From the NCBI RefSeq assembly GCF_024500045.1, contig NZ_JTEO01000004.1, positions 248,001-312,000 of the forward strand: a stretch of 64,000 bases of DNA, read 5' to 3'. Shown here one piece after another: positions 1 through 64,000 of this stretch (position 1 is the first letter of the stretch; every line of letters starts with the position of its first letter). The stretch comes from Methanolobus chelungpuianus. Lineage in GTDB: Archaea; Halobacteriota; Methanosarcinia; Methanosarcinales; Methanosarcinaceae. The notes under the pieces were generated by a model. That model saw only the letters and a list, made by a program, of their open reading frames with translations, ran no database searches and was not told the DNA's origin. The translations under genes were made by a program, and so were the position numbers.

Positions 1-240
1 TCCCATGAGCGATGCGAACAGCACGGACATACCGATGATGCCTGGTGCCATGTAGTCTATATAGTTACCTGAACGCATGGTCATTGTGGTGCTCAGGGCG
101 GACCCCATTATTATCAGGAAGAACAGCGGGGTTGCCAGGGACCCGATGATCCTGGAACGTGAGCGCCTGTAGCGAAGCATCTCCCGCAGCCACAGGGTGA
201 ACACAGTGTTCAGAGAATGCTTCAGTCCGGTAATCCCCAT
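1..240 (-). CDS. ABC-2 type transporter permease, N-terminal part (cut by window edge)
   Basis: This is the first 80 codons of a membrane protein read leftward from an ATG at 240 and running off the window. The polar start (SLNTVFTLWLREMLRYRRSR) followed by a hydrophobic segment (PLFFLIIMGSALS) and YMAPGIIGMSVLFASLMG is typical of the ABC-2 permease family (DrrB/NatB-like exporters). The start lies 8 bases after the ubiX stop, so it is probably the last visible gene of the HD-LpdD-UbiX operon. The ATP-binding partner and substrate cannot be seen. The family call rests on the N-terminus only. Confidence 0.75.
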   Translation of the reverse strand, partial: MGITGLKHSLNTVFTLWLREMLRYRRSRSRIIGSLATPLFFLIIMGSALSTTMTMRSGNYIDYMAPGIIGMSVLFASLMG

Positions 241-248
241 AATTACAA

Positions 249-800
249 TTATCCCCAGCGTTTGTAAATTTCGTTATTGATCCCCATTAGGTCAAGGGCC
301 CTGCCTGCCATGGAGTTGACCAGGTCGTCTATTGTGGCCGGCCTGGAGTAAAAGCCCGGGCATGCGGGCAATATTATTGCTCCTGCCCTTTCTATTTTAA
401 GCATGTTCTCCAGATGTATCTGGTTGAACGGGGTTTCCCTGGGCATCAGGATGAGCCTTCTTCTTTCCTTCAGGCATACGTCTGCTGCGCGCCCTATGAG
501 ATTGTTGGACATGCCGCATGCTATCTCGCCCAGGGTCTTCATGCTGCAGGGGGCCACTATCATCCCGGCGAACCTGTGCGAACCGCTTGCAATAGGTGCG
601 GTGAGCTCTCCTTCGCCATAGACATGGCTTGCCATATCCTCTATCTCGATGACCGAATAGTCCGTCTCTATCTCTATTATCTGCTTTGCAGTCTTTGTTA
701 TTACCAGGTGGGTCACGATGTCCATCCTGGAAAGTATCTCCAGCAACCTTATGCCGTATATGGAGCCTGAGGCGCCGCTGATTCCAATGATTATTTCCAT
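249..800 (-). CDS. ubiX: UbiX/Pad1 flavin prenyltransferase
   Basis: A 183-residue protein of the usual UbiX length. It opens with the FMN-binding GISGASGSIYGIRLLE motif and has the family's conserved central segments (APCSMKTLGEIACG, LMPRETPFN) and C-terminal ILPACPGFYSRP. UbiX attaches a dimethylallyl group to FMN, making the prenyl-FMN cofactor of UbiD-type decarboxylases. In methanogenic archaea prenyl-FMN is needed by the UbiD-like decarboxylase of the archaeal mevalonate pathway, so a housekeeping role in lipid synthesis is likely (inference). It lies 2 bases after an LpdD-like gene, and no ubiD is visible in the window. Confidence 0.95.
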   Translation of the reverse strand: MEIIIGISGASGSIYGIRLLEILSRMDIVTHLVITKTAKQIIEIETDYSVIEIEDMASHVYGEGELTAPIASGSHRFAGMIVAPCSMKTLGEIACGMSNNLIGRAADVCLKERRRLILMPRETPFNQIHLENMLKIERAGAIILPACPGFYSRPATIDDLVNSMAGRALDLMGINNEIYKRWG

Positions 801-802
801 TT

Positions 803-1180
803 TTATCCTTCCCGCAGGATGCCGGATAGTTCCTCGATCATCCCTTCCGCAACGGAGACTATTTCCTCTATCTCCCTTTTAGTTATATCGTCCACATGGA
901 TGCCGGCAATAAAGACCGTTGTCGAGCGGCTTGCCTCGCTGAGTTCCCTTGCTCCCTGCAGTGCAAGTCCATCCTCCCGGTGTCCCGGCACCGTGACCAC
1001 AGAGGACGAGGCACGTCCTGATGTGCTGTCAAAGATGCCCACACCCACGGCCCCCACATGTGAAGCACCGCCCGTAAGCTTTACGCTCAGGTCGTTGCCG
1101 ATGCTTTCCCATTCCAGCAAGAGGTTCGCTCTACCTGCGGCACGCTCGATGCGCCGGGAAGAAGGTTCCTGCTTTTCCAT
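803..1180 (-). CDS. LpdD-like prenylated-flavin chaperone family protein
   Basis: A 125-residue soluble protein. The middle reads SVVTVPGHREDGLALQGAREL and then VFIAGIHVDDITKREIEEI. This matches the pattern I associate with the small LpdD-like family (gallate decarboxylase subunit D and archaeal relatives) found beside ubiX/ubiD genes. The reported role is delivery or handling of prenyl-FMN for UbiD enzymes. The gene starts directly after the stop of the HD-domain gene and ends 2 bases before ubiX, so the three are translated from one message. Assignment is by motif memory and context; no catalytic residues are known to me. Confidence 0.7.
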   Translation of the reverse strand: MEKQEPSSRRIERAAGRANLLLEWESIGNDLSVKLTGGASHVGAVGVGIFDSTSGRASSSVVTVPGHREDGLALQGARELSEASRSTTVFIAGIHVDDITKREIEEIVSVAEGMIEELSGILREG

Positions 1181-2383
1181 TCATCCCTCCAGGTCCGTCA
1201 GGCGGAACTGTTTGATCTCTCTCCTGACATCAAAGAAATCCCTGGCAGCCTTTCCGACCGCATCACGGTTTTCCTGTGTGGTGTAGACCCCCATCTTCCA
1301 GTTATCCCTGTGAGCCTGTTCCAGGGTTGCCACCACATGCGAAGCCTCATCCAGGCGCAGCATCCTTCCGTTGACCTTGACAAGGGCTTTCATCTCAACT
1401 ATCGCGGGGTCCCTGGGTATGTCTATAAGGATCTCCTTGCTGTCAATGCCCACCATGTCGGCGATCTCTGCCTCAATGCGCCTTACGTTCCTGCGCTGTT
1501 TGAGCACGCTATCGCCCACCTCCTCGAAGCCCACATACAGTGCTCTCTTGTACAGTCTCCTGCCGTCCAGCCTTGCTGCAAGCTCTCCTGCGTAGCCTCC
1601 GTTGTTGCGTATCATCTCGAAGGTTCTGGCATCGTCCATCATCCTGAGTTCAAAGGGATCAAGCATATCCTGGTGAATAAGATCCTCAACCGCTCTCACG
1701 AACATAGTTTCGGCTATCCTGGATACGTGATGGTAATAAACAGAGGGGTGCATCAGGAACCTGGAAACAAGCAGTGACTCCGCAGCCTTGACCCCCCCGG
1801 CGGCCACTACCAGTTTGTTCTCGTAGAACTGCATCTCGTTTATCAGCCGCGCATGGTCCACAAGCCCGAAAGCGACTCCGGTGTAATGTGAATCCCTCAC
1901 AAGGTAATCCATCTTGTCCACATCTATCTCGCTGTTGAGTATCTTGCCAAAGTCTGTCTCGCCTTTGATGTGCTTCTCTATCCTTGCCGGATTGATCCCG
2001 TGGTCGGCCAGTATCTCGGCAAGCTCTCCCTTTCTGAGTATTTCCCTGATGTCTTCGTGTCCCTGACGGGTATAATGCTTAACGAGGCCCTCGGTCACAT
2101 GTGAAAAGGGCCCGTGGCCAAGATCATGAAGCAATGCGGCTACCCGAAGTTCCTCTTTCTCATCTCCTGTAACAGTATCTATCCTTGTTGTGAGCATGCC
2201 TGCAAGATGCATCACCCCCAGAGAATGTTCAAAACGGCTGTGGTTGGCTCCGGGGTAGACAAGGTTTGAAAGCCCCAGCTGGCTTATCCTCCTGAGACGC
2301 TGCATGGGGGATGAGTCTATCAGGGCCAGGGTAAGGGCGTCAAGCTCTATATATCCATGGATGGGGTCACGGATGACTTTCAT
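1181..2383 (-). CDS. HD-domain phosphohydrolase (dGTPase-like, COG1078 type)
   Basis: A 400-residue member of the HD superfamily. The N-terminus MKVIRDPIHGYIEL, the metal ligands H53 (RFEHSLG), H86-D87 (LLHDLGHGPFSH) and a later conserved Asp (EIDVDKMDYLVRDS, about residue 155) form a complete HD metal site. Relatives hydrolyse dNTPs or related phosphates; the substrate here is unknown. It is the first gene of the leftward operon with the LpdD-like gene, ubiX and the ABC permease, and is divergent from cofD with an 87-base shared promoter region. No link between the HD protein and prenyl-FMN is evident. Confidence 0.88.
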   Translation of the reverse strand: MKVIRDPIHGYIELDALTLALIDSSPMQRLRRISQLGLSNLVYPGANHSRFEHSLGVMHLAGMLTTRIDTVTGDEKEELRVAALLHDLGHGPFSHVTEGLVKHYTRQGHEDIREILRKGELAEILADHGINPARIEKHIKGETDFGKILNSEIDVDKMDYLVRDSHYTGVAFGLVDHARLINEMQFYENKLVVAAGGVKAAESLLVSRFLMHPSVYYHHVSRIAETMFVRAVEDLIHQDMLDPFELRMMDDARTFEMIRNNGGYAGELAARLDGRRLYKRALYVGFEEVGDSVLKQRRNVRRIEAEIADMVGIDSKEILIDIPRDPAIVEMKALVKVNGRMLRLDEASHVVATLEQAHRDNWKMGVYTTQENRDAVGKAARDFFDVRREIKQFRLTDLEG

Positions 2384-2470
2384 ATGTTTTAAATATATTT
2401 CATGGTATAAATGCTATCTTGAGCGTTATCCCTTTATCATCTATACCGATAAGCGCAGAGAGAAATTATC

Positions 2471-3388
2471 ATGCTGGTACTATCAGGCGGGACAGGGACT
2501 CCCAAGTTATTGAACGGCCTCCGTAAAGTGATGCCGGAAGAGGATATCACCGTTATAGTGAACACTGCAGAGGACTTGTGGGTTTCCGGTAACCTGGTAA
2601 CTCCCGACATTGACACTGTGCTTTATCTCTTTTCGGACATGGTCGATCCGGACAAGTGGTGGGGCGTGAAAGGCGATACTTTCCGCACCTATGAGCTCAT
2701 GAAATCACTCGGGCACAGGGAACGGATGATGCTGGGTGACCTTGACAGGGCCACTCATATAATGCGTACGGAATATCTAAGGGAAGGCCATACCCTGACC
2801 GATGCCCTCAGGAAACTCTCGGCATCCATGGGGATAAGAGCCAGGGTGCTTCCCATGTCGGATGATCCCGTATCCACGATGATAGTCACACCTCGGGGTA
2901 AGATGCACTTCCAGGATTTCTGGATTGCCAGCCGCGGGGAACCTGAAGTGCTGGACGTCTTCCAGGAAGGGATGGAACAGGCATCTATCTCCCCTGCTGT
3001 TGCAGAGGCGCTGGAAAACGGGGATGATGTCCTGATAGGTCCCAGTAACCCCATCACCAGTATCGGACCCATTATCGGGTTGCCGGGAATGGCCGATATC
3101 CTCCGGAAGAAGAACGTGGTAGCGGTCAGCCCTATAATAGGCAATGAGCCCGTGAGCGGCCCTGCAGGGAAACTTATGCGCGCGAAAGGCCTGCCTGTTT
3201 CTTCTTTAGGAGTGGCTGCATACTACAGGGATTTCCTTGATGTGATGGTTATCGATCAGCGCGATCCGGTGGATGATGCAATGTTTGCTGATATAGGCTG
3301 CAGGGTCGTGCGTACTGACACTCTCATGAAGACCCGGGAGGTCAGCATGGAACTATCCCGGCAATTGATACATCTGTTTAAGGCCTAA
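2471..3388 (+). CDS. cofD: 2-phospho-L-lactate transferase CofD
   Basis: A 305-residue protein that starts with LSGGTGTPKLLNGLRKV, the nucleotide-binding signature of CofD, and continues with NTAEDLWVSGNLVTPDIDTV, the F0-binding region of this family. CofD joins the phospholactate (or equivalent) unit to the deazaflavin F0, giving F420-0, in the cytoplasm. Length is normal and key segments are intact. A TATA-like CTTTATCAT lies near 2432-2440, about 30 bases before the start. The next F420 step, CofE, is encoded at the far right end of this window, so the pathway genes are dispersed. A hairpin with a T-run follows the stop. Confidence 0.96.
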   Translation: MLVLSGGTGTPKLLNGLRKVMPEEDITVIVNTAEDLWVSGNLVTPDIDTVLYLFSDMVDPDKWWGVKGDTFRTYELMKSLGHRERMMLGDLDRATHIMRTEYLREGHTLTDALRKLSASMGIRARVLPMSDDPVSTMIVTPRGKMHFQDFWIASRGEPEVLDVFQEGMEQASISPAVAEALENGDDVLIGPSNPITSIGPIIGLPGMADILRKKNVVAVSPIIGNEPVSGPAGKLMRAKGLPVSSLGVAAYYRDFLDVMVIDQRDPVDDAMFADIGCRVVRTDTLMKTREVSMELSRQLIHLFKA

Positions 3389-3396
3389 GGATTATC

Positions 3397-3421
3397 CCGG
3401 CATCAGGCCGGCTTTTTCTTC
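3397..3421 (+). terminator. Hairpin plus T-run after cofD
   Basis: The inverted repeat CCGGC-ATCAG-GCCGG is followed by CTTTTTCTT, 8 bases after the cofD stop codon. The T-run suits archaeal termination, and the hairpin makes the end of the cofD transcript likely here. Confidence 0.55.
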
Positions 3422-3538
3422 ATATCCAAAAGCGCTTTCATTCACGAAGGTTTATGTAAATACATTTTTATTATTATAATATCATAATAGACTTGATATA
3501 TTCACAATGACATTAAATACTCTGAAAAAGGTGAAATT

Positions 3539-3946
3539 TTGGGTGATGAATGGAAAATTGACCTGAAGATCCCTGACGTAGGAACAATGATCACACTGTT
3601 CGCAACTGCAGTGTGTTCTGTCATCCTGAGTGCGGCAGAGATCGCTTACACAATGATGTGGATAACCTCGGCATATGAAAGGAACGGCAAGGACTTTTTT
3701 ATCGACCTTCTGAATGCCAAGGCTCTTACCTGGACAGCGGAGTACATAGTCGTGGCAGGTTCGCTCCTGCTTGTTTCGTCTATCATCTTCCTGATCTCCA
3801 TGGCAGTTTCATTGTATGAACTGAACGCCCTTGCAAAAAGGGATGATAGAAAGACACATACGAGAGTTATATTCGGACTGTTTGCCATTGGACTTGTATT
3901 GCTTTTCCTGGCACTGATATCCGCAATAATACTGAGGTACCTGTAA
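3539..3946 (+). CDS. Small three-helix membrane protein, unknown function
   Basis: A 135-residue protein from a TTG start preceded by AAGGTGAAA, a good ribosome binding site. Three hydrophobic segments are visible: about residues 15-42 (TMITLFATAVCSVILSAAEI and on), 72-96 (YIVVAGSLLLVSSIIFLISM) and 110-133 (VIFGLFAIGLVLLFLALISA). The loops are charged, including a basic AKRDDRKTHTR loop. I do not recognise the family. It lies 35 bases upstream of the chelatase-like ATPase gene and may be co-transcribed with it, but no functional tie is evident. Confidence 0.7.
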   Translation: MGDEWKIDLKIPDVGTMITLFATAVCSVILSAAEIAYTMMWITSAYERNGKDFFIDLLNAKALTWTAEYIVVAGSLLLVSSIIFLISMAVSLYELNALAKRDDRKTHTRVIFGLFAIGLVLLFLALISAIILRYL

Positions 3947-3981
3947 ACACGATCCTGTAATCTTGCCTGGAAGGCGATAAA

Positions 3982-5103
3982 ATGAGCTTGAACATCAGTG
4001 GAACAATAACAGAAATCCCCAAAGACATTGAAAAACCAGTCAGTCCTCTGGAGGATGTCATCCGTCCGATAACAAAAGTAGAAAGGGTGTTGTATCCCAT
4101 ATCTGCTGTGGTAGGCCAGGAGAAAATGCTCAGGGCCCTTATACTGAACACGATTAACCCTTCAATAGGCGGAGTGCTTATACGCGGCCAGAAGGGAACA
4201 GCCAAGTCCACAGCCGTAAGGGGAATTGCGGAGATACTCCCTGAGATAGAAATAGTCGAAGGCTGCAAGTTCAACTGCGATCCGGCAGATCCGGAGAACT
4301 TATGCTGGGAATGCATGGGAAAGCGCTCGAAAGGGACCCTGCGTATCCTGAAAAGGCAAATGAAAGTAGTGGACCTCCCGGTAGGTGCCACCGAGGACAG
4401 GGTAGTGGGCAGCCTTGACATAGAAAAGGCTGTCAGGCAGGGAGTACAGGCTTTCGACCCCGGTATCCTTGCACAGGCAAACCGCGGTATCCTCTATGTG
4501 GATGAGATCAACCTCCTTGACGATTTCGTGGTTGATGCACTGCTTGATGCGGCAGCTATGGGTGTGAACACCGTTGAGCGTGAGGGAGTGAGCGTAAGCC
4601 ATCCTGCAAACTTCATAATAGTTGGCAGCATGAACCCGGAAGAAGGAGAGCTCAGGCCGCAGCTGCTTGACAGGATAGCACTCCAGGTGGAGGTCACGGG
4701 TATCTATGATGTGGAGCAGCGCATCGAGATAGTGGAGAGGAGGAACCGGTTTAACGAGGATCCGAAGATGTTCATGCGCGAGTTTGAGAGCGAACAGGAA
4801 AAACTGCGCTCAAAGATCCTCAAGGCCATGCAGCTGCTGCCAAAGGTGACCACTACAAGGGATAACCTGCGCACCATTGCAGAGATATGCATTGTCTTCA
4901 ATGTGGACGGCCACCGGGCTGATATCATGATCGAGCGCACGGCGCGCACCAATGCAGCCTACGAGGGCAGGGAGCGCATCACAAACGATGACATCATCGA
5001 AGCTGCTGAGATGGTGCTGCCACACAGGATGCGCAAGAGACCCTTCGAGGAAGAGGAATTCAGCGCTGACCAGTTGAGAGCGGTTGTAGAAGGCAATCTC
5101 TGA
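3982..5103 (+). CDS. Magnesium/cobalt chelatase ChlI-type AAA+ ATPase
   Basis: A 373-residue AAA+ ATPase of the ChlI/BchI family. Walker A is GQKGTAKST (residues 69-77), Walker B is [12 protein letters not shown] (about 170-180), followed by the sensor region [20 protein letters not shown]. An insert with four cysteines (C95, C99, C108, C111) may bind metal. ChlI works with a ChlD subunit to power metal insertion into a tetrapyrrole by a large catalytic subunit (ChlH/CobN). The next gene is a ChlD-like protein, but no CobN/ChlH is in the window. In a methanogen the likely job is cobalt insertion for corrinoids (inference). Confidence 0.88.
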
Positions 5104-5114
5104 AGGGTGTGCAT

Positions 5115-6503
5115 ATGAACTCGGGTGACCATGTCCGGAAACTTAGGGCGAACCTGCCGCGCAACTACGGGGTAAAGGTGATGTACCTGGGCGCAGCCGT
5201 GCTTGGCTTGCGCATACCCCGGGAGGGAGTGACGGATATCTGTAAAAAGGACACTGATGCTCTTTACGGGATCCTGTACAGGAACATCGAGCAGATAAGG
5301 CCCGGGGAGATAAGCGCAGTCTATATCCTGGCGGACTCCGATCATCTGGAAATGGAACCCTCAAGGTTCTTTGAGCCCCTGCTGGGAGGCATGGCAAACA
5401 AAGCCCCCGGGATACCGTCCGCAGAGGCAGGAAATGCCACTGCTTCTATCCTGAGCATGAAGGATGTGCCGGTTTCAGACACCCCTGCTGGTATAATTGA
5501 CGGGAGCTCAGGTGCCCTTGTTGAACTGATGCCAAGGGAGTATGTGCCTATAGATGCTACCTCCGGGGATGAGGGACATTTGTCGTCTGAGCTGGAGGGC
5601 CGTCAGGAAGAAAAAGGTGTCAGTGCAGCTTCTGCAGTGCACAGGGAACTGCAGGAGGACAAGACGGTGGGCAGAATAATGAACGATTTTGCCCGCAACT
5701 CCCAGAAGAAGAGACTTGCCTCCGGCAGGCTGAAATCCGGGAGGCGTGCGGAAGTGCTGACCAAGAGCAAGCGTGGGCGCTATGTCCGTTACAGGATGCC
5801 AGGCGAGAAGATCACGGATATCGCGATAGCTCCTACGGTGCGTGCAGCTGCTTTCCACGCAAAGGATGGCAAGCTTGAGATACTCAAGGGAGACATCAGG
5901 GAAAAGGTCAGAAGGAGGCGCGTCTCAAGCCTTATCACCGTGGTGTTCGATACCTCGGGTTCCATGGACGAACATGATAAGATAATGATCACCAAGGGTG
6001 TTGTCGTAGCTCTCCTCAAGGATGCCTACCAGAGGCGTGACAGGGTCTCACTGGTAACCTACAGCGGCAGGTCTTCCCAGCTTGTACTGCCTTTCACGTC
6101 ATCGGTGGAGGCTGCCAAGCGTTATCTTGAGAAGGTTCCCTTCGGCGGCACCACTCCCATGGCAGCAGGCATGATGACCGGGCTGGACACAATACTGCGC
6201 GAAGTGAAAAAGGAGCCTTCCGCTGTGCCGATACTGGTGCTCGTGACAGATGGGACCGCCAACTGTGCCCTGCACCTGGGAGGCAACATCAGGAGGGAAA
6301 TACTGCAGGTGTGCAAACAGATAGCCAGTCACCATGTCAATATGCTTATGGTGGATATCAGCCCCACGGGCTCAAAACTGGTAAAGGAGATGGCTGAGCA
6401 GAGCAAGGGCAGTTACTATCATCCAGGCTCGCTGAGCAAAGAGGCATTGTATTCTGCGATCGCTCAGGAAAGGGACTCGAGGACTGATTTCGCGCTTGTC
6501 TAG
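5115..6503 (+). CDS. ChlD-like chelatase subunit with VWA domain
   Basis: About 462 residues. The N-terminal half is variable and acidic/linker-like. A basic segment (about 190-230, rich in K/R) precedes a von Willebrand A domain with an intact MIDAS motif (VVFDTSGSMDEHDK, about residue 275) and LVTDGTANCALHLGG later. This is the ChlD/CobT-like architecture that docks the ChlI ATPase ring onto the chelatase. An in-frame GTG exists at 5109, but GAAGG at 5103-5107 is well placed for the ATG at 5115, so I start there. The gene follows the ChlI gene by 11 bases and surely shares its operon. Confidence 0.83.
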   Translation: MNSGDHVRKLRANLPRNYGVKVMYLGAAVLGLRIPREGVTDICKKDTDALYGILYRNIEQIRPGEISAVYILADSDHLEMEPSRFFEPLLGGMANKAPGIPSAEAGNATASILSMKDVPVSDTPAGIIDGSSGALVELMPREYVPIDATSGDEGHLSSELEGRQEEKGVSAASAVHRELQEDKTVGRIMNDFARNSQKKRLASGRLKSGRRAEVLTKSKRGRYVRYRMPGEKITDIAIAPTVRAAAFHAKDGKLEILKGDIREKVRRRRVSSLITVVFDTSGSMDEHDKIMITKGVVVALLKDAYQRRDRVSLVTYSGRSSQLVLPFTSSVEAAKRYLEKVPFGGTTPMAAGMMTGLDTILREVKKEPSAVPILVLVTDGTANCALHLGGNIRREILQVCKQIASHHVNMLMVDISPTGSKLVKEMAEQSKGSYYHPGSLSKEALYSAIAQERDSRTDFALV

Positions 6504-6522
6504 TACAGGCGCTGACAGCCTG

Positions 6523-6532
6523 CTTTTATATC
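6523..6532 (+). promoter_or_regulatory. TATA-like box of hpt
   Basis: CTTTTATATC is centred about 27 bases upstream of the ATG at 6555. This spacing puts the transcript start at or next to the start codon (leaderless mRNA), which fits the lack of a ribosome binding site before this gene. Confidence 0.5.
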
Positions 6533-6554
6533 ATATCGCGTATTAAGCCATATT

Positions 6555-7109
6555 ATGCTTGAAAAACTTCACGAGTCCCTGAGGAACGCCCCTATAGTGC
6601 GCAGGGGTGATTATAACTATTTCATACATCCGATATCTGACGGTGTCCCTTTCCTGGAGCCGGAGCTGCTTGAAGAGATCACTGATCATATTCTAGAGAT
6701 ATCCGACATGGATGTTGACAGGATACTGACCATAGAGGCAATGGGTATTCCCCTTGCAACATCCCTTTCCATGAGAACCGGTATCCCCTTTTCAATAATC
6801 AGGAAACGTCAGTACGCTCTTGACGGGGAGATCGTTCTCTCGCAGAAGACCGGATACTCAAAGGGCGAACTGTATGTGAACTCCGTGAAGAAGGGCGACA
6901 GGGTGCTTATAGTGGACGATGTGGTCAGCACCGGTGGCACTCTCATACCGCTGCTCACCGTGCTCAGGGATGCAGGGGTGGAGGTATCGGATACCGTTGT
7001 GGTCATAGAGCGTGGTGACGGCGCTTCAAGGCTGAAGGACATGGGCTTCAGGGTAAAGACCCTTGTCAGGATCAGCGTGAACGAGAAAGGGGTCTGCATA
7101 GAGGATTAA
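6555..7109 (+). CDS. hpt: Archaeal hypoxanthine/purine phosphoribosyltransferase
   Basis: A 184-residue type I phosphoribosyltransferase. The PRPP-binding loop [14 protein letters not shown] is at about residues 117-130. The opening [25 protein letters not shown] matches the archaeal Hpt family, which salvages hypoxanthine and guanine with PRPP. The alternative, an adenine phosphoribosyltransferase, is less likely from the N-terminal pattern. The gene starts without a ribosome binding site, with a TATA-like box 27 bases upstream. The stop is followed one base later by dph2, so both are probably on one message. Confidence 0.85.
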
Positions 7110-7110
7110 G

Positions 7111-8103
7111 ATGGCAGTGGAAGGTTTTGATTTCCAGATAGAGCGCATCGTTTCCATAATCAGGGATACCGGCGCCAGGGTCATAGGCCTGCAGTTCCCG
7201 GAAGGCTTCAAGCGCAGGTCGCCTGTAATTGCAGCGCAGCTGGAAGCCGCAACTGATGTAGATGTAATCATATCCGGTAACCCATGTTTCGGGGCATGTG
7301 ATCTTGACGTGGCCCTGCTGGACAAGGTTGATGTGCTTTTCCATTTCGGTCACGCCCCCCTGGATGATAATGCACTGCAGGACAAGGTGTATTTCATCGA
7401 GGTAAGGTCCGGGGTGGATGTATCCGATGTTGTCAGGAAGGCACTGCCTGAACTAAGCGGGCACAGGATATGCCTGCTCACTACAGTGCAGCATGTCCAC
7501 AAGCTGGAGGATGCCTGCAGGATACTGGAAGCCTGTGGCAAGGAGTGCGTGATAGGCCACGGTGACAGCAAGATCGCCTATCCAGGCCAGGTGCTGGGCT
7601 GCAATTTCTCTGCAGGACGCAGGGAGGAGTGTGACGAGTACCTTTACATAGGCAGCGGCGAGTTCCATCCCATGGGTGTGGCGCTGGCAACAGGGAAGAA
7701 CGTGCTCATTGCAGATCCATTCGTAAATGAGGTCCGCAGGGCCGACTATTCAAGGGTGCTCAGGCAGAGGAGCGCAGTGATAGCAAAATCCCTTGATGCA
7801 CAGGTATTCGGGATAGTCGTGTCCTCCAAGCCGGGACAGGAGCGCATGCAACTGGCGCGGCAGCTGAAGGAAATGGCCCTCAGGCATGACAGGAACGCAC
7901 ACATACTTATCATGGACCTGGTCACGCCGGACCAGTTGCTCCAGTTCAAGGTGGATGCTTTTGTTAATACGGCATGCCCGCGACTTGCGATCGACGAGGT
8001 GGGCAGGTTCAGTGCTCCCATGCTGACGCCACAGGAGTTCGAGATAGTGCTTGGGGAGAGAGACTGGGAGTCGCTTGTATTTGATGAGATCACAGGTGAT
8101 TGA
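7111..8103 (+). CDS. dph2: 2-(3-amino-3-carboxypropyl)histidine synthase (diphthamide step 1)
   Basis: A 330-residue archaeal Dph2. It uses a [4Fe-4S] cluster and S-adenosylmethionine to transfer an aminocarboxypropyl group to the target histidine of elongation factor 2. Three conserved cysteine regions are visible: C59 (SGNPCFGACD), one near 165 (VLGCNFSAG) and one near 290 (NTACPRLAIDE). The opening GLQFPEGFKRR is also typical. The homodimeric archaeal enzyme needs no second Dph subunit. It is packed between hpt (1-base gap) and the methyltransferase gene (3-base gap), so this is a translation/RNA-oriented operon. Confidence 0.95.
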   Translation: MAVEGFDFQIERIVSIIRDTGARVIGLQFPEGFKRRSPVIAAQLEAATDVDVIISGNPCFGACDLDVALLDKVDVLFHFGHAPLDDNALQDKVYFIEVRSGVDVSDVVRKALPELSGHRICLLTTVQHVHKLEDACRILEACGKECVIGHGDSKIAYPGQVLGCNFSAGRREECDEYLYIGSGEFHPMGVALATGKNVLIADPFVNEVRRADYSRVLRQRSAVIAKSLDAQVFGIVVSSKPGQERMQLARQLKEMALRHDRNAHILIMDLVTPDQLLQFKVDAFVNTACPRLAIDEVGRFSAPMLTPQEFEIVLGERDWESLVFDEITGD

Positions 8104-8106
8104 CCC

Positions 8107-8694
8107 TTGAAACAGCGTAAGCTTGAGATGCTGCTTGAGAGGGTGGAGGGCTTCGAGTCCCCCAGTGCCGCTCTTGAACAGTACGCAACCCCGGCTGTCC
8201 TTGCTGCCGAAATACTGCATTTTGCCTACATGCAGGGAGACCTGGAGGACACGGTATTTGACCTGGGGTGTGGGACCGGCATACTTGCCATAGGGGCGAA
8301 GCTGCTGGGTGCAAGGGAGGTCACCGGTTTTGATCTGGACAGGAAGGCCCTTGAGACCGCCCGCAGGAACGCCGAGTCTATGGGTGTGGATGTGGAATTC
8401 GTGCATGCTGATATCTCTGAGATAGAGGGGCATGCCCATACGGTGGTGATGAACCCTCCCTTCGGTGCCCAGGCCAAAGGCAACGACCGACCGTTCCTTT
8501 TAAGTGCCTTGAGAACCAGTGATGTGGTATATTCCATCCATAATAGTGGGAGCCATGATTTTATCAGCAGGTTCATAGGTGATGCCAGGATAAGCGACTG
8601 GTATACAACCGCGTTCCCGCTAAAGAGGACATTCAAATTCCATAAGAAAGATGTAGAGATTATCAATGTAGAGATTTACCGCATTATGCGATAA
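8107..8694 (+). CDS. METTL5-like N6-adenine methyltransferase (rRNA type)
   Basis: A 195-residue class I SAM methyltransferase of the COG2263 type. The SAM-binding motif is [19 protein letters not shown] (51-69), the acidic ribose-binding residue lies in GFDLDRK (74-80), and the amino-methylase motif NPPFGAQ is at 116-122. Eukaryotic METTL5 of this family makes m6A in 18S rRNA, so an rRNA target is likely (inference). The start is TTG, 3 bases after the dph2 stop. The N-terminal [21 protein letters not shown] matches the family start well. Confidence 0.87.
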
Positions 8695-8772
8695 ATGCTT
8701 AAGGCATAATGCTGTTTTATTCGAGGATCAGTATTTTCAAACTTTTAACCCAATTCCAATTTCATAAGAGGG

Positions 8773-9636
8773 ATGCTAATTAGGATAAGAAATAGGAGAA
8801 AGACTTCACGCAGAAAGATAAAGTCCTCCACTTCCGGGGATGTGCAGGCCAGTGAAGTTGATACATCTGTTGAAGCCCCCCTTGCCCGGGCCGAACCTGC
8901 AGAAACCAAGAAAGCCTTTAACCAGAAAGCGGCAGCTAAGAAAGCGCCAGCTGCAAAATCAGGGGCAAGGAAGAACTCTGCTGCAAAAGCGAAGGCAAAG
9001 GCCGAAGAACCTGAGGCAGAAAAAATCAAGACTCCGCCAGTGAGCGGTTCAAAGGAAGAATACAAAATGGATGCAAAAGAAAGTGTTTTTGTCATGCCCG
9101 GTGATCTGATAGGTACTACGGAAGAGTTCACAGCCGGTAAAGGCACCTATGTTGATGTAGGGGACATACATTCGATAGGTACGGGATATGTACATGTTGA
9201 CAGGAACTCAAGGGTGATATCCGTGCTTCCCAAGACTAAGACACCACCGCAGCTCAGTGAAGGGGATATTGTCGTTGGCAGCATAAGCAACATACGTGAA
9301 TCCGTCGTCCTTGTGGAGATCGGTGCCATCAAGGGCAAGGGAGAGCGCGAGTTCCAGATGGATGGTCCCGCAGCTATCCACGTTTCAAATGTGAGGGACT
9401 CCTATGTAAAGAACCTCTCGCAGGAGTTCTCCATGTCCGACATCGTCAAGGCAAGGGTGATCAATACCCAGAACATGCGCCTGAGCACTGCCGAAGAGTC
9501 GCTTGGCGTCATGAGGGCCAACTGCTCCAGGTGCAGGACAGTCCTTGAGAAAGACGGCAACAAGCTCAAGTGCCCTTCATGCGGTTATATTGAGAAGAGA
9601 AAACTATCTTCCGATTACGGAACCGGAATAATCTGA
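8773..9636 (+). CDS. csl4: Exosome subunit Csl4 with Lys/Ala-rich N-terminal extension
   Basis: A 287-residue reading frame. Residues 99-287 are a full-size archaeal Csl4: an N-terminal domain (PGDLIGTTEEFTAGKGTYV), an S1 RNA-binding domain (GDIVVGSISNIRESVVLVEI onward) and a zinc ribbon (CSRC...CPSC). Csl4 caps the archaeal exosome and recruits RNA. The first 98 residues are low-complexity (repeats of A, K, P, E) and not part of the usual protein. An internal ATG at 9067 has AAGGAAG 8 bases ahead and begins exactly at the Csl4 core, so it may be the true or a second start. rpoL follows 26 bases later. Confidence 0.9.
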   Translation: MLIRIRNRRKTSRRKIKSSTSGDVQASEVDTSVEAPLARAEPAETKKAFNQKAAAKKAPAAKSGARKNSAAKAKAKAEEPEAEKIKTPPVSGSKEEYKMDAKESVFVMPGDLIGTTEEFTAGKGTYVDVGDIHSIGTGYVHVDRNSRVISVLPKTKTPPQLSEGDIVVGSISNIRESVVLVEIGAIKGKGEREFQMDGPAAIHVSNVRDSYVKNLSQEFSMSDIVKARVINTQNMRLSTAEESLGVMRANCSRCRTVLEKDGNKLKCPSCGYIEKRKLSSDYGTGII

Positions 9637-9662
9637 ATATTTATTACTAAGGTGAGATAAAG

Positions 9663-9941
9663 ATGGAATTGAAGATCATTGATAAGACCGGAGACGAGAT
9701 GCATCTTGAGATCAAGGGCGAGACCCATACCCTTCTCAACATGCTCAAGTCGGTCCTCCTTGCTGACAGCAGGGTGCAGATAGCGACCTACGACATGAAA
9801 CACGTTTCTATCAGCGACCCTGTGCTCTTTGTTAAAACAGACGGCGCCGATCCAATTGAAGTCATAAAGGATGCTCTCAGGGTGCTGGTTTCCCAGTGCG
9901 ACGAGTTCATCACTGTTTTCTCAAAGGCCGTAGAGGCATGA
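9663..9941 (+). CDS. rpoL: DNA-directed RNA polymerase subunit L (Rpo11)
   Basis: A 92-residue protein of exact family length. The LEIKGETHTLLNMLKSVLL segment and the DPVLFVKTDGADPIEVIKDAL region are diagnostic of RpoL/Rpb11, which pairs with RpoD (Rpo3) to form the assembly platform of archaeal RNA polymerase. A GGTGA ribosome binding site lies 8 to 12 bases before the ATG. It lies 26 bases after csl4 and is followed by a terminator-like hairpin. Confidence 0.97.
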   Translation: MELKIIDKTGDEMHLEIKGETHTLLNMLKSVLLADSRVQIATYDMKHVSISDPVLFVKTDGADPIEVIKDALRVLVSQCDEFITVFSKAVEA

Positions 9942-9942
9942 A

Positions 9943-9971
9943 GCACCTTTCCCAAGGTGCATTTTCTCTTT
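9943..9971 (+). terminator. Hairpin plus T-rich run after rpoL
   Basis: GCACCTT/AAGGTGC forms a 7-bp stem with a 4-base loop directly after the rpoL stop, followed by ATTTTCTCTTT. This marks the probable end of the csl4-rpoL transcript. The remaining bases up to the next gene show no ORF. Confidence 0.6.
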
Positions 9972-10113
9972 CTGCTCATTGCTCGTGGGGCCAGGCGGGT
10001 GCAGCTTTGCGCCTGCAGATGTCACCTGTCTTTCACATGATCTTTTCCCGGCTTGCCTCGATGAATATTCTTAATTAGTATTGGGTCACTATGCAAAAAG
10101 GTAATTGTAATAA

Positions 10114-11295
<1,182 letters not shown>

Positions 11296-11362
11296 TAAAT
11301 TCCCCATGTGTATTCCCCAATAATATCCCCATTGCACGCTTTAACGACTACCCCGATGGATT

Positions 11363-12316
11363 ATGCCCATTAGTAAGATACTGAGGAAAAAACGTGCAGA
11401 CGAAGCACTGACCAAAGTGAAGGTCAAGGCAGGGACGATCAACAAGGCTCTCAACAAGCTGATACTTTTTTTCATGTTTGTGATCCTTCCCCTCCAGGCC
11501 GCCATAATAGCGATCAGGCAGGAATACATAGTTGTTCCCGAGCTGATCCTTGTCTTCCTGGAGGCGATTGTCACCATATTGGTGTCATATACCCTTGCAA
11601 CGGTCTTTATCAAGCTGACCATCTACCTGGTTCCCGACCGCTTTGATGGTGCAGGCACCCAGGAAGAGAAGATACTGTTCAGCAAGATCTATGTCGCTTT
11701 CATATACGCCCTGTCGACACTGGTGGTGTTCTGGCAGCTTGGCATAGATTCCAGGGACATGGCTATATTCCTTGGTCTTATTGCTACGGGTTTTGCCTTT
11801 GCCCTGAGGGATGTCATATTTTCCTACTTCGCATGGTTCATCCTTCTCACAAAGAAGCCCTTCAAGATAGGCGATTACATTGAGATCGGGGACGAGGAAG
11901 GCATGGTCAAGCATATCGGCCTGTTCTATGTGGTCGTGGACCACACTCCTTCCACATACGAGGACTTCCATAAGATACCCAACAAGGTATTCCTCGAGAA
12001 AACCATCACCAATCACGGTAAGGGCAAGTTCAGGCTGACCTTTGATTATTACCTGAAGGACATCCCTGCATATCTCGACGACCGCATAGAGAGCATCCGG
12101 GAGAAGGCAAGGTCCGCCGGCTACGGAGACGCCCGCTTCCACCTGGATTCCGACCACGACGGCCTGAAGCTCACCACAGAGTACAGGGCCACGTTCGAGT
12201 CAAGGGAAAAGACGAGACACAACCTGCTCTGCATTATCATGGAGGAGCTGGGCATCCTGGGAAGCAATGAAGCCCCGGTTGCACACGACCGCAAGAAGGC
12301 CAGGTATTCCCTTTGA
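11363..12316 (+). CDS. MscS-family mechanosensitive channel (copy 1)
   Basis: A 317-residue membrane protein. Hydrophobic helices occupy about residues 30-60, 65-90, 110-130 and 135-155. The pore/beta-domain junction GLIATGFAFALRDVIFSYFAWFILLTKKPFKIGDYIEIG is characteristic of MscS channels, which release solutes upon hypo-osmotic shock. The cytoplasmic domain follows (about 170-300). It is paralogous to the protein at 21951-22892, with the same pore-junction motif and the same IPNK/LPNK-MFLEK and TYEDF segments. It ends 75 bases before the tRNA-Gly gene and stands as a single gene. Confidence 0.9.
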   Translation: MPISKILRKKRADEALTKVKVKAGTINKALNKLILFFMFVILPLQAAIIAIRQEYIVVPELILVFLEAIVTILVSYTLATVFIKLTIYLVPDRFDGAGTQEEKILFSKIYVAFIYALSTLVVFWQLGIDSRDMAIFLGLIATGFAFALRDVIFSYFAWFILLTKKPFKIGDYIEIGDEEGMVKHIGLFYVVVDHTPSTYEDFHKIPNKVFLEKTITNHGKGKFRLTFDYYLKDIPAYLDDRIESIREKARSAGYGDARFHLDSDHDGLKLTTEYRATFESREKTRHNLLCIIMEELGILGSNEAPVAHDRKKARYSL

Positions 12317-12391
12317 GAATACCCCTGACCGGACCCCCCGATACCATAAAGCCTTTAATCTCAGAAGTAATACTAAGGATGTATCATGCGC

Positions 12392-12462
12392 GCGGCTGTG
12401 GTTTAGCGGTATGACAGAGGCTTCCCAAGCCTTTAACCCGGGTTCGAATCCCGGCAGCCGCA
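12392..12462 (+). tRNA. tRNA-Gly (anticodon CCC)
   Basis: A 71-nt cloverleaf. The acceptor stem GCGGCTG pairs with CAGCCGC, with discriminator A. The anticodon stem GAGGC/GCCTT encloses the loop TTCCCAA, giving anticodon CCC. The T stem CCGGG/CCCGG encloses TTCGAAT. There is no intron, and CCA is not encoded. It sits exactly at the border between GC-balanced sequence and the AT-rich cassette that follows. Confidence 0.93.
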
Positions 12463-12728
12463 TGCGGTTTTTGTATTGTTGGTTAGTTTCATAAAGGCCG
12501 TTGTTTTAAACGTTCATTTTTGATAGGTTCTGGTTTTTGATTGCACAAAAGCTGAGTAATGGTTATTTCGAGTTTTTTGTACTCTAGTCTAGTTAAAACT
12601 TTTCAATAAAAAATAGAAACATATATATTATTTAAGTATTAAATATCTTCTGTCAAGATAAAAGAGACAAATTAGTTAGATAATTAACTAGTCAGCAAAA
12701 AGTCATTAATAATATAGAAGGTCTAAGT
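12463..12728. other. AT-rich gene-free stretch after tRNA-Gly
   Basis: About 265 bases with a sudden drop in GC. It contains a near-palindrome (TTAGTTA-GATAAT-TAACTAG, near 12673-12694) and a TATA-like ATATATATTATTTAAG near 12620-12636 that could drive the cassette. I see no reading frame and no copy of the tRNA 3' end in it. Confidence 0.5.
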
Positions 12729-12833
12729 ATGAGTCCAACAGATAATGTTATTGAAGCTTTCCGTTTAATTTTCGTTCTAATGATATTAGGTTATATATTG
12801 TATGTAACTGCCCAAACACTGGAATATATATGA
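12729..12833 (+). CDS. 34-residue single-helix membrane microprotein
   Basis: A short frame from ATG 12729 to TGA 12833, preceded by GAAGGTC 5 bases before the ATG. The product is MSPTDNVIEAFRLI followed by a single hydrophobic helix (FVLMILGYILYVTAQ) and a short tail. It starts the AT-rich cassette and lies 13 bases upstream of the membrane-anchored nuclease-like gene. The two probably form an operon. The family is not recognised. The ribosome binding site and tight spacing are the reasons to believe it is real. Confidence 0.55.
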   Translation: MSPTDNVIEAFRLIFVLMILGYILYVTAQTLEYI

Positions 12834-12846
12834 TAAGGCGAATGCA

Positions 12847-13446
12847 ATGGATTTAACAAACATTGCATATCTTTTAGGTTTTGTTTTGCTTATCCTGATA
12901 GTTTCACTTTTTATAAAAGACGATTCAGCTCATTCTAAATCTCATACTAATCTAAAATTAAGAAAAACAAAGAGGACTTATAATAGCTTTTCTCAAAATG
13001 TTGAAAAATCAAAAATGGATACTAATTTTGAGAATATAATTAGTTTTTTAGAAAATGAAGTTAAACTTCGATATGGCAAAAACAAAATCGAAAAAGATTA
13101 TCAAGATGATTTGTTTCAAGCTTTTGGAGTTTTGAGAGAAAGACACGGATATGAAATAAAATATGAATCTAAAAATGGAAGACATAGGGTTGATTTTTCA
13201 GTTAATGATTCTATCGGAATTGAACTAAAAGTTCATAGAGGTGGTGCGCAAGTTAAGAAGGAGCTATTTAATCAACTCACTGACTATGCAAATTATTATC
13301 CGAAAATGATTGGTATTGTTGTTAACGTTAGCGATAAAGATGCTCCTAGTAAAATCCGAGATGACATTTATTGCAAGATGAAGCAACAAAATGTAATTTC
13401 ACAAAGTAATTATTATATTATTATATTGAACATATTAAGTAGGTGA
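12847..13446 (+). CDS. Membrane-anchored PD-(D/E)XK nuclease-like protein
   Basis: A 199-residue protein, AT-rich in codon use and unlike its neighbours. An N-terminal transmembrane helix (about 6-24, YLLGFVLLILIVSLFIK) is followed by a basic linker. Then comes a C-terminal domain (about 65-199) with the order RHRVDFSV-IGIELKVHRG, that is D-x(n)-ExK, as in PD-(D/E)XK nucleases. A following helix NQLTDYANYY with a buried strand IGIVVNV is in keeping. Similar domains occur in restriction and anti-phage proteins. The preceding microprotein and following basic protein appear linked to it. Function is inferred from one motif only. Confidence 0.6.
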   Translation: MDLTNIAYLLGFVLLILIVSLFIKDDSAHSKSHTNLKLRKTKRTYNSFSQNVEKSKMDTNFENIISFLENEVKLRYGKNKIEKDYQDDLFQAFGVLRERHGYEIKYESKNGRHRVDFSVNDSIGIELKVHRGGAQVKKELFNQLTDYANYYPKMIGIVVNVSDKDAPSKIRDDIYCKMKQQNVISQSNYYIIILNILSR

Positions 13447-13450
13447 CAAA

Positions 13451-13654
13451 ATGGCAAAGAAAAGTAATAAAGGGTTATTAGACATGAACCCCTTTGGGGA
13501 AACAAAAGGACCAAAGACCTCAAAAGGACAAATGAATAAAATGATGACAGGCGACGGCAGACGAAATTTCGAAAATTTGTCTTTTGATGATAAAATTAGT
13601 TGTATAGCAGGTTTGGGTGTATCAAAGAAGAAACAGACTAAAAAGGGTAAATAA
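13451..13654 (+). CDS. 67-residue basic hypothetical protein
   Basis: Starts 4 bases after the nuclease-like gene with GGTGAC 9 bases before the ATG. The product is lysine-rich at both ends (MAKKSNKG..., ...SKKKQTKKGK) with a central FENLSFDDKISCIAGLGV segment. No domain is recognised. Tight linkage and shared AT-rich composition make it part of the same cassette. A nucleic acid-binding partner is conceivable from charge only. Confidence 0.55.
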   Translation: MAKKSNKGLLDMNPFGETKGPKTSKGQMNKMMTGDGRRNFENLSFDDKISCIAGLGVSKKKQTKKGK

Positions 13655-13855
13655 CATTTTCACTTTTTATAATCCCTCTACGTTTCCAATTTTTCCATTA
13701 CATAAGCGTTCAGGTTAAAAGGCTTATCAGCTTTTGTATTTTGCTTCATCACTCGCTACTTCCATTCAACTCTCTCTTCAACTCCCATCATGACCACCAA
13801 AAATGATATATGTTAATTTATTACATTTATTGTAATCACTGGAAATCGCGTAAAT
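13655..13855. other. Gene-free right border of the AT-rich cassette
   Basis: About 200 AT-rich bases with TTTTTATAAT and several T-runs. No ORF, tRNA-like fragment or integrase site is visible. The composition returns to that of the host genome at about 13860. Confidence 0.4.
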
Positions 13856-14356
13856 GTGGTTATGATGAGGACTGCAAAAAAGGAATTTGAGAATCTGGTG
13901 TATCAGGGGATAAAGTCCCAGGGATTTGACGAATTGTCTTCCAGGCTGGTCGCAATCCTGTATTCTGAGCCGGGCCCGGTGACACTGGAAGAGCTTTCTG
14001 TACTTACGGGATATAGTTTTTCGGCAGTCAGTGCAACAATGAAACTGCTCAGCGGCATAAAACTCGTGGAGAAAACAAAGAAGCCCGGTTCAAAGAAGCT
14101 CTACTTCTCAGTTCAGAGGAATATGCTGACGCTGACCATTGCTGCAATACGGACCAAAAGTGAATTCATGGTAGCCCCTGCGCTGAACGACCTTCCCGGC
14201 ATAATTGAAAAATGCAGGAACAGCAAAACTGAAGGTTCCGAAAGGACACTCAGGGTAATAGAACAATATTACCGGCAAATGGTTGCACTGGATCTGATTT
14301 TTAAAAACCTGATCGAGTTTACGGAAAAAATACAAAAAGAGATGATCACGGAATGA
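13856..14356 (+). CDS. MarR/GbsR-like winged-helix transcriptional regulator
   Basis: A 166-residue protein. Residues about 25-85 form a winged helix (LVAILYSEPGPVTLEELSVLTGYSFSAVSATMKLL...KLVEKTKKPGSKKLYF), as in the MarR/GbsR group. The C-terminal half is helical and probably dimerises. Start choice lies between GTG 13856 and ATG 13862/13865. The stop overlaps the next ATG by 4 bases (ATGA), so the regulator is translationally coupled to the surface protein and ABC exporter genes. It probably regulates them, perhaps in response to membrane or osmotic stress (inference). Confidence 0.8.
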   Translation: MVMMRTAKKEFENLVYQGIKSQGFDELSSRLVAILYSEPGPVTLEELSVLTGYSFSAVSATMKLLSGIKLVEKTKKPGSKKLYFSVQRNMLTLTIAAIRTKSEFMVAPALNDLPGIIEKCRNSKTEGSERTLRVIEQYYRQMVALDLIFKNLIEFTEKIQKEMITE

Positions 14357-15582
14357 ATCACACTACAAAACAGACATACATGGCCCTGCTGATACTTGTA
14401 ATCCTTCTGGCAGGAGCAAACACTGTCCAGGCAGTATCTGCCGGCGATGAGTGCCTGACAGCGGTCGTGGAAGACATAAGTCCCAGTTCGGTAGGCATCA
14501 ATGAACAGTTCACCGTAGGTATCAGCCTTGAGAATTGCGGCACCAGGGTCCCTGAGAACATCACTTTTGAGATAATCCGCATCCCTCCGGATATCATAGT
14601 CACAGAGAGCCTGGTCGCCTATATTCCAAAATTCGTGTACCGTGACAGCGAAAGGCAGCTGAGGTACCATATGAGGACGACCCCTGATGCAAAACCCGGC
14701 CCTCATATCATAAGAATGAGGCTGACATACGGAAGTGACGATGCATACGTGGTAAAATATTATGATGCCGAAGTGATTGTGACAGGCGAACATGCAGAGC
14801 CAAGGATATCCTCTGTCAGGACAAATCCCCGATACATCTATGAGGGAGATACTGTCGATCTGAGTCTGGAAATAGAGAATTTCGGTAAAGGGATAGCAAA
14901 ATCCGTGGTAGTCAACCTGGATCATGATTTTAAGGGGATAACCAACTCTACTGTCGGCTCCCTTGCCACAGGTGGCAACCAGACAGCATTGTTCAAGTTC
15001 AAGGCAGGCACGGCAGGGACATTTGTCATCCCTGTTATAATAAGCTATGAAGACGACTACGGGAAGCAGAGGGACGAATATGACATCCAGCTGACCGTGC
15101 TTGACAGGAAAGGGAACCTGAACGTCGCATCTGTGAAGGTCGATCCGGTCCTTCCTTACGAAGGGGATACTGTCGAACTGACAATGAGAATCGAGAACTC
15201 CGGCGACAATTCCATAAATTCTGTACGGGTCTATTACGATCACCCGTTCAAGGGATTGAAGGAATCTTTCATCGGAACCCTTGACCCCAATGAAGACGGG
15301 CCTGCCGTAATCACCTTTGTAGCGGATGAGGCAGGAGAATACCAGCTGCCGGTAACCATAACATACAGTGATGATTTCGGAGAGGAGCAGATCAGAACGA
15401 ACATCAATCTCATTGTTATGGAAAAGAGCAGCGGGGCAGGAACAGCTATAATCGTACTGCTGATCCTGGCAGTTATCGGCGGCCTTATCTATTATAATTA
15501 CAGGACCACAAGATCAAAAGATGCGGTCATCAGGCAGCTCATGGAAGGCAATGGCAATTCGGATGGCAGCAAGAAAGAATGA
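14353..15582 (+). CDS. Secreted CARDB-type repeat protein with C-terminal membrane anchor
   Basis: A 409-residue exported protein. The signal peptide is residues 1-27 (ALLILVILLAGANTVQA). Two clear tandem repeats of about 110 residues follow an N-terminal domain. Each starts with a short strand plus a YEGDTV motif (VDLSLEIENFGKG, VELTMRIENSGDN) and includes a DHxFKG motif, as in CARDB/COG1361 adhesion-like domains. A C-terminal helix (about 365-385, AIIVLLILAVIGGLIYY) anchors it with a short charged cytoplasmic tail. It sits between a regulator and an ABC permease/ATPase pair, so it probably acts as the exporter's external adaptor in place of a MacA-type protein (inference). Confidence 0.82.
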   Translation: MNHTTKQTYMALLILVILLAGANTVQAVSAGDECLTAVVEDISPSSVGINEQFTVGISLENCGTRVPENITFEIIRIPPDIIVTESLVAYIPKFVYRDSERQLRYHMRTTPDAKPGPHIIRMRLTYGSDDAYVVKYYDAEVIVTGEHAEPRISSVRTNPRYIYEGDTVDLSLEIENFGKGIAKSVVVNLDHDFKGITNSTVGSLATGGNQTALFKFKAGTAGTFVIPVIISYEDDYGKQRDEYDIQLTVLDRKGNLNVASVKVDPVLPYEGDTVELTMRIENSGDNSINSVRVYYDHPFKGLKESFIGTLDPNEDGPAVITFVADEAGEYQLPVTITYSDDFGEEQIRTNINLIVMEKSSGAGTAIIVLLILAVIGGLIYYNYRTTRSKDAVIRQLMEGNGNSDGSKKE

Positions 15583-15591
15583 GGGCCCGGC

Positions 15592-16800
15592 ATGATCAAT
15601 GATATAAGGGTGGGAGCCCTCATTGCATATTGCAGTGTAAAAAGAGGGAACAAGAAAACCCTCATTTTCATAGTTTTTGTCCTCTCCCTCATCTTCATGA
15701 ACCTGGTGTTCCTCCCGTCAATGATAGGAGGGCTTTCAAGCCTGTTCACCGGGTTCATGCAGGACTATCCCTACGGGGATATCGTCATTGAGCCGACCGG
15801 CGATAATACCTACATCAACAATGCTGATAGCGTATTGAGTAAGGTCAGGTCTGTGGAAGGCGTGAGAGCCGCTACAAAAAGGCTGGATGTGGGTGCATCC
15901 ATCAACCATAAGCAGAAGGTCGTAGGTGTAACGATAACCGGAATGCTTCCCACAGAAGAATACGAGATCTCCCGGTATCCGTATATCATCTCTGAAGGGG
16001 ATTTCTTAAGCGATCTCTCCAGGGATGAGATCATCATTGGCGCTATGATCGCAGGGACCGGTTTCGGATCAGAGATATATGACAACCTGGGCGAAGTAAG
16101 GCCGGGAGCATTTGTTGACGTCACGTACAGCAACGGGGTAAAGAGGATATACAAGGTCAAAGGCATCATGGAAGGCACATTCGAGGTTGTCGATCTCAAT
16201 GCCCTGGTCCACTACAAAGAGATCGAGGATGTGTACGGCCTGGAAGGAAAAGAAGCCACCAGTGTAGTGGTCAGGGTTAAAGAACAGGGGACGGAAGCAC
16301 AGATACAGGACAAGATAAGGGAAGCGGGCGTGAATGAGCAGATATTTACATGGGCTGACAAGTCGGAGTCCCTCATAAGGCAGGCAATGCAAAGCATGGG
16401 CGCCATAGATACCATGTCCAAGATCGTGAGCCTGATTGTGGGTGCGGCACTGGTGCTCATCATAATCTACATCAATGTGCTGAACCGGAAAAAAGAGATA
16501 GGCATCCTCAAAGCAGTGGGTATCACCCCAAGGTCCATTGTGCTGTCCTATGCATTCCTCAGCACCTTCTATGTTTCCCTGGGAATATCCGCAGGATTGG
16601 TGCTGTACTTATCGCTTATGCTCTACTTCCAGGCAAATCCGGTAACATTCTATGAAACCATGCAGATAAGGCCCACTATTGATCCCGTGCTGCTTGTCCA
16701 GAGCATAGCCACCATGCTTACGCTGTCAGTGATAGCCGGGATACTCCCTGCCTGGAGCGTATCAAGGGAAAGCATACTCAAAGCGATCTGGGGAAGGTAA
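15592..16800 (+). CDS. MacB/FtsX-type ABC transporter permease
   Basis: A 402-residue permease with one N-terminal helix (about 25-50, TLIFIVFVLSLIFMNLVFLP), a large extracytoplasmic domain (about 55-275) and three C-terminal helices (MSKIVSLIVGAALVLIIIYI, SIVLSYAFLSTFYVSLGISA, LLVQSIATMLTLSVIAGILP). The loop NRKKEIGILKAVGITPRSI is the typical coupling segment of the MacB/FtsX/LolC group. These proteins work as mechanotransmitters or exporters at the outer side. It begins 9 bases after the CARDB gene and ends 2 bases before the ATPase gene. Confidence 0.9.
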   Translation: MINDIRVGALIAYCSVKRGNKKTLIFIVFVLSLIFMNLVFLPSMIGGLSSLFTGFMQDYPYGDIVIEPTGDNTYINNADSVLSKVRSVEGVRAATKRLDVGASINHKQKVVGVTITGMLPTEEYEISRYPYIISEGDFLSDLSRDEIIIGAMIAGTGFGSEIYDNLGEVRPGAFVDVTYSNGVKRIYKVKGIMEGTFEVVDLNALVHYKEIEDVYGLEGKEATSVVVRVKEQGTEAQIQDKIREAGVNEQIFTWADKSESLIRQAMQSMGAIDTMSKIVSLIVGAALVLIIIYINVLNRKKEIGILKAVGITPRSIVLSYAFLSTFYVSLGISAGLVLYLSLMLYFQANPVTFYETMQIRPTIDPVLLVQSIATMLTLSVIAGILPAWSVSRESILKAIWGR

Positions 16801-16802
16801 AA

Positions 16803-17501
16803 ATGATAATAGTAAAGGACCTGAAAAGGTGCTACGGCACGGGAGATACGGCTGTCAGGGCACTCAAAGGTGTCTCATTCGAGATCAGCAAAGGGGAATT
16901 CGTAGCCATAATGGGTGCATCCGGAAGCGGGAAAACAACCCTGCTAAGGATACTGGCACTCCTGGACGATGCAACGGGCGGGGAATATACTATCAGGGGA
17001 CTGAAGGTTTCAAGCCTGCCTGAAGCAGAAAGAAGCTATTACAGGCTGACACAGGTCGGTTATATCTTTCAGGACTATGCGCTTATCAGTGAGATGAGCG
17101 CCGCCGAAAATGTGTACCTGCTTTCGCTGATGGAAGGGAAATCAAAGAAGGAATCGTACAGGACTGCCCTTGAGGCGCTGGAAAAGGTTGGCCTGGAAGG
17201 AAAGCATGACAGGGTTCCCGATGAATTGTCTGGCGGCGAAAAGCAAAGGGTGGCGATCGCAAGGGCCATTGCAAAGAAACCGGACATCCTGTTTGCCGAC
17301 GAGCCCTGTGCCAACCTGGACACCGCCAATTCTAAACAGGTGCTGGACGTATTCAAGGACCTGAATGAGAAATATGGCCAGACGATCGTGATGGTAACAC
17401 ATGAACCCTGGCACATCGACTATGTTGACAGGGTGATCACTTTCAAAGATGGCAGCCTGCTTAGCGATGAGAGAAAAAGTGAAGGACCGAAGGAGCATTA
17501 A
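16803..17501 (+). CDS. MacB/LolD-type ABC transporter ATPase
   Basis: A 232-residue ATPase with Walker A GASGSGKTT (about 38-46), Q-loop GYIFQDYALI, signature LSGGEKQRVAIARAI, Walker B ILFADEP and switch His VMVTHEPWH. It powers the permease encoded 2 bases upstream. All catalytic motifs are intact. It is the last gene of the four-gene operon with the MarR-like regulator, the CARDB protein and the permease. Confidence 0.95.
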   Translation: MIIVKDLKRCYGTGDTAVRALKGVSFEISKGEFVAIMGASGSGKTTLLRILALLDDATGGEYTIRGLKVSSLPEAERSYYRLTQVGYIFQDYALISEMSAAENVYLLSLMEGKSKKESYRTALEALEKVGLEGKHDRVPDELSGGEKQRVAIARAIAKKPDILFADEPCANLDTANSKQVLDVFKDLNEKYGQTIVMVTHEPWHIDYVDRVITFKDGSLLSDERKSEGPKEH

Positions 17502-17599
17502 AGAGTTAAAGAGCATGATCGCTCCGCCAGCAAAAGCATTATATCCTTCCTGTCTTTTTATTCCGCTCTTATATTCTTTTATGAACGAAGACAGAGTCG

Positions 17600-18211
17600 G
17601 TGAAAAAGATCATGGGAGAAAGCGTGGCCATCAGCCTGGCCGTAAAAAGGGCAGTCCGTTATGATATCATCCAGAGCATCCTCAGGCATTACGAATGCCC
17701 GCCCTCATGCCAGTCCCATTGCTGCAGCAAAGGGCAGATACACATGTTCGAGGATGAGCTGAAGGTGCTGTCCTCCCTTGATCCCGCAAGGGCAGGGAAG
17801 ATATGTAATGACGCTACTTCACCCAGTCTTTATCTTATGCAGGCTCCGTGTTCCTTCCTTAACGACACAGGCAGGTGCCACGTATATGAGAGGAGGCCCA
17901 CGGTATGCGGCCTGTATCCCTTCAAGGTGAACACATCAGGCAGTACCATTGGCCTGCAGCCATGTCCTGTGGGATTTCTGATAATCAGGGATTTTGCTTC
18001 CTGGGTAATTGACACCCTCTCAAAGTCTGATATTTCCTCCGGGGAAAGGTCCAGGCTGATCGGGGAGTGGCAGAAGAATGTGGAATCCTATGAACTGGAG
18101 CTGTCGGAGTTCCATTCCAAGCCGGTCCTTCTGGAAATGCAGATCCCATATGAGGATCTTGAGATGCTTTCCATGTTCCTTGCCTCAAGGAAACTTCCGG
18201 CAGAGAACTAG
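17600..18211 (+). CDS. YkgJ-type cysteine-cluster (zinc/iron-chelating) protein
   Basis: A 203-residue protein with the CxxC-type cluster ECPPSCQSHCCSKG at about residues 32-45 and further conserved segments CSFLNDTGRCHVYERRPTVCGLYPF. These define the YkgJ/PF03692 family, thought to bind a metal or Fe-S centre; its exact function is not established. Start is GTG 17600, with ATG 17612 as alternative (GGTGA 9 bases ahead). It is a single gene with TATA-like ATTATATCC about 60 bases upstream. It ends with TAG. Confidence 0.82.
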   Translation: MKKIMGESVAISLAVKRAVRYDIIQSILRHYECPPSCQSHCCSKGQIHMFEDELKVLSSLDPARAGKICNDATSPSLYLMQAPCSFLNDTGRCHVYERRPTVCGLYPFKVNTSGSTIGLQPCPVGFLIIRDFASWVIDTLSKSDISSGERSRLIGEWQKNVESYELELSEFHSKPVLLEMQIPYEDLEMLSMFLASRKLPAEN

Positions 18212-18382
18212 GGTCGTATCCGTCCTCTGAGGGCGGTCATGTCTCACATAGTTCTCATGCCACTGGTTACGCCTTCCAGAGGTTGGTTTTAAATAGTTGC
18301 GGATTCATTTTTTCTTTGGGGAAGATGTGCTGTAGTGTGAGCTTTTACCCCAGGGAGTGAAAGAATAACAGTTGGAGAAGTA
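18212..18382. other. Intergenic stretch with promoter of CBS gene
   Basis: About 170 bases with no gene. GGTTTTAAATAG near 18281-18292 is a TATA-like box and AGGGAGTGA at 18352-18360 a possible ribosome binding site for an upstream start of the following gene. Confidence 0.4.
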
Positions 18383-19156
18383 ATGTCAAAAGACCCTGTA
18401 TCCATCAGGGAGGACGACTACATGACTCATGCCCGGCAGGTGATCCGGGATAATTTTCTCAGAGTTCTTCCCGTGGTGGACGAGGGGAACAGGGTGCTGG
18501 GTGTCCTTTCGGATCAGGACGTGCTTAATATCAGGTCCAGTAAGTCCAATGTGACCGTTAGGGGATACATCCGGGAAACACCCCTGATAACACCGGATAT
18601 GGACCTTCTAAGGGCCGCCAGGGAGCTGCTGGATGCAAAACAGCACCATGCACCGGTGGTGAGTTCGAGCCTTGACAGGTCGATCGTCGGTATACTGAGC
18701 GATGTAGACCTCCTGAGGCATATTCAGCCAACGAAGAGGTCTCCCGCCTCTGTTGAAGAGATAATGACAGCCAAGGTAGAGACAGCGTATCCGGACGATA
18801 GCATTTCCAGGATATGGGACAATATGCTTCACTGGGATTACACCGGCATCCCTGTGGTATCCCACAAAAAAGAACCAATGGGAATTGTTACCAGGATTGA
18901 TATAATAAAGGCGGGTTATGCCAGGATAGGCACCGCAAATATGCACGGAAGAAGTTCCGGTGGTTCTATGAGGGTGGAAAAGGTAATGTCCACTCCTCTG
19001 TATTCGGTAGCTCCGGAGTCCTCGATAAGTGAGGCAATCGGGGAGATACTTCGCAATGACATCGGCAGGATCAGCGTTACGGACGGGGGTAGACTGGTGG
19101 GTATTGCGGACAGGCATGATCTGCTGAGAGCGTGTCTGGAAGGAACGGGCTTATGA
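18383..19156 (+). CDS. Four-CBS-domain protein (copy 1)
   Basis: A 257-residue protein made only of CBS motifs, two Bateman modules. Repeats are recognised by VMS/MT-x-P-like starts and LVGIxxxxDLL-like ends: about residues 1-55, 65-115, 122-180 and 195-255. Such proteins bind adenosine nucleotides or SAM and regulate partners. The frame is open upstream of ATG 18383 and reads TVGEV in front of MSKDP, the usual start of a CBS unit, so translation may begin earlier at a non-ATG codon. GGAG lies 5 bases before the ATG at 18383. The CBS protein downstream is a likely partner. Confidence 0.85.
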   Translation: MSKDPVSIREDDYMTHARQVIRDNFLRVLPVVDEGNRVLGVLSDQDVLNIRSSKSNVTVRGYIRETPLITPDMDLLRAARELLDAKQHHAPVVSSSLDRSIVGILSDVDLLRHIQPTKRSPASVEEIMTAKVETAYPDDSISRIWDNMLHWDYTGIPVVSHKKEPMGIVTRIDIIKAGYARIGTANMHGRSSGGSMRVEKVMSTPLYSVAPESSISEAIGEILRNDIGRISVTDGGRLVGIADRHDLLRACLEGTGL

Positions 19157-19256
19157 TATCCGGTTCTTTTTACGGCAACATATGTTCGCAAACATCTATT
19201 ATGTATTCCGTATTTTCGCTCCTTCTTTTTAAAGGGGTTAGACATAGCAAAAAAGT

Positions 19257-20267
19257 GTGGTGATATATTTGACTATAAGGGACAATGTTAGGATCACAGA
19301 GAACGAGGCAAGAGTGCGGCAAAACCTGCATTCCAATGGCAGGGCTGCTCAGCAGAAAAGTTCGATATTGTTTAATAACAGCCCTATAACGGAAGCCAGC
19401 CCTGTCGACTTCGATGAGCGGATATCAAAGCATGAGGGCGGTGTTATGGCCGTGGCAAGCAGGGAGGTCGTGACCATGCCTCCTACGACCAGCATCATAA
19501 ACGCCATCAAGGCCATGACAGGTAACGGCTTCCGGCGGATCCCGGTGGCAGATGCCGGCACGAACAGGCTGGAAGGTATTGTCACATCAGTAGACATCAT
19601 CGATTTCCTGGGAGGCGGCAGCAAGAACCTGCTCGTGGAAGAGCGCCATCATGGAAACCTGTTGTCTGCTATCAATTCTCCTGTGCGGGAGATCATGCAG
19701 GAGGATGTCGTCAGCATAAGGGATAATGCTGGCATTGATGATGCCATACAGACCATGCTTGACAATAACACAAGCGGGCTACCGATAGTCGACAGTGAGG
19801 GCAGGGTTGAGGCCATCTGTACTGAAAAGGACCTGATAAGGTTTGCAGCAAGCATCGCTTCCAGCAAGCCTGTGTCGCAATACATGACCCGGAAGGTCAG
19901 GACCACATCTCCTGACACCACCATCGGCGAAGCAGCAAGGATAATGATCGACAACGGCTTCAGAAGGATCCCCATAGTCAATAACGGGCATGTGGCGGGC
20001 ATAGTCACTGCCTCTGACATCATGCATTACCTGGGTAAAGGCAGCGCCTTTGAAAAGCTTATTACCGGCAACATCCATGAAGCATTCGATGAACCTGTAC
20101 TTCCCCTTATATCAAAGGACACAGTAAAGATAAGCCCGGAAACGGATATGGGCGAAGCAGCACGGATCATGGCAGAGAACAATATCGGTTCGCTGCCCGT
20201 AATGGAAGGCGACTACCTCGCCGGTATAATAACCGAAAGGGATTTCCTCAGGGCCATATCGGAATGA
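19257..20267 (+). CDS. Four-CBS-domain protein (copy 2)
   Basis: A 336-residue protein. The first 60 residues are polar and unassigned. Four CBS repeats follow (about 68-120, 145-200, 207-262 and 280-336), with repeated GFRRIPV and GIVTxxDI elements. As with copy 1, ligand and target are unknown; adenylates are usual. The start is uncertain: GTG 19257 opens the frame, while TTG 19269 has GGTGAT 6 bases ahead. A TATA-like TTTTTAAAG lies near 19226-19234. The two CBS genes are adjacent but separated by 100 bases and seem to have separate promoters. Confidence 0.85.
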   Translation: MVIYLTIRDNVRITENEARVRQNLHSNGRAAQQKSSILFNNSPITEASPVDFDERISKHEGGVMAVASREVVTMPPTTSIINAIKAMTGNGFRRIPVADAGTNRLEGIVTSVDIIDFLGGGSKNLLVEERHHGNLLSAINSPVREIMQEDVVSIRDNAGIDDAIQTMLDNNTSGLPIVDSEGRVEAICTEKDLIRFAASIASSKPVSQYMTRKVRTTSPDTTIGEAARIMIDNGFRRIPIVNNGHVAGIVTASDIMHYLGKGSAFEKLITGNIHEAFDEPVLPLISKDTVKISPETDMGEAARIMAENNIGSLPVMEGDYLAGIITERDFLRAISE

Positions 20268-20292
20268 AGAGCAAGATCTTGCTCTTCACTTT
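20266..20292. terminator. Perfect 22-base palindrome with T-run, bidirectional
   Basis: GAAGAGCAAGA-TCTTGCTCTTC (20266-20287) is perfectly symmetric, starts inside the CBS stop region and is followed by ACTTTTCC. It lies between convergent genes and suits a shared terminator. Confidence 0.65.
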
Positions 20293-20348
20293 TCCATGTT
20301 CTGTCAATCATCTTCTCAATGACTTTTTCCCTTAATTGTCTTACATCT

Positions 20349-21488
20349 CTACTGACCCTGCTGCTCTGTCTCTGCAAGATCGGTCATGTATATGTCAAAA
20401 TACCCGCTACGCATGTCCACCCACACGAGAGTGTCCTCATAGATGGCAGGATACTCCTGTGAGGAAAGATCGGTTATTACCTGGCTCTCCTCTCCCGATG
20501 AGATATTGTACATATATATATCCGAATTCCAGCCTACCTCCGGGCTTGTGTTCGTATCAGCCATTGTATCGTGGTTCCTGTAATCCTCCCATACTATCCT
20601 GTCCCCGTAGATTGCGGGGAGGAACTGGTTTGATTCGTCTGTGGTGATCTGTGTCTCCTCTGCGGTGGTTATATTGTACATGTATACGTCCACATTCCAT
20701 TCCAGCCAGTTATCTGATGTCAGGTCAGCATTACGCATATCGGCCCATACTATCCTGTCCTCATGGATGGCGGGTCCCTCCTGCCAGGAAGTATTGTTTG
20801 TCACCTGTATCTCCTCACCTGAGGAGATATTGTACATGTAGATATCCGCGTTGGAGCTCAGCACATCCTGCAGTGTCAGGTTCCCGTTATCCGTTGTGAG
20901 ATTCACGTCGCGCGTATCTGTCCACACTATGATGTCCCCGTATATCACGGGGTCCACCTGCGGAGCCTCATCGTCGGTTATCTGTACCTCTTCTCCCGAT
21001 GTGATATTATAAAGATATATGTCTGCGTTCCCGTTGCGGGTATCTTCCCAGACTACCCTGTCGTCGTATATGTCAGGATACCACTGGTCTGATTCGTTAT
21101 CTGTCAGTCGTGTCTCTTCTGAGGATGTGATATTGTACATATATATGTCAGCGCTTCCGTTGCGGGTGTCTGTCCACACGACCCTGTCCCCGTATATCCT
21201 CGGCCCTATCTGCAGGGACTCGTCTGCACTTATCTGCATCTCTTCTCCCGCCGATATGTTGAACATGTATATGTCTGCATTCCATAGAGCCTGCTCATCA
21301 GAACTTATATTGGAGTTGCGCCAGTCGGTCCATACGACGGTATCTGCATACACTGCAGGATCGTTCTGGTCCGCCTCCTCCATTGCCACGGGTGTGATGT
21401 TGACTTCAGTCTGTGCCGCAGCATTACCGCCCGCAATGAGGAGCAGTGCCGTAAAAAAACAGATCGTGACTTTCTTTTTAGTGATCAT
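20349..21488 (-). CDS. Secreted TolB-like beta-propeller repeat protein
   Basis: About 379 residues. An N-terminal signal peptide (MITKKKVTICFFTALLLIAG, ending near A25) is followed by seven or so repeats of about 45-60 residues. The repeats have the form IYGDRxVWxDxRNxxxDIYMYNIxSGEExQIT, typical of the TolB/WD40-like propellers abundant on methanosarcinal cell surfaces. I start at the ATG at 21488 because GGGAG lies 8 bases ahead and the signal peptide begins there. The frame is open 30 codons further, but that part has no signal character. It is likely an S-layer or extracellular protein; its ligand is unknown. Confidence 0.82.
   Translation of the reverse strand: MITKKKVTICFFTALLLIAGGNAAAQTEVNITPVAMEEADQNDPAVYADTVVWTDWRNSNISSDEQALWNADIYMFNISAGEEMQISADESLQIGPRIYGDRVVWTDTRNGSADIYMYNITSSEETRLTDNESDQWYPDIYDDRVVWEDTRNGNADIYLYNITSGEEVQITDDEAPQVDPVIYGDIIVWTDTRDVNLTTDNGNLTLQDVLSSNADIYMYNISSGEEIQVTNNTSWQEGPAIHEDRIVWADMRNADLTSDNWLEWNVDVYMYNITTAEETQITTDESNQFLPAIYGDRIVWEDYRNHDTMADTNTSPEVGWNSDIYMYNISSGEESQVITDLSSQEYPAIYEDTLVWVDMRSGYFDIYMTDLAETEQQGQ
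20400..21330. repeat. Tandem degenerate repeats inside propeller gene
   Basis: Segments reading like GAYATTGTACATATATATRTC and GGGGRTACRGGATAGT recur about every 150-200 bases, encoding the DIYMYNI and YGDRxVW blocks. The copies are diverged in third positions, so this is an old protein repeat rather than a recent duplication. Confidence 0.6.
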
Positions 21489-21950
21489 TATATATCTCCC
21501 TCTCTCCTGTCCCATTTTGCATGCAGGATTATCTGGCCCTATATACCATATCGTTTTTGAACCAATGTTTATAAACAAGGATGCGCTGAAGTATGGCCCG
21601 ATTTTCCTGTTTTTCTCGAGGTTTTGGAAAAAGGATCAAAAATATGTGTAAACACATATGAAAACCCGTCAGTGCAAAAGAAATAAGGATATAGTGTTAC
21701 CCGTAAGGTTTTAAAACAATGGACAATTATAACTATTCGTTAGAGTTACGGCACGAGGTGTGTTTGTTCTCAACGTACCACCCACCCCCCACATACCCAA
21801 ACCCTATTCTTAAGGCACACCTCTGCTACTAACCGGGTGAGGACACACAGGAGAACTATGGGGACCAATGCTGTCTGTAGTCTCGTTCGGCATAAACCTA
21901 TATAAGCATCAAAACCATGGTAGGTAAAAGCTTTTGAAAAAGGTGCTTGT
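21489..21950. other. 460-base non-coding region with palindrome and possible RNA structure
   Basis: It contains an 18-base palindrome ATATGTGT-AA-ACACATAT (21642-21659), a TATA-like GGTTTTAAAAC near 21708-21718, and a C-rich patch (21777-21805). The C-rich patch is flanked by complementary GAGGTGTG (21755-21762) and CACACCTC (21816-21823). No convincing ORF is present. It holds the promoters of the propeller gene (leftward) and of the second MscS gene (rightward), and possibly a small RNA. Confidence 0.45.
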
Positions 21951-22892
21951 ATGGTCACAGAGCCACCCAATGGGAAGAAAAACGGAAAAACGCTCAATGA
22001 GTTTACTGGACGGCTCAAGCATACGTTTCTGAACAGGACTATCCTGCTGTTCGTGTTCCTGAGCCTTGTGATGGCATCCATAGTCTTTGCCAACCAGCGG
22101 AGTCTCATCAACATACCTCAGCCCATCATGGAGTATGTGGAGCTGATCATCACTATCCTTGTTTCGTATGCACTGACTTCTGTCATCGCCCGGTTAACGG
22201 TTAACAGGATAGTGAACTTCCTCGGGGATACATTTGAACCTGAACAGAAGATACTGCTCACCAAGGCCTACATAGGTTTGCTGTACTCTATAGCTACTGC
22301 CTTTATCTTTGTACAGCTGGGAATAACGGTCCAGAACATAGCGATATTCTTCGGTCTGATAGCAACCGGTTTTGCTTTTGCTATAAGGGACGTTATCCTG
22401 TCTTACATTGCGTGGTTCATTCTCCTGACTAAAAAGCCGTTCAAGATCGGGGACTACATAAGTATCGAAGGGGTCGAAGGGCTTGTCAAGCATATAGGCA
22501 TGTTCTACGTACTGCTGGATGATTCCCCTGAGACGTATGAGGATTTCTTTAAGCTGCCTAACAAGATGTTCCTGGAAAAACCTATCCGTAACTATGGGAA
22601 AAACCGGTTCAGTAATGAATTTGATCTTTACCTGAAAAAAATGCCTGTTAATCTCGATGAAATATCCACGGACCTTGATGGTCTGCTGGAGAGGCTCTCA
22701 GAGGAAGCAAGTAAAGCAGTTTCCACAAGGGTGACCATGATGCTAGATTCTGACAAGGAAGGCATGAAAATAAGGATCTACTATAAATCTACTTACAAGG
22801 ATCGGGATCTAATAAAGGACCGGGTCCTCAGGCTGATGTTCCGGGAGTTCCATAGTATCTCAAAACAAAACAAGGACGAGGATGACAGCTAA
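21951..22892 (+). CDS. MscS-family mechanosensitive channel (copy 2)
   Basis: A 313-residue paralogue of the channel at 11363-12316. It shares FFGLIATGFAFAIRDVILSYIAW, LLTKKPFKIGDYI and the TYEDFFKLPNKMFLEKPI segment. Helices lie at about 28-50, 55-80, 100-120 and 125-150. AAGGTG lies 6 bases before the ATG. The C-terminal tail is more acidic (NKDEDDS). Two MscS channels in one 11-kb stretch suggest a need to cope with osmotic down-shift. Confidence 0.9.
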   Translation: MVTEPPNGKKNGKTLNEFTGRLKHTFLNRTILLFVFLSLVMASIVFANQRSLINIPQPIMEYVELIITILVSYALTSVIARLTVNRIVNFLGDTFEPEQKILLTKAYIGLLYSIATAFIFVQLGITVQNIAIFFGLIATGFAFAIRDVILSYIAWFILLTKKPFKIGDYISIEGVEGLVKHIGMFYVLLDDSPETYEDFFKLPNKMFLEKPIRNYGKNRFSNEFDLYLKKMPVNLDEISTDLDGLLERLSEEASKAVSTRVTMMLDSDKEGMKIRIYYKSTYKDRDLIKDRVLRLMFREFHSISKQNKDEDDS

Positions 22893-22914
22893 GGAGAAGA
22901 TGCTCCTTTTCTCT
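22891..22914. terminator. Short hairpin plus T-run between convergent genes
   Basis: AAGGAG-AAGATG-CTCCTT followed by TTCTCT overlaps the stop of the MscS gene and faces the stop of the leftward membrane protein. It is a probable shared terminator. Confidence 0.5.
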
Positions 22915-22915
22915 G

Positions 22916-23917
22916 TCACCAGATAAGTGAGGCATATTCAAACTCAAAATCAGCCACCTCCTCAGGGTCCAATCCCAGGTCCGAAAACATTTTCCTGAAA
23001 GTGTTCCTGTAATCCTCCTCAGGGATCTCTGTTCCTATTGAAAGCCTGACCTCGAGGTTTACTCCTCCCTTGGGGTCGATCCGGACAATATAGTCGTTTC
23101 CATTCTCACGATGGATTATCCTTGAGTTCTGGACAACATACGTGATGCTCCCTACAGGCCTGTTATCCTGGTAGAATATCTGTCTTGTCAGACCCGTTCC
23201 TGTGGTCGCCGTAAAGGCGAACCTGTCGCTTATGGTTTTCATATCGTCATAGGCCGAGTTAAAATCCGGTTCCTTGGTAATTACCTCTGTATAACTGCTC
23301 TCATTCCCAATACTGCCCTTTAGCCGGAGAACATGGGTCTGTGCCTCTGCATCACTGATCCTGAAAACGGCTCTGAGGCGGGCTCTTATTGTCCCGTCGT
23401 CAGGCATGTGATCCGTCCCGGTGCCTTCAAGCTCTGTATCCTGACGGGCCTCATCATAAAAAGTGAGCTGGGTTGTGCCGTTCTCAAATCGCAGCTCCAT
23501 GAACACGCCTTCTGAAAAATAATAGTTCATGGAGCGGACCCAGAAATTGTTTCCCAGGTATGACCTGACCTGTGAGACATCAGGGGACCAGACGCCTTCG
23601 GCATCATGCAGTTCCGAATCGATGAAGTTGGGACCATCAACTACATAACCTGCCTGTCTGGCATTGGCCATCACCTGGTTGTAATCCATTTTTTGCAGAT
23701 TACGCCCTTCACTGTAATAGGATGCATTGTCCATCGATATCAGCGCGAAAGCAAAGGAAGCATATATAACTCCTGCCAGTCCCGTAAGCAGAAACACGGT
23801 GATCTGACCTTTTTTACGCAATGTGATGCCCCTTTTGCCCCACACCCACAGCATCAGCCCTGCGAATATCGTTCCTGAAACGATCACGGACAGATCGAAT
23901 GCTGTGAGCTCTGCCAT
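22916..23917 (-). CDS. Membrane-anchored protein of unknown function (333 aa)
   Basis: Two N-terminal helices (about 8-28, LSVIVSGTIFAGLMLWVWG, and 38-60, ITVFLLTGLAGVIYASFAFAL) are followed by a large domain of about 270 residues, probably extracytoplasmic. That domain is rich in beta strands and short charged turns (SIGTEIPEEDYRNTFRKMF near the C-terminus). I do not recognise the family. It is divergent from the PEF-CTERM gene, with a microprotein gene lying just upstream on the same strand. Confidence 0.65.
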   Translation of the reverse strand: MAELTAFDLSVIVSGTIFAGLMLWVWGKRGITLRKKGQITVFLLTGLAGVIYASFAFALISMDNASYYSEGRNLQKMDYNQVMANARQAGYVVDGPNFIDSELHDAEGVWSPDVSQVRSYLGNNFWVRSMNYYFSEGVFMELRFENGTTQLTFYDEARQDTELEGTGTDHMPDDGTIRARLRAVFRISDAEAQTHVLRLKGSIGNESSYTEVITKEPDFNSAYDDMKTISDRFAFTATTGTGLTRQIFYQDNRPVGSITYVVQNSRIIHRENGNDYIVRIDPKGGVNLEVRLSIGTEIPEEDYRNTFRKMFSDLGLDPEEVADFEFEYASLIW

Positions 23918-24024
23918 ATATCCTCCAAATTTGATTCATGACTGCCATCAGGCAATGCCGTCTTTCACAATGAGATGCAAAAGGACCTCCCAGGTACTGA
24001 TACCAAAGACGGGGAATCGTTCAG

Positions 24025-24102
24025 TTACTTTCTCTTCCTCTTGAACAAGGTAGCTACGACCGTTGAAGCCAGAGCCATGACAGCCATTTTCTTGAGTCCC
24101 AT
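24025..24102 (-). CDS. 25-residue microprotein with perfect Shine-Dalgarno
   Basis: A leftward frame from ATG 24102 to TAA 24025. It is preceded by AGGAGGT, a perfect match to the archaeal anti-SD, 8 bases before the ATG. The product has a short hydrophobic core (KMAVMALASTVVATLF) and ends in a basic KRKRK tail. It could be a small membrane-associated or signal peptide-like protein. The ribosome binding site is the best in this region, which is the chief reason to call it. It lies 107 bases upstream of the 333-aa membrane protein gene and may share its message. Confidence 0.6.
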   Translation of the reverse strand: MGLKKMAVMALASTVVATLFKRKRK

Positions 24103-24337
24103 ATTCAGTGTACCTCCTGTATTCTTTGTAGAGAGTTACGTACTTTCATGTTTGTCACTCTTACCCCCAATAATTAATCCTGATAAAAGTCTATATACTT
24201 TAAGGTAATATTCTTACTTATCAAAGGTACCGTGGTGCACTTCGAGGGGTACAATGCATGCGATACCCAATTATATAAGATTTGCTTTATAATAGATTGC
24301 TGGCAGAAGGAAATAAGCCAGCTACTTCGGGGATAAT

Positions 24338-25054
24338 ATGAAAAACGGTTATTTGCTCTTACTGTTCTTTGCAGTATTGTTTATTGCAATTGTAGGTTCA
24401 AACCTTCAGCGTGAATACACTCCAGTGGAGATCACTGACAACATTACCTCTCCTGCAGCGTTACGGTCCGTTCCTGACAACAGCTCCTCCGGCACGGAAG
24501 ATACGGCGGATGAAAAGCCCGGCTGGTGGCTGCACAAGGGCCGCAGCTATGTGTCATCCGTTTACCTGAATGATACGGAAGATATGTCAAAAGACAATAC
24601 ATCAGAGAACGGTACCTTTGCAATTACAGGTGTAGACCTGGTGATCCTTCTCAACGGCCAGAATGCGGGAAGTTACCCCGGAAATGAATTTGCTTCCAAC
24701 TCGCAGGTGACTGTTGAATACCTTGTTACCAATACAGGCACAACAGCACTTGATGGTGTAGTTATCACAGATACGGTGTTTGGAGATATCGGGGAATACA
24801 AGTCTCTCGGTGTCGGGGAAAGCATTAGTTTTGGAAGCCCGGTCAGCGTTCAGGAGGGCCAGTTCTCCAGCAAGGGGAAAGTCATTGCATTCAATGAGAG
24901 CCTCTCCCGTACATGCAGTGACGAGGAGGATCTCTACTACTTCGGTGTAAGGTCAACGGAAGACCCGGTCTCAGAGATACCGGAGTTCCCGACAGTGCTT
25001 CTGCCAGTGGTGCTGGTACTAGGAATGATGTTCGTATATGGAAGAAAGGTATAG
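24338..25054 (+). CDS. PEF-CTERM surface protein
   Basis: A 238-residue exported protein. The signal peptide/N-terminal helix is residues 4-21 (GYLLLLFFAVLFIAIVG). A Ser/Thr/Asn-rich region follows, and then a CARDB-like domain (about 100-190; TVEYLVTNTGTTALDGVVI). It ends with EIPEFPTVLLPVVLVLGMMF and a basic GRKV tail. The P-E-F-P motif, helix and basic end are the PEF-CTERM signal, processed by archaeosortase C in methanosarcinal archaea, where it leads to cleavage and probably surface lipid attachment. No archaeosortase gene is in the window. A TATA-like CTTTATAATAG lies near 24285-24296. Confidence 0.85.
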   Translation: MKNGYLLLLFFAVLFIAIVGSNLQREYTPVEITDNITSPAALRSVPDNSSSGTEDTADEKPGWWLHKGRSYVSSVYLNDTEDMSKDNTSENGTFAITGVDLVILLNGQNAGSYPGNEFASNSQVTVEYLVTNTGTTALDGVVITDTVFGDIGEYKSLGVGESISFGSPVSVQEGQFSSKGKVIAFNESLSRTCSDEEDLYYFGVRSTEDPVSEIPEFPTVLLPVVLVLGMMFVYGRKV

Positions 25055-25075
25055 GCAGGCACGAACCTGCTGTTT
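25055..25075 (+). terminator. Hairpin plus T-run after PEF-CTERM gene
   Basis: GCAGG-CACGAA-CCTGC followed by TGTTT begins directly after the stop. A second palindromic structure (GGAATG...CATTCC, 25098-25121) follows at the end of the convergent carbonic anhydrase gene. Confidence 0.5.
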
Positions 25076-25113
25076 AAACGTATCAGGGTGATGTCTGGAA
25101 TGCAGGATCCCTG

Positions 25114-25629
25114 TCATTCCTGCGACATCCTCTTATAACTTTGTGAAAGCTCCACATACGAGGCAGCATTCTCTTGGATATGTTCTTTCTCCCTTTCCGT
25201 TACCTGCCTGTTGAGCTTTCCGGGAATGCCAAGGATGACGCTCCCTTCAGGGAACACTTTTCCAGGGGATACTACTGCGTTGGCGCCGATGATGGAATGA
25301 TCCCCTATGACAGCACCATTCAGTACTGTAGCGTTCATTCCTACCAGGACATTGTTACCTATACTGCACCCATGCAGGACTGCCCCGTGACCTATTGTCA
25401 CATTATCCTTTATCTCCACTTGCAGGGAAGGGTCAGTATGGATTACCACGCTGTCCTGGATACTTGTCGCCTTGCCTATGATTATGCTTCCCATATCGCC
25501 TCTGACCACTGCATTGAACCACACGCTGGAGAAGTCTCCTATCTGCACGTCTCCGATTATCTCCGCAGATTCAGCAATGAAGGCTGTATGGGCAATTAAA
25601 GGTGTTTTCGACCTGAATTGCCGGATCAT
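25114..25629 (-). CDS. Gamma-class carbonic anhydrase family protein
   Basis: A 171-residue left-handed beta-helix protein. The three zinc histidines are in place with family spacing: H64 (VVIHTDP), H81 and H86 (IGHGAVLHGC). R43, D45 (VVRGDMG) and Q58 (SIQDSV) are also present. The acidic loop of Methanosarcina Cam that carries the proton-shuttle Glu is absent, so it is of the CamH/YrdA-like short type. It would interconvert CO2 and bicarbonate or be a related acyltransferase-fold protein. No signal peptide is present, so it acts in the cytoplasm. Confidence 0.9.
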   Translation of the reverse strand: MIRQFRSKTPLIAHTAFIAESAEIIGDVQIGDFSSVWFNAVVRGDMGSIIIGKATSIQDSVVIHTDPSLQVEIKDNVTIGHGAVLHGCSIGNNVLVGMNATVLNGAVIGDHSIIGANAVVSPGKVFPEGSVILGIPGKLNRQVTEREKEHIQENAASYVELSQSYKRMSQE

Positions 25630-25852
25630 CCACTCACTTCCTGACTCGTTAGCTTTCTGACTCTGTATGTTTAAAATGCCATCGGAATATTAGACGCCTT
25701 ATTATTTAAGAAAGGCTCTTTAAATTCAATAGGGTTTATCTTAAATAAAAACGAGCTGTTATATGTTAATGTCAGGATGAGTTCCAGGGGCACCCGAATC
25801 AGTCTATTATTATGGGTGGGAACGATATATTCTGCAAGAGTGGGGTGAATAA

Positions 25853-25990
25853 TTGAAACAGCTAAAAGAGTGTCCTCAGTGTAAGGCACGCCTGCACGAA
25901 GGGAGTCAAAACATACAGCATTGTGAGATTTGTGGATATTGGACCCGGAAAGGGACAGCCAGACTGGATCCGTTGATGGTATTTGCATAA
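25853..25990 (+). CDS. 45-residue zinc-ribbon microprotein (A)
   Basis: A frame from TTG 25853 (GGGGTGA 4 bases ahead) to TAA 25990. The product carries two CxxC knuckles, CPQC (residues 7-10) and CEIC (24-27), 13 residues apart, which should hold one zinc. The C-terminus is GYWTRKGTARLDPLMVFA. Ten bases later a second zinc-ribbon microprotein starts, so the two form a mini-operon. Proteins of this size usually bind nucleic acid or a protein partner; no target is known. The conserved knuckle pair and good ribosome binding site support it as real. Confidence 0.7.
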   Translation: MKQLKECPQCKARLHEGSQNIQHCEICGYWTRKGTARLDPLMVFA

Positions 25991-25999
25991 GGTGGGTAT

Positions 26000-26125
26000 A
26001 TGGAAAAACAAGAGCGTAAATCTTGTTCCAGGTGCAAGGGAACTCTTAAGAAGCAGATGCTTGGTATGAATCTGCTTTATTTCTGTCCGGGCTGTGGGTA
26101 CCATGTATCGGACCACTTCCTTTAA
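26000..26125 (+). CDS. 41-residue zinc-ribbon microprotein (B)
   Basis: A frame from ATG 26000 with GGTGGGT ahead to TAA 26125. Two knuckles, CSRC (9-12) and CPGC (29-32), are separated by a basic stretch (KGTLKKQM). The end is CGYHVSDHFL. It has the same plan as protein A upstream but low sequence identity beyond the cysteines, so it is an old duplicate or a functional pair. Transcription probably starts before protein A. Confidence 0.68.
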   Translation: MEKQERKSCSRCKGTLKKQMLGMNLLYFCPGCGYHVSDHFL

Positions 26126-26185
26126 GCACGCAGGAACACCTTATGGAAGTACTTCCATTTTTTAGTTGCCTTCTTTCAGAAAGGC

Positions 26186-27097
26186 TCAGTCATCGAACAT
26201 ACCAAGCCTGATCTTGATAAAATTGTATATCTCGTCAGCTATGTCTATATCACAGCAACTCTCTATACCGTGGAAGCCGGGTGAGGAATTAGCCTCGCAT
26301 ACCTTGAAGTGATTGCCGTCAAAGAGAAGGTCGATACCGGCGATATCCAGTCCGAAGATGCGTGCGGTCTCGGTGGCAAGCCATTCTATCTCAGGTGTCA
26401 TCGGGTATTCTTTCACTTGCCCGCCGGTAGAGAAATTTGCCTTGAAGTTGCCGTTCCTGGAGGTTCTTTCTATACAGGCTATGGGCCTGCCTCCAAGGAC
26501 AAAGACCCTGAGGTCCCTGCCTTTGCTTGTCCGTATGAACTCCTGCAGTATTATGTTGAGTTTCTGGTCGGTGGAATGTATCAGGGTCATCAGGTCATCG
26601 AAGCTTGCCTTGTTCTCAGACAGATACACACCCTTTCCACGGGAGCCCGATATGGTCTTGATCACAAGGGGGAAACCCAGGTATCTGTCCACCAGGTCTA
26701 CGTTCACCGGATACTTAGCCAGCATGGTCCTGGGTACGGGGATGTTGTTCTCGGCAAGTATCTGTTGTGAGTAAAGCTTGTCCTTGACAGTGTCTATGCT
26801 GTGTGCCGAGTTGAACGTGTGGACACCAAGCTTTTCGAGGTGCCTGATGACAGCCATTCCAAAATAAGTCGTTCCCGCTCCGGTGCGCGGAAGAAGGAAA
26901 TCCGGCAGTGATACGATCTTGCCGTCAAGAAGTATGCTCTTTCTGTCCTCCCTGGTCACAATGAGGTCTATCTGCTCAGGTCTGACCACCTGTATCTCTA
27001 TATTCCTTTTTTGAGCCGTCTCTATCAGGCGGTGAATCTCATAGGCATCAGGCCACAGTTCGTTCTGGGCGTACTTGTAAAGAATCCATCCCCTCAT
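26186..27097 (-). CDS. RimK-family ATP-grasp ligase
   Basis: A 303-residue ATP-grasp protein. An N-terminal domain (about 1-95) precedes the ATP-grasp fold with LVIKTISGSRGKGVYLSE (phosphate-binding loop, about 150-168), ILQEFIRTSKGRDLRVFVLGG, and the metal-binding end FKVCEANSSPGF. RimK relatives in methanogens add L-glutamate to coenzymes: MptN to tetrahydromethanopterin (giving tetrahydrosarcinapterin) and CofF to F420. Which of these, or another acceptor, applies here cannot be decided from the sequence. It has no operon partner on this strand. Confidence 0.85.
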   Translation of the reverse strand: MRGWILYKYAQNELWPDAYEIHRLIETAQKRNIEIQVVRPEQIDLIVTREDRKSILLDGKIVSLPDFLLPRTGAGTTYFGMAVIRHLEKLGVHTFNSAHSIDTVKDKLYSQQILAENNIPVPRTMLAKYPVNVDLVDRYLGFPLVIKTISGSRGKGVYLSENKASFDDLMTLIHSTDQKLNIILQEFIRTSKGRDLRVFVLGGRPIACIERTSRNGNFKANFSTGGQVKEYPMTPEIEWLATETARIFGLDIAGIDLLFDGNHFKVCEANSSPGFHGIESCCDIDIADEIYNFIKIRLGMFDD

Positions 27098-27253
27098 CCC
27101 GGTAAACCTCTATCGTATGTTGCTATATGATTGATTTATTAGTATAAAGACTGTGTGATAAAAGTCTACAATAACACTCCTTGCCTGAGTACCCGATGGT
27201 CAGGATTTTATAGCATCCGGTCGTTGCGCAGGAAAGATCAGGCAGGTCTTAAA

Positions 27254-27418
27254 ATGAAAACAGAAGATATGGTTATTTATGCGATTGCTCTTGGCGTACT
27301 GGTAAGCTTTGTTATATATATGTCTACAAGCCCTCTTCCAAGCAGCCACAATATGGTGGAAACAGTTACGATTGGTGGCATATTTGCTTACATGTTCAGT
27401 CACGCAGGCCTTCTTTGA
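27254..27418 (+). CDS. 54-residue two-helix membrane protein
   Basis: From ATG 27254 the product is MKTEDMVIYAIALGVLVSFV and on: two hydrophobic helices (about 6-25 and 35-53) with a short polar turn SPLPSSHNM. The frame is open 33 codons upstream, but that part has no coding character, and CAGGTC just ahead of 27254 suits the shorter start. Function is unknown. Confidence 0.5.
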   Translation: MKTEDMVIYAIALGVLVSFVIYMSTSPLPSSHNMVETVTIGGIFAYMFSHAGLL

Positions 27419-27740
27419 AGATCATCTTCCGGTCAGCCTGTAAAGCACATGCCAGGTGTCCGCTGTCAAATATCTCCTGCCTTATCAGTTCCAGTTTCAC
27501 TTCTGTTCCCGTAGATTTCCCGAACAGGCACAGGCGATCTTTTCAGGCTATCACGGGTGTGACTTCAAGGCTGACCATGAACCGGCCCCCGGTCCGGCAG
27601 TATGCCGAAGAGGGTGCTGCCAAAATGCATCACTATTTCCCTGAACCCATATCTCTCATTACAGATCTCAAGTGCCTGGCTGTGCCTGGGCCGTCCAGCA
27701 TTGCATCCGGTCCAAGGGTGCCAAGTGTCCTGTAATGTAG
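27419..27740 (-). pseudogene. Possible decayed gene, coding-like pieces in several frames
   Basis: Read leftward, this stretch gives protein-like pieces in different frames: GHLGTLGPDAMLDGPGTAR, then LEICNERYGFREIVMHFG and STLFGILPDRGP, then RFMVSLEVTPVIA and a last piece ending in LACALQADRKMIFKEGLRD. The order is right for one protein broken by at least two frameshifts. I do not recognise the family. It could also be chance coding in GC-rich DNA. No intact ORF on either strand explains this stretch. Confidence 0.35.
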
Positions 27741-28339
27741 TCCAATGCCTGATGAAGCTTTTTATTTAAACGGAATCAAGTACTCATGAGAGTGATTCTT
27801 TTTCTTTGTGATATCCTTCATTGTGCTGCTGCATCATACCGGGACTGTTAAAAAGCATTATATCATAATGATGATACTCATTATATATTAAACTATAGAT
27901 ATATTTATATAGTAAAATCAATTACTAGAATATGCAGGTACAACACCTGTAATGCAGGCAACTGCAGTGACCAAAAGTATAGGTACGGTATGCAACTCAG
28001 CCGGAATACCGGCATAAAAACGGAAAAACGAATGTAACTGCAAACGGAACAAGGGCAAATTTCCATCCCCCAAAAACGTAAACTTTGCCCTTATCCCGTT
28101 GCAGTGGTACACAGTAAGTGGAGTATGAGCGGTTCAGTGGGAATTCATGGGGAGACCGGGGATTCAGAAGAGGGTGGGGAACGGGAGTGTGTGGTCAAAG
28201 GGAGCATGAGTATGGGCGAACAGGGATACATTCCGGTGCTTCCGGGATGTATCGGGGTTATTGTCAGAACTAGACTTAGAATTACGATCCGGAATTGCTA
28301 TTTGATCGTTCCTCCGTCAAAGGTATTGGGTGGTAAATG
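27741..28339. other. 600-base gene-free region with long imperfect inverted repeat
   Basis: The left part (27830-27935) is very AT-rich with several TATA-like runs. A 27-28 base imperfect inverted repeat (arms 28033-28059 and 28084-28111, loop about 24 bases) follows. The right part is GA-rich (28113-28215). The only long frame (28104-28382) has poor coding character. A non-coding RNA or the end of a mobile element is possible. Confidence 0.45.
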
Positions 28340-30979
28340 TCAATTACCACTCAGTTCCCTTGCTTTTTCATACATCCAGTGAGCATCGTTTTCTTTCCCC
28401 ATGTTCTCAAGTATGTAGCCGAGATTGTTAAGCGTGCACGCTGCGCTCTCCTTATAGGACTGGTTTTCCGGTTCGTCCTCCAGTATGATAGCATACCTCT
28501 TAAGTGCGTTCTCATAAAGGAGTTTCGCCCTCTCTAACTCTCCTTCCTCCAGCAGGAAGTATCCAAGGTTGTTGAGTATATATGCTGCACTCTGCTGGTA
28601 TTCCGTATTATGCCTGTCTTCCTCAAGCATATCCTGATATTGCATGAAGGATGCCTCGAACAGGGCCTTTGCCTCTTCAGTCTGTCCCATGTCCGTCAGC
28701 AAGGCCGCCAGTCTGCGCCTGAGGGATGCCGTCTTTTCCATGTAGTGCAGATCCGAGGGATCGTGTGAGGCCAGTTCCTCGTAGGAGGACAGTGCAGTCT
28801 CATAATAGTTCTTCGCTTCTTCCATATATTCATTCTTATCAAGCAGCTCTGCCATCCTCTCCAGTATGGTTGCACTATCCTTGCCGATGAATGCATTCCC
28901 GGGGTCCATCCCGGCAAGTTTCTCGTACATCCTGAGCATCGTGTCATAACCTTTGATCTTCTGCTCGAAATCCTCTATCCCCGGTATGACCTCTTTCAGG
29001 TTATCCAGCATGCGGACGACTTTCAGGCGGTACTGCGATGTCTTGCCTTCCCCGGAAAGCAGTCTGAGGTAGATATCCAGTCCTTCAGCAAGACGCCCCT
29101 CCTCTATCAGCAGGCTTGCGATCTCTTCCCTGAGGTCTCTCGTGTTCTGGAAGTACCGCAGGTTATCAGGCTCTAAGGCTACCAGTCTCTCACGCATTGC
29201 AAGTATCTTTCCATAATCACGGATCAGTGATTCCCTGTTGCCTGCGTTGAGTGGCTCCCTCTCCAGGTGCAGAAGGATGCTGTCCACTTTTTCCCTGTGA
29301 GCCTTTACTGACGGTTCCAGCTCACACAACCTGAAATAGATATCAAGTGCCCTGTGCTGCTCCTTCATGCTGAGAATGATGTCCCCGGCTGCTTCAAGAG
29401 CAGATGCCTGCTTACCGGCATACTCCCGCTCACCCTCATCACCGGACTTCAAAAGGCCGTACATTGAGGCGGCCCTTTCGAAATATTCGGCAGCCTGTGC
29501 CTGCATGCCTATGTCCGACATCAGTTTCCCTGTTTCATCCAGCAGGCCTGCGATATCCTTCTTTGTATCAGCATCATCCGGCATGATGGCAGCAAGATCA
29601 TCAAGCTTGCCGATCACGGTCTGATAGGCCCGCACCCTCTCTGCCGTATTCCCATGACTGCCTGCGAGATTGCGCAGGTCATCGATAATGGACCTGGCGC
29701 CGGACAGGAATATCTCATCGGATGCGTCTTCCCGGAGTGCCTCCAGCGCGATATCGGAAGCCCTGATAAAGTCCTGCATGGCTGCGGTTGCCTCGCCGGT
29801 CCCTTCAAGGATCTTCCCGCGGATATCGAGTGCAAAGGCAAGGTTCACCTGATATGACATGTTGGAAGGATCGGCCTTTTGCAGGATCTCGCAGGTGGTA
29901 AGTATGAATTCATGGATACGGAGTTTTTCCCCGGGCTCTTCTTCCTCATCCGTCATCTCGTTGAGCTCCCTGAGAGCAGATATGGTCCTGGAGCGATATT
30001 CCAGGTCGTCCGGATACTCTTCAAGTGCCTGCTGAAGGGAGAGAAGCTTACTGATGAGCCTTTCTTTTATGTCCCCTGGCTCAGGTGCCGATCCGGCACC
30101 AAGTACGGGGATAGTGCCCCCGGAAGGGATGTCTCCGGTGCCATCGGTATCTTCCGTCTTTTCTTCAGCAAGGCGCTGCTGTATCTCATGTGCCTCACTG
30201 TAAAGTGCCTCGGCATCTTCAGTCTTGCCGGAAGCAGCGAGCGTGTCTGCATAGCCTGCCAGGGCAAAGGTCAGCCTCTCCTGGTAAAGCGTTGTCGGGT
30301 CCATCCGGACGATCCCGCGGTATGTGTCTACCAGCTGCCTGTACTTCTCCTCAGAGATGCCTCCCGGAGAACTGCTGCTCTCGAGGCTGAGTAGATTCTC
30401 AAGGATGGTTGCCATCTTTAATTGCAGGGTTGCGGCCCTGGCAGCATCCTCCGGGCTCTCCCTCAGTATGCGGAGAGCCTTCTCAAAACTTTTCTGCGCT
30501 GCCTCCTCTTCACCCTCTTCTGCAAGCAGGGCGCCAAGGTTATTCAATGTTGACGCAGCATTTGACCTGTAAGTCATATTGTTAGTGTCACTTCCCAGAA
30601 GTTTATCATAAGCTTGTACTGATATATCATAACTTTTCCTTGCTTCTTCCCTTGATCCTCGCTTTTCAAGGATACCGGCCAGATTGCTGTAAATACCCGC
30701 CCTCAGCTCGTTGTCCACATGACCCCTGGCCGAAAGCTCGTTGCTGATTTCAGCAGCGGCCCTGTACCTCTCAAAGGCCTCCTCCTCCCGGCCTTCAGAA
30801 AGCAAAAGGTCGGCGTGTGTCTGCAACACACTGGCACGGATGTCGGGTGAGTCTGAATCCTCTGCACTGATCTCTGCCAGCTCCAGGGCATGAAGCGCGT
30901 CCGCATACAGCCCTTTCTCGATGAGGGACACCCCTTTGTTCAGGTGCCTGACTGCTATATCTCTTGATTGTTTGGACAT
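28340..30979 (-). CDS. Large cytoplasmic TPR protein (879 aa)
   Basis: Built almost wholly from tetratricopeptide repeats. The blocks near the ends are the clearest, with A-L-x(n)-LG-x-LLxExGExExAxxxYExAL repeats at about 110-200 and 700-870. The middle is more diverged, with D/E-rich linkers (about 285-300, 335-350). There is no signal peptide or membrane helix. TPR arrays hold proteins together, so this is a scaffold with unknown partners. The C-terminal repeats (NNLGYFLLEEGELERAK, NNLGYILENMGKENDAH) are very regular, a sign of recent internal duplication. It stands alone, with a promoter probably near 31010. Confidence 0.88.
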   Translation of the reverse strand: MSKQSRDIAVRHLNKGVSLIEKGLYADALHALELAEISAEDSDSPDIRASVLQTHADLLLSEGREEEAFERYRAAAEISNELSARGHVDNELRAGIYSNLAGILEKRGSREEARKSYDISVQAYDKLLGSDTNNMTYRSNAASTLNNLGALLAEEGEEEAAQKSFEKALRILRESPEDAARAATLQLKMATILENLLSLESSSSPGGISEEKYRQLVDTYRGIVRMDPTTLYQERLTFALAGYADTLAASGKTEDAEALYSEAHEIQQRLAEEKTEDTDGTGDIPSGGTIPVLGAGSAPEPGDIKERLISKLLSLQQALEEYPDDLEYRSRTISALRELNEMTDEEEEPGEKLRIHEFILTTCEILQKADPSNMSYQVNLAFALDIRGKILEGTGEATAAMQDFIRASDIALEALREDASDEIFLSGARSIIDDLRNLAGSHGNTAERVRAYQTVIGKLDDLAAIMPDDADTKKDIAGLLDETGKLMSDIGMQAQAAEYFERAASMYGLLKSGDEGEREYAGKQASALEAAGDIILSMKEQHRALDIYFRLCELEPSVKAHREKVDSILLHLEREPLNAGNRESLIRDYGKILAMRERLVALEPDNLRYFQNTRDLREEIASLLIEEGRLAEGLDIYLRLLSGEGKTSQYRLKVVRMLDNLKEVIPGIEDFEQKIKGYDTMLRMYEKLAGMDPGNAFIGKDSATILERMAELLDKNEYMEEAKNYYETALSSYEELASHDPSDLHYMEKTASLRRRLAALLTDMGQTEEAKALFEASFMQYQDMLEEDRHNTEYQQSAAYILNNLGYFLLEEGELERAKLLYENALKRYAIILEDEPENQSYKESAACTLNNLGYILENMGKENDAHWMYEKARELSGN

Positions 30980-31241
30980 GGGTGGTATTTCTCTGGATTT
31001 TCGTTATAATAGTGAGCATTGCTAGTAAATACTAATGTCTGTTGATGCTATAACCCAAAGCAACAGTCAGCATGGTATTATAATTTTCTGCCGTGACGCT
31101 GCTAGTTACACTACGTGCTTTAAAAAATCACCTGTAAAGCCTGCGGCAGCCAGGGAAGTGATTCCCGGAAGGGCCTGTCATCAGCTCCTGTCCGGTAGTC
31201 TTATTACGGGGCTCCTGATCAGCTCTTTCTGAAGTTTATTT
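30980..31241. other. Intergenic region, no gene seen
   Basis: About 260 bases between two leftward genes. TATA-like GTTATAATAG (read on the minus strand as CTATTATAAC) near 31003-31012 could serve the TPR gene. A short rightward frame (31035-31232) has no ribosome binding site and no recognisable protein. Confidence 0.4.
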
Positions 31242-31901
31242 TTACTGCTGTGAACCCAGATGGGCCGTGAACCATTCCCCTGCCAGTGCAGCTACTTCTT
31301 CCAGTTTGCCAGGCTCTTCGAACAGGTGGGTTGCGCCGGGAACTATCCTCAGTTCCTTCTCTGCTCTCAGCCGGTCCAGGGCCCACTCGTTCATACCTAT
31401 CACCGGCGTGTCCCTGCCCCCCACGATAAGCAGTGTAGGGGACTTGACATTTTCCAGAGGCTCTTTTGTAAGGTCCGGCCTTCCTCCCCTGGATACCACG
31501 GCTTTTATATTGTCCGGCCTGAGGGCAGCGGCTGTAAGGGCCGCAGCAGCGCCTGTACTAGCCCCGAAGTAACCGATGTCCAGATGATTCGTGTCCGGAC
31601 GCTGCAGCAGCCAGTCGGTAGCTGCAACAAGGCGGATCGCAAGCAGTTCGATATCAAAGCGAAGCTGGGCTGTGATTGCATCTATCCTTTCCTCTTCCGG
31701 AGTAAGCAGGTCAAAGAGCAATGTTGCAAGCCCTTCTCCCTGCAGCTGCTGCGCAACGAACCTGTTCCGGGGGCTAAGCCTGCTGCTCCCGCTTCCATGT
31801 GCGAACACTACGATCCCGGTGGCATTATCCGGTATGCTCAGGTTCCCTTCCATCCGGATGGAGTCCAGAGGGATGCTTACAGGCTCGTCAACCACGCTCA
31901 T
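31242..31901 (-). CDS. Alpha/beta hydrolase, dienelactone hydrolase-like
   Basis: A 219-residue hydrolase with oxyanion motif VFAHGSGSSRLSPRN, nucleophile elbow GYFGASTGAAAAL (Ser about 115), acidic residue in VGGRDTPV (about 165) and catalytic His in GATHLFEEPG (about 197). The substrate is unknown. Its ATG overlaps the stop of the upstream phosphoribosyltransferase by 4 bases. These two families are often neighbours or fused in prokaryotes, which implies a joint function, but the pathway is not established. Confidence 0.88.
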   Translation of the reverse strand: MSVVDEPVSIPLDSIRMEGNLSIPDNATGIVVFAHGSGSSRLSPRNRFVAQQLQGEGLATLLFDLLTPEEERIDAITAQLRFDIELLAIRLVAATDWLLQRPDTNHLDIGYFGASTGAAAALTAAALRPDNIKAVVSRGGRPDLTKEPLENVKSPTLLIVGGRDTPVIGMNEWALDRLRAEKELRIVPGATHLFEEPGKLEEVAALAGEWFTAHLGSQQ

Positions 31902-32557
31902 CCTTTTCCCTCCTGCCTGTTCCTTGCTGCCTTTTCAAGTAATTCGCAAACTTCCTTGTCACTGGTCTGGGTAAAATCCGAGTACCAGGCACCAACCCCG
32001 TAAAAAGGTTCAGGCGTTGTCAGGCATATTGCCTCGTCAACCTCGGCTGCAAACTCTTCGCAGGTGTCCTTTGCTGCGGTGGGCACTGCAACGGTCAGAT
32101 GCGCAGGTTTCTGTGACATGACAGCCTTTACTGCAGCATTCATGGTAGCACCCGTGGCAAGCCCGTCGTCTATCAGGATGACCGTCCTGCCAGCCAGATT
32201 CGGCTCGGGACGTCCTTTGCGGTATAACTGTTCCCTTCGTTCCAGTTCAACCTGCTCCGCAGCTGCGACGGCAGCAATTGTATTGTCTGTTATCCCCAGC
32301 GACCTGACCACATCCATATTAAGCACGCGTATACCCCCGCTGGCAATAGCGCCCATGGCAAGCTCCTCATGGCCAGGCACTCCCAGCTTTCTCACAATGA
32401 ACACATCAAGTTCCGCCCGCAGTTCCCTGGCAACCTCAAAAGCCACAGGCACTCCTCCTCTTGGTAATGCAAGTACGAGCAGGTCCTTGCCTCCTGAATA
32501 CCCGGAAAGCCTCTCTGCAAGCTTTTTGCCTGCATCTGTCCTGTTCCTGAACAACAC
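31898..32557 (-). CDS. Phosphoribosyltransferase of COG1926 type
   Basis: A 219-residue type I phosphoribosyltransferase-fold protein. The N-terminus has LPRGGVPVAFEVARELRAEL, a long insertion follows, and the PRPP loop is VILIDDGLATGATM (about 125-138). The nucleobase or other acceptor is unknown. It is the upstream half of a translationally coupled pair with the dienelactone-type hydrolase. Confidence 0.88.
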   Translation of the reverse strand: MLFRNRTDAGKKLAERLSGYSGGKDLLVLALPRGGVPVAFEVARELRAELDVFIVRKLGVPGHEELAMGAIASGGIRVLNMDVVRSLGITDNTIAAVAAAEQVELERREQLYRKGRPEPNLAGRTVILIDDGLATGATMNAAVKAVMSQKPAHLTVAVPTAAKDTCEEFAAEVDEAICLTTPEPFYGVGAWYSDFTQTSDKEVCELLEKAARNRQEGKG

Positions 32558-32812
32558 TATTGGTTCCCTCCCCTATTTTATAATGTCACTACTTACTATT
32601 TTACTTATGCGCACGGGACCAATGTGAGGAAGTCCGGGACATTGCAGCGTTTTCCCCATGATGTCATAAGTTTAATTTTGGGAGCGCAGCAATGCGGAAA
32701 TACTGAGCATATGCTCATGATGTTAAGTAACAAAGTTAATTAAATAATATTCGTTATATGTATATATCTTAAAATCTATCCTCGAGTAACCACATCACGC
32801 TAAAGGATTCCC

Positions 32813-35800
32813 ATGAAAACGAGAAGATATGTGCTTTCCTTGACATTGATGCTTATTGCAACATCTCTTTTTTGCTCTCTGGCAGCCAGTACCGGCAATG
32901 AGGCAAAGGATCTGAATTCAAACGCTGTTGCTCTCACGAAGAACGGTACTTATGACCTGGCCCTTCAGTATTATGACCTATCCCTTGCTCTGAATCCTTC
33001 CGATGCGGGAACTCTGGACAATAAAGTCTCGGCTTTGTTCCTTTCCGGGCAATACAAGGAAGCCTATGAAGCAAACGAGGTTCTGCTGAACAGGTATCCC
33101 GGCTCTCCGGCTGCCCATTTCAAGAAAGGGCTCATCCTCTACGCGACAGGGGACTATGAAGGTGCTGTGAGTTCTTACGACATGTCCCTGAAGATGCTTA
33201 CAAAAGGCGGTTCGGACTATGACAATGGATTTGATATCGGAAGCGTTGTTCTTTCAGGCAGTGACACCAGTTCCCTGGCCGGCTCTCAGGATAATTCCCT
33301 GATTGCGTCCTTTGATCCAAGGGCTGCCAGCATCCTTTACCAGAAGGGTAAGGCGCTTGAGAAACTGGGAAGGTATGAAGAGGCTCTGGAATGCTATGAG
33401 AATGCAACGGGCGTCACTTCGGGCTTTGCAGACTCCCTATTCAGGAAGGCTGTCAGGTCCTATGAATCAGGGGAATATGATAAGGCTGTCCAGTCCCTGG
33501 ACAGTGTTCTCCTGATGGAACCTTATAATGCTGCAGTATGGTACCAGAAGGGCCTTGCACTGGACGCAATGGGTGATCATGAGGGTGCCATCAGCTGCTA
33601 CAGCCAGGTGGTTGAGGTCGATCCCTTTCACAGCAGTGCCCTTCTGAGCAGGGCAAAAGCCTGGGAAAAACTGGGTGATGCAGGATCAGCAATAGAAGAT
33701 TACGATCGTTTGCTCCTTATCGATCCCTCCAGTACCGAGGCGTGGTATGGCATAGGACGCAATTATGAGGCACAGGGTAACTATGAATATGCCTTGAGGG
33801 CCTATGAGCAGATCCTTGTGTATGATCCTGGCAATAAGGCGATCTGGTCAAAGAAAGGTTTCCTGCTGGATTCCCTGGGCATGTATGATGAGGCCATCCT
33901 GGCTTACGACACGGCTCTTCAGCTCAGGAGCGAGCGCGTAAATTCTGTTGCAGGCCAGCAGGCTCAAGTGTCTGACATGTTTGCCTCTGCCGTTGAATCA
34001 ATGCCAGCCTATGATGAAAATCCCGCCTTCACCTCGGATACCGCAGGTATCTGGTACAATAAGGGTCTGGCCTATGACAGGCTTGGAAGGCATAAGGAGG
34101 CTGTTGATGCCTATGACAAGGTGCTGGCCCAGGAAAAGGGTATTGCCGTGGTATGGTATAAGAAAGCTGTTGCACTGGACAAGATGCAACAGTATGACAA
34201 AGCCATTAACTGTTATGCTCAGGCTCTCAAGATAGATCCCTCAAGCGCCAGGGTATGGTACGAGACGGGCCGGGACTATGACCGCTTAGGTAAGACCGGC
34301 CAGGCGCTTAAGGCATACTCGTCTGCTCTTGAGCAGGATCCGTATTTCGCAGCAGCATGGTATTCCAGTGCTTCAGACATGTCCAGGCTTGGGAAGCATA
34401 ATGAGTCCCTGGAATACTATGACAGGGCCCTCGAACTTGAACCGGGGTCCGTCGATGCGTGGTTCAGGAAAGGTAATTCCCTTGAAAGCCTCGGAAGATA
34501 TGATGAGGCTCTTGTGTGTTACGAGCAGGTGCTTCAGCTGCAGCCTTCCCACCCCGATGCTCTGGAAAAGGTCAATTCCGGATTGAAGGGGCAAAGCGGT
34601 AATTCCAGTATCCTTCTGGGAACTGCTGCGGGAGCGAAAAACAATAGTCTGATCGGAGGTATGGGCAACAGTGTACAACTGCCCGATGCCTTTGTCCTGT
34701 ACAATGCCAACCCGCTCACTTCCGCACCCGCTACCAGGAAGGCAGGAAGCACTTACGAGATACTTGGCATGCCTGTAGGCCTTGATCAGCTTTGGGCAGG
34801 CAGAGGTGACGCCCTTAACGGGCTGAACAGGCCTGAAGATGCTATGGCCTGCTACGACAAGGCACTCATGCTCAACAGCAATTCGGCTGCAGCCCTCTCA
34901 GGAAGAGGCTCCTCTCTCGATCTCCTGGGGATGCATCAGGAAGCGCTCTCATTACATGAGAAGGCTCTACGCGCACAACCCAATGATCCCGATGTACTTC
35001 TAAGGACAGGTATATCCTATTACGGTAGCATGGATGAATGGACAGCACTGGAATATTTTGACCGGGTGCTGCAGCAGGACCCCAATAACCGTGAGGCTCT
35101 CTATTATAGGGCAAACGTAAGTGAGAGGCTGTCGCTCTACTCCTACGCCATAGACTCTTACGATGCTATGCTTGCAGAAGATCCCCTGGACAAGGACATC
35201 CTCTATAAGAAGGGATTAGCTCAGTATGAGGCGCAGATGTATGCAGACTCAATGGCCACATTTGACATCATCCTTGAGCATGATCCCGCCAACCTGACAA
35301 TGCTTATGCACCAGAGCATGTCCTCAGCAAAGCTGGGTAAGTATGAGAAGGCTATAGGGTACTATGAGCGTATACTGGAAGCAGAGCCCGGAGACATTGA
35401 AGTGCTCTTCATCATGGGAGCTACCTATGAGAGATCCGGCCAGTATTCAATGGCAATCGAAACCTACGATCGCATACTGGAACTTGAACCTGAGAACACC
35501 AGGGCATTGAACCATAAGGGATTTGCATATTACCTTATGGGTGAGCCGGCAAAAGCGGCTGATGTGTTTGACAGGTCGATATCCATAGACTCAAGCAACC
35601 CGTCCTCATGGTACCACAGGGGCATGCTGGCATATCTGCTCAGCAGTCCCAAAGGGGCGGTCTACTATTACAACAAGGCGCTGGAACTGGATCCTGACTG
35701 CACTACGGCATGGTACAATAAAGGTTTCGTTCAGAATGTAAGAGGAGATACCGAAGGTGCCATCGAAAGTTACGACAGGGTTCTGCAACTGGACCCTGTT

Positions 35801-36034
35801 TCCATCTCGGCCATGTATAACAAGGAATTTGCCCTGTATCGACTTGGCAAGTCTTCGGAGGCAGCTGAGATACACCAGGCCATAGAGCTTATCGATCCGG
35901 AATTCGTAATATCGCTGCAGGACAGGGGCACAGCTTTCTTCCTGCCAGGGTCATACAGCGATACCCTTGATTACGAACTGCCTGTAAGATGGTACGATGG
36001 CAATTCCGAAATCATTAGCGTGAATCAGACATGA
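32813..36034 (+). CDS. Secreted giant TPR protein (1073 aa)
   Basis: An N-terminal signal peptide (residues 6-25, VLSLTLMLIATSLFCSLAAS) precedes about 20 TPR units. Units have the form AxxxYDxALxLDPxxxxAWYxKGxxLxxLGxYxEA. Three linkers rich in S, G and N interrupt the array (about 127-170, 380-405, 580-650). There is no C-terminal membrane helix, so the protein is free outside the membrane or bound to other surface proteins. Function is unknown; TPR arrays scaffold assemblies. It is the second of three TPR genes here and divergent from the hydrolase pair, with 255 bases of AT-rich leader between. Confidence 0.88.
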   Translation: MKTRRYVLSLTLMLIATSLFCSLAASTGNEAKDLNSNAVALTKNGTYDLALQYYDLSLALNPSDAGTLDNKVSALFLSGQYKEAYEANEVLLNRYPGSPAAHFKKGLILYATGDYEGAVSSYDMSLKMLTKGGSDYDNGFDIGSVVLSGSDTSSLAGSQDNSLIASFDPRAASILYQKGKALEKLGRYEEALECYENATGVTSGFADSLFRKAVRSYESGEYDKAVQSLDSVLLMEPYNAAVWYQKGLALDAMGDHEGAISCYSQVVEVDPFHSSALLSRAKAWEKLGDAGSAIEDYDRLLLIDPSSTEAWYGIGRNYEAQGNYEYALRAYEQILVYDPGNKAIWSKKGFLLDSLGMYDEAILAYDTALQLRSERVNSVAGQQAQVSDMFASAVESMPAYDENPAFTSDTAGIWYNKGLAYDRLGRHKEAVDAYDKVLAQEKGIAVVWYKKAVALDKMQQYDKAINCYAQALKIDPSSARVWYETGRDYDRLGKTGQALKAYSSALEQDPYFAAAWYSSASDMSRLGKHNESLEYYDRALELEPGSVDAWFRKGNSLESLGRYDEALVCYEQVLQLQPSHPDALEKVNSGLKGQSGNSSILLGTAAGAKNNSLIGGMGNSVQLPDAFVLYNANPLTSAPATRKAGSTYEILGMPVGLDQLWAGRGDALNGLNRPEDAMACYDKALMLNSNSAAALSGRGSSLDLLGMHQEALSLHEKALRAQPNDPDVLLRTGISYYGSMDEWTALEYFDRVLQQDPNNREALYYRANVSERLSLYSYAIDSYDAMLAEDPLDKDILYKKGLAQYEAQMYADSMATFDIILEHDPANLTMLMHQSMSSAKLGKYEKAIGYYERILEAEPGDIEVLFIMGATYERSGQYSMAIETYDRILELEPENTRALNHKGFAYYLMGEPAKAADVFDRSISIDSSNPSSWYHRGMLAYLLSSPKGAVYYYNKALELDPDCTTAWYNKGFVQNVRGDTEGAIESYDRVLQLDPVSISAMYNKEFALYRLGKSSEAAEIHQAIELIDPEFVISLQDRGTAFFLPGSYSDTLDYELPVRWYDGNSEIISVNQT

Positions 36035-36072
36035 GCTCAGGGGCCTGACTTCCGTCAATGGGGATATCACAA

Positions 36073-36081
36073 GCTTTATCG
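36073..36081 (+). promoter_or_regulatory. TATA-like box for HAD phosphatase gene
   Basis: GCTTTATCG is centred 28 bases before ATG 36105. This implies a leaderless transcript and argues against the upstream in-frame GTG at 36081. Confidence 0.45.
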
Positions 36082-36104
36082 TGCATATCTCCCTTTTTTC
36101 ACCC

Positions 36105-36749
36105 ATGCTGAACTCTCTTATCTTTGACATGGACGGCGTACTGCTGGACTCCATGAACTCGCACGCAGATGCCTGGATACAGGTTTCCCGCGAATGGGGT
36201 GTGGACGTCTGCAGGGATGATATATACGAGATAGAAGGGGCCAATCATGTACTGGGTCTCCAGTGGCTTTTCCAGAGAGCCGGCATGGAATTGTCTCCCG
36301 AACACTACGGTCCTATACTTGCAAGGAAGGTAGAGATATTCTCAAGCATAGCCTGCATCAGGCCCTTTGAAGGGACCGGCGACTGCCTTGATAAACTGAA
36401 GGCATGCTTCAATCTTGCAGTTGTAACAGGCTCCGAGAGGGTAACTGTCACAAGATTGCTCGATGAGTTCTTTCCGGGCATCTTCGATGTAGTGGTCTGC
36501 GGCGATGATGTGGCCAGAGGGAAGCCCTTTCCCGACCCTTATCTCAAGGCAGTTGAAATGCTTGGCGTATGCAAGGAGGAATGCATAGTTATAGAGAATG
36601 CTCCTATGGGTGTGGAAGCGGCTAAGAATGCAGGGCTTTTCTGTGTCGGTATCCCTACATATGTTGCTGCGGACAAGCTCTCAAAGGCTGATATAGTGCT
36701 TGACGGCCATCCCTCCCTTCACAAGTATCTTCTCCGGATGCTTCCTTGA
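36105..36749 (+). CDS. HAD-superfamily phosphatase (beta-phosphoglucomutase-like)
   Basis: A 214-residue HAD protein with the full motif set: motif I FDMDGVLLDS (residues 6-15), a helical cap (about 18-85), motif II Thr/Ser in VVTGSERVT, motif III lysine in RGKPFPDPYL and motif IV IVIENAPMGVEAAKNAG. Members remove phosphate from sugars and related metabolites, or isomerise sugar phosphates. The substrate cannot be told. I start at the ATG at 36105, which places motif I at the normal distance from the N-terminus. Confidence 0.9.
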   Translation: MLNSLIFDMDGVLLDSMNSHADAWIQVSREWGVDVCRDDIYEIEGANHVLGLQWLFQRAGMELSPEHYGPILARKVEIFSSIACIRPFEGTGDCLDKLKACFNLAVVTGSERVTVTRLLDEFFPGIFDVVVCGDDVARGKPFPDPYLKAVEMLGVCKEECIVIENAPMGVEAAKNAGLFCVGIPTYVAADKLSKADIVLDGHPSLHKYLLRMLP

Positions 36750-36761
36750 TAGCTTCGGAAG

Positions 36762-36770
36762 GTTTTAAAG
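36762..36770 (+). promoter_or_regulatory. TATA-like box for small TPR gene
   Basis: GTTTTAAAG is centred 27 bases before ATG 36793, as for leaderless transcription. Confidence 0.45.
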
Positions 36771-36792
36771 CGAAATTTCCAATATATCATAT

Positions 36793-37524
36793 ATGGACAA
36801 TACGACAAACAGCACGGATCCGGGAAAGAAACTCCTGGAAGATCTAAATAGACACAAACAGGATTTCAGCCGTAATCCCAGCATGGACAATCTTTTCCAG
36901 ATCGTTGTCATTTATGATGCACTCGGGCAGACTGAACGCGGTTTAGGATTTGCGGAAGCCTTTCTGATGCAGGTGGAGGACGAAATGGAGAGGATTGTGC
37001 TGAATACGATGGTCCTGAGCATGGTGGACAGGGATGATGAGGCAATCGAGCTTCTTGGAAAGGCGGAGAAAAAGTTCCCGGAGGACATCAGGCTCAAAAG
37101 GTACAGGGGTATGCTGCTCAACAAGCAGGGGAAGTTCGACGAAGCTGTCGGCGCCTTTGACGCGTTGCTGGAAAATGAGCCGGATGATCTTGAATCAGTG
37201 TCCGGTAAGATCATGGCCCTCCTGGGATTGAGGAAGAATGAGCAGGCCATGAAAGCGTATCAGGACTCTATCGGCATTACTCCCACGGAAGCGCCGCAAT
37301 GGCACTTCAAGGGCATGATCGACGGGATGATGAGTGAGTGTCTTTTGAAGATGCAGCAGAGCGGTAAGGATGAGTCCCGTGAGAAGAAGCTCGCCGGGAG
37401 CTTTGATCGCATAAGCAACCTGATTGATACCTTCGGTCCGGATGTCCGGGATTTCTACAGGATGGGGCAGGTTGCAGGGAAGGAGGCCTATCATCTTACC
37501 ATGAATGACACGGGGAAGGAATGA
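36793..37524 (+). CDS. Small TPR-fold protein (243 aa)
   Basis: Helical repeats are visible at about residues 35-140, the clearest being DEAIELLGKAEKKFPEDIRLK and GKFDEAVGAFDALLENEP. Soluble, with no signal peptide. The third TPR protein within 9 kb, but it resembles neither of the large ones closely. It has its own TATA-like box and no ribosome binding site. Function unknown. Confidence 0.75.
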   Translation: MDNTTNSTDPGKKLLEDLNRHKQDFSRNPSMDNLFQIVVIYDALGQTERGLGFAEAFLMQVEDEMERIVLNTMVLSMVDRDDEAIELLGKAEKKFPEDIRLKRYRGMLLNKQGKFDEAVGAFDALLENEPDDLESVSGKIMALLGLRKNEQAMKAYQDSIGITPTEAPQWHFKGMIDGMMSECLLKMQQSGKDESREKKLAGSFDRISNLIDTFGPDVRDFYRMGQVAGKEAYHLTMNDTGKE

Positions 37525-37718
37525 ACCGGTCCCGGGGCAAATTCTTATTTTACTGCTCCTTTGTTCTCCACTCTTTATGCAGAGGGGTACACTTAAGATC
37601 ATGATCTGTTCTTGGTGGTCCTATATGGCAGAATAGTGAATGCTATTTTAGCCTTTTCAGGCAAATTTAGCTTGAATCAGGGAAAGTCTTATAAGATATT
37701 TTTGTCCACCTTGGGTTG
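37525..37718. promoter_or_regulatory. Leader and promoter of the coenzyme M cluster
   Basis: About 190 bases without a gene. CTTATAAGA at 37688-37696 is a TATA box centred 27 bases before ATG 37719. This marks the probable transcript start of the cysteate synthase operon at or near its first codon. Confidence 0.5.
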
Positions 37719-38975
37719 ATGGAAAAATATACTGCGACTTGTTTACACTGCGGGGAAAGGCATGATCCATATTCGCTGAGTTGCAGGAATGGTGATGATG
37801 CATTATTGCGCACCATTTATTCATCCAGTCGCCTCAATTGTGCCGACCTGCCGGGAATATGGCGTTACAGGGAATGGCTGCCTGTCCGGGGAATGATCGA
37901 AGAGGGCTCAGGAAGGACTGTAACCTACAAAAGCACGGCTTTTGCCTCGGCATTGGGACTTGAGGACCTGTGGATAGCCTTTAACGGTTACTGGCCGGAA
38001 AAGGATGCCAGGATGATGACCTGTACGTTCAAGGATCTGGAGTCCTTCCCTACCATGCAGCGCCTTAGGGAACTGGGTGATACAGGGGTGATGGTGGTTG
38101 CATCCGCAGGCAATACTGCGAGGGCCTTTTCCCATGTCTGCAGCATAACCGGTCAGCCCCTGTTGCTGGTTGTCCCGGAGGGGAGTGCACACAGGCTATG
38201 GACCACACATGAAGATACCTCTGCAGTCTGCCTTGCCACAGTGGAGGGTGATTACTTCGATGCCATTTCCCTTGCGGGCAGAATAGCTTCCATGGACGGC
38301 TTCGTGAATGAGGGCGGGGCCAGGAACGTAGCCAGAAGGGATGGTATGGGCACGGTGATGCTTGATGCTGTCCTCACCGCAGGCTCACTGCCGGACCATT
38401 ACTTCCAGGCTGTAGGAAGCGGTACAGGCGGCATATCGGCGTGGGAAGCATCTATAAGGCTCATCGGGGACGGAAGGTTTGGCTCAAAGCTCCCGCGTCT
38501 TCACCTGGCCCAGAACATTCCCTGTGCACCCCTGTATTCTCTCTGGCACGGGAAAGATGCGGTATCGACATCATGCCCCGGGGAAATGTATGATGATGTG
38601 CTGTTCAACAGAAAGCCCCCATACGGGACAAGGGGCGGTGTCAGGGATGCACTTGAGGCTACCCGCGGCACGATCTATGCGATCAGCAATGATGAGGCTT
38701 CCGGCGCACAGTCCCTTTTTGAAGCGGAAGAGAATATCGATATAAATCCTGCTGCAGCCGTGGCTGTTGCAGCACTTGTGCAGGCTGTCAGGAAAGGCAG
38801 CGTGCTTCCGGAAGACCGCATAGTCCTGAATATCACGGGAGGAGGTCAGAAAAGACTGATGCAGGACCTTCCAGTGAGATTGATGAAGCCTTCCGTGAGG
38901 GTATCGGCAAATGACCCGAATGCGGAGAGAACGATCATAACTACGGTACAGAGTATGTTTGGTGTGAGAATATGA
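37719..38975 (+). CDS. Cysteate synthase (threonine synthase-like PLP enzyme)
   Basis: A 418-residue PLP fold II enzyme. The N-terminal cysteine pair CLHCG, the lysine in [14 protein letters not shown] (PLP Schiff base, about 69-82), the Asn motif [12 protein letters not shown], and the phosphate-binding [10 protein letters not shown] are present. In Methanosarcina the threonine synthase paralogue at this locus makes L-cysteate from O-phosphoserine and sulfite, the entry to coenzyme M. A plain threonine synthase is the alternative, but comD and comE four and five genes downstream favour cysteate synthase strongly. The conversion of cysteate to sulfopyruvate needs an aminotransferase not seen here. 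It overlaps the next gene by 4 bases. Confidence 0.92.
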
Positions 38976-39736
38976 GCGAAGAACTGACTTTAACAATACT
39001 TGGCGGTGTCGATAAGGACGGAGTCCCCGAACCGGTAAAGTTCCTTGAAGTAAGCAAGGGTGAGATCATAGGCATAGTGGGACCTACCGGTTCCGGGAAG
39101 AGCACACTTATAGATGATATAGAACAGCTCGCCCAGGGTGATACACCTACCGGCAGGTCCATACTGATCAACGGTAAGAAACCTGATGCACTTACACGTG
39201 TCGACCCGCGCAAGAAGCTGGTTGCCCAGTTGTCCCAGAAGATGCACTTCCTGGCGGATATGACAGTTGCGGACTTCCTGCAGATGCATGCGCGCAGCAG
39301 GGGCAAGGGCCCCGGTCTTGTGGACAGGGTGATAGAGCTCGCCAACACCCTCACTGGAGAACCCATCTCCCCTGACACCTACCTGACGGTTCTCAGCGGG
39401 GGCCAGTCAAGGTCCCTGATGACCGCAGACATTGCGGTGATAAGCGATTCCCCTGTAGTGCTCATAGACGAGATCGAGAATGCCGGTATCAAGAAGCAGG
39501 AAGCTCTCCAGTTGCTTGCGGGCGAGGGCAAGATCGTGGTTGTTGTCACACATGACCCTGTCCTGGCACTCATGGCATCCCGCAGGATAGTTATCCGCAA
39601 CGGCGCAATGGTAGACATTATTACCACCAGCAGGGAGGAGCAGGATGTGTGCGGCAGGATCACCCAGGTGGATAACTGGCTCATGTCCCTGAGAGAGACC
39701 ATCCGCAGGGGAGAGATCGTAGAGGAGCTTGCATGA
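38972..39736 (+). CDS. Soluble ABC-type ATPase of coenzyme M cluster
   Basis: A 254-residue ABC ATPase without transmembrane partner. Walker A is GPTGSGKST (37-45), the signature is [10 protein letters not shown] (about 140), Walker B is [11 protein letters not shown] (about 160) and the switch His is in VVVTHDP (about 190). The signature [11 protein letters not shown] is unlike that of transporters, and D-loop residues are also unusual. In methanogens such stand-alone ABC proteins include the A2 component that activates methyl-coenzyme M reductase, so an activation or assembly role is possible. It overlaps both neighbours by 4 bases (cysteate synthase, GTPase), so production is tightly coupled. 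Confidence 0.87.
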
Positions 39737-40431
39737 AGCTGGTGGTACTCGCAGGTACGCCGGGCTCAGGTAAAACCTCCGTACTGCTCCACACCATCAG
39801 GACACTGGTAAAAAGCGGAAAAAGACCGGCAGTGGTCAAGGTCGACTGCCTGTGGACGGATGACGACCAGCGCTTCGGCAAGCTTGGCATCCCTGTGCAC
39901 GTAGGCCTTGCAAAGGATATGTGCCCTGACCATTTCACGATCTATAATACAGATGCAATGCTGGACTGGGGTGCATCGAACAATGCCGATATAGTGCTCA
40001 ATGAGACTGCAGGGCTTTGCCTGCGCTGCGCACCTTATCCCGACGAGTGCATGGCCATTTGTGTCATTGATGTCACAACAGGGCCCAACACACCCCTTAA
40101 AGTAGGCCCTCTCCTGACTACAGCGGATATCGTGGTAATGACCAAAGGCGACCTGGTCTCCCAGGCAGAGAGGGAGGTATTCAGGGAGAGGGTGCTTGAC
40201 GTGAATCCCAAGTGCATGATCATCGAATCCAACGGGCTTACAGGGAAAGGGGCATTCGAACTTGCGGAGCTGATATCGGAGGGTCCGGAAGTGCGCGACA
40301 ATATGGTACTGCGCTATAACCCTCCTCTTGCGATATGTTCCCTCTGCACCGGGGAGACCCGCGTGGCGCGCAAGCATCACATGGGAGTGCTGAGGCAGCT
40401 TGACGGCTTCATGGAGTACAGGGGTGAGTAA
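39733..40431 (+). CDS. G3E-type GTPase (CobW/HypB-like) with Cys motifs
   Basis: A 232-residue SIMIBI GTPase. The P-loop is GTPGSGKT (8-15). [12 protein letters not shown] carries C96 and C99 next to the switch II region. The base-recognition motif is VMTKGDL (about 133-139). A late [15 protein letters not shown] also carries a cysteine pair. HypB, UreG and CobW relatives hand metals to enzymes or power maturation. The paired cysteines could hold a metal or an Fe-S cluster between two subunits. It overlaps the ABC ATPase gene by 4 bases and ends 2 bases before the Fe-S protein gene. Confidence 0.85.
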
Positions 40432-40433
40432 CG

Positions 40434-41066
40434 TTGAGCGACATCCTGTCCCTCCTCCCGGGGTATAACTGCGGAAGCTGCGGCTTCAGGCAGTGCAGGG
40501 ACTTTGCGGCACAGTTGAAGGTTCCCGGAGACCTGCAGAAATGCCCCTTCCTTGAAAGGGATATGTTCAGGGAGAACCTGGGGAAACTCTCCGCGATTGT
40601 AGGTGCCGAGGCACCCGCAGAAGAAAGGATAGTAGGTGTCATCGACGGGCTCGAGGCTGATTTCATGCTGGCGCCCCTCAGGGACGAATGCTCCTGCAGG
40701 GAGTTCATCCATCCCTTTGACGGCTCGGTCGAAGTACGGGTAGGGGATTATATCCGCTACAGGCCCCTTGCATGCCCTGTGACACATTTTGCAAAGGTCA
40801 TTGATATCGACCCCGGTATATACACGATACATCTGGTGGGTCCCCTGCACCGGCTGGGCAGGGAGGACTTTAAGTTCAAGGAGCTGGGCCTCTGTATGAT
40901 ACTTGCCTTCGAGGGCAGGGTCTCCAGGGGAAAGCTCCCGAAGGTCGGCCAGACCGTCAGGTTCGTTCCCGAGTACTGCATGATGCAGAAGGTCCACTCA
41001 GGGATGGTCGTGGGCGTAGAGGGTAAGGATATACGTATAGAGGGCATAGACCTGAAAGTATGGTGA
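40434..41066 (+). CDS. Four-Cys Fe-S domain protein of coenzyme M cluster
   Basis: A 210-residue protein with TTG start (GGTGA 6 bases ahead). Residues 13-37 have the CxxC-x4-C-x15-C pattern (NCGSCGFRQCRDFA...KCPF), the [4Fe-4S] domain known from the corrinoid Fe-S protein CdhE and related reductive activators. Another cysteine cluster (CSCREF) sits near 85. The C-terminal half is beta-rich with RYRPLACPVTHFAKV. Electron delivery or activation fits the domain. It overlaps comD's open frame and precedes its chosen start by 26 bases. Its partners are surely the GTPase and the ABC ATPase. Confidence 0.8.
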   Translation: MSDILSLLPGYNCGSCGFRQCRDFAAQLKVPGDLQKCPFLERDMFRENLGKLSAIVGAEAPAEERIVGVIDGLEADFMLAPLRDECSCREFIHPFDGSVEVRVGDYIRYRPLACPVTHFAKVIDIDPGIYTIHLVGPLHRLGREDFKFKELGLCMILAFEGRVSRGKLPKVGQTVRFVPEYCMMQKVHSGMVVGVEGKDIRIEGIDLKVW

Positions 41067-41092
41067 GGGAACTATGCCATTGCAGGAAGAAA

Positions 41093-41590
41093 ATGACTCC
41101 GTCCAAAGCAGTGTACAACGGTATTAAGGATGCAGGTATTGATCTTATAGTCAGCGTGCCCTGCATTAACCTCAGGGAGCTCATTTCCCTGGTTGACAGG
41201 GACCCTGAGATCATCCACGTGCCTGTTACACGCGAGGAGGAGGGTGTCGGGATATGCGCCGGCGCCTATATGGGTGGCAGAAGGCCTGCGATACTCATGC
41301 AGAACTCGGGCCTTGGCAATTCCATCAATGCTCTCGCTTCCCTGAACCTTCTGTACGGCATCCCGCTCGTGATGATAATGAGCCATCGCGGTGTGGAAGG
41401 CGAACCTGTCTGCGCCCAGGTTCCCATGGGTGAGCTGACTCCGAAACTGCTGGATACGCTTGGTATCCCTTATTTTATCCCGGACTCCATGGCAAATGCA
41501 GCAGAGGATGTTAAAATGGCATGGGAAAGTGCCCTTGAGGGAAAGATGCCATCGGCAGTGCTCCTGCCGATCTCTTTCTGGAGAGGATGA
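41093..41590 (+). CDS. comD: Sulfopyruvate decarboxylase alpha subunit
   Basis: A 165-residue thiamine diphosphate enzyme subunit, the PYR-domain half. The TREEEGVGICAGAYMGGRRPA motif contains the catalytic Glu that activates the cofactor. MQNSGLGNSINALASL is also typical. ComDE decarboxylates sulfopyruvate to sulfoacetaldehyde in coenzyme M synthesis. I start at ATG 41093 since AGGAAGA lies ahead. The frame is open to ATG 41060, which would add VRELCHCRKK. The comE start overlaps its end by 4 bases. Confidence 0.95.
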   Translation: MTPSKAVYNGIKDAGIDLIVSVPCINLRELISLVDRDPEIIHVPVTREEEGVGICAGAYMGGRRPAILMQNSGLGNSINALASLNLLYGIPLVMIMSHRGVEGEPVCAQVPMGELTPKLLDTLGIPYFIPDSMANAAEDVKMAWESALEGKMPSAVLLPISFWRG

Positions 41591-42156
41591 TAATGAAACG
41601 TATGGATGCCATCAGGGAGATCTCCGGGAAGGCGGTGCAGAGCGATGCGCTTATTGTATGCAACATAGGGATACCCTGCAAGGAATTATGCAGCATACGT
41701 GACACCGACAACAATTTCTACATGCTTGGCTCCATGGGACTTGCTTCTTCCATCGGTCTTGGGCTTGCGCTCTCCCGGCCTCATAGGAAGGTCATAGTCA
41801 TTGATGGAGACGGCTCGGTGCTTATGAACCTGGGCAGCCTGGCAACCATAGCCACACAGGCCCCGGAAAATTACCTGCTTGTGATAATCGATAACGGCTC
41901 TTACGGCTCAACAGGCGACCAGCCTACAGCAACTGCAAAAGGAGCGGACCTTGCACAGCTTGCAAGGGGAGCCGGTAACAGCCTTGTGTGCGAGGTTCGT
42001 GACCCCCGGCACCTGGAACAGGCTCTGCAGGATATGGATCATGGGATTCTTGTTGTGAAGGCAGAGCCCGGGAATGCTGATGTGGCCACTATCTCCATGC
42101 GCCCGGAGGATATCCTTCGCAGGTTCATGTCCGGATCGTGTCGACCATCTGACTGA
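41587..42156 (+). CDS. comE: Sulfopyruvate decarboxylase beta subunit
   Basis: A 189-residue thiamine diphosphate-binding subunit, the PP-domain half. The cofactor motif GDGSVLMNLGSLATI...VIIDNGSYG (GDG-x25-N type) is intact. It forms the active enzyme with comD. The frame overlaps comD by 4 bases. Its last 32 bases overlap the convergent marker-16-like gene. An alternative start is the ATG at 41593. It is the last rightward gene of the cluster. Confidence 0.95.
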   Translation: MIMKRMDAIREISGKAVQSDALIVCNIGIPCKELCSIRDTDNNFYMLGSMGLASSIGLGLALSRPHRKVIVIDGDGSVLMNLGSLATIATQAPENYLLVIIDNGSYGSTGDQPTATAKGADLAQLARGAGNSLVCEVRDPRHLEQALQDMDHGILVVKAEPGNADVATISMRPEDILRRFMSGSCRPSD

Positions 42157-43408
42157 TCCTGAAAGAGCCGTCAAGTATCATCTGCCTGAGCTTTTCCTCG
42201 AGTTCCAGTGCTCTCTTGCGGTCCGACTGCCTCAGCACTATGGGAACCTCATGCATCTTCCCTCCGGCTTCGAATCGGATGCTCCCAAGCTCTGCGCTGA
42301 ACACGCTGCCGGGGCAAGTGGTGGTGCACAGTCCGCAGTTGAAGCACTGGCGCATGTTCATTACGGGCCTGTTATCCTTGTAATGTATGGCATCCATGGG
42401 GCAGCATTTCTCAGCAGCGCACTCATCGCACCGGATACAGAGCGAGGGACTGAACTCGACAGATATGTCAGTGTTCCTCCAGCCATCTGCGTAAGTGGTG
42501 CCCCCGATGGTCACGCGTCTGTCCACATCCATTACCGGCATTGGCACATCCTTATCTGTCATGGTGATGGCATCGATGACCGACTGGCTGACAACAGGTA
42601 TGGGTATCGCCCAGGAGACTATGCACTCGGGGCCGGCGGATGTGGAGAATCCTCCCATGAGCGCCGGGTCCATGTCGTGCATGTCTGCAAACCCTGTAAG
42701 ATTGGGTCTCGCCGGGCTGCTGCGTGTTCCCTCTCCTATCACAAAGCCCTGTGCCCCGTTCATAAGTATCCGGGTTCCCACGCCTATTGTCTCAAGCATC
42801 GGGTCGTTCTTGAGGGGATTGATCTGTCCGCATCCCGAAAAGGTGGCTGCCCTCATATCAGGTTCGAACTCAGTAGCGTGGAATATGGTGCCGATGGGCC
42901 TGTCCGAGCAGTTCACAAAAGCGGCATAGTTCTTGAATGTGTGACGGGTTGCAAAGAGCTTTGCGTGCGGTATCGCGTCTAGGGTAACCTGGGTCTGGAA
43001 AGCATTGTTCCCTTCGGTGATGACCGAGACATCTATCGTTTTCTTCTCTGCCATCTCCCGGAAAAGATGCCCTGCACCGTATCCGGGACTCAGATGCGAG
43101 TGTGCGGTCCCGAAGACTATCAGGTCCAGCATGCCGAGACTTTCGTTGGGACAGGGTCCCACATGTGCAGGCACCCCGTTGAGGAACACCTGTGAGGCTC
43201 TCTTGAAATGGAAAGGGGCTTCCACAGGGAAGGACAGCACGGCATACGTTCCGCTCATCACTGCCCTTGTGGCAGTTGTAACCACATCCACGTCCCGGAT
43301 GGAGATATTCTCACCTTTCTCTACAAGCTCGCAGATCTCCTGCGAGGTCATGACGACTGCACTGTTACTACCTATCTTCTTTCTGATATCTTCAATTGAG
43401 CGCTCCAT
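42125..43408 (-). CDS. COG1900/methanogenesis marker 16-like protein with ferredoxin domain
   Basis: A 427-residue protein. Residues 1-330 are the COG1900 (DUF39) fold with FSGCGQINPLKND and conserved GEGTRSSPARPNLTGFADM. Residues about 330-390 have two [4Fe-4S] motifs, CIRCDECAAEKCCP and CFNCGLCTTTCPGS. The COG1900 family has a proven member that turns aspartate semialdehyde into homocysteine, a sulfur transfer to an aldehyde. The marker-16 group keeps its ferredoxin on the same chain. Placed beside comE, the natural guess is sulfoacetaldehyde to coenzyme M by the same chemistry. This function is inference; the family is well supported. Confidence 0.88.
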   Translation of the reverse strand: MERSIEDIRKKIGSNSAVVMTSQEICELVEKGENISIRDVDVVTTATRAVMSGTYAVLSFPVEAPFHFKRASQVFLNGVPAHVGPCPNESLGMLDLIVFGTAHSHLSPGYGAGHLFREMAEKKTIDVSVITEGNNAFQTQVTLDAIPHAKLFATRHTFKNYAAFVNCSDRPIGTIFHATEFEPDMRAATFSGCGQINPLKNDPMLETIGVGTRILMNGAQGFVIGEGTRSSPARPNLTGFADMHDMDPALMGGFSTSAGPECIVSWAIPIPVVSQSVIDAITMTDKDVPMPVMDVDRRVTIGGTTYADGWRNTDISVEFSPSLCIRCDECAAEKCCPMDAIHYKDNRPVMNMRQCFNCGLCTTTCPGSVFSAELGSIRFEAGGKMHEVPIVLRQSDRKRALELEEKLRQMILDGSFRISQMVDTIRT

Positions 43409-43482
43409 GAATATTACCCCGTATCCACTCAGAGTGGTGTGTGAAAATAGAATAGGGGCCGGGATTTAAATATCTCTCGCTA

Positions 43483-44616
43483 TCAGTCCAGGCCAAGGAT
43501 GGTTGCCAGCTCGAGCCCTTCACTTCCGATCTCAGCAAGCCTGTCGAAGGCCTCCTGCTTTGTTATGTACTTCTCGGTGCGTGTGCCATCGGAGGATTCC
43601 ACCTTGATGGTTATCTCGTTCTTGACATATCCACGCTCGAAGGATTCCCTTACGATCTCCCCGTACTGCTGGGCTATCAGCTTGAGACAGTCGAACACTT
43701 CATTGTTGCGAACGGCATCCCTTCCGTCGAGCATCACCTGTGTGAGGGTCTGGGAACGTATGAACATCTCAACATACTTACGCAGCTCGTCCATAAGATC
43801 CTCAATGCTTTCCAGCTTGACTGACTTCACGAGGGTTTCGTCGGCTGTTATGTCCGTTTCCCCGAAATTGATCTGGCAGATGCCATCATTGCAGCTGACC
43901 CTGAACTGCTGATCTTTCTTCCTTGTCTCAAAAACGGCATCAATATAACCTATGCCATCGTATTTTACTGAAGTGACCAGGTACTCGGAAACATCGATCA
44001 TCTTGACCTTGTTCTCCTTATGGAGCAGGCCAGCCTTTGTCCACGCAGGCAGGAAGAGATCGCCGTACGCTTCCCTGATGGTAAGCGTATCGTGTGCATA
44101 AGTGAGTTCGGATGTATACTCCATGCCTGCGAAAGCGGCAGTCATCGTACCCCTGAGCACTCCTTCTCTCATGGATACGTGATACCTGTTCGTTGTTCCG
44201 TAGATGCCGGACCTGAAAAGGGGATTGAGGCTTGCCAGGATCTCCTTCTCTATCTTGTAGAGTCCGCTCTCGGAATCATTCCTGATGATGTCAAGTTTCT
44301 GGCTGAGGTTCTTCAGTCCCCGGGTGGAACTTGCAATGCATGCATCCATGATGGCGTTACGGCACTCCAGTATCTCCTTGTCCTTTGCTCCCCTGGAAAT
44401 GTCATCCACATAGGCCTGGACATCCTTACTGAACTTATCCAGCTCTGCGATTCTCAATTCAAGGGAGGATACTTCCTCGGATTCATCCTCGCTGAGCTCG
44501 ATGGCAGAATTTTCCAGAGGAATCACTTTTTTGGCAGTTCCTATGAAGTCATTCAGGTCCTGAATAAAATCCCTTTGCAGTGGTAATGCAGTTGAGTCCT
44601 GGAATGTGTATTTCAT
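43483..44616 (-). CDS. Uncharacterised 377-aa protein with coiled-coil N-terminus
   Basis: Soluble protein. Residues about 45-130 are strongly helical with charged heptads (ELRIAELDKFSKDVQAYVDD). The middle (about 150-270) is beta-rich and contains CNDGICQINFGE. The C-terminus is helical (FVRES..., EAFDRLAEIGSEGLELATIL). I do not recognise the family; it appears methanogen-specific. Divergent from nothing close: it is the last gene of a leftward group after tyrS, with 102 bases between. A TATA-like TTATATAT lies near 44644-44651. Confidence 0.65.
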   Translation of the reverse strand: MKYTFQDSTALPLQRDFIQDLNDFIGTAKKVIPLENSAIELSEDESEEVSSLELRIAELDKFSKDVQAYVDDISRGAKDKEILECRNAIMDACIASSTRGLKNLSQKLDIIRNDSESGLYKIEKEILASLNPLFRSGIYGTTNRYHVSMREGVLRGTMTAAFAGMEYTSELTYAHDTLTIREAYGDLFLPAWTKAGLLHKENKVKMIDVSEYLVTSVKYDGIGYIDAVFETRKKDQQFRVSCNDGICQINFGETDITADETLVKSVKLESIEDLMDELRKYVEMFIRSQTLTQVMLDGRDAVRNNEVFDCLKLIAQQYGEIVRESFERGYVKNEITIKVESSDGTRTEKYITKQEAFDRLAEIGSEGLELATILGLD

Positions 44617-44718
44617 CCAAATCCCTTTTTGAAATATACTTATTTTATATATGTCCTTATTTCGATTATATATATTTCGATTTAAGGCTTTGGCCGTCCA
44701 ATCAATGGAACTTCCCGT

Positions 44719-45669
44719 TCATATTACTGATCTTACGGTTTCCAATATCATATTCATGTAGAGTGCAGCGCCGCTTTTGAGGTCCATGGGATGGAGCTGG
44801 CCGCTTGCGTACACCTGCTCAAGTTCGCCGTAGCTTCTGCAGTGAAGGTCCCCTCCGAACTTTTCAGGACGCTTGAAGACAACTTCTTCATAGCGCGGAC
44901 AGATGTGGTACCTGAACAGTTCCAGCACGGGGTTATTCTCCACCTCTCCGGCAGGACAGAAGGCCTTTTTCATCTTGGCATTGATCTGCTCCTCGGTGTC
45001 GTCAACGGATATGAAATTATCATTGGACGAGGACATCTTGTTACCATCAAATCCAAGGATTATGGGTGTATGGATGCACAGCGGGGCAGGGAATCCGATC
45101 GAGGGGAGGCCTTCCCTTGCAAGCATATGGATCTTGCGCTGGTCAATACCTCCAACCGCCACGTCAACTCCGAGCATTGCTATATCGATAGCCTGCATTA
45201 TGGGGTAGACCATCTGCGATACTTTCGGGTCGTCCATCTGGCGCCCCACCTCGTCCATGCTCCTTCTGGCCCTGTTGAGTGACGTAAGGCGGGTGAGCTT
45301 GAGAACATTGAGCATGTACTCGGATGAGAGCTGGTAGTCCGATCCGTATACGAAATTCGTCTCTTTCGGGTCCAGTCCCAGGGCAATGAAGCAGCGCTTG
45401 TTATAGTCAGCGATCTCGCGGACCTGCTCAAGCGTTCCCTTCTGGTTGAGATATGCGTGGACATCTGCCAGCAGCACTGTAATCTTGAAGCCTGCTTTCT
45501 GCAGGTCCAGGAGCTTGTTAACTGTAAGCACGTGCCCCATATGGATCTTGCCGCTAGGTTCGTACCCGACATAAGCAGTAGGATGCTCTTTTGTCTCCAG
45601 GAGCTGTGTGAGCTCCTCTTCCGTTACTATTTCCTGTACGTTCCTTTTTATAAGTTCAAGTCTGTCCAT
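44719..45669 (-). CDS. tyrS: Tyrosyl-tRNA synthetase
   Basis: A 316-residue class I synthetase of archaeal type. The HIGH-like motif is GKIHMGHV (about 40-47). KMSKS is represented by GNKMSSSNDNF. The tyrosine-binding residues (Y in AYVGYEPSG, YGSDYQLSSEY and Q/D in QAIDIAMLGVDVAVGG) are in place. It charges tRNA(Tyr) in the cytoplasm. It is of normal archaeal length and without the C-terminal S4 domain of bacteria. Confidence 0.97.
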   Translation of the reverse strand: MDRLELIKRNVQEIVTEEELTQLLETKEHPTAYVGYEPSGKIHMGHVLTVNKLLDLQKAGFKITVLLADVHAYLNQKGTLEQVREIADYNKRCFIALGLDPKETNFVYGSDYQLSSEYMLNVLKLTRLTSLNRARRSMDEVGRQMDDPKVSQMVYPIMQAIDIAMLGVDVAVGGIDQRKIHMLAREGLPSIGFPAPLCIHTPIILGFDGNKMSSSNDNFISVDDTEEQINAKMKKAFCPAGEVENNPVLELFRYHICPRYEEVVFKRPEKFGGDLHCRSYGELEQVYASGQLHPMDLKSGAALYMNMILETVRSVI

Positions 45670-45745
45670 AGGTTCACCGTTACAATAGTGTGCCTTATAA
45701 TTGCCTATCTCTTTAAATGCTTTTTCTTACATATCAGCAGTAACC

Positions 45746-46474
45746 TCAGGCCCCAAGCGCATCAGCGATGAAAGCCTCCCCTTCCGGGGATCTGAACAGG
45801 GGCAATTCCCATTCCTGCCTGACCCTGCTGCGTGTGGCAAGTGTCCTTTCCTCCAGACAGGGGTTAAAGCCCTCTATCTGGTAACTCTCCCTGAGCACCA
45901 TGATCCCGCGCCTCTGCCACGCAGGCACGGCTGCAATATTGGTTCCCCGCCGGAAGAGCAGTTCGTGCATCTGCTCCGATCCTTTCTTCCTGAGGGATGA
46001 TGCAGCCTCCCTTTCTTCCATGCCCTCGCTAAGCAGTGCATAGTAGGCATGGGAGTTGATGCAGTTACGCCATGCTTCAGCCTGCCTCCATACAAGGTAT
46101 TCCTCGATATGCTGTCCATGTACCGGTATGATCCTGGAATCAAATGAAAGAGGCTCTTCTGGCTCCAGCAGCATGGTAAGTGCGCTGCTGATATAGGACG
46201 GTATCACGGAATCAAGCTTCTCGACCCTGCCATCGAAGGCGACATTATCGAAGCAGAAGCTGATCTCATCCGAAAAGGTATAAGCAAATACGGGGCTCAG
46301 GCCACTATGCCTGAAAAACAGTTCGATCGCATCCGCCATGGCAGATGCGAACTTAAGGTCATATGGTCTCTCAAATCCCATGCGCGACAGCACATGCTTG
46401 AAATTGCGGCCGTCAATACGCACAATCACAGGCGGTATACAGTAAAGATCTGAATAGATCTCTCGCCTTTTCAT
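45746..46474 (-). CDS. thg1: tRNA(His) guanylyltransferase-like protein Thg1
   Basis: A 242-residue Thg1 family member. The N-terminal catalytic segment VRIDGRNFKHVL and the second carboxylate motif AYTFSDEISFCF carry the metal-binding aspartates of the reverse (3'-5') polymerase. The HINNLYNT-like region is present as WRNCINSHAYYAL. Archaeal members add or repair G at the 5' end of tRNA. In Methanosarcina acetivorans this gene is interrupted by an in-frame amber codon read as pyrrolysine; here the frame is open throughout. It lies 7 bases after the PRC-barrel gene. Confidence 0.93.
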   Translation of the reverse strand: MKRREIYSDLYCIPPVIVRIDGRNFKHVLSRMGFERPYDLKFASAMADAIELFFRHSGLSPVFAYTFSDEISFCFDNVAFDGRVEKLDSVIPSYISSALTMLLEPEEPLSFDSRIIPVHGQHIEEYLVWRQAEAWRNCINSHAYYALLSEGMEEREAASSLRKKGSEQMHELLFRRGTNIAAVPAWQRRGIMVLRESYQIEGFNPCLEERTLATRSRVRQEWELPLFRSPEGEAFIADALGA

Positions 46475-46481
46475 AGACCGG

Positions 46482-46751
46482 TCATTCTTCAGGTTCTTGC
46501 TTGGCCGGTTTTCTGAACCTGTTCACGATGTTCCTTATAAGGACGATATCGCCTGTTGTGACCACCCACCTGTAGGGTATTATGACACCTTTTGAAGTGA
46601 CATCGAACAGGTCACGGTTAATGGACGTAATGGCTATCCCTTTTACTGTCCTCTCATCAACATCCAGCACAAGATCGGCAACCTTGCCTACATATGTGCC
46701 TGTATCGGTGTAAATGTTCAGTCCGAAGAGTGAAGTTATGTCTGCACGCAT
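46482..46751 (-). CDS. PRC-barrel domain protein
   Basis: An 89-residue single PRC-barrel: LFGLNIYTDTGTYVGKVADLVLDVDERTVKGIAI, followed by VIIPYRWVVTTGDIVLI. Archaeal PRC-barrel proteins of this size link cell-division protein CdpB with FtsZ or serve in RNA processing; the sequence alone does not decide. The downstream gene on the same strand is thg1 (7 bases), which could suggest an RNA role. AAGGGAT lies ahead of the start. Confidence 0.88.
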   Translation of the reverse strand: MRADITSLFGLNIYTDTGTYVGKVADLVLDVDERTVKGIAITSINRDLFDVTSKGVIIPYRWVVTTGDIVLIRNIVNRFRKPAKQEPEE

Positions 46752-46848
46752 GGTATCCCTTCTTACTTATATTTTACTTATATATCAATATTTGTATGTA
46801 AGTGCCGGGGCCTTACTTATTTCTGTTACCACCGGCCAGCATAACACC

Positions 46849-47763
46849 TTATATCTTTGAGATACCCTGACGCACCTCGTCGGCAGATCTCTTCAGTGCC
46901 TGCTCCTGCTCCGCGGTAAGTTCAAGCTCTATGACCTTTTCAGCTCCGCCCTTTCCTATCCTGACAGGGACACCCAGGCAAACATCCCTTAGTCCATACT
47001 CGCCATCCAGATAGACAGATGCCGGTACTATTCTTTTTGTATCCTTCAGGATAGCTTCGGTCATCATCGCAACCGCCGCGGAGGGTGCATAGAATGCGCT
47101 TCCGGTCTTGAGGTGACCTACGATCTCCGCTCCGGCATTCACCGTTCTCTGCACAAGCCGGTCGATAGTTTTCCGGTCAAGCAGCTGGGGCAGCGGTATT
47201 CCTGAGATGGTCGTGTATTCGGGCAGGGGCACCATGGAATCCCCGTGGCCTCCGAGGACCATTGCATCGACATCCTTAACGCTGCATCCGATCTCCTTTG
47301 CAATGAATGTCGCAAACCTGCTGGAATCCAGCAGCCCGCTCATACCAAAGACCCTGCCTCTTTCCTGCTGCATGTATTTGACAGCAGCATAGGTTGTAAC
47401 ATCAAGCGGGTTTGTAACTGCCATGACTATGGATCCGGGCGCATGTTCCCGTATATTGGCACATACTTCCCTGATGATCTTGATGTTGATAGCAAGCAGG
47501 TCGTCCCTGTCCATGCCGGGCTTCCGGGCAATGCCCGCAGTAACAATAACAATATCGGAATCGGCGATGTCCCTGTAATCGTTAGTGCCTGTAACATCCA
47601 CATCGTATCCCATGACCGGCGCTGCCTGGGCGATGTCCAGTGCTTTTCCCTGAGGCAGACCCTCCACGACATCCAGCATCACAACATCCGCAATATCAAG
47701 CTCAGCAAGACGCTGCGCAGTGGTAGCTCCCACGTTTCCCGCTCCTATTATTGAGACTTTCAT
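46849..47763 (-). CDS. mdh: Malate dehydrogenase (LDH-like family)
   Basis: A 304-residue NAD(P)-dependent dehydrogenase. The dinucleotide fold is KVSIIGAGNVGATTAQRLA with an acidic residue at the end of strand 2 (MLDVVEG, favouring NADH). Catalytic Asp/His region is LDSSRFATFIA and GGHGDSMVPL. The substrate loop has the arginines GIARKPGMDRDDL typical of malate dehydrogenases. It interconverts malate and oxaloacetate. I start at ATG 47763, 3 codons inside the open frame from GTG 47772, because MKVSIIGAG is the usual start. Confidence 0.93.
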   Translation of the reverse strand: MKVSIIGAGNVGATTAQRLAELDIADVVMLDVVEGLPQGKALDIAQAAPVMGYDVDVTGTNDYRDIADSDIVIVTAGIARKPGMDRDDLLAINIKIIREVCANIREHAPGSIVMAVTNPLDVTTYAAVKYMQQERGRVFGMSGLLDSSRFATFIAKEIGCSVKDVDAMVLGGHGDSMVPLPEYTTISGIPLPQLLDRKTIDRLVQRTVNAGAEIVGHLKTGSAFYAPSAAVAMMTEAILKDTKRIVPASVYLDGEYGLRDVCLGVPVRIGKGGAEKVIELELTAEQEQALKRSADEVRQGISKI

Positions 47764-47910
47764 AAATATCACTGTTTAACTTATTATGTCAGAACCTTAA
47801 GCCTTTATCTGTGGCCGGGGTGCATTATATAAGGAATGGTGTATTTGTAAATTTCCCGGTGGAACCTTATGATTTATGACATATCAGACATAACAGGTTA
47901 AGTGAAACAA

Positions 47911-48666
47911 ATGCTTACCAGTACATACATCCATATTCCCCGGGTCGGCGCCACGGTGGAGAAAAAGATATGGGCCAGTGGGATCAGGACCTGGGACGAT
48001 TTCATGAGTAACAAGGGTGATCTTCCCATCTCCCGTTCCAAGCTAGAGCTTATTGTCCCGGGCATAGAGGAATCCCGGGAGCGGCTGCAGTCCCAGGACT
48101 ACGGGTTCTTTGCCAGGTCACTTCCCGGTGCAGAGCACTGGCGTGCTTTTCCGGAGTTCCGGGACAGGGCCGCTTATGTTGACATAGAGACCACAGGCCT
48201 TTCCCCCGGCCATTCTCACATAACGGTGGTGGGCATATACGATGGTAAGGAAGCCAGGACATTCGTCAGGGGCATTGACCTGGACGACATAGTGGAAGAG
48301 TTAGAGAAATACGATTATCTTGTCACTTTCAACGGCGCAAGGTTCGACCTTCCTTTTATCAAGCGTGAGTTCCCGCAGGTTGACCTGGACAAGCTCCATG
48401 CAGACCTTATGTATCCCCTGAGGCGTATCTGTCTTTCAGGTGGACTCAAGAAGATAGAAGTGGAACTGGGTATCACCAGGAGTGAGGATGTTGCCGGCAT
48501 CACCGGCTTTGATGCGGTGCGCCTGTGGCATCAGTACGAAAGGGGCGACCAGGAAGCCCTTGAACTGCTCCTTGAGTATAACCGTGCTGATATAGTTAAC
48601 CTGGAGACTATAATGAACACGACCCTTCCAAGATTCATAGACAATAAGTTCGCAGACTGCAGATGA
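47911..48666 (+). CDS. RNase H-like 3'-5' exonuclease domain protein (YprB type)
   Basis: About 251 residues. The N-terminal 80 residues include GATVEKKIWASGIRTWDDF, a helical motif common in this family. The DEDD-type exonuclease follows: DIETTGLS (motif I, about 93-100), VTFNGARFDLPFI (motif II, about 145) and YNRADIVNL (motif III, about 230). Metal ligands are intact. It is similar to Bacillus YprB. A role in DNA repair or RNA turnover fits, since uvrC begins one base after its stop. GTG 47902 is an alternative start; AGTGA 5 bases before ATG 47911 decided. Confidence 0.85.
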   Translation: MLTSTYIHIPRVGATVEKKIWASGIRTWDDFMSNKGDLPISRSKLELIVPGIEESRERLQSQDYGFFARSLPGAEHWRAFPEFRDRAAYVDIETTGLSPGHSHITVVGIYDGKEARTFVRGIDLDDIVEELEKYDYLVTFNGARFDLPFIKREFPQVDLDKLHADLMYPLRRICLSGGLKKIEVELGITRSEDVAGITGFDAVRLWHQYERGDQEALELLLEYNRADIVNLETIMNTTLPRFIDNKFADCR

Positions 48667-48667
48667 T

Positions 48668-50485
48668 ATGGTTCCTGACTTAAGCAAGATACCTGATTCT
48701 CCGGGCGTGTACCTGATGAAAGGCGCATCAGGTGACGTCATATATGTGGGCAAGGCAATATCGCTCTCCCGCAGGGTGCGTTCTTATTTTCAGGCTTCGG
48801 CGGGCCATACTCCAAAGACGAAGGTGCTTGTAAGGCAGATAGAGGACATCGAGGTGATCCTCACGGATACCGAGATCGATGCCCTCGTACTCGAGGCCAA
48901 TCTCATCAAGAAGTACAGGCCCCGCTATAACGTCCGGCTGAAGGATGACAAACGCTATCCCTATGTCAAGGTCACTGTCAATGAGAGCTTCCCGCGCATC
49001 TTTCTCACCCGCAGGAGGCTGATGGATAATGCCCTCTATTTTGGCCCTTACACTAACTCCCGGGCCATACGCAGCATTGTGGAACTCATAACAGGCCTTT
49101 TCCAGCTCCGCAAATGCCGGAAGCCCATCGTTGCAGGAAAGACGAGACCCTGCCTCAATTATCATATAAAGCTCTGCACTGCCCCCTGCAGGGGTGCACC
49201 GGAGGAGAGTGAGTACAGGGAAAGGGTCATGGAGGCAGTGCGCTTCCTGAAAGGTGATACTTCCGGCCTCCTGAAACAGCTCGAGGGAAAGATGCATTCC
49301 CTTGCAGAGCAGCAGGACTACGAGTCTGCGGCGCAGGTGCGCGACCAGATCGAGGGGATAAGGTGCCTCACCCAGCAGCAGATAGCGACCTCGGGCACCG
49401 ATGACAGGGACATCATTGCAGCGGTATCAGACGAGACCGTGGTCTTTCTGCAGATATTCTACGTAAGGCACGGAAGCATGGTGGGCAAGGCGGATTTCTC
49501 CCTTGTGGGAGCCGAGGGCTCGAAGGAGATCCCTGAGGCTCTTGCGACATTCGTCAAGCAGTACTATCAGGATTCACCCATACCTCCTGAGATACTTGTT
49601 CAATACGAAGTGCCTGAGAAGGAGCTTATCATGACCTGGCTCAGCGGCAGGTCCGGAAGGGATGTAAAACTGCACGTACCCCAGAAAGGCGACAAGAGGA
49701 AGATGCTTGACATGGCTGTCCGTAACGCAGAGATGGCCATGCGGGTGGCTGAGCTGCACAAGGGTCCGGCCGAAGCAGCGCAGCTTGCGCTTACACAGCT
49801 GCAGGAGGTCCTGTCCCTTGAAAAGGTGCCGCAGCGCATAGAAGGCTTTGATATATCCAACATATCGGGAACCAATGCTGTCGGGTCCATGGTTGTCTTC
49901 GAGAACGGGCTACCTGCCAACAGCAAGTACAGGCAGCATAACATCAGGACCGTGAAGGGCATAGATGATTTTGCCATGATGGCCGAAGTGGTCACCCGCA
50001 GGTATTCGCGTCTCATGAGGGAGAATCTGCCCATGCCGGATCTGATACTCATAGACGGGGGCCCGGGCCAGGTAGGGGCGGCAAAATCCTCGCTGGACTC
50101 CCTGGGGCTTGACATCCCGCTCATTGGTCTTGCAAAGCGTTTCGAGCATATAATAACACCGAAAAAAGGCCCCGGAGAGGTGATCATACTTCCGAAGGCC
50201 TCTCCTGCGCTAAAGCTCCTTATGCACATCAGGGATGAGGCTCATCGTTTTGCCGTGACGTCCCATCGCCGCCGGAGGTCTGCAACCCTCACGCACTCCG
50301 AACTTGACGCGATACCGGGTATCGGTCCCGGCAAGAAAAGGCTGCTTCTGGAACATTTCGGTTCGGTGGATAATATAAGGTCGGCATCAGCTGAATCCCT
50401 GGCTGAGGTCAAAGGGATAAACAGGAAAACCGCTGAGCGTATCCTTCAGCATCTCGGGGCGAATGCTGAAAGTACCCAAAATTAA
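48668..50485 (+). CDS. uvrC: Excinuclease ABC subunit C
   Basis: A 605-residue UvrC with all domains: GIY-YIG nuclease (about 8-85; SPGVYLMKGASGDVIYVGKA), Cys region (CRKPIVAGKTRPCLNY...CTAPC), UvrB-binding UVR motif (about 200-235), RNase H-like nuclease (about 385-530; IEGFDISNISG, DLILIDGGPGQV) and a C-terminal helix-hairpin-helix pair (IPGIGPGKKRLLLEHFG). It cuts on both sides of damage in nucleotide excision repair together with UvrA/UvrB. The bacterial-type system is common in methanosarcinal archaea, presumably by old transfer. It starts one base after the exonuclease gene stop. Confidence 0.97.
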   Translation: MVPDLSKIPDSPGVYLMKGASGDVIYVGKAISLSRRVRSYFQASAGHTPKTKVLVRQIEDIEVILTDTEIDALVLEANLIKKYRPRYNVRLKDDKRYPYVKVTVNESFPRIFLTRRRLMDNALYFGPYTNSRAIRSIVELITGLFQLRKCRKPIVAGKTRPCLNYHIKLCTAPCRGAPEESEYRERVMEAVRFLKGDTSGLLKQLEGKMHSLAEQQDYESAAQVRDQIEGIRCLTQQQIATSGTDDRDIIAAVSDETVVFLQIFYVRHGSMVGKADFSLVGAEGSKEIPEALATFVKQYYQDSPIPPEILVQYEVPEKELIMTWLSGRSGRDVKLHVPQKGDKRKMLDMAVRNAEMAMRVAELHKGPAEAAQLALTQLQEVLSLEKVPQRIEGFDISNISGTNAVGSMVVFENGLPANSKYRQHNIRTVKGIDDFAMMAEVVTRRYSRLMRENLPMPDLILIDGGPGQVGAAKSSLDSLGLDIPLIGLAKRFEHIITPKKGPGEVIILPKASPALKLLMHIRDEAHRFAVTSHRRRRSATLTHSELDAIPGIGPGKKRLLLEHFGSVDNIRSASAESLAEVKGINRKTAERILQHLGANAESTQN

Positions 50486-50558
50486 AATATATTGGGCTCC
50501 TACTTCCCTCTAGGAAGTTTGAAAGTTAACCGGTTTGTGGTTGAAGGGCGAGTTTATC

Positions 50559-51293
50559 ATGGGAAACGAACTTGATTTTTACGGCAACATCAGGTCTCCT
50601 GATGTAAGGATGCTTTATGATATGGATGAGGTTCTCTTTGACAGGGAGTGGCTCCGGTCTGCAGAGAACATGGAGCTGTACTACATGTACAGGAACCTGT
50701 ACCGGAGCAGCTCCGAGCATGAGATCATCAGCAAGCATAACCTTAGTTATGACATCACGGTGATACCTCCCAGAATGCTGGGCAGGGAGTATGTCAAGAC
50801 CGCAGGACATTACCATCCGCATGTTCCCGGGACAGAGCTCTCCTACACCGAGGTCTACCAGGTGCTTGAAGGCAAGGCCACCTACCTGCTGCAGAAACAA
50901 GAGGATGACAGGATAACGGATGTGATGGTGTACAATGCTGAGGAAGGGGATTGCGTGCTCATACCTCCCGGCTACGGGCACATCACGATCAATGCCACCG
51001 GAGAGGCCCTGAAGATGGCAAACTGGGTGTGCCGTGACTTCTCATCCATCTATGGTACCATCAGGGAACTTTCGGGCGGAGCCTACTATCTGCTCGTGGA
51101 CGGCTTCGTTAAGAATAACCATTATCAGGATGTTCCTCCCATCAGGTTCATGGATGTTGTCGACTATCCTGAACTGGGGCTGGTCTCAGGAACGGATATG
51201 TACGAGCTTGTCAATGATATCTCCCGACTGGGATTCCTGGAAAGGCCGCAGGACTATGCGGAAGTCTTTGAGAGGGCTGTAAAAGGGAAGTAA
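50559..51293 (+). CDS. pgi: Cupin-type glucose-6-phosphate isomerase
   Basis: A 244-residue archaeal PGI. The cupin metal motif is GHYHPHVPGTELSYTEVYQVLEG, with His, His, Glu and a later His in PPGYGHITIN. The enzyme interconverts glucose-6-phosphate and fructose-6-phosphate using an Fe or Mn ion; it is unrelated to the bacterial PGI. I start at the ATG at 50559 with GAAGGGCGA ahead; the frame is open to a TTG at 50535. The gene lies 74 bases after uvrC, beyond a small hairpin (ACTTCC/GGAAGT, 50502-50518). Confidence 0.93.
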   Translation: MGNELDFYGNIRSPDVRMLYDMDEVLFDREWLRSAENMELYYMYRNLYRSSSEHEIISKHNLSYDITVIPPRMLGREYVKTAGHYHPHVPGTELSYTEVYQVLEGKATYLLQKQEDDRITDVMVYNAEEGDCVLIPPGYGHITINATGEALKMANWVCRDFSSIYGTIRELSGGAYYLLVDGFVKNNHYQDVPPIRFMDVVDYPELGLVSGTDMYELVNDISRLGFLERPQDYAEVFERAVKGK

Positions 51294-51353
51294 CGTTTTT
51301 ATTGTACTAACATATAAATGGTCCCAGCTACTAGAGCGGTTAGAGGTGTGTCG

Positions 51354-52106
51354 TTGCAGAAAAAGAGCCGTATACAGTTTACTTCTGTCAAGATCGAGGA
51401 TCTGATGTTCAGGACTACCTTTGACCCCAGGACCCGGGAGGGAGATCTCATAGTCAACCTCTCCCTGATCAACAGCAAGGATTACGATGATGTCATCAAG
51501 ATCTTCAGTATGGCAATGAACAGCGGTCTTACTGTGAGCCCCATGATAAAGGTCCTTCATGAAGGTGACAAGTTCGGTGAGATGACCATCGGGAAAGACG
51601 AGGTTGGCTTTGCCACAGTGTGCAGCATAACCATCGACGGCGTTCTTCTCAAAGCCGGCGTGATGATAAAGCCCAAGTTCGGCGGTCTGGTTGAGATAAG
51701 GGATGGTCTTCCGGTACGCTTCACCAATGTCCTCACATACCAGAGCACCACAATCGATCCCCTGGAAGTGCTTATGTCGCAGGAGCTCACATCCGTTATG
51801 GAAATGCTCAGGACAGGCACCGGCAAGATCCTTGCGAACTTAAGGGAAGCTCCCATGATCGCAAGGGATATCATCGACAGCACACTGTCCGACATGGTGG
51901 ATGCAGGCATAACAGGCATCCTTGAGGTAGGAGAACCCAATACCAGGATACTGGATGTTCCAGTCGAGAGGGACCATCTGGGCATAGTGGTGATCGGCGG
52001 CACCAACCCGATGGCTATTGTCCAGGAGCATGGCATTCCCATAAGGACCAATGCAATGTCCACCCTGATGAGCTTCAGTGAGATGAAGCACATACGGGAA
52101 TTGTAA
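51354..52106 (+). CDS. NrpR-domain regulator without HTH (NrpRII-like)
   Basis: About 250 residues, one full NrpR (DUF128) domain: [20 protein letters not shown], followed by [20 protein letters not shown] and [21 protein letters not shown]. NrpR is the 2-oxoglutarate-sensing repressor of nitrogen genes in methanogens. Methanosarcina species have a DNA-binding NrpRI and an HTH-less NrpRII that forms a complex with it. This protein has no helix-turn-helix and so fits NrpRII. TTG 51354 is favoured: AGAGGTG lies ahead of it, and TATA-like boxes near 51300-51318 would place the transcript start after ATG 51318, the first in-frame start. Confidence 0.82.
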
Positions 52107-52146
52107 TCCCGGCAGCACAATGGTTTTTGCAGTGCGCCTTTAACAC

Positions 52147-53529
52147 CTATGCACAGGATGATATCTGCGCTGCTATCAGCTCATTCAGGCGCTCGATGAA
52201 CTCCTGCTTCTTACCGAAAGGCACCGTTGCTCCTGCGGCAATGTCATGCCCTCCTCCAGCGCCTCCGATTTCCTGGCACGCCCTGCTTATGGCATCTGAA
52301 AGGTTAAGTCCCCTGTTGACAAGCTCCTGCGTACCTCTTGCTGAGACCTTGTGCCCGTCCTCTTTATCCGCAAAGGCAACGATCGGGAGGTAACGGTTAC
52401 TGGATGCATGGCTCATGCCTGCAACTATCCCTACGATGGTCTCGGGTATGGCGCTGCCTGCATCAAAGTACTGGAGGTGGGATAATTGTATGACCCCGTT
52501 CTCTTTAACGAAGTTGAGCCCGTCAACAAGGTTCTTGCGGTGCTCGTTCAGGAGTCTCTTTGAATCCTCATATGCTTCCTCCCGGTCACCCATGCAAACC
52601 GCCATTCCTATCTCTGCCTTCATGTAGCGTCCGGTTGCATTCAGGAGGGTGGCGTACTCACTGGCATCCCTCATCTCTGTTCCTTCTTTCTCGTGCAGGA
52701 GTATGTAGCACTCGCCGACCAGCCTGTTGACGCTGTAGGACGAGAGGCCGTTCTGCACCGAATACTGCAGAAGGGACGAGGTCACCTTTATGCGTTCCTC
52801 GTCTGTAAGGTCTATCCACCTGCGCCACCGCTCTTCCTCAGCACAGCGGAATCCTATCCTCTTAAGGAACTCTATGCATGCGTCCTCATTGCCTGTAAGC
52901 CCGGGAAGGTAGGGATCGGATGAATACTGCAGCATCTTATACACCGGCCTTGTCTGCTTACCGAAAAGGGATATGTCTGTCTTTGCAGTGATAATCTCAG
53001 GGCTAGCCTCAAGTATCTCGCGGTTGAGGCTCACCAGTTTCCCGAATTTGCGATACTGCATATCTCCTATGCACCCAACGATGGCAAGGTCTGCAAGGTC
53101 CCTGTTGTTCCCGAGCTGTTCCGCAAGCAGGAAAGCAGTTCCTGAGCCGCTGATCTCAAAGGACCCGTTTGCCCCGAAGAGGTGGGGATTAAGGTGCAGT
53201 TCGGTATCTCCTTGGGGGCGGTGGTGGTCCGCGATCACCGCGTGCAGTCCATAGCTGCTGATATGCTCGATCTGCCCGCTGCCAAGGTCCGTGAATATGA
53301 TAAGTTCCGGGTTGCTGTCTGCCAGTTCACTGACGATGGTTTCATCCAGCTGTTTCACAAAAAGCATCTCGTATTCTATCCCTGCCCTTTCCATTGCCCT
53401 GGCAGTGATGGCGGCAGAACTGATCCCGTCTGCATCAATATGCGATACAAGCCGGACCTCTTTATGTTTTCTTATCTCCTCTGCGCATCTTCTGGCACGC
53501 TGAGTCATCTGTAGCATAGTTTCAGACAT
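52147..53529 (-). CDS. DHH-family phosphoesterase (RecJ-like)
   Basis: A 460-residue protein. The DHH domain has motifs SHIDADGISSA (29-39), FTDLG (about 80) and ADHHRP (about 99-104). The C-terminal DHHA1 domain has GGAGGGHDIAAGATV at 421-435. This is the archaeal RecJ/GAN group: 5'-3' single-strand DNA exonucleases, some bound to GINS at the replication fork, and also RNA-degrading members. All metal ligands are present. It begins 6 bases after the stop of the upstream PD-(D/E)XK gene on the same strand, so a DNA repair operon is plausible. Confidence 0.9.
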   Translation of the reverse strand: MSETMLQMTQRARRCAEEIRKHKEVRLVSHIDADGISSAAITARAMERAGIEYEMLFVKQLDETIVSELADSNPELIIFTDLGSGQIEHISSYGLHAVIADHHRPQGDTELHLNPHLFGANGSFEISGSGTAFLLAEQLGNNRDLADLAIVGCIGDMQYRKFGKLVSLNREILEASPEIITAKTDISLFGKQTRPVYKMLQYSSDPYLPGLTGNEDACIEFLKRIGFRCAEEERWRRWIDLTDEERIKVTSSLLQYSVQNGLSSYSVNRLVGECYILLHEKEGTEMRDASEYATLLNATGRYMKAEIGMAVCMGDREEAYEDSKRLLNEHRKNLVDGLNFVKENGVIQLSHLQYFDAGSAIPETIVGIVAGMSHASSNRYLPIVAFADKEDGHKVSARGTQELVNRGLNLSDAISRACQEIGGAGGGHDIAAGATVPFGKKQEFIERLNELIAAQISSCA

Positions 53530-53535
53530 TTTTCC

Positions 53536-54036
53536 TCATACTAATATCCTTGGACCCCTCTTCCACCCCTGGGGATCGATGACATACTTATTTCCTGTTC
53601 TTTCGATCCTGCAGAACTCCTGGATCTCCCCTATAGTGAACTTGGTGGCATCATCCTGGTGGAATCTTTCTTGAAGCACGTTCCAGGGTATAATGTACGC
53701 TTCCCTGGAGTGCCCGACTCCCATCTTCAGTTCCACTGCAAGGAATCCTGTCCTGCCGGAACGCTTCAGGAAATCCGATATCCTGTCTATCTGGTGGGAG
53801 CCGTTCTTATCGGTTGTGAAATGCTGGGTAAAATACAGTGCCTTTGCACCCTTGTCGACCGAAATGCTCTTGCATTCGATACCCAGGTAGTAGTCAGGAT
53901 CGAGCGAGTCCACAAGCACGTCAAGGAACTGCGGGGTGAACCTGTGCTGCTTCAGGCGGTGAGCGATACCTTTGATGTCCTTTTCCTGAAAAAACGTGTT
54001 AAACGACTGAACAAGTACTCTCTCGAACTCTGTCAT
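53536..54036 (-). CDS. PD-(D/E)XK nuclease-like protein
   Basis: A 166-residue protein. DYYLGIECKSI (about 48-58) gives the D-x(n)-ExK core after FLDVLVDSLDP. A second conserved block is FLAVELKMGVGHSREAYIIPW. The plan matches small archaeal Holliday-junction-resolvase-like or restriction-like folds, though not Hjc itself. It is the first gene of a pair with the RecJ-like protein (6-base gap), so a role in DNA repair is likely (inference). Confidence 0.68.
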   Translation of the reverse strand: MTEFERVLVQSFNTFFQEKDIKGIAHRLKQHRFTPQFLDVLVDSLDPDYYLGIECKSISVDKGAKALYFTQHFTTDKNGSHQIDRISDFLKRSGRTGFLAVELKMGVGHSREAYIIPWNVLQERFHQDDATKFTIGEIQEFCRIERTGNKYVIDPQGWKRGPRILV

Positions 54037-54134
54037 GCAAGACCAGCTTTTTTAGGGATAAGATGAGCCTCATAATTTAAAACACTATGTCCCTGCGTTA
54101 ACTTGATGTACTTTATCCTTTAATTATTCAGGCG

Positions 54135-54314
54135 ATGAATAAGAGAAACATGGAAATCATATCCTCAGTAGGTTCTGTGGCTTTGCTGGCAGCACTTTTC
54201 ATTCTGGTCCACCAGAACATGCCGCAGTCACAGGAATATGGCTTTGTTGCCTCGCTGGTGGCCTTTATTATCGTTGTGTCCCTGGTGGGTCTCAAACTGA
54301 CAAGAATGGAATGA
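54135..54314 (+). CDS. 59-residue two-helix membrane protein
   Basis: A frame from ATG 54135 to TGA 54314. Two hydrophobic helices (about 9-25, ISSVGSVALLAALFILV, and 35-53, GFVASLVAFIIVVSLVGLKL) join by a short polar turn HQNMPQSQEY. A TATA-like CTTTATCC lies at 54111-54118 about 20-25 bases ahead, which suggests a leaderless message. It ends 13 bases before YjbQ and may share its transcript. Unknown function. Confidence 0.6.
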   Translation: MNKRNMEIISSVGSVALLAALFILVHQNMPQSQEYGFVASLVAFIIVVSLVGLKLTRME

Positions 54315-54327
54315 CTCGTGGGATGTA

Positions 54328-54753
54328 ATGGTAGTATTCACCGGTTATCTGGACTTTGATACAAAAGGTGACACTGATATCATAGATGTGACTTCCCCTG
54401 TCACAGGCATCGTTGCCTCATCCGGAATAAAGGATGGGATCGTGCTTGTCTTTGCACCGGGCTCCACAGCTGCGATCACTACCATTGAGTATGAGCCCGG
54501 TCTTGTCTTTGACCTGCGTGAGGCCTTGGAACGCCTGGTTCCCGGGGATATGTATTACAAGCATCATGAGAGATGGCACGACGGTAACGGACATTCCCAC
54601 ATACGTGCTTCACTGATTGGGCAGAGCAGGTCCTTCCCTGTTGTAAACGGGGATATCATGCTCGGTACGTGGCAGCAGATAATATTCATTGACCTGGACA
54701 ATCGGCCGCGTTCAAGACGGGTGCTTGTCCAGGTATGCGGAGAAACAGTATAA
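54328..54753 (+). CDS. YjbQ/UPF0047 family protein
   Basis: A 141-residue protein of standard family length. The conserved histidine-rich segment is HHERWHDGNGHSHIRASLIG (about 79-98), followed by GTWQQIIFIDLDNRPRSRRV. YjbQ members have a weak thiamine phosphate synthase activity in bacteria; the real physiological role is not settled. The His cluster probably holds a metal ion. It follows the micro membrane protein by 13 bases. Confidence 0.92.
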   Translation: MVVFTGYLDFDTKGDTDIIDVTSPVTGIVASSGIKDGIVLVFAPGSTAAITTIEYEPGLVFDLREALERLVPGDMYYKHHERWHDGNGHSHIRASLIGQSRSFPVVNGDIMLGTWQQIIFIDLDNRPRSRRVLVQVCGETV

Positions 54754-54846
54754 CTCCCGGGGAACTTGAGAATAGAACTGAAGCGTGGAGGAGCCTGATT
54801 CAGGGAATCAGGATCTCTTTCCAATCCTCGTATTAGTATTTTTATA

Positions 54847-55248
54847 TCAGTTGTTCTGCTTGACAAGGAACTTGACAAAGTCGGGGCTAAGTCTTGTTTC
54901 CCTGACCATCTTATCCTCTATCTCATCATCTGAAAGACCATCTGCCCTGTACTGGTCAATACGGTCGTAGACGCTCTGTGAAACCTCGGAGTACTCGTTG
55001 ATGTCCTTCCTGTGTCCCCAGACATCGCCCTCAAGAAGGTCGATTCCCTGCATTTCGAGGTACATCCTGGCTGAGTTTGAGATCGTCCTCTTGTATGAGC
55101 TTGGGATGTGCAATGCCTTTACATTGGGGCATTTCATGACAAGGGAGAAAATATCCGTGTTTGAAGGCCTGAATGCAAGGTGTACTATTTCCTCATTTGG
55201 TCCAAGGGTATTAATTTCGTCTTTTGAACTTACAACTCTTATTTTCAT
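54847..55248 (-). CDS. DUF1699-like protein of methanosarcinal archaea
   Basis: A 133-residue soluble protein. The opening MKIRVVSSKDEINTLGPNEEIVHLAFRPS-type start and the segment CPNVKALHIPSSYKRTIS match what I recall of DUF1699 proteins, so far restricted to Methanosarcinales. No catalytic motif is evident, and the C-terminal helix-rich part ends in FVKFLVKQNN. A role as regulator has been considered for the family, but I can show nothing here. A TGGTGAGAAAAC ribosome binding site sits 5-10 bases ahead. Confidence 0.65.
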   Translation of the reverse strand: MKIRVVSSKDEINTLGPNEEIVHLAFRPSNTDIFSLVMKCPNVKALHIPSSYKRTISNSARMYLEMQGIDLLEGDVWGHRKDINEYSEVSQSVYDRIDQYRADGLSDDEIEDKMVRETRLSPDFVKFLVKQNN

Positions 55249-55753
55249 GTTTTCTCACCATATTTATTTTTCATTGTTAGATGTTCAAATACGCGCCCAC
55301 TATTTTGCCAATACCGGTGCAGTACTTTACTCAGTAATAAATTAGTGTATATACAAAGTTTTATTTAAACGTTGCTAAGTATATAACATTATAGTCATAG
55401 TATAAATTAGTTCAATCGTATAACTTATAAGAAAGATACTAATGTTGATTGGTACGAATCATCCGCATCAGCCTTATGATGCTGTTTTAGACGTCCCTCA
55501 CTGTCAATATCCCTTTCATATGCATGTATTCTTATGTTGTACCTTAAGATATGTGCGAAGTAATTGCATCTTTATTTCTCTTTCTTTTCAAGCTTTGCTA
55601 AGTTTGTCTCAAATATAATAAAAGGTGGTGCATACAAATATCTTAGTGTGTATTTAACTCTTACCATTATTGATATGATTGCATACGATAATTTGCGCAC
55701 AAAAAAATTCCAAGTAAACCTATTTATAAATATAAAAGCATCTGCTCTTTTGT
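55249..55753. other. 505-base AT-rich intergenic region
   Basis: It holds the leftward promoter of the DUF1699-like gene and the rightward one of the membrane protein gene. Many TATA-like runs are present (e.g. near 55355-55365 and 55725-55740). The frame at 55564-55983 overlaps the real gene in another frame and has no protein-like character. I see no RNA gene. Confidence 0.45.
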
Positions 55754-56569
55754 ATGCTGCCGAATGGAGTAAAGTTATGGCCCAAAGCAAATATCAAGTT
55801 TACATACCTGATATTTGGTATAGTTCTCACTTACTTCTCAAGTTATCTACCGGACCTGGCAGGCGTTGTAGGAATAGAAGGAACAAGGATAAGTTCCATA
55901 GTTGCTTTTGGCTCATTGAACGGCATGCTTTTCGGCCCTTTCTGGGGTGCTCTTGTATCAGGCACCGGGATGTTCATGCATGAGCTCAATACTCCGGGTT
56001 ACATAAGCAAGAACGCTTTCAAAATGCTTTCTCCTTTCTTCATAATGTTATGCTCCGTTGTTTCAGGCATGATTATGCAAAGGCAGCAGCGGGTGGTTGT
56101 CAGTATCTATGGAGCTTTGTTATTGCTGTGGTTATCCCAGGGTGTCGGCAGGGAGGCCTACTACTACCCTTGGTTCCATCTGGTCGCACTCATGGCATTT
56201 CTGGTTATTGGCAGGTATCTTACTCAATCAGTACACTCGAAAATATACCTGTTCATCTATTTGTTCTTTGCAGCTCTTTTAGGCGTCCTTTCGGACCATC
56301 TGGCAGGCTCCATTGCATATTCCTACATATACGCCATTCCTGCATCTGCATATTCCTCTGTCCTGATGCTATATCCGATAGAACGCACCATGCTTGCTAT
56401 GGCTGCTGCATTCACAGCATTCTTCTTCCTGTCCATCTATAAGGACATAGTCCTGTGTTCTGAAAATCTGGAGGATGACGTTGACAGGCTCAGATCAAAA
56501 GATCTGGAAGAATATCTTTACTGTGATGTAGTAAGGATAATTGAGAATGAAGAACAGAAGGGCCGCTGA
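55754..56569 (+). CDS. Multi-helix membrane protein, possibly ECF transporter S component-like
   Basis: A 271-residue protein with six or so transmembrane helices (about 13-32, 40-65, 88-108, 115-130, 140-160, 170-190, 205-240). FGSLNGMLFGPFWGALVSGTG resembles the N-terminal part of ECF-type substrate-binding components, which have a G-rich helix of this kind. The last 40 residues are charged and cytoplasmic (DDVDRLRSKDLEEYLY). No ECF A/T genes are nearby. The family assignment is tentative. It converges on the MinD-like gene. Confidence 0.6.
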   Translation: MLPNGVKLWPKANIKFTYLIFGIVLTYFSSYLPDLAGVVGIEGTRISSIVAFGSLNGMLFGPFWGALVSGTGMFMHELNTPGYISKNAFKMLSPFFIMLCSVVSGMIMQRQQRVVVSIYGALLLLWLSQGVGREAYYYPWFHLVALMAFLVIGRYLTQSVHSKIYLFIYLFFAALLGVLSDHLAGSIAYSYIYAIPASAYSSVLMLYPIERTMLAMAAAFTAFFFLSIYKDIVLCSENLEDDVDRLRSKDLEEYLYCDVVRIIENEEQKGR

Positions 56570-56602
56570 AGGATATTGTACCGAAGGATTGTGCGTTATA
56601 TA

Positions 56603-57358
56603 TCACAGGATACTTTCCAGCTTATCCTTTATGTCACAGATAGCCCGTGAGAACTCGTGTTCACGGTCTGAAAGTACAAATATCTCGCCGCTCCTTTTTG
56701 CGATGTCGCATATACAGGGTATTGCTGCGATCACAGGAAAGCCGTAGCGCATCCCATCAAGCGTATCCTCGTCAAGAGAACAATGGTGCATGTTGTCAAC
56801 TATTGCACATTTCTTATTGAGTGACTTATATACTCCGTTGACCAGCTGCTCGGTGCACTCGGAACAGGCCTTCGTAGAACTGTGCACTATCAGGACAAGA
56901 TCGGAGGCTGCGACGGCATTGATCGACTCGTATTCCACGCCGGGGCCAGTATCAAGTATGATCACTTCCGTGCCACTCCTGATAAGCTCCTTTTTGCCTG
57001 CGATTATATTTTTCAGTGCATTGGACTGCCATTTTCTGTCTTTGCTTGCAAGCTCACGTATCTCGGATATGTCTGCCTTGGAATAGGCCACTGAGACCTT
57101 TCCTGCCATCCCGAGACCGGCCCCTGTATCCATCACCACTTCGTTTATTCCTTTCCTTCCTGAAAGCAGGTCATTGACCCAGAAAGACACTCCTGATGAA
57201 CCGTTATCAAAAAAAGTGCGTAATGACGGTCCCCTTAGATCCATATCCAGCAGGCATACTTTCCTGCCGTCAAGAGCATAAGCTATGGCGAGGTTTACTG
57301 CGATACTGGTCTTCCCAGTGCCGCCCTTTGCGGAGTGTACTGCAATCGTGAACGCCAT
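56603..57358 (-). CDS. MinD/ParA-like P-loop ATPase
   Basis: A 251-residue protein of the MinD/Mrp group. The deviant Walker A is SAKGGTGKTSIAVNLA (9-24), switch I is LLDMDLRGPS and Walker B is VIILDTGPGVEYES. The CSECTEQL segment and a late CICDIAKRSGE are unusual cysteine sites. There is no C-terminal amphipathic membrane helix of the FtsZ-regulating MinD type. Cargo and partner are unknown. It lies 115 bases after a winged-helix gene on the same strand. Confidence 0.88.
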   Translation of the reverse strand: MAFTIAVHSAKGGTGKTSIAVNLAIAYALDGRKVCLLDMDLRGPSLRTFFDNGSSGVSFWVNDLLSGRKGINEVVMDTGAGLGMAGKVSVAYSKADISEIRELASKDRKWQSNALKNIIAGKKELIRSGTEVIILDTGPGVEYESINAVAASDLVLIVHSSTKACSECTEQLVNGVYKSLNKKCAIVDNMHHCSLDEDTLDGMRYGFPVIAAIPCICDIAKRSGEIFVLSDREHEFSRAICDIKDKLESIL

Positions 57359-57473
57359 CTTATGTCATCTCCTGCGCAGTCTAGAGCAATTTGGCTCTTT
57401 TATAAGAAATACTTTTCCTTTTAATTCGCGCTGTTCTCATATAAAAGAGGATATGGAGAGAACAGTCCTCTTA

Positions 57474-57821
57474 TCAACATAACTTACTGTTGATATGGAA
57501 ATATACTTTTCTTCCTTCTCTGTACTTCTCGACGTGTTCCATTCTGACAAGCTGGTTGAGGTAATTGCTCTCAACAGCCCTTTCCTTACGGGTCACCTCT
57601 GCAATATCCTCTGCAGTCGCCGGCCCTATCTCAAAGAGGGTGGTTGCTGTAGTACGCAGGTGGTCAGGCAGGGAAAGAAGCATCATCACGTCCAGTGAGT
57701 CACTCGAATGTACTTTCTCGTTCAGGGAAGCCGTGTTTCCATTCTGTATTATTTTATCCAGTTTGGCATTTATCTCTTTAAGGTTATGAAGTATCTCCTC
57801 GATCATCTCTTTTTCAATCAT
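57474..57821 (-). CDS. Winged-helix regulator with coiled-coil N-terminus
   Basis: A 115-residue protein. Residues 3-27 form a short coiled coil (MIEEILHNLKEINAKLDKI). A winged helix follows at about 48-112 (LLSLPDHLRTTATTLFEIG-PATAEDIAEVTRKERAVESNYLNQLV...VEKYREGRKVYFHI). It probably regulates its own and the MinD-like gene. No ligand site is visible. Confidence 0.75.
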   Translation of the reverse strand: MIEKEMIEEILHNLKEINAKLDKIIQNGNTASLNEKVHSSDSLDVMMLLSLPDHLRTTATTLFEIGPATAEDIAEVTRKERAVESNYLNQLVRMEHVEKYREGRKVYFHINSKLC

Positions 57822-57914
57822 TTACCTTACCTTTTGTTTTTATCTGGCATTTTACATAATGCTGATTATATCATAGGCATAACATTTAACCGAAATAAAT
57901 GTTTTCACTACGGC

Positions 57915-59561
57915 TTAGTCAAGTTTCCTTGACATGTATACACCATCAGTTTCATAGCCCAGTTTCCTGTAATAGCCTCTTACTCCTATGCCGCTGAGGA
58001 TAGCCAGTTTGCTGTAACCTGAATCGGAAGCTATCTCCTCTGCACGGGCAACCAGTTCCCGGCCATATCCCCTGTGCTGCCAGTCGCACTTTCCGGCCTT
58101 CTCACCAACCGAGACCATGGAGCCATATACATGCAGTTCCCTTCCCAGGGCAGCATTGACAAGCTCCTCCCGGTGCGGTGCATTAGGGAAGCGCAGTCTC
58201 ATAAAACCTATAAGTATGTCCTGGACAGTGTCCTCAAAGGCAATGAAATGCTCCGTTCCTCCGCAGCATCCGTAACTCTCAACGGTGATCCCGATATTTT
58301 CGCTGTCCGGCTCTTTTCCTCTGAGCATATTGTGTCCTACCTCACGACATCTGATGCAGTGGCATCTGCCCCCGTGCTGTTCAAGATGATCCTGTGCAAG
58401 CTGCCTTACATTGCTTTTACGGACCCCGGCCAGTATCTGGGGGGCCGGTATGTCCCTCTGGATACGCTGCAGGCGCACCCATTTGGGTATGAGCGACTTG
58501 ATACGGGCCAGAAGCTCTGCAGCCTCCTCATCGGTAATGGGGCTATATTCACCTTGCTCCCATATTCTGTGCAGTTCCGTGCCTTCTGTGACAAGCGTAG
58601 GGTATATTTTGAGATAGTCAGGCATGAACCCCGGCTCAGAGAAAAGCCTCTCGAAGTTCCTGATCTCCCTCTCTTCATCCATTCCCGGAAGTCCTGGCAT
58701 CATATGGAAACCCACCTTCAGGCCGCTGTCCCTGAGCAGCCTGTTGGCCTCAATGCTGTCTGCAACAGTATGCCCCCTGCGCATCCGGGAGAGTACGAAG
58801 TCATAGGTGCTCTGTACGCCTATCTCTACCTTTGTGGCCCCAAGCTCAAGCATCCTGTCGATATGTCCAGGCTTTGCCCAGTCGGGCCTGGTCTCAAAAG
58901 TGATTCCCGTGTTCCTTACCTCGGCAGTCTCGTTAGCCCTGTGCACATCTTCCAGGGTCACGTAAGGACAGGCCTCTCCGATAGCGTTTACCTTCCCGCG
59001 CCACTCAGTGCCATAAAAATCGTTCATTGCCTCGATACATCGCTTTGCATACCATTCCTGGTAGTCTATGGATCTTGCAGAGAACGTGCCTCCCATCACT
59101 ATAAGCTCGGCCTTCTTGATCTCGTGCCCGATCTCCTTTAGCTGCTCAAGCCTGGATGTTACTATTCTGTAAGGATCATAATCATGCTGGATGGCGCGCA
59201 TAGTGGAAGGCTCCCTGCCCATATAGCTCTGGGGAGAGTTGAACTGCGAATCAGGTCCCCCCGGACAGGGTACGCATATCCCGTGAGGACATGGGGCAGG
59301 GGATGTCATGGCTGCGATGACCGCAACCCCGGAAATGGTACGCACCGGCTTACGTTGCAGCAGATCCCTTACTTTCCTCTGTTCCTCCTCGTTGCCTGCC
59401 ATGATGATGTCAGCATTCTTGGGAAGGCTGGCAAGCCTGCAGCTCTTCGCCATTTTCTTCTTTGCCTGGTTCAGCTGGCGCAGGTCCGTGATCTCCCCGC
59501 TGATGACCATCTCAAGGATGTCCCGGCACGCCTTATTAAAATCACTATGTTCCGCAGTCAT
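57915..59561 (-). CDS. elp3: tRNA uridine-34 modification enzyme Elp3
   Basis: A 548-residue radical SAM / GNAT fusion. The radical-SAM cluster is CPHGICVPCPGG (about 92-103), followed by AGGT-like MGGTFSA and GVQSTYDFVL. The zinc/cysteine region CHCIRCREVGH lies at about 395. The acetyltransferase domain is 430-548, with HRGYGRELVARAEEIA as acetyl-CoA site. Elp3 adds the carboxymethyl group to wobble uridine in tRNA. Archaeal Elp3 acts alone. It follows the rfc gene by 28 bases on the same strand. Confidence 0.97.
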   Translation of the reverse strand: MTAEHSDFNKACRDILEMVISGEITDLRQLNQAKKKMAKSCRLASLPKNADIIMAGNEEEQRKVRDLLQRKPVRTISGVAVIAAMTSPAPCPHGICVPCPGGPDSQFNSPQSYMGREPSTMRAIQHDYDPYRIVTSRLEQLKEIGHEIKKAELIVMGGTFSARSIDYQEWYAKRCIEAMNDFYGTEWRGKVNAIGEACPYVTLEDVHRANETAEVRNTGITFETRPDWAKPGHIDRMLELGATKVEIGVQSTYDFVLSRMRRGHTVADSIEANRLLRDSGLKVGFHMMPGLPGMDEEREIRNFERLFSEPGFMPDYLKIYPTLVTEGTELHRIWEQGEYSPITDEEAAELLARIKSLIPKWVRLQRIQRDIPAPQILAGVRKSNVRQLAQDHLEQHGGRCHCIRCREVGHNMLRGKEPDSENIGITVESYGCCGGTEHFIAFEDTVQDILIGFMRLRFPNAPHREELVNAALGRELHVYGSMVSVGEKAGKCDWQHRGYGRELVARAEEIASDSGYSKLAILSGIGVRGYYRKLGYETDGVYMSRKLD

Positions 59562-59589
59562 TTATTGCAAGTGGTCTTCTCTGTCCCGG

Positions 59590-60627
59590 TTACGTGCAAA
59601 AGCCTGCCACCAGGTTTTCCAGCTGTATCCTTTCACTGGATGCGTCTGTCATGCAGAGGTCTGCATCAGCTATCCTGATCATCCATCCAGCTATGGTCTC
59701 CTCGCTCTCATTGGAAGATACCGTCATTGCATGCAGCTGCAGCAGGATCTCCTGTCCTGACATGCCGTCCTCCAGAATGAGGTTATCTATTGCCTTGCGG
59801 GCCTCAGTGATGTCCTTTGCAACGGCAGCCTGGAACAGTTGTGTGATATTCTCCGACCTTTCCTTCAGGGTGCAGTCGTATATCTCCTGTGCCCCTATGA
59901 CCGTGGCAGGAAACTGCAGGGACGCCACCTGTAAGGTATGCAGTGCTCTGGCAACATTGCCGTTTGCATGATACCCGAGTGCATCAACCCCGTCATCTGA
60001 GACCGACAGACCTTCGCTGTCCGCCACCTGCCTGATAAAAGCTGCAAGTTTCTCTGCCGACACGTGCCTGAAGAAAAGCTGAAGGCCCCTCGATCTCAGG
60101 GGTGCGATGAGCTTTGATGGCTGGGTGGTTGAAAGCACAAACCTGCATGTGGTTGTGTATTTTTCCATGATCCTCCTCAGGGCATGCTGTGCGTCGGAGT
60201 TGAAGGCTTCCGCGTTATCAATGAAGATTATCTTGAAATCCGAATCAATGGGGCCCATACTTGCATACTCGTTGACTATCTCCTTGAAGAGGGAGATCAC
60301 GCTTTTCTGTATCTTTGAAGGGTCATCAGTACCTATGATGCGCAGGAATCTCTTGTCCCTCACAAGGTAACGCTTGCCCTGCTCAAAGAAATCCGAAGCG
60401 TTGAAGTAGGTCAAATTGCGCTCGTAATCCTCTCCGTATATCTCTCTGGCCATCGCAAAGGCAGCTGAGGACTTGCCAGTGTTCTCAGGACCGTGGAGCA
60501 CCAGGTGAGGGAGATTCTTCGAGCATACAAGCCTGCGTATCATGTCTACGGATTCTTCATTGCCCAGTACCTCGTCAAGATTTGAAGGCCTGTACTTTAC
60601 CGTCCATATGTCTTTCATCTTCCTCAC
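59590..60627 (-). CDS. Replication factor C small-subunit-like protein with degenerate ATPase motifs
   Basis: A 345-residue AAA+ clamp loader subunit. Domain I starts with WTVKYRPSNLDEVLGNEE. Walker A reads GPENTGKSS (46-54) rather than GPPGTGKTT. Walker B is IIFIDNAEAF with Asn in place of the catalytic Glu. The SRC motif is SRG. It probably binds ATP but hydrolyses it poorly. Methanosarcina has three RFC subunits (RFC1, RFC2, RFCL), and this is most likely the divergent second small subunit. The third helical domain (about 235-345) is normal. Confidence 0.87.
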   Translation of the reverse strand: MRKMKDIWTVKYRPSNLDEVLGNEESVDMIRRLVCSKNLPHLVLHGPENTGKSSAAFAMAREIYGEDYERNLTYFNASDFFEQGKRYLVRDKRFLRIIGTDDPSKIQKSVISLFKEIVNEYASMGPIDSDFKIIFIDNAEAFNSDAQHALRRIMEKYTTTCRFVLSTTQPSKLIAPLRSRGLQLFFRHVSAEKLAAFIRQVADSEGLSVSDDGVDALGYHANGNVARALHTLQVASLQFPATVIGAQEIYDCTLKERSENITQLFQAAVAKDITEARKAIDNLILEDGMSGQEILLQLHAMTVSSNESEETIAGWMIRIADADLCMTDASSERIQLENLVAGFCT

Positions 60628-60642
60628 CCGGTCTATCCGTTT

Positions 60643-62349
60643 TCACTCTGCCCTGTTCCCGTTCCTGGCTGCGTTCGCTTCAAGCACGCTGAGAATGACC
60701 CTGCCGTAAACCGGCCTGGCTATCAGTATACCTATCAGGACACCCACGATGGTCGTTATCGCGAAACCCTTGAGGGCGCCGAATCCCATAACCACCAGGG
60801 GGGACATTGCTATCACTGTAGTGGCTGCTGCAGCGAATATGATGGCAAATGCTTTTGTTATCCTGGCCAGATATACTTTTCTCGGAGGAAGCTTGCCTTC
60901 GTAGAGCACCTCATCCGTGATGATCACAAGATGGTCTATGCCGGTTCCCATGACCGCTATGATGCCCGCGATGCTCGGAAGGTCAAGCTGCCAGCCTATG
61001 GCGCCGGCAAACCCGAGGATCATTATCACTTCACTGACGGATGTGGCAACCATGGGCAGGAGTATCTCCGGCTTCCTGTATCTCCTGTAGACGACGGCTG
61101 CAACGGCAAGCAGGGTCATCAGCCCGGCAAACACTGCCTGGCTCTTGAACTGCTCTCCGAGGGATGCATCAACCTGTCCGGAGCCGATTATCTCCACATT
61201 TACCGGAAGGGCGCCTGCACGCAGGTGTATCTGTAACTGTTCTGCCCTGGCCTTGCTTTCCTCATCCCCTCCCGTGGATGCCTGCCAGGAGTATATGGGA
61301 TACTGGGCAAGGGTCGAGGCTGCAGAGGAGCTGAGAGGCGCACTATATACTTCGCTGCCATCAAGGTACATTATCAGGTTATGGGACAGCGGGTCCCGGG
61401 TGGCGCCGGTTTCGACGGCTGCCTTCTGGAGTGCAAGAGCTCCGGCATCACTCAAGGTGAAGGGTGTATACCATCCGCTCTGGTCACTGTATCCTGCGAT
61501 GCCCACGCTCTCTATCTCATCTCCATAGAGCACATGCCTGCTTTCATTACCCTGCGTGGCGATCCTTATCTCGAACTTGCCGGGCTTTGATGCGATGTCC
61601 TGGGCGGTGGCAAGGTCCATGCCTGCAAAGTCAATGAGGATATAGTTCTCACCGACGACCCTGACAGGTATGTCCTTAAGTCCGAGCGTATTGAGCTTAT
61701 CACTGAGAATATCCTTTGTCAGGTCCAGTGTTCCTGCTCTTACGCCTTCCCTGTAGACCGGCGTGCCGTCACTGCCGCGGACGATGTGCCCGCCCACATT
61801 TGCCATGATCCTTTCCAGATCTTCCTGGGACACGGCGGTCCTGATCTCATATTCCACGTTACCTGAATCCGCCAGTGCCGGAATGACCTCCGCCTTCAGG
61901 CCATCTGACAGGTAGGAGGTGATCAGTGCTGGTTTGGATGTGTACAGCACAACCTCGGTGACATTGTTCGTACGCTTGACAGTGGATTGGCCCAGTCCGA
62001 GCTGGTCCATCTGGCTGGTTGTGATCTGCGTGGGAGTTGTAAAGGTGACTGCAAGCTCCCCATTGGCTGCATTTGCGCTTATGATATCGATATTATTACT
62101 GATTTTATTCCCGAGGACTGCAGCAGACAACATGTTTGCATCTGCATCAAGCTGGGCAACTGCTCCCTTAAGCTGGACCTGCAGCCATGATCCTCCCTCA
62201 AGATCAAGCCCGTAATTGAGCCCGGTGTTAAGACCTTCCCCGGAGGAATACCCCGGCTGGATGAAGATTATCGAGGCCAGTATAGCTATTATGAACACTA
62301 TTACCCTGAAATCCCTGAACAGGCTCTGCTTTTCTTCATCTTCTCTCAT
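60643..62349 (-). CDS. secD: Protein-export membrane protein SecD
   Basis: A 568-residue SecD. Helix 1 is at about 13-30 (VIVFIIAILASIIFI). A large extracytoplasmic domain follows with conserved YGLDLEGGSWLQV. The five C-terminal helices begin near 375 with FAGLMTLLAVAAVVYRR and contain VMGTGIDHLVIITDEV. It uses the proton gradient to pull proteins across the membrane with SecF. I start at ATG 62349 (GGGGGAG ahead), overlapping secF by 4 bases. The frame is open 22 codons further upstream, but that overlaps secF. Confidence 0.95.
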   Translation of the reverse strand: MREDEEKQSLFRDFRVIVFIIAILASIIFIQPGYSSGEGLNTGLNYGLDLEGGSWLQVQLKGAVAQLDADANMLSAAVLGNKISNNIDIISANAANGELAVTFTTPTQITTSQMDQLGLGQSTVKRTNNVTEVVLYTSKPALITSYLSDGLKAEVIPALADSGNVEYEIRTAVSQEDLERIMANVGGHIVRGSDGTPVYREGVRAGTLDLTKDILSDKLNTLGLKDIPVRVVGENYILIDFAGMDLATAQDIASKPGKFEIRIATQGNESRHVLYGDEIESVGIAGYSDQSGWYTPFTLSDAGALALQKAAVETGATRDPLSHNLIMYLDGSEVYSAPLSSSAASTLAQYPIYSWQASTGGDEESKARAEQLQIHLRAGALPVNVEIIGSGQVDASLGEQFKSQAVFAGLMTLLAVAAVVYRRYRKPEILLPMVATSVSEVIMILGFAGAIGWQLDLPSIAGIIAVMGTGIDHLVIITDEVLYEGKLPPRKVYLARITKAFAIIFAAAATTVIAMSPLVVMGFGALKGFAITTIVGVLIGILIARPVYGRVILSVLEANAARNGNRAE

Positions 62350-63248
62350 GCTTTTCTCCCCCTCTGGCTTGGGCGGTTTACGTGCCACCTGAGGATTGAT
62401 GTGTTCAGCATCCATGTGTTTATAATGTCAGCCACAAGTCCGAAGATCAATACTATCGATATGTTCGAAAGCAGTGTGATCTGCGAGAATGAGGGGATGA
62501 CAAGATATGAATACGTAGAGACCACATACATCACGAAAAGTGCTGCAAGGGTTGTTGTTGTCATTGTTATGCCTGTCTGCATTGCATTGGAAATGTTCTC
62601 CTGGACCGTGCCGCGTCTTTTGAGCACCCTTGTGGTGAGCAGGATGTCACTGTCCACCGAATAACCGATAAGCATCAGCAGTGCGGCAACTGTTCCCAGT
62701 GAGAGTTCTATGCCTGCCACATTCATGAACGCGGCAGCTATCATTATATCCGACATCGCCGAGAATACCACGGCAGCGGACGGCACGAAGGTCCTGAATA
62801 TCAGGAAGACCACAATTGCCATTCCTGCGAATGAAAGGAACACGGCTGTTACAGCCTGTTTCTGGAGGCTTGCCCCGTATACGGGACCTATCTGTTTTAT
62901 CTCAACTTCAGTATAGGATGATGTCACTTCCTTTGCGAGCCGGTTCTGCTCCTCATTGCTCATGGGCCCGAATTGCATCACGACACGCGAGCCTGTCTCA
63001 CGGGCATCGCTGATGGGATAAGAGGAAAATTGTGCTTCAAGGGTTTCGGCACTCTGGGTAGTGGCCACTGATATCTGTGTTCCTCCCTTGAACTCCATAC
63101 CAAGTTTCACAGGCGCGCCGGTGCTTGCAAATGTAATTCCAAGTATAAGCGCAGATACGAGGAAAAGTGCAAGAGGTAGTGCCGCAAGCTGGCGGTTACT
63201 GTGATTTTTAACAAACGAATCTAAACGTTCGGTCAGACCGACTTCCAT
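62346..63248 (-). CDS. secF: Protein-export membrane protein SecF
   Basis: A 300-residue SecF: first helix 20-40 (LPLALFLVSALILGITFAS), extracytoplasmic domain with MEFKGGTQISV, and five C-terminal helices from about 135 (VFLSFAGMAIVVFLIFRTFV) including MLIGYSVDSDILLTTRVLKR. It forms the SecDF complex with secD, which follows with a 4-base overlap. Order is secF-secD, usual in archaea. The shared promoter lies in the 105-base gap to the divergent deaminase gene. Confidence 0.95.
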   Translation of the reverse strand: MEVGLTERLDSFVKNHSNRQLAALPLALFLVSALILGITFASTGAPVKLGMEFKGGTQISVATTQSAETLEAQFSSYPISDARETGSRVVMQFGPMSNEEQNRLAKEVTSSYTEVEIKQIGPVYGASLQKQAVTAVFLSFAGMAIVVFLIFRTFVPSAAVVFSAMSDIMIAAAFMNVAGIELSLGTVAALLMLIGYSVDSDILLTTRVLKRRGTVQENISNAMQTGITMTTTTLAALFVMYVVSTYSYLVIPSFSQITLLSNISIVLIFGLVADIINTWMLNTSILRWHVNRPSQRGRKA

Positions 63249-63318
63249 GTTTCATACTCCGGAAAACTTTTTCAGCCCAAATGGTGCTAATAAAGTAGTT
63301 GCTATTCATACACTACAA

Positions 63319-63328
63319 CTTATATATA
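63319..63328 (+). promoter_or_regulatory. TATA box for dCMP deaminase gene
   Basis: CTTATATATA is centred 30 bases before ATG 63354, giving a transcript with almost no leader. Confidence 0.5.
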
Positions 63329-63353
63329 CTACTTGTCGTTTTCTTTTGAACGA

Positions 63354-63803
63354 ATGACAGACAGACCAAGCATTGACGAGTATTTCCTTGAGATCGCTAC
63401 AGTGGTTGCCAAGCGTTCCACCTGCCTGAGGAACAGGGTTGGTGCTGTTATTGCCAGGGACAAGAGAATATTGTCCACAGGTTACAACGGTGCGCCGCGC
63501 AACATGGAACATTGCCTTGATATCGGATGCATACGGGAACAGAACAATATCGCATCAGGTACCCGCCATGAGAAGTGCAGGGCAGTGCACGCCGAGCAGA
63601 ACGCCATACTGCAGGCTGCCCTCCATGGAGTGAGCACTGATTCGGCAACACTTTACTGCACACACCAGCCCTGTATATTGTGTGCGAAGATGATCATTAA
63701 TGCAAATATTAAAAGGGTTGTCTACATCCAGCCTTATCCGGATACGGATGCGCTCGGCTTCTTTGCGGAAGCAGGTGTGGAAGTTGTAAGCATCCCCCTT
63801 TAG
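63354..63803 (+). CDS. dCMP deaminase family protein
   Basis: A 149-residue zinc deaminase. HAEQNAIL (zinc His and catalytic Glu) and [16 protein letters not shown] (two zinc cysteines) are intact. The segment [23 protein letters not shown] and the extra Cys/His region CLDIGCIRE are typical of deoxycytidylate deaminases that make dUMP. I start at ATG 63354, 7 codons inside the open frame, because a TATA box is 30 bases ahead and [11 protein letters not shown] fits the family start. It overlaps the convergent cofE stop by 3 bases. Confidence 0.92.
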
Positions 63804-64000
63804 GGATGATTCAGGCTGCGCAGCCCTTTCCTGATAATATCCTGCCCGCTCTCCCTGTACATCTCTTTTACGGAGGCCGGGTCATCAGAGCGCATTTCAA
63901 GTCCTCTGAGGACGACCACAGGATAGCCACCATCCCCTTCTCCCATGAGAAGGTTAGCTGCGCCCGCGATCTCGTCCGCGATCGATTCTTCCGTTATCTG
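63800..64000 (-). CDS. cofE: F420-0:gamma-L-glutamate ligase, C-terminal part (cut by window edge)
   Basis: The final 66 codons of a leftward gene that enters from beyond the window. [19 protein letters not shown] followed by [12 protein letters not shown] is the conserved C-terminal block of CofE, which adds glutamate residues to F420-0 with GTP. The tail continues for about 30 residues to the stop at 63800-63802. It complements cofD at the left end. The N-terminal part with most of the active site is not visible. Confidence 0.85.

Follow-up and report, generated by a model that had tools for sequence, protein, structure and literature searches.

A foreign three-gene cassette of an archaeal genome encoding a predicted membrane-anchored PD-(D/E)XK nuclease and a TGDGR microprotein

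Defence by a membrane-held nuclease is newly established in bacteria with the description of SNIPE (2026). SNIPE is a membrane-bound anti-phage nuclease of the GIY-YIG/DUF4041 type with a single N-terminal transmembrane (TM) helix and a cytoplasmic nuclease; it is toxic once the TM helix is deleted, and it cleaves the DNA of a phage while this is being injected (PMC13190303). The locus presented here was found in a window of 64 kb, meaning the whole stretch of DNA that was analysed (G000:C4:248001-312000), which belongs to the 2.6-Mb genome of a methanogenic archaeon, taken to be of the genus Methanolobus. Like SNIPE, the nuclease of this locus is predicted to face the cytoplasm, most members of its family have one or two TM helices at the N terminus, and it combines a variable N-terminal region with a patchy distribution. 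Unlike SNIPE, it has the PDDEXK fold, contains neither GIY-YIG nor DUF4041 in a Pfam scan and is much smaller; its helices are split over two genes, an extra microprotein with the motif TGDGR is encoded beside it, and the system is archaeal. SNIPE is the nearest functional precedent, but the cassette is not SNIPE itself.

Other described proteins resemble single parts of the cassette. The nuclease core is like that of the families PDDEXK_3 (PF13366) and TIGR04256 (GxxExxY), to which the cassette adds a membrane module. The type II restriction endonucleases BstYI, BamHI and OkrAI, and also Can2, are neighbours in fold; unlike these enzymes, the cassette has no methyltransferase partner or CARF domain and its nuclease has a predicted membrane anchor. 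A similar arrangement is found in archaeal pairs in which a member of the same microprotein family stands beside a small nuclease gene. The nuclease of these pairs is HNH instead of PDDEXK, and most of the HNH partners show no evident membrane anchor.

Layout and foreign origin of the cassette

The features of the locus are as follows.

11363-12316, plus strand: gene for an MscS-type channel, upstream flank (Pfam MS_channel_2nd, E 3e-13); kept at the site in relatives
12392-12462, plus strand: tRNA-Gly(CCC), called by ARAGORN; upstream neighbour of the cassette, intact, without a duplicate
about 12498-13777, no strand assigned: foreign segment, present in the window genome and missing from its nearest relative G023, delimited by breaks in flank homology and a GC content of 29.6%
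12717-12722, plus strand: SD-like GAAGGT 5' of the p34 gene, seen in the sequence
12729-12833, plus strand: gene for p34, a 34-aa single-TM peptide; G001, G008, G143 and L058 have homologs directly 5' of their nuclease genes
12835-12840, plus strand: SD-like AAGGCG 5' of the nuclease gene, seen in the sequence
12847-13446, plus strand: gene for the putative membrane-anchored PD-(D/E)XK nuclease, 199 aa, assigned by PDDEXK_3 match, alignment and predicted structure
13441-13446, plus strand: SD AGGTGA 5' of the basic protein gene, seen in the sequence; it overlaps the nuclease stop codon
13451-13654, plus strand: gene for a basic microprotein of the TGDGR family, 67 aa, assigned by alignments and genome profile searches
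13856-14356, plus strand: gene for a winged-helix regulator (MarR-like, weak), downstream flank; kept at the site in relatives

The GC content of positions 12463-13855 is 29.6%, compared with 50.0% for the whole window, which makes this essentially the lowest-GC 1.4-kb stretch of the 64 kb. GC3 is 0.19-0.34 for the three cassette genes, whereas their flanking neighbours have values of 0.52-0.69. The genes are separated by only 13 nt (p34 to nuclease) and 4 nt (nuclease to basic protein), and an SD-like motif stands at each of the three starts. The overlap of the last of these motifs with the nuclease stop codon suggests that the basic protein is translationally coupled to the nuclease. A coding-type, synonymous-biased substitution pattern among the cassette homologs supports their translation. 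The earlier note, made from the sequence alone, had described an AT-rich cassette of three tightly spaced genes after tRNA-Gly, with no integrase and no direct repeat of the tRNA end. The fall in GC, the reading frames and the tRNA call agree with this description, and neither integrase nor repeat was found on re-checking. The AT-rich stretch does follow the tRNA, but the foreign bounds are refined to about 12,498-13,777 and the tRNA itself lies outside.

A comparison with the same tRNA-Gly locus in related genomes gave a pattern of presence and absence. The nearest relative found, G023, with 92% identity in the regulator and about 96% in the MscS channel, has the same neighbours but just 353 bp from tRNA to regulator. 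The flank homology of the two genomes stops at 12,497 (94% identity) and restarts at 13,778 (88%); in place of 12,498-13,777, an insert of only 1.3 kb, G023 has 258 bp of unrelated sequence. Other cargo was located at the same site in other relatives: a 139-aa lipoprotein in G015 and G026, a 284-aa protein on the opposite strand in G021, and in G010 an unrelated TM-anchored protein with a D..ECK motif (ECKYR). The last of these gives only sub-threshold matches to PDDEXK_11/YqaJ, and its reading as a PDDEXK-like membrane-anchored nuclease is our own putative assignment. Its gene (L023:377-1003) is AT-rich, and the frame is open at the 5' side into more hydrophobic sequence without a common start codon.

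The interval from tRNA-Gly to the regulator is a variable chromosomal spot, and the cassette is recently acquired foreign DNA, a foreign origin being what the earlier note had proposed; it is probably exchanged horizontally. The distribution of the nuclease family is patchy: homologs turned up in 5 of the 14 genera of the taxonomic family, with 13 positive genomes among 112, and only 5 of the 27 genomes of the genus carry it. Conservation in all related species, which the earlier note had named as evidence against its reading, was thus not seen. The suggestion that the tRNA 3' end served as the insertion site was not borne out. The homology to G023, G015 and G010 runs at least 35 bp beyond the tRNA end, no att-like repeat (10 nt or longer) of tRNA parts occurs downstream to position 20,000, no integrase gene lies within the segment, and the window contains no integrase or replication gene. 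The intact tRNA flank and the lack of an att repeat indicate that integration into the tRNA end is not the mechanism, and it was rejected.

The nuclease and its membrane module

The nuclease consists of a TM helix (residues 3-22), a disordered linker (24-53) and the nuclease domain (56-199). The residues Asp116, Glu126, Lys128, Gln143 and Tyr147, forming the motifs D..ExK and QxxxY, are invariant in all 14 aligned homologs; a loss of ExK, the other result that the earlier note would have counted against itself, did not occur. PDDEXK_3 (PF13366) was matched by all six members scanned, with a best E of 1.5e-6, although the protein of the window itself falls under both curated cut-offs (20.4 against 22 bits for PDDEXK_3, 21.3 against 35 bits for TIGR04256). 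The core of the AF2 model is confident, with pLDDT of about 80-95. Its best PDB neighbours, compared over 109-131 residues, are BstYI (Z 9.2), BamHI (8.8), OkrAI (8.4) and Can2 (8.4), and all of the top neighbours are PDDEXK enzymes; the matches in BFVD are scattered PDDEXK-like proteins and are uninformative. The model and the alignment together point clearly to a PD-(D/E)XK fold with conserved catalytic residues, and we infer that the enzyme is a DNase. The nuclease-like domain on an N-terminal helix that the earlier note had read from the sequence is upheld by these matches, by the fold neighbours and by the TM helix.

A peptide of the p34 type is encoded directly 5' of the nuclease at five loci (the window, G001, G008, L058 and G143), so that the link of a small membrane peptide to the nuclease, also part of the earlier reading, recurs. 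The p34 of the window scores 7.7-12 SD above region-preserving shuffles against the other four. The nuclease has a single TM helix at all five loci with p34; nine homologs lack p34, and by hydropathy seven of these have two TM helices. The exceptions are two homologs, of the G030 and L066 type, with one TM helix and no p34. In the G030-type pair a protein of 188-189 aa is encoded next, which to us looks multi-TM. The model of the G012 homolog has two N-terminal helices and the same core as the nuclease of the window.

A segment rich in Lys and Arg follows the last TM helix in 14 of 14 homologs, as judged by hydropathy and charge bias. This positive charge leads to the prediction that the nuclease faces the cytoplasm. 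Between p34 and the first TM helix of the fused homologs, no homology was detectable (hhalign probability 1.8), and the equivalence of the two helices is therefore topological only. A SecE-like match of p34 (E 0.07) was far below the cut-off and was dismissed. In L010 (7154-7363, Methanolobus psychrotolerans) and L058 (5674-5871, a Methanococcoides MAG), a gene for a small CxxCxGxG zinc-finger protein (DnaJ-like) precedes p34 and the nuclease and stands instead of the TGDGR gene. Two distant relatives of the nuclease, in L078 and L081, have a hydrophobic C-terminal tail in place of the N-terminal anchor.

Homologs of the nuclease occur in Methanolobus, Methanococcoides, Methanohalobium and other Methanosarcinaceae, and those of the Methanococcoides type have a single conserved chromosomal place. 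At the sensitivity used, no relatives were found in phages, plasmids or IMG/VR viral contigs. The G012 homolog lies near HsdM/HsdS, and the L058 and G030 homologs lie near phage-type integrases, in L058 also near a TOTE-type primase/helicase; only one or two loci are near known defence genes. None of the three cassette proteins matched a PADLOC-DB 2.0.0 model at E up to 1, by which a defence system known to PADLOC was ruled out. No sensor or DNA-recognition domain was seen in the cassette.

The TGDGR microprotein family and its neighbours

Of the three cassette products, the basic protein has the widest conservation, a point that the earlier note had missed. Profile searches and alignments give a core, PKTxxGxxxxMxTGDGR, that is conserved across distant archaea. 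No family of Pfam, NCBIfam or PADLOC covers it, and no relatives were found in phages or plasmids. Weak PHROG matches (E 0.039 or worse) were not relied on. TGDGR is a new archaeal microprotein family; in a literature search of incomplete coverage, no paper naming the motif or the cassette was found.

In G001 and G143 the nuclease gene has a TGDGR gene beside it, and the complete three-gene cassette of the window is present in the second of these, which belongs to another genus. The search for nuclease homologs with their flanking small genes thus finds both p34 and TGDGR beside the nuclease again, in other genera too. A protein of 94 aa in G143 (L074:2099-2383) has the TGDGR motif region doubled, with TGKGNRN as the second copy.

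In total 21 TGDGR loci were counted, excluding weak matches in G333, G236 and G490 that lie inside long or unconvincing frames. Eight are adjacent to a PDDEXK gene (G000, G001, G143, G295, G113 twice, G146 and G503); the nuclease frame is interrupted at one of the two G113 loci, and the distant PDDEXK neighbours were assigned by nuclease-family profile matches, those of G503 and G146 by motif and layout. Another eight are adjacent to an HNH gene (G163, G300, G273, G133, G398, G116, G469 and G325, the last divergent), which was assigned by Pfam, in some cases below the cut-off. YdjM-type membrane proteins are the neighbours in G307 and G446, no such neighbour was found in G025 and G460, and the locus of G478 lies at a contig end. 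Genes for HNH proteins are rare in the eight HNH-bearing genomes, with 17 matches in about 18 Mb, of which 8 adjoin TGDGR; the probability of this adjacency by chance is therefore negligible, for genomes that were picked after the adjacency was seen.

The order of the two genes varies, TGDGR being located before the nuclease, after it or divergent from it. TGDGR is absent from the nuclease loci of the Methanococcoides type and stands alone in G025, which indicates that the microprotein is not obligatory. Several of the HNH partners at L116, L117, L118, L119, L120, L127 and L098 share a Lys-rich tail with an acidic-Trp end (DDDWSMW, DDFWSML, DDDPWWI). At L124:1465-2402 and L100:1492-2634, genes for YdjM-family inner-membrane proteins (PF04307, E 5e-18 and 8e-17) stand beside weaker TGDGR-like ORFs.

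Proposed working and its alternatives

The arrangement described above allows us to propose that the cassette is an accessory module, exchanged horizontally at a variable chromosomal site, in which a small PD-(D/E)XK DNase would be held on the cytoplasmic side by a two-helix module made of its own TM helix and p34. In other lineages both helices lie within one chain. The most likely binding partner of the TGDGR microprotein is the nuclease or the DNA of the nuclease, and the microprotein could dock, activate or restrain the enzyme. Self and non-self would be told apart by location: the anchor would keep the enzyme off the nucleoid, and the anchored enzyme would cut viral or plasmid DNA entering through the membrane, as in SNIPE. 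That the parts bind one another, what the microprotein does and that the cassette serves in defence are what we infer here; the anti-phage or toxin role suggested by the earlier note has the same standing. That the cassette holds a DNase at the inner membrane face against incoming DNA in a SNIPE-like manner has, in our estimate, an even chance of being correct.

The main rivals are a toxin-antitoxin pair and a cargo nuclease of a mobile element. In a toxin-antitoxin or abortive infection system, the nuclease would be a toxin and TGDGR (or p34) the antitoxin, with release upon infection or plasmid loss. The tight and apparently coupled operon of two or three genes would fit this, as would the variable site and a small basic partner beside varied nucleases, and the solitary TGDGR of G025 could be an orphan antitoxin. 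However, several nuclease homologs have neither a TGDGR partner nor p34, the gene order is not fixed, and a constant membrane anchor would be unusual for a cytoplasmic DNase toxin, so that we regard this explanation as unlikely, though to be taken seriously. A nuclease carried by a mobile element could aid its movement or replication, or could exclude rival elements. An AT-rich, patchy cassette is consistent with such cargo, as are the phage-type integrases near the L058 and G030 genes, the TOTE-type primase/helicase of L058 and the resemblance of the HNH partners to phage HNH families. It is nevertheless a distinctly unlikely origin of the function, since the insert of the window measures only 1.3 kb and the window is without integrase or replication genes, the Methanococcoides type keeps to one conserved chromosomal place, and the viral contigs, phages and plasmids searched contain no relatives.

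The membrane location and the PDDEXK fold would also be compatible with a housekeeping enzyme, for example one for the turnover of imported DNA. This is improbable in view of the patchy distribution, the empty site in the nearest relative and the swapped cargo. The small ORFs, given their shortness and the AT-rich DNA around them, could be frames that arose by chance; p34 and TGDGR nevertheless recur beside the nuclease in other genera, change in a synonymous-biased way and score far above shuffled sequences, which leaves hardly any room for chance frames.

If the proposal of a nuclease guarding the membrane is true, it would describe an independently built archaeal version of this kind of defence, distinct in its fold and in an anchor whose two helices are split. 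What appears to be new is the conserved linkage, namely a split two-helix anchor and an unrecognised microprotein associated with unrelated nucleases across archaea. The conservation of the partner proteins across archaea and beside unrelated nucleases points to small nuclease modules, probably serving defence, as a family that has gone unrecognised. More tentatively, and in our estimate less likely than not, TGDGR may mark an unrecognised class of modular archaeal systems in which a tiny adaptor is combined with interchangeable nucleases, either membrane-anchored PDDEXK or HNH (perhaps also with YdjM), and in which the cutting of invading DNA would depend on location or on some other condition. 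If the microprotein does control these nucleases, a compact regulatory adaptor would be revealed, of a kind that annotation misses because the genes are only 40-70 codons long. In any case, the motif is a simple search handle, which took the search from the cassette to pairs with HNH genes in several further families of archaea. G300, from another archaeal family, has an apparent operon (L087:1284-2769) in which an HNH nuclease gene is followed by genes for a PDDEXK-type protein and for a small hydrophobic TM protein of 49 aa.
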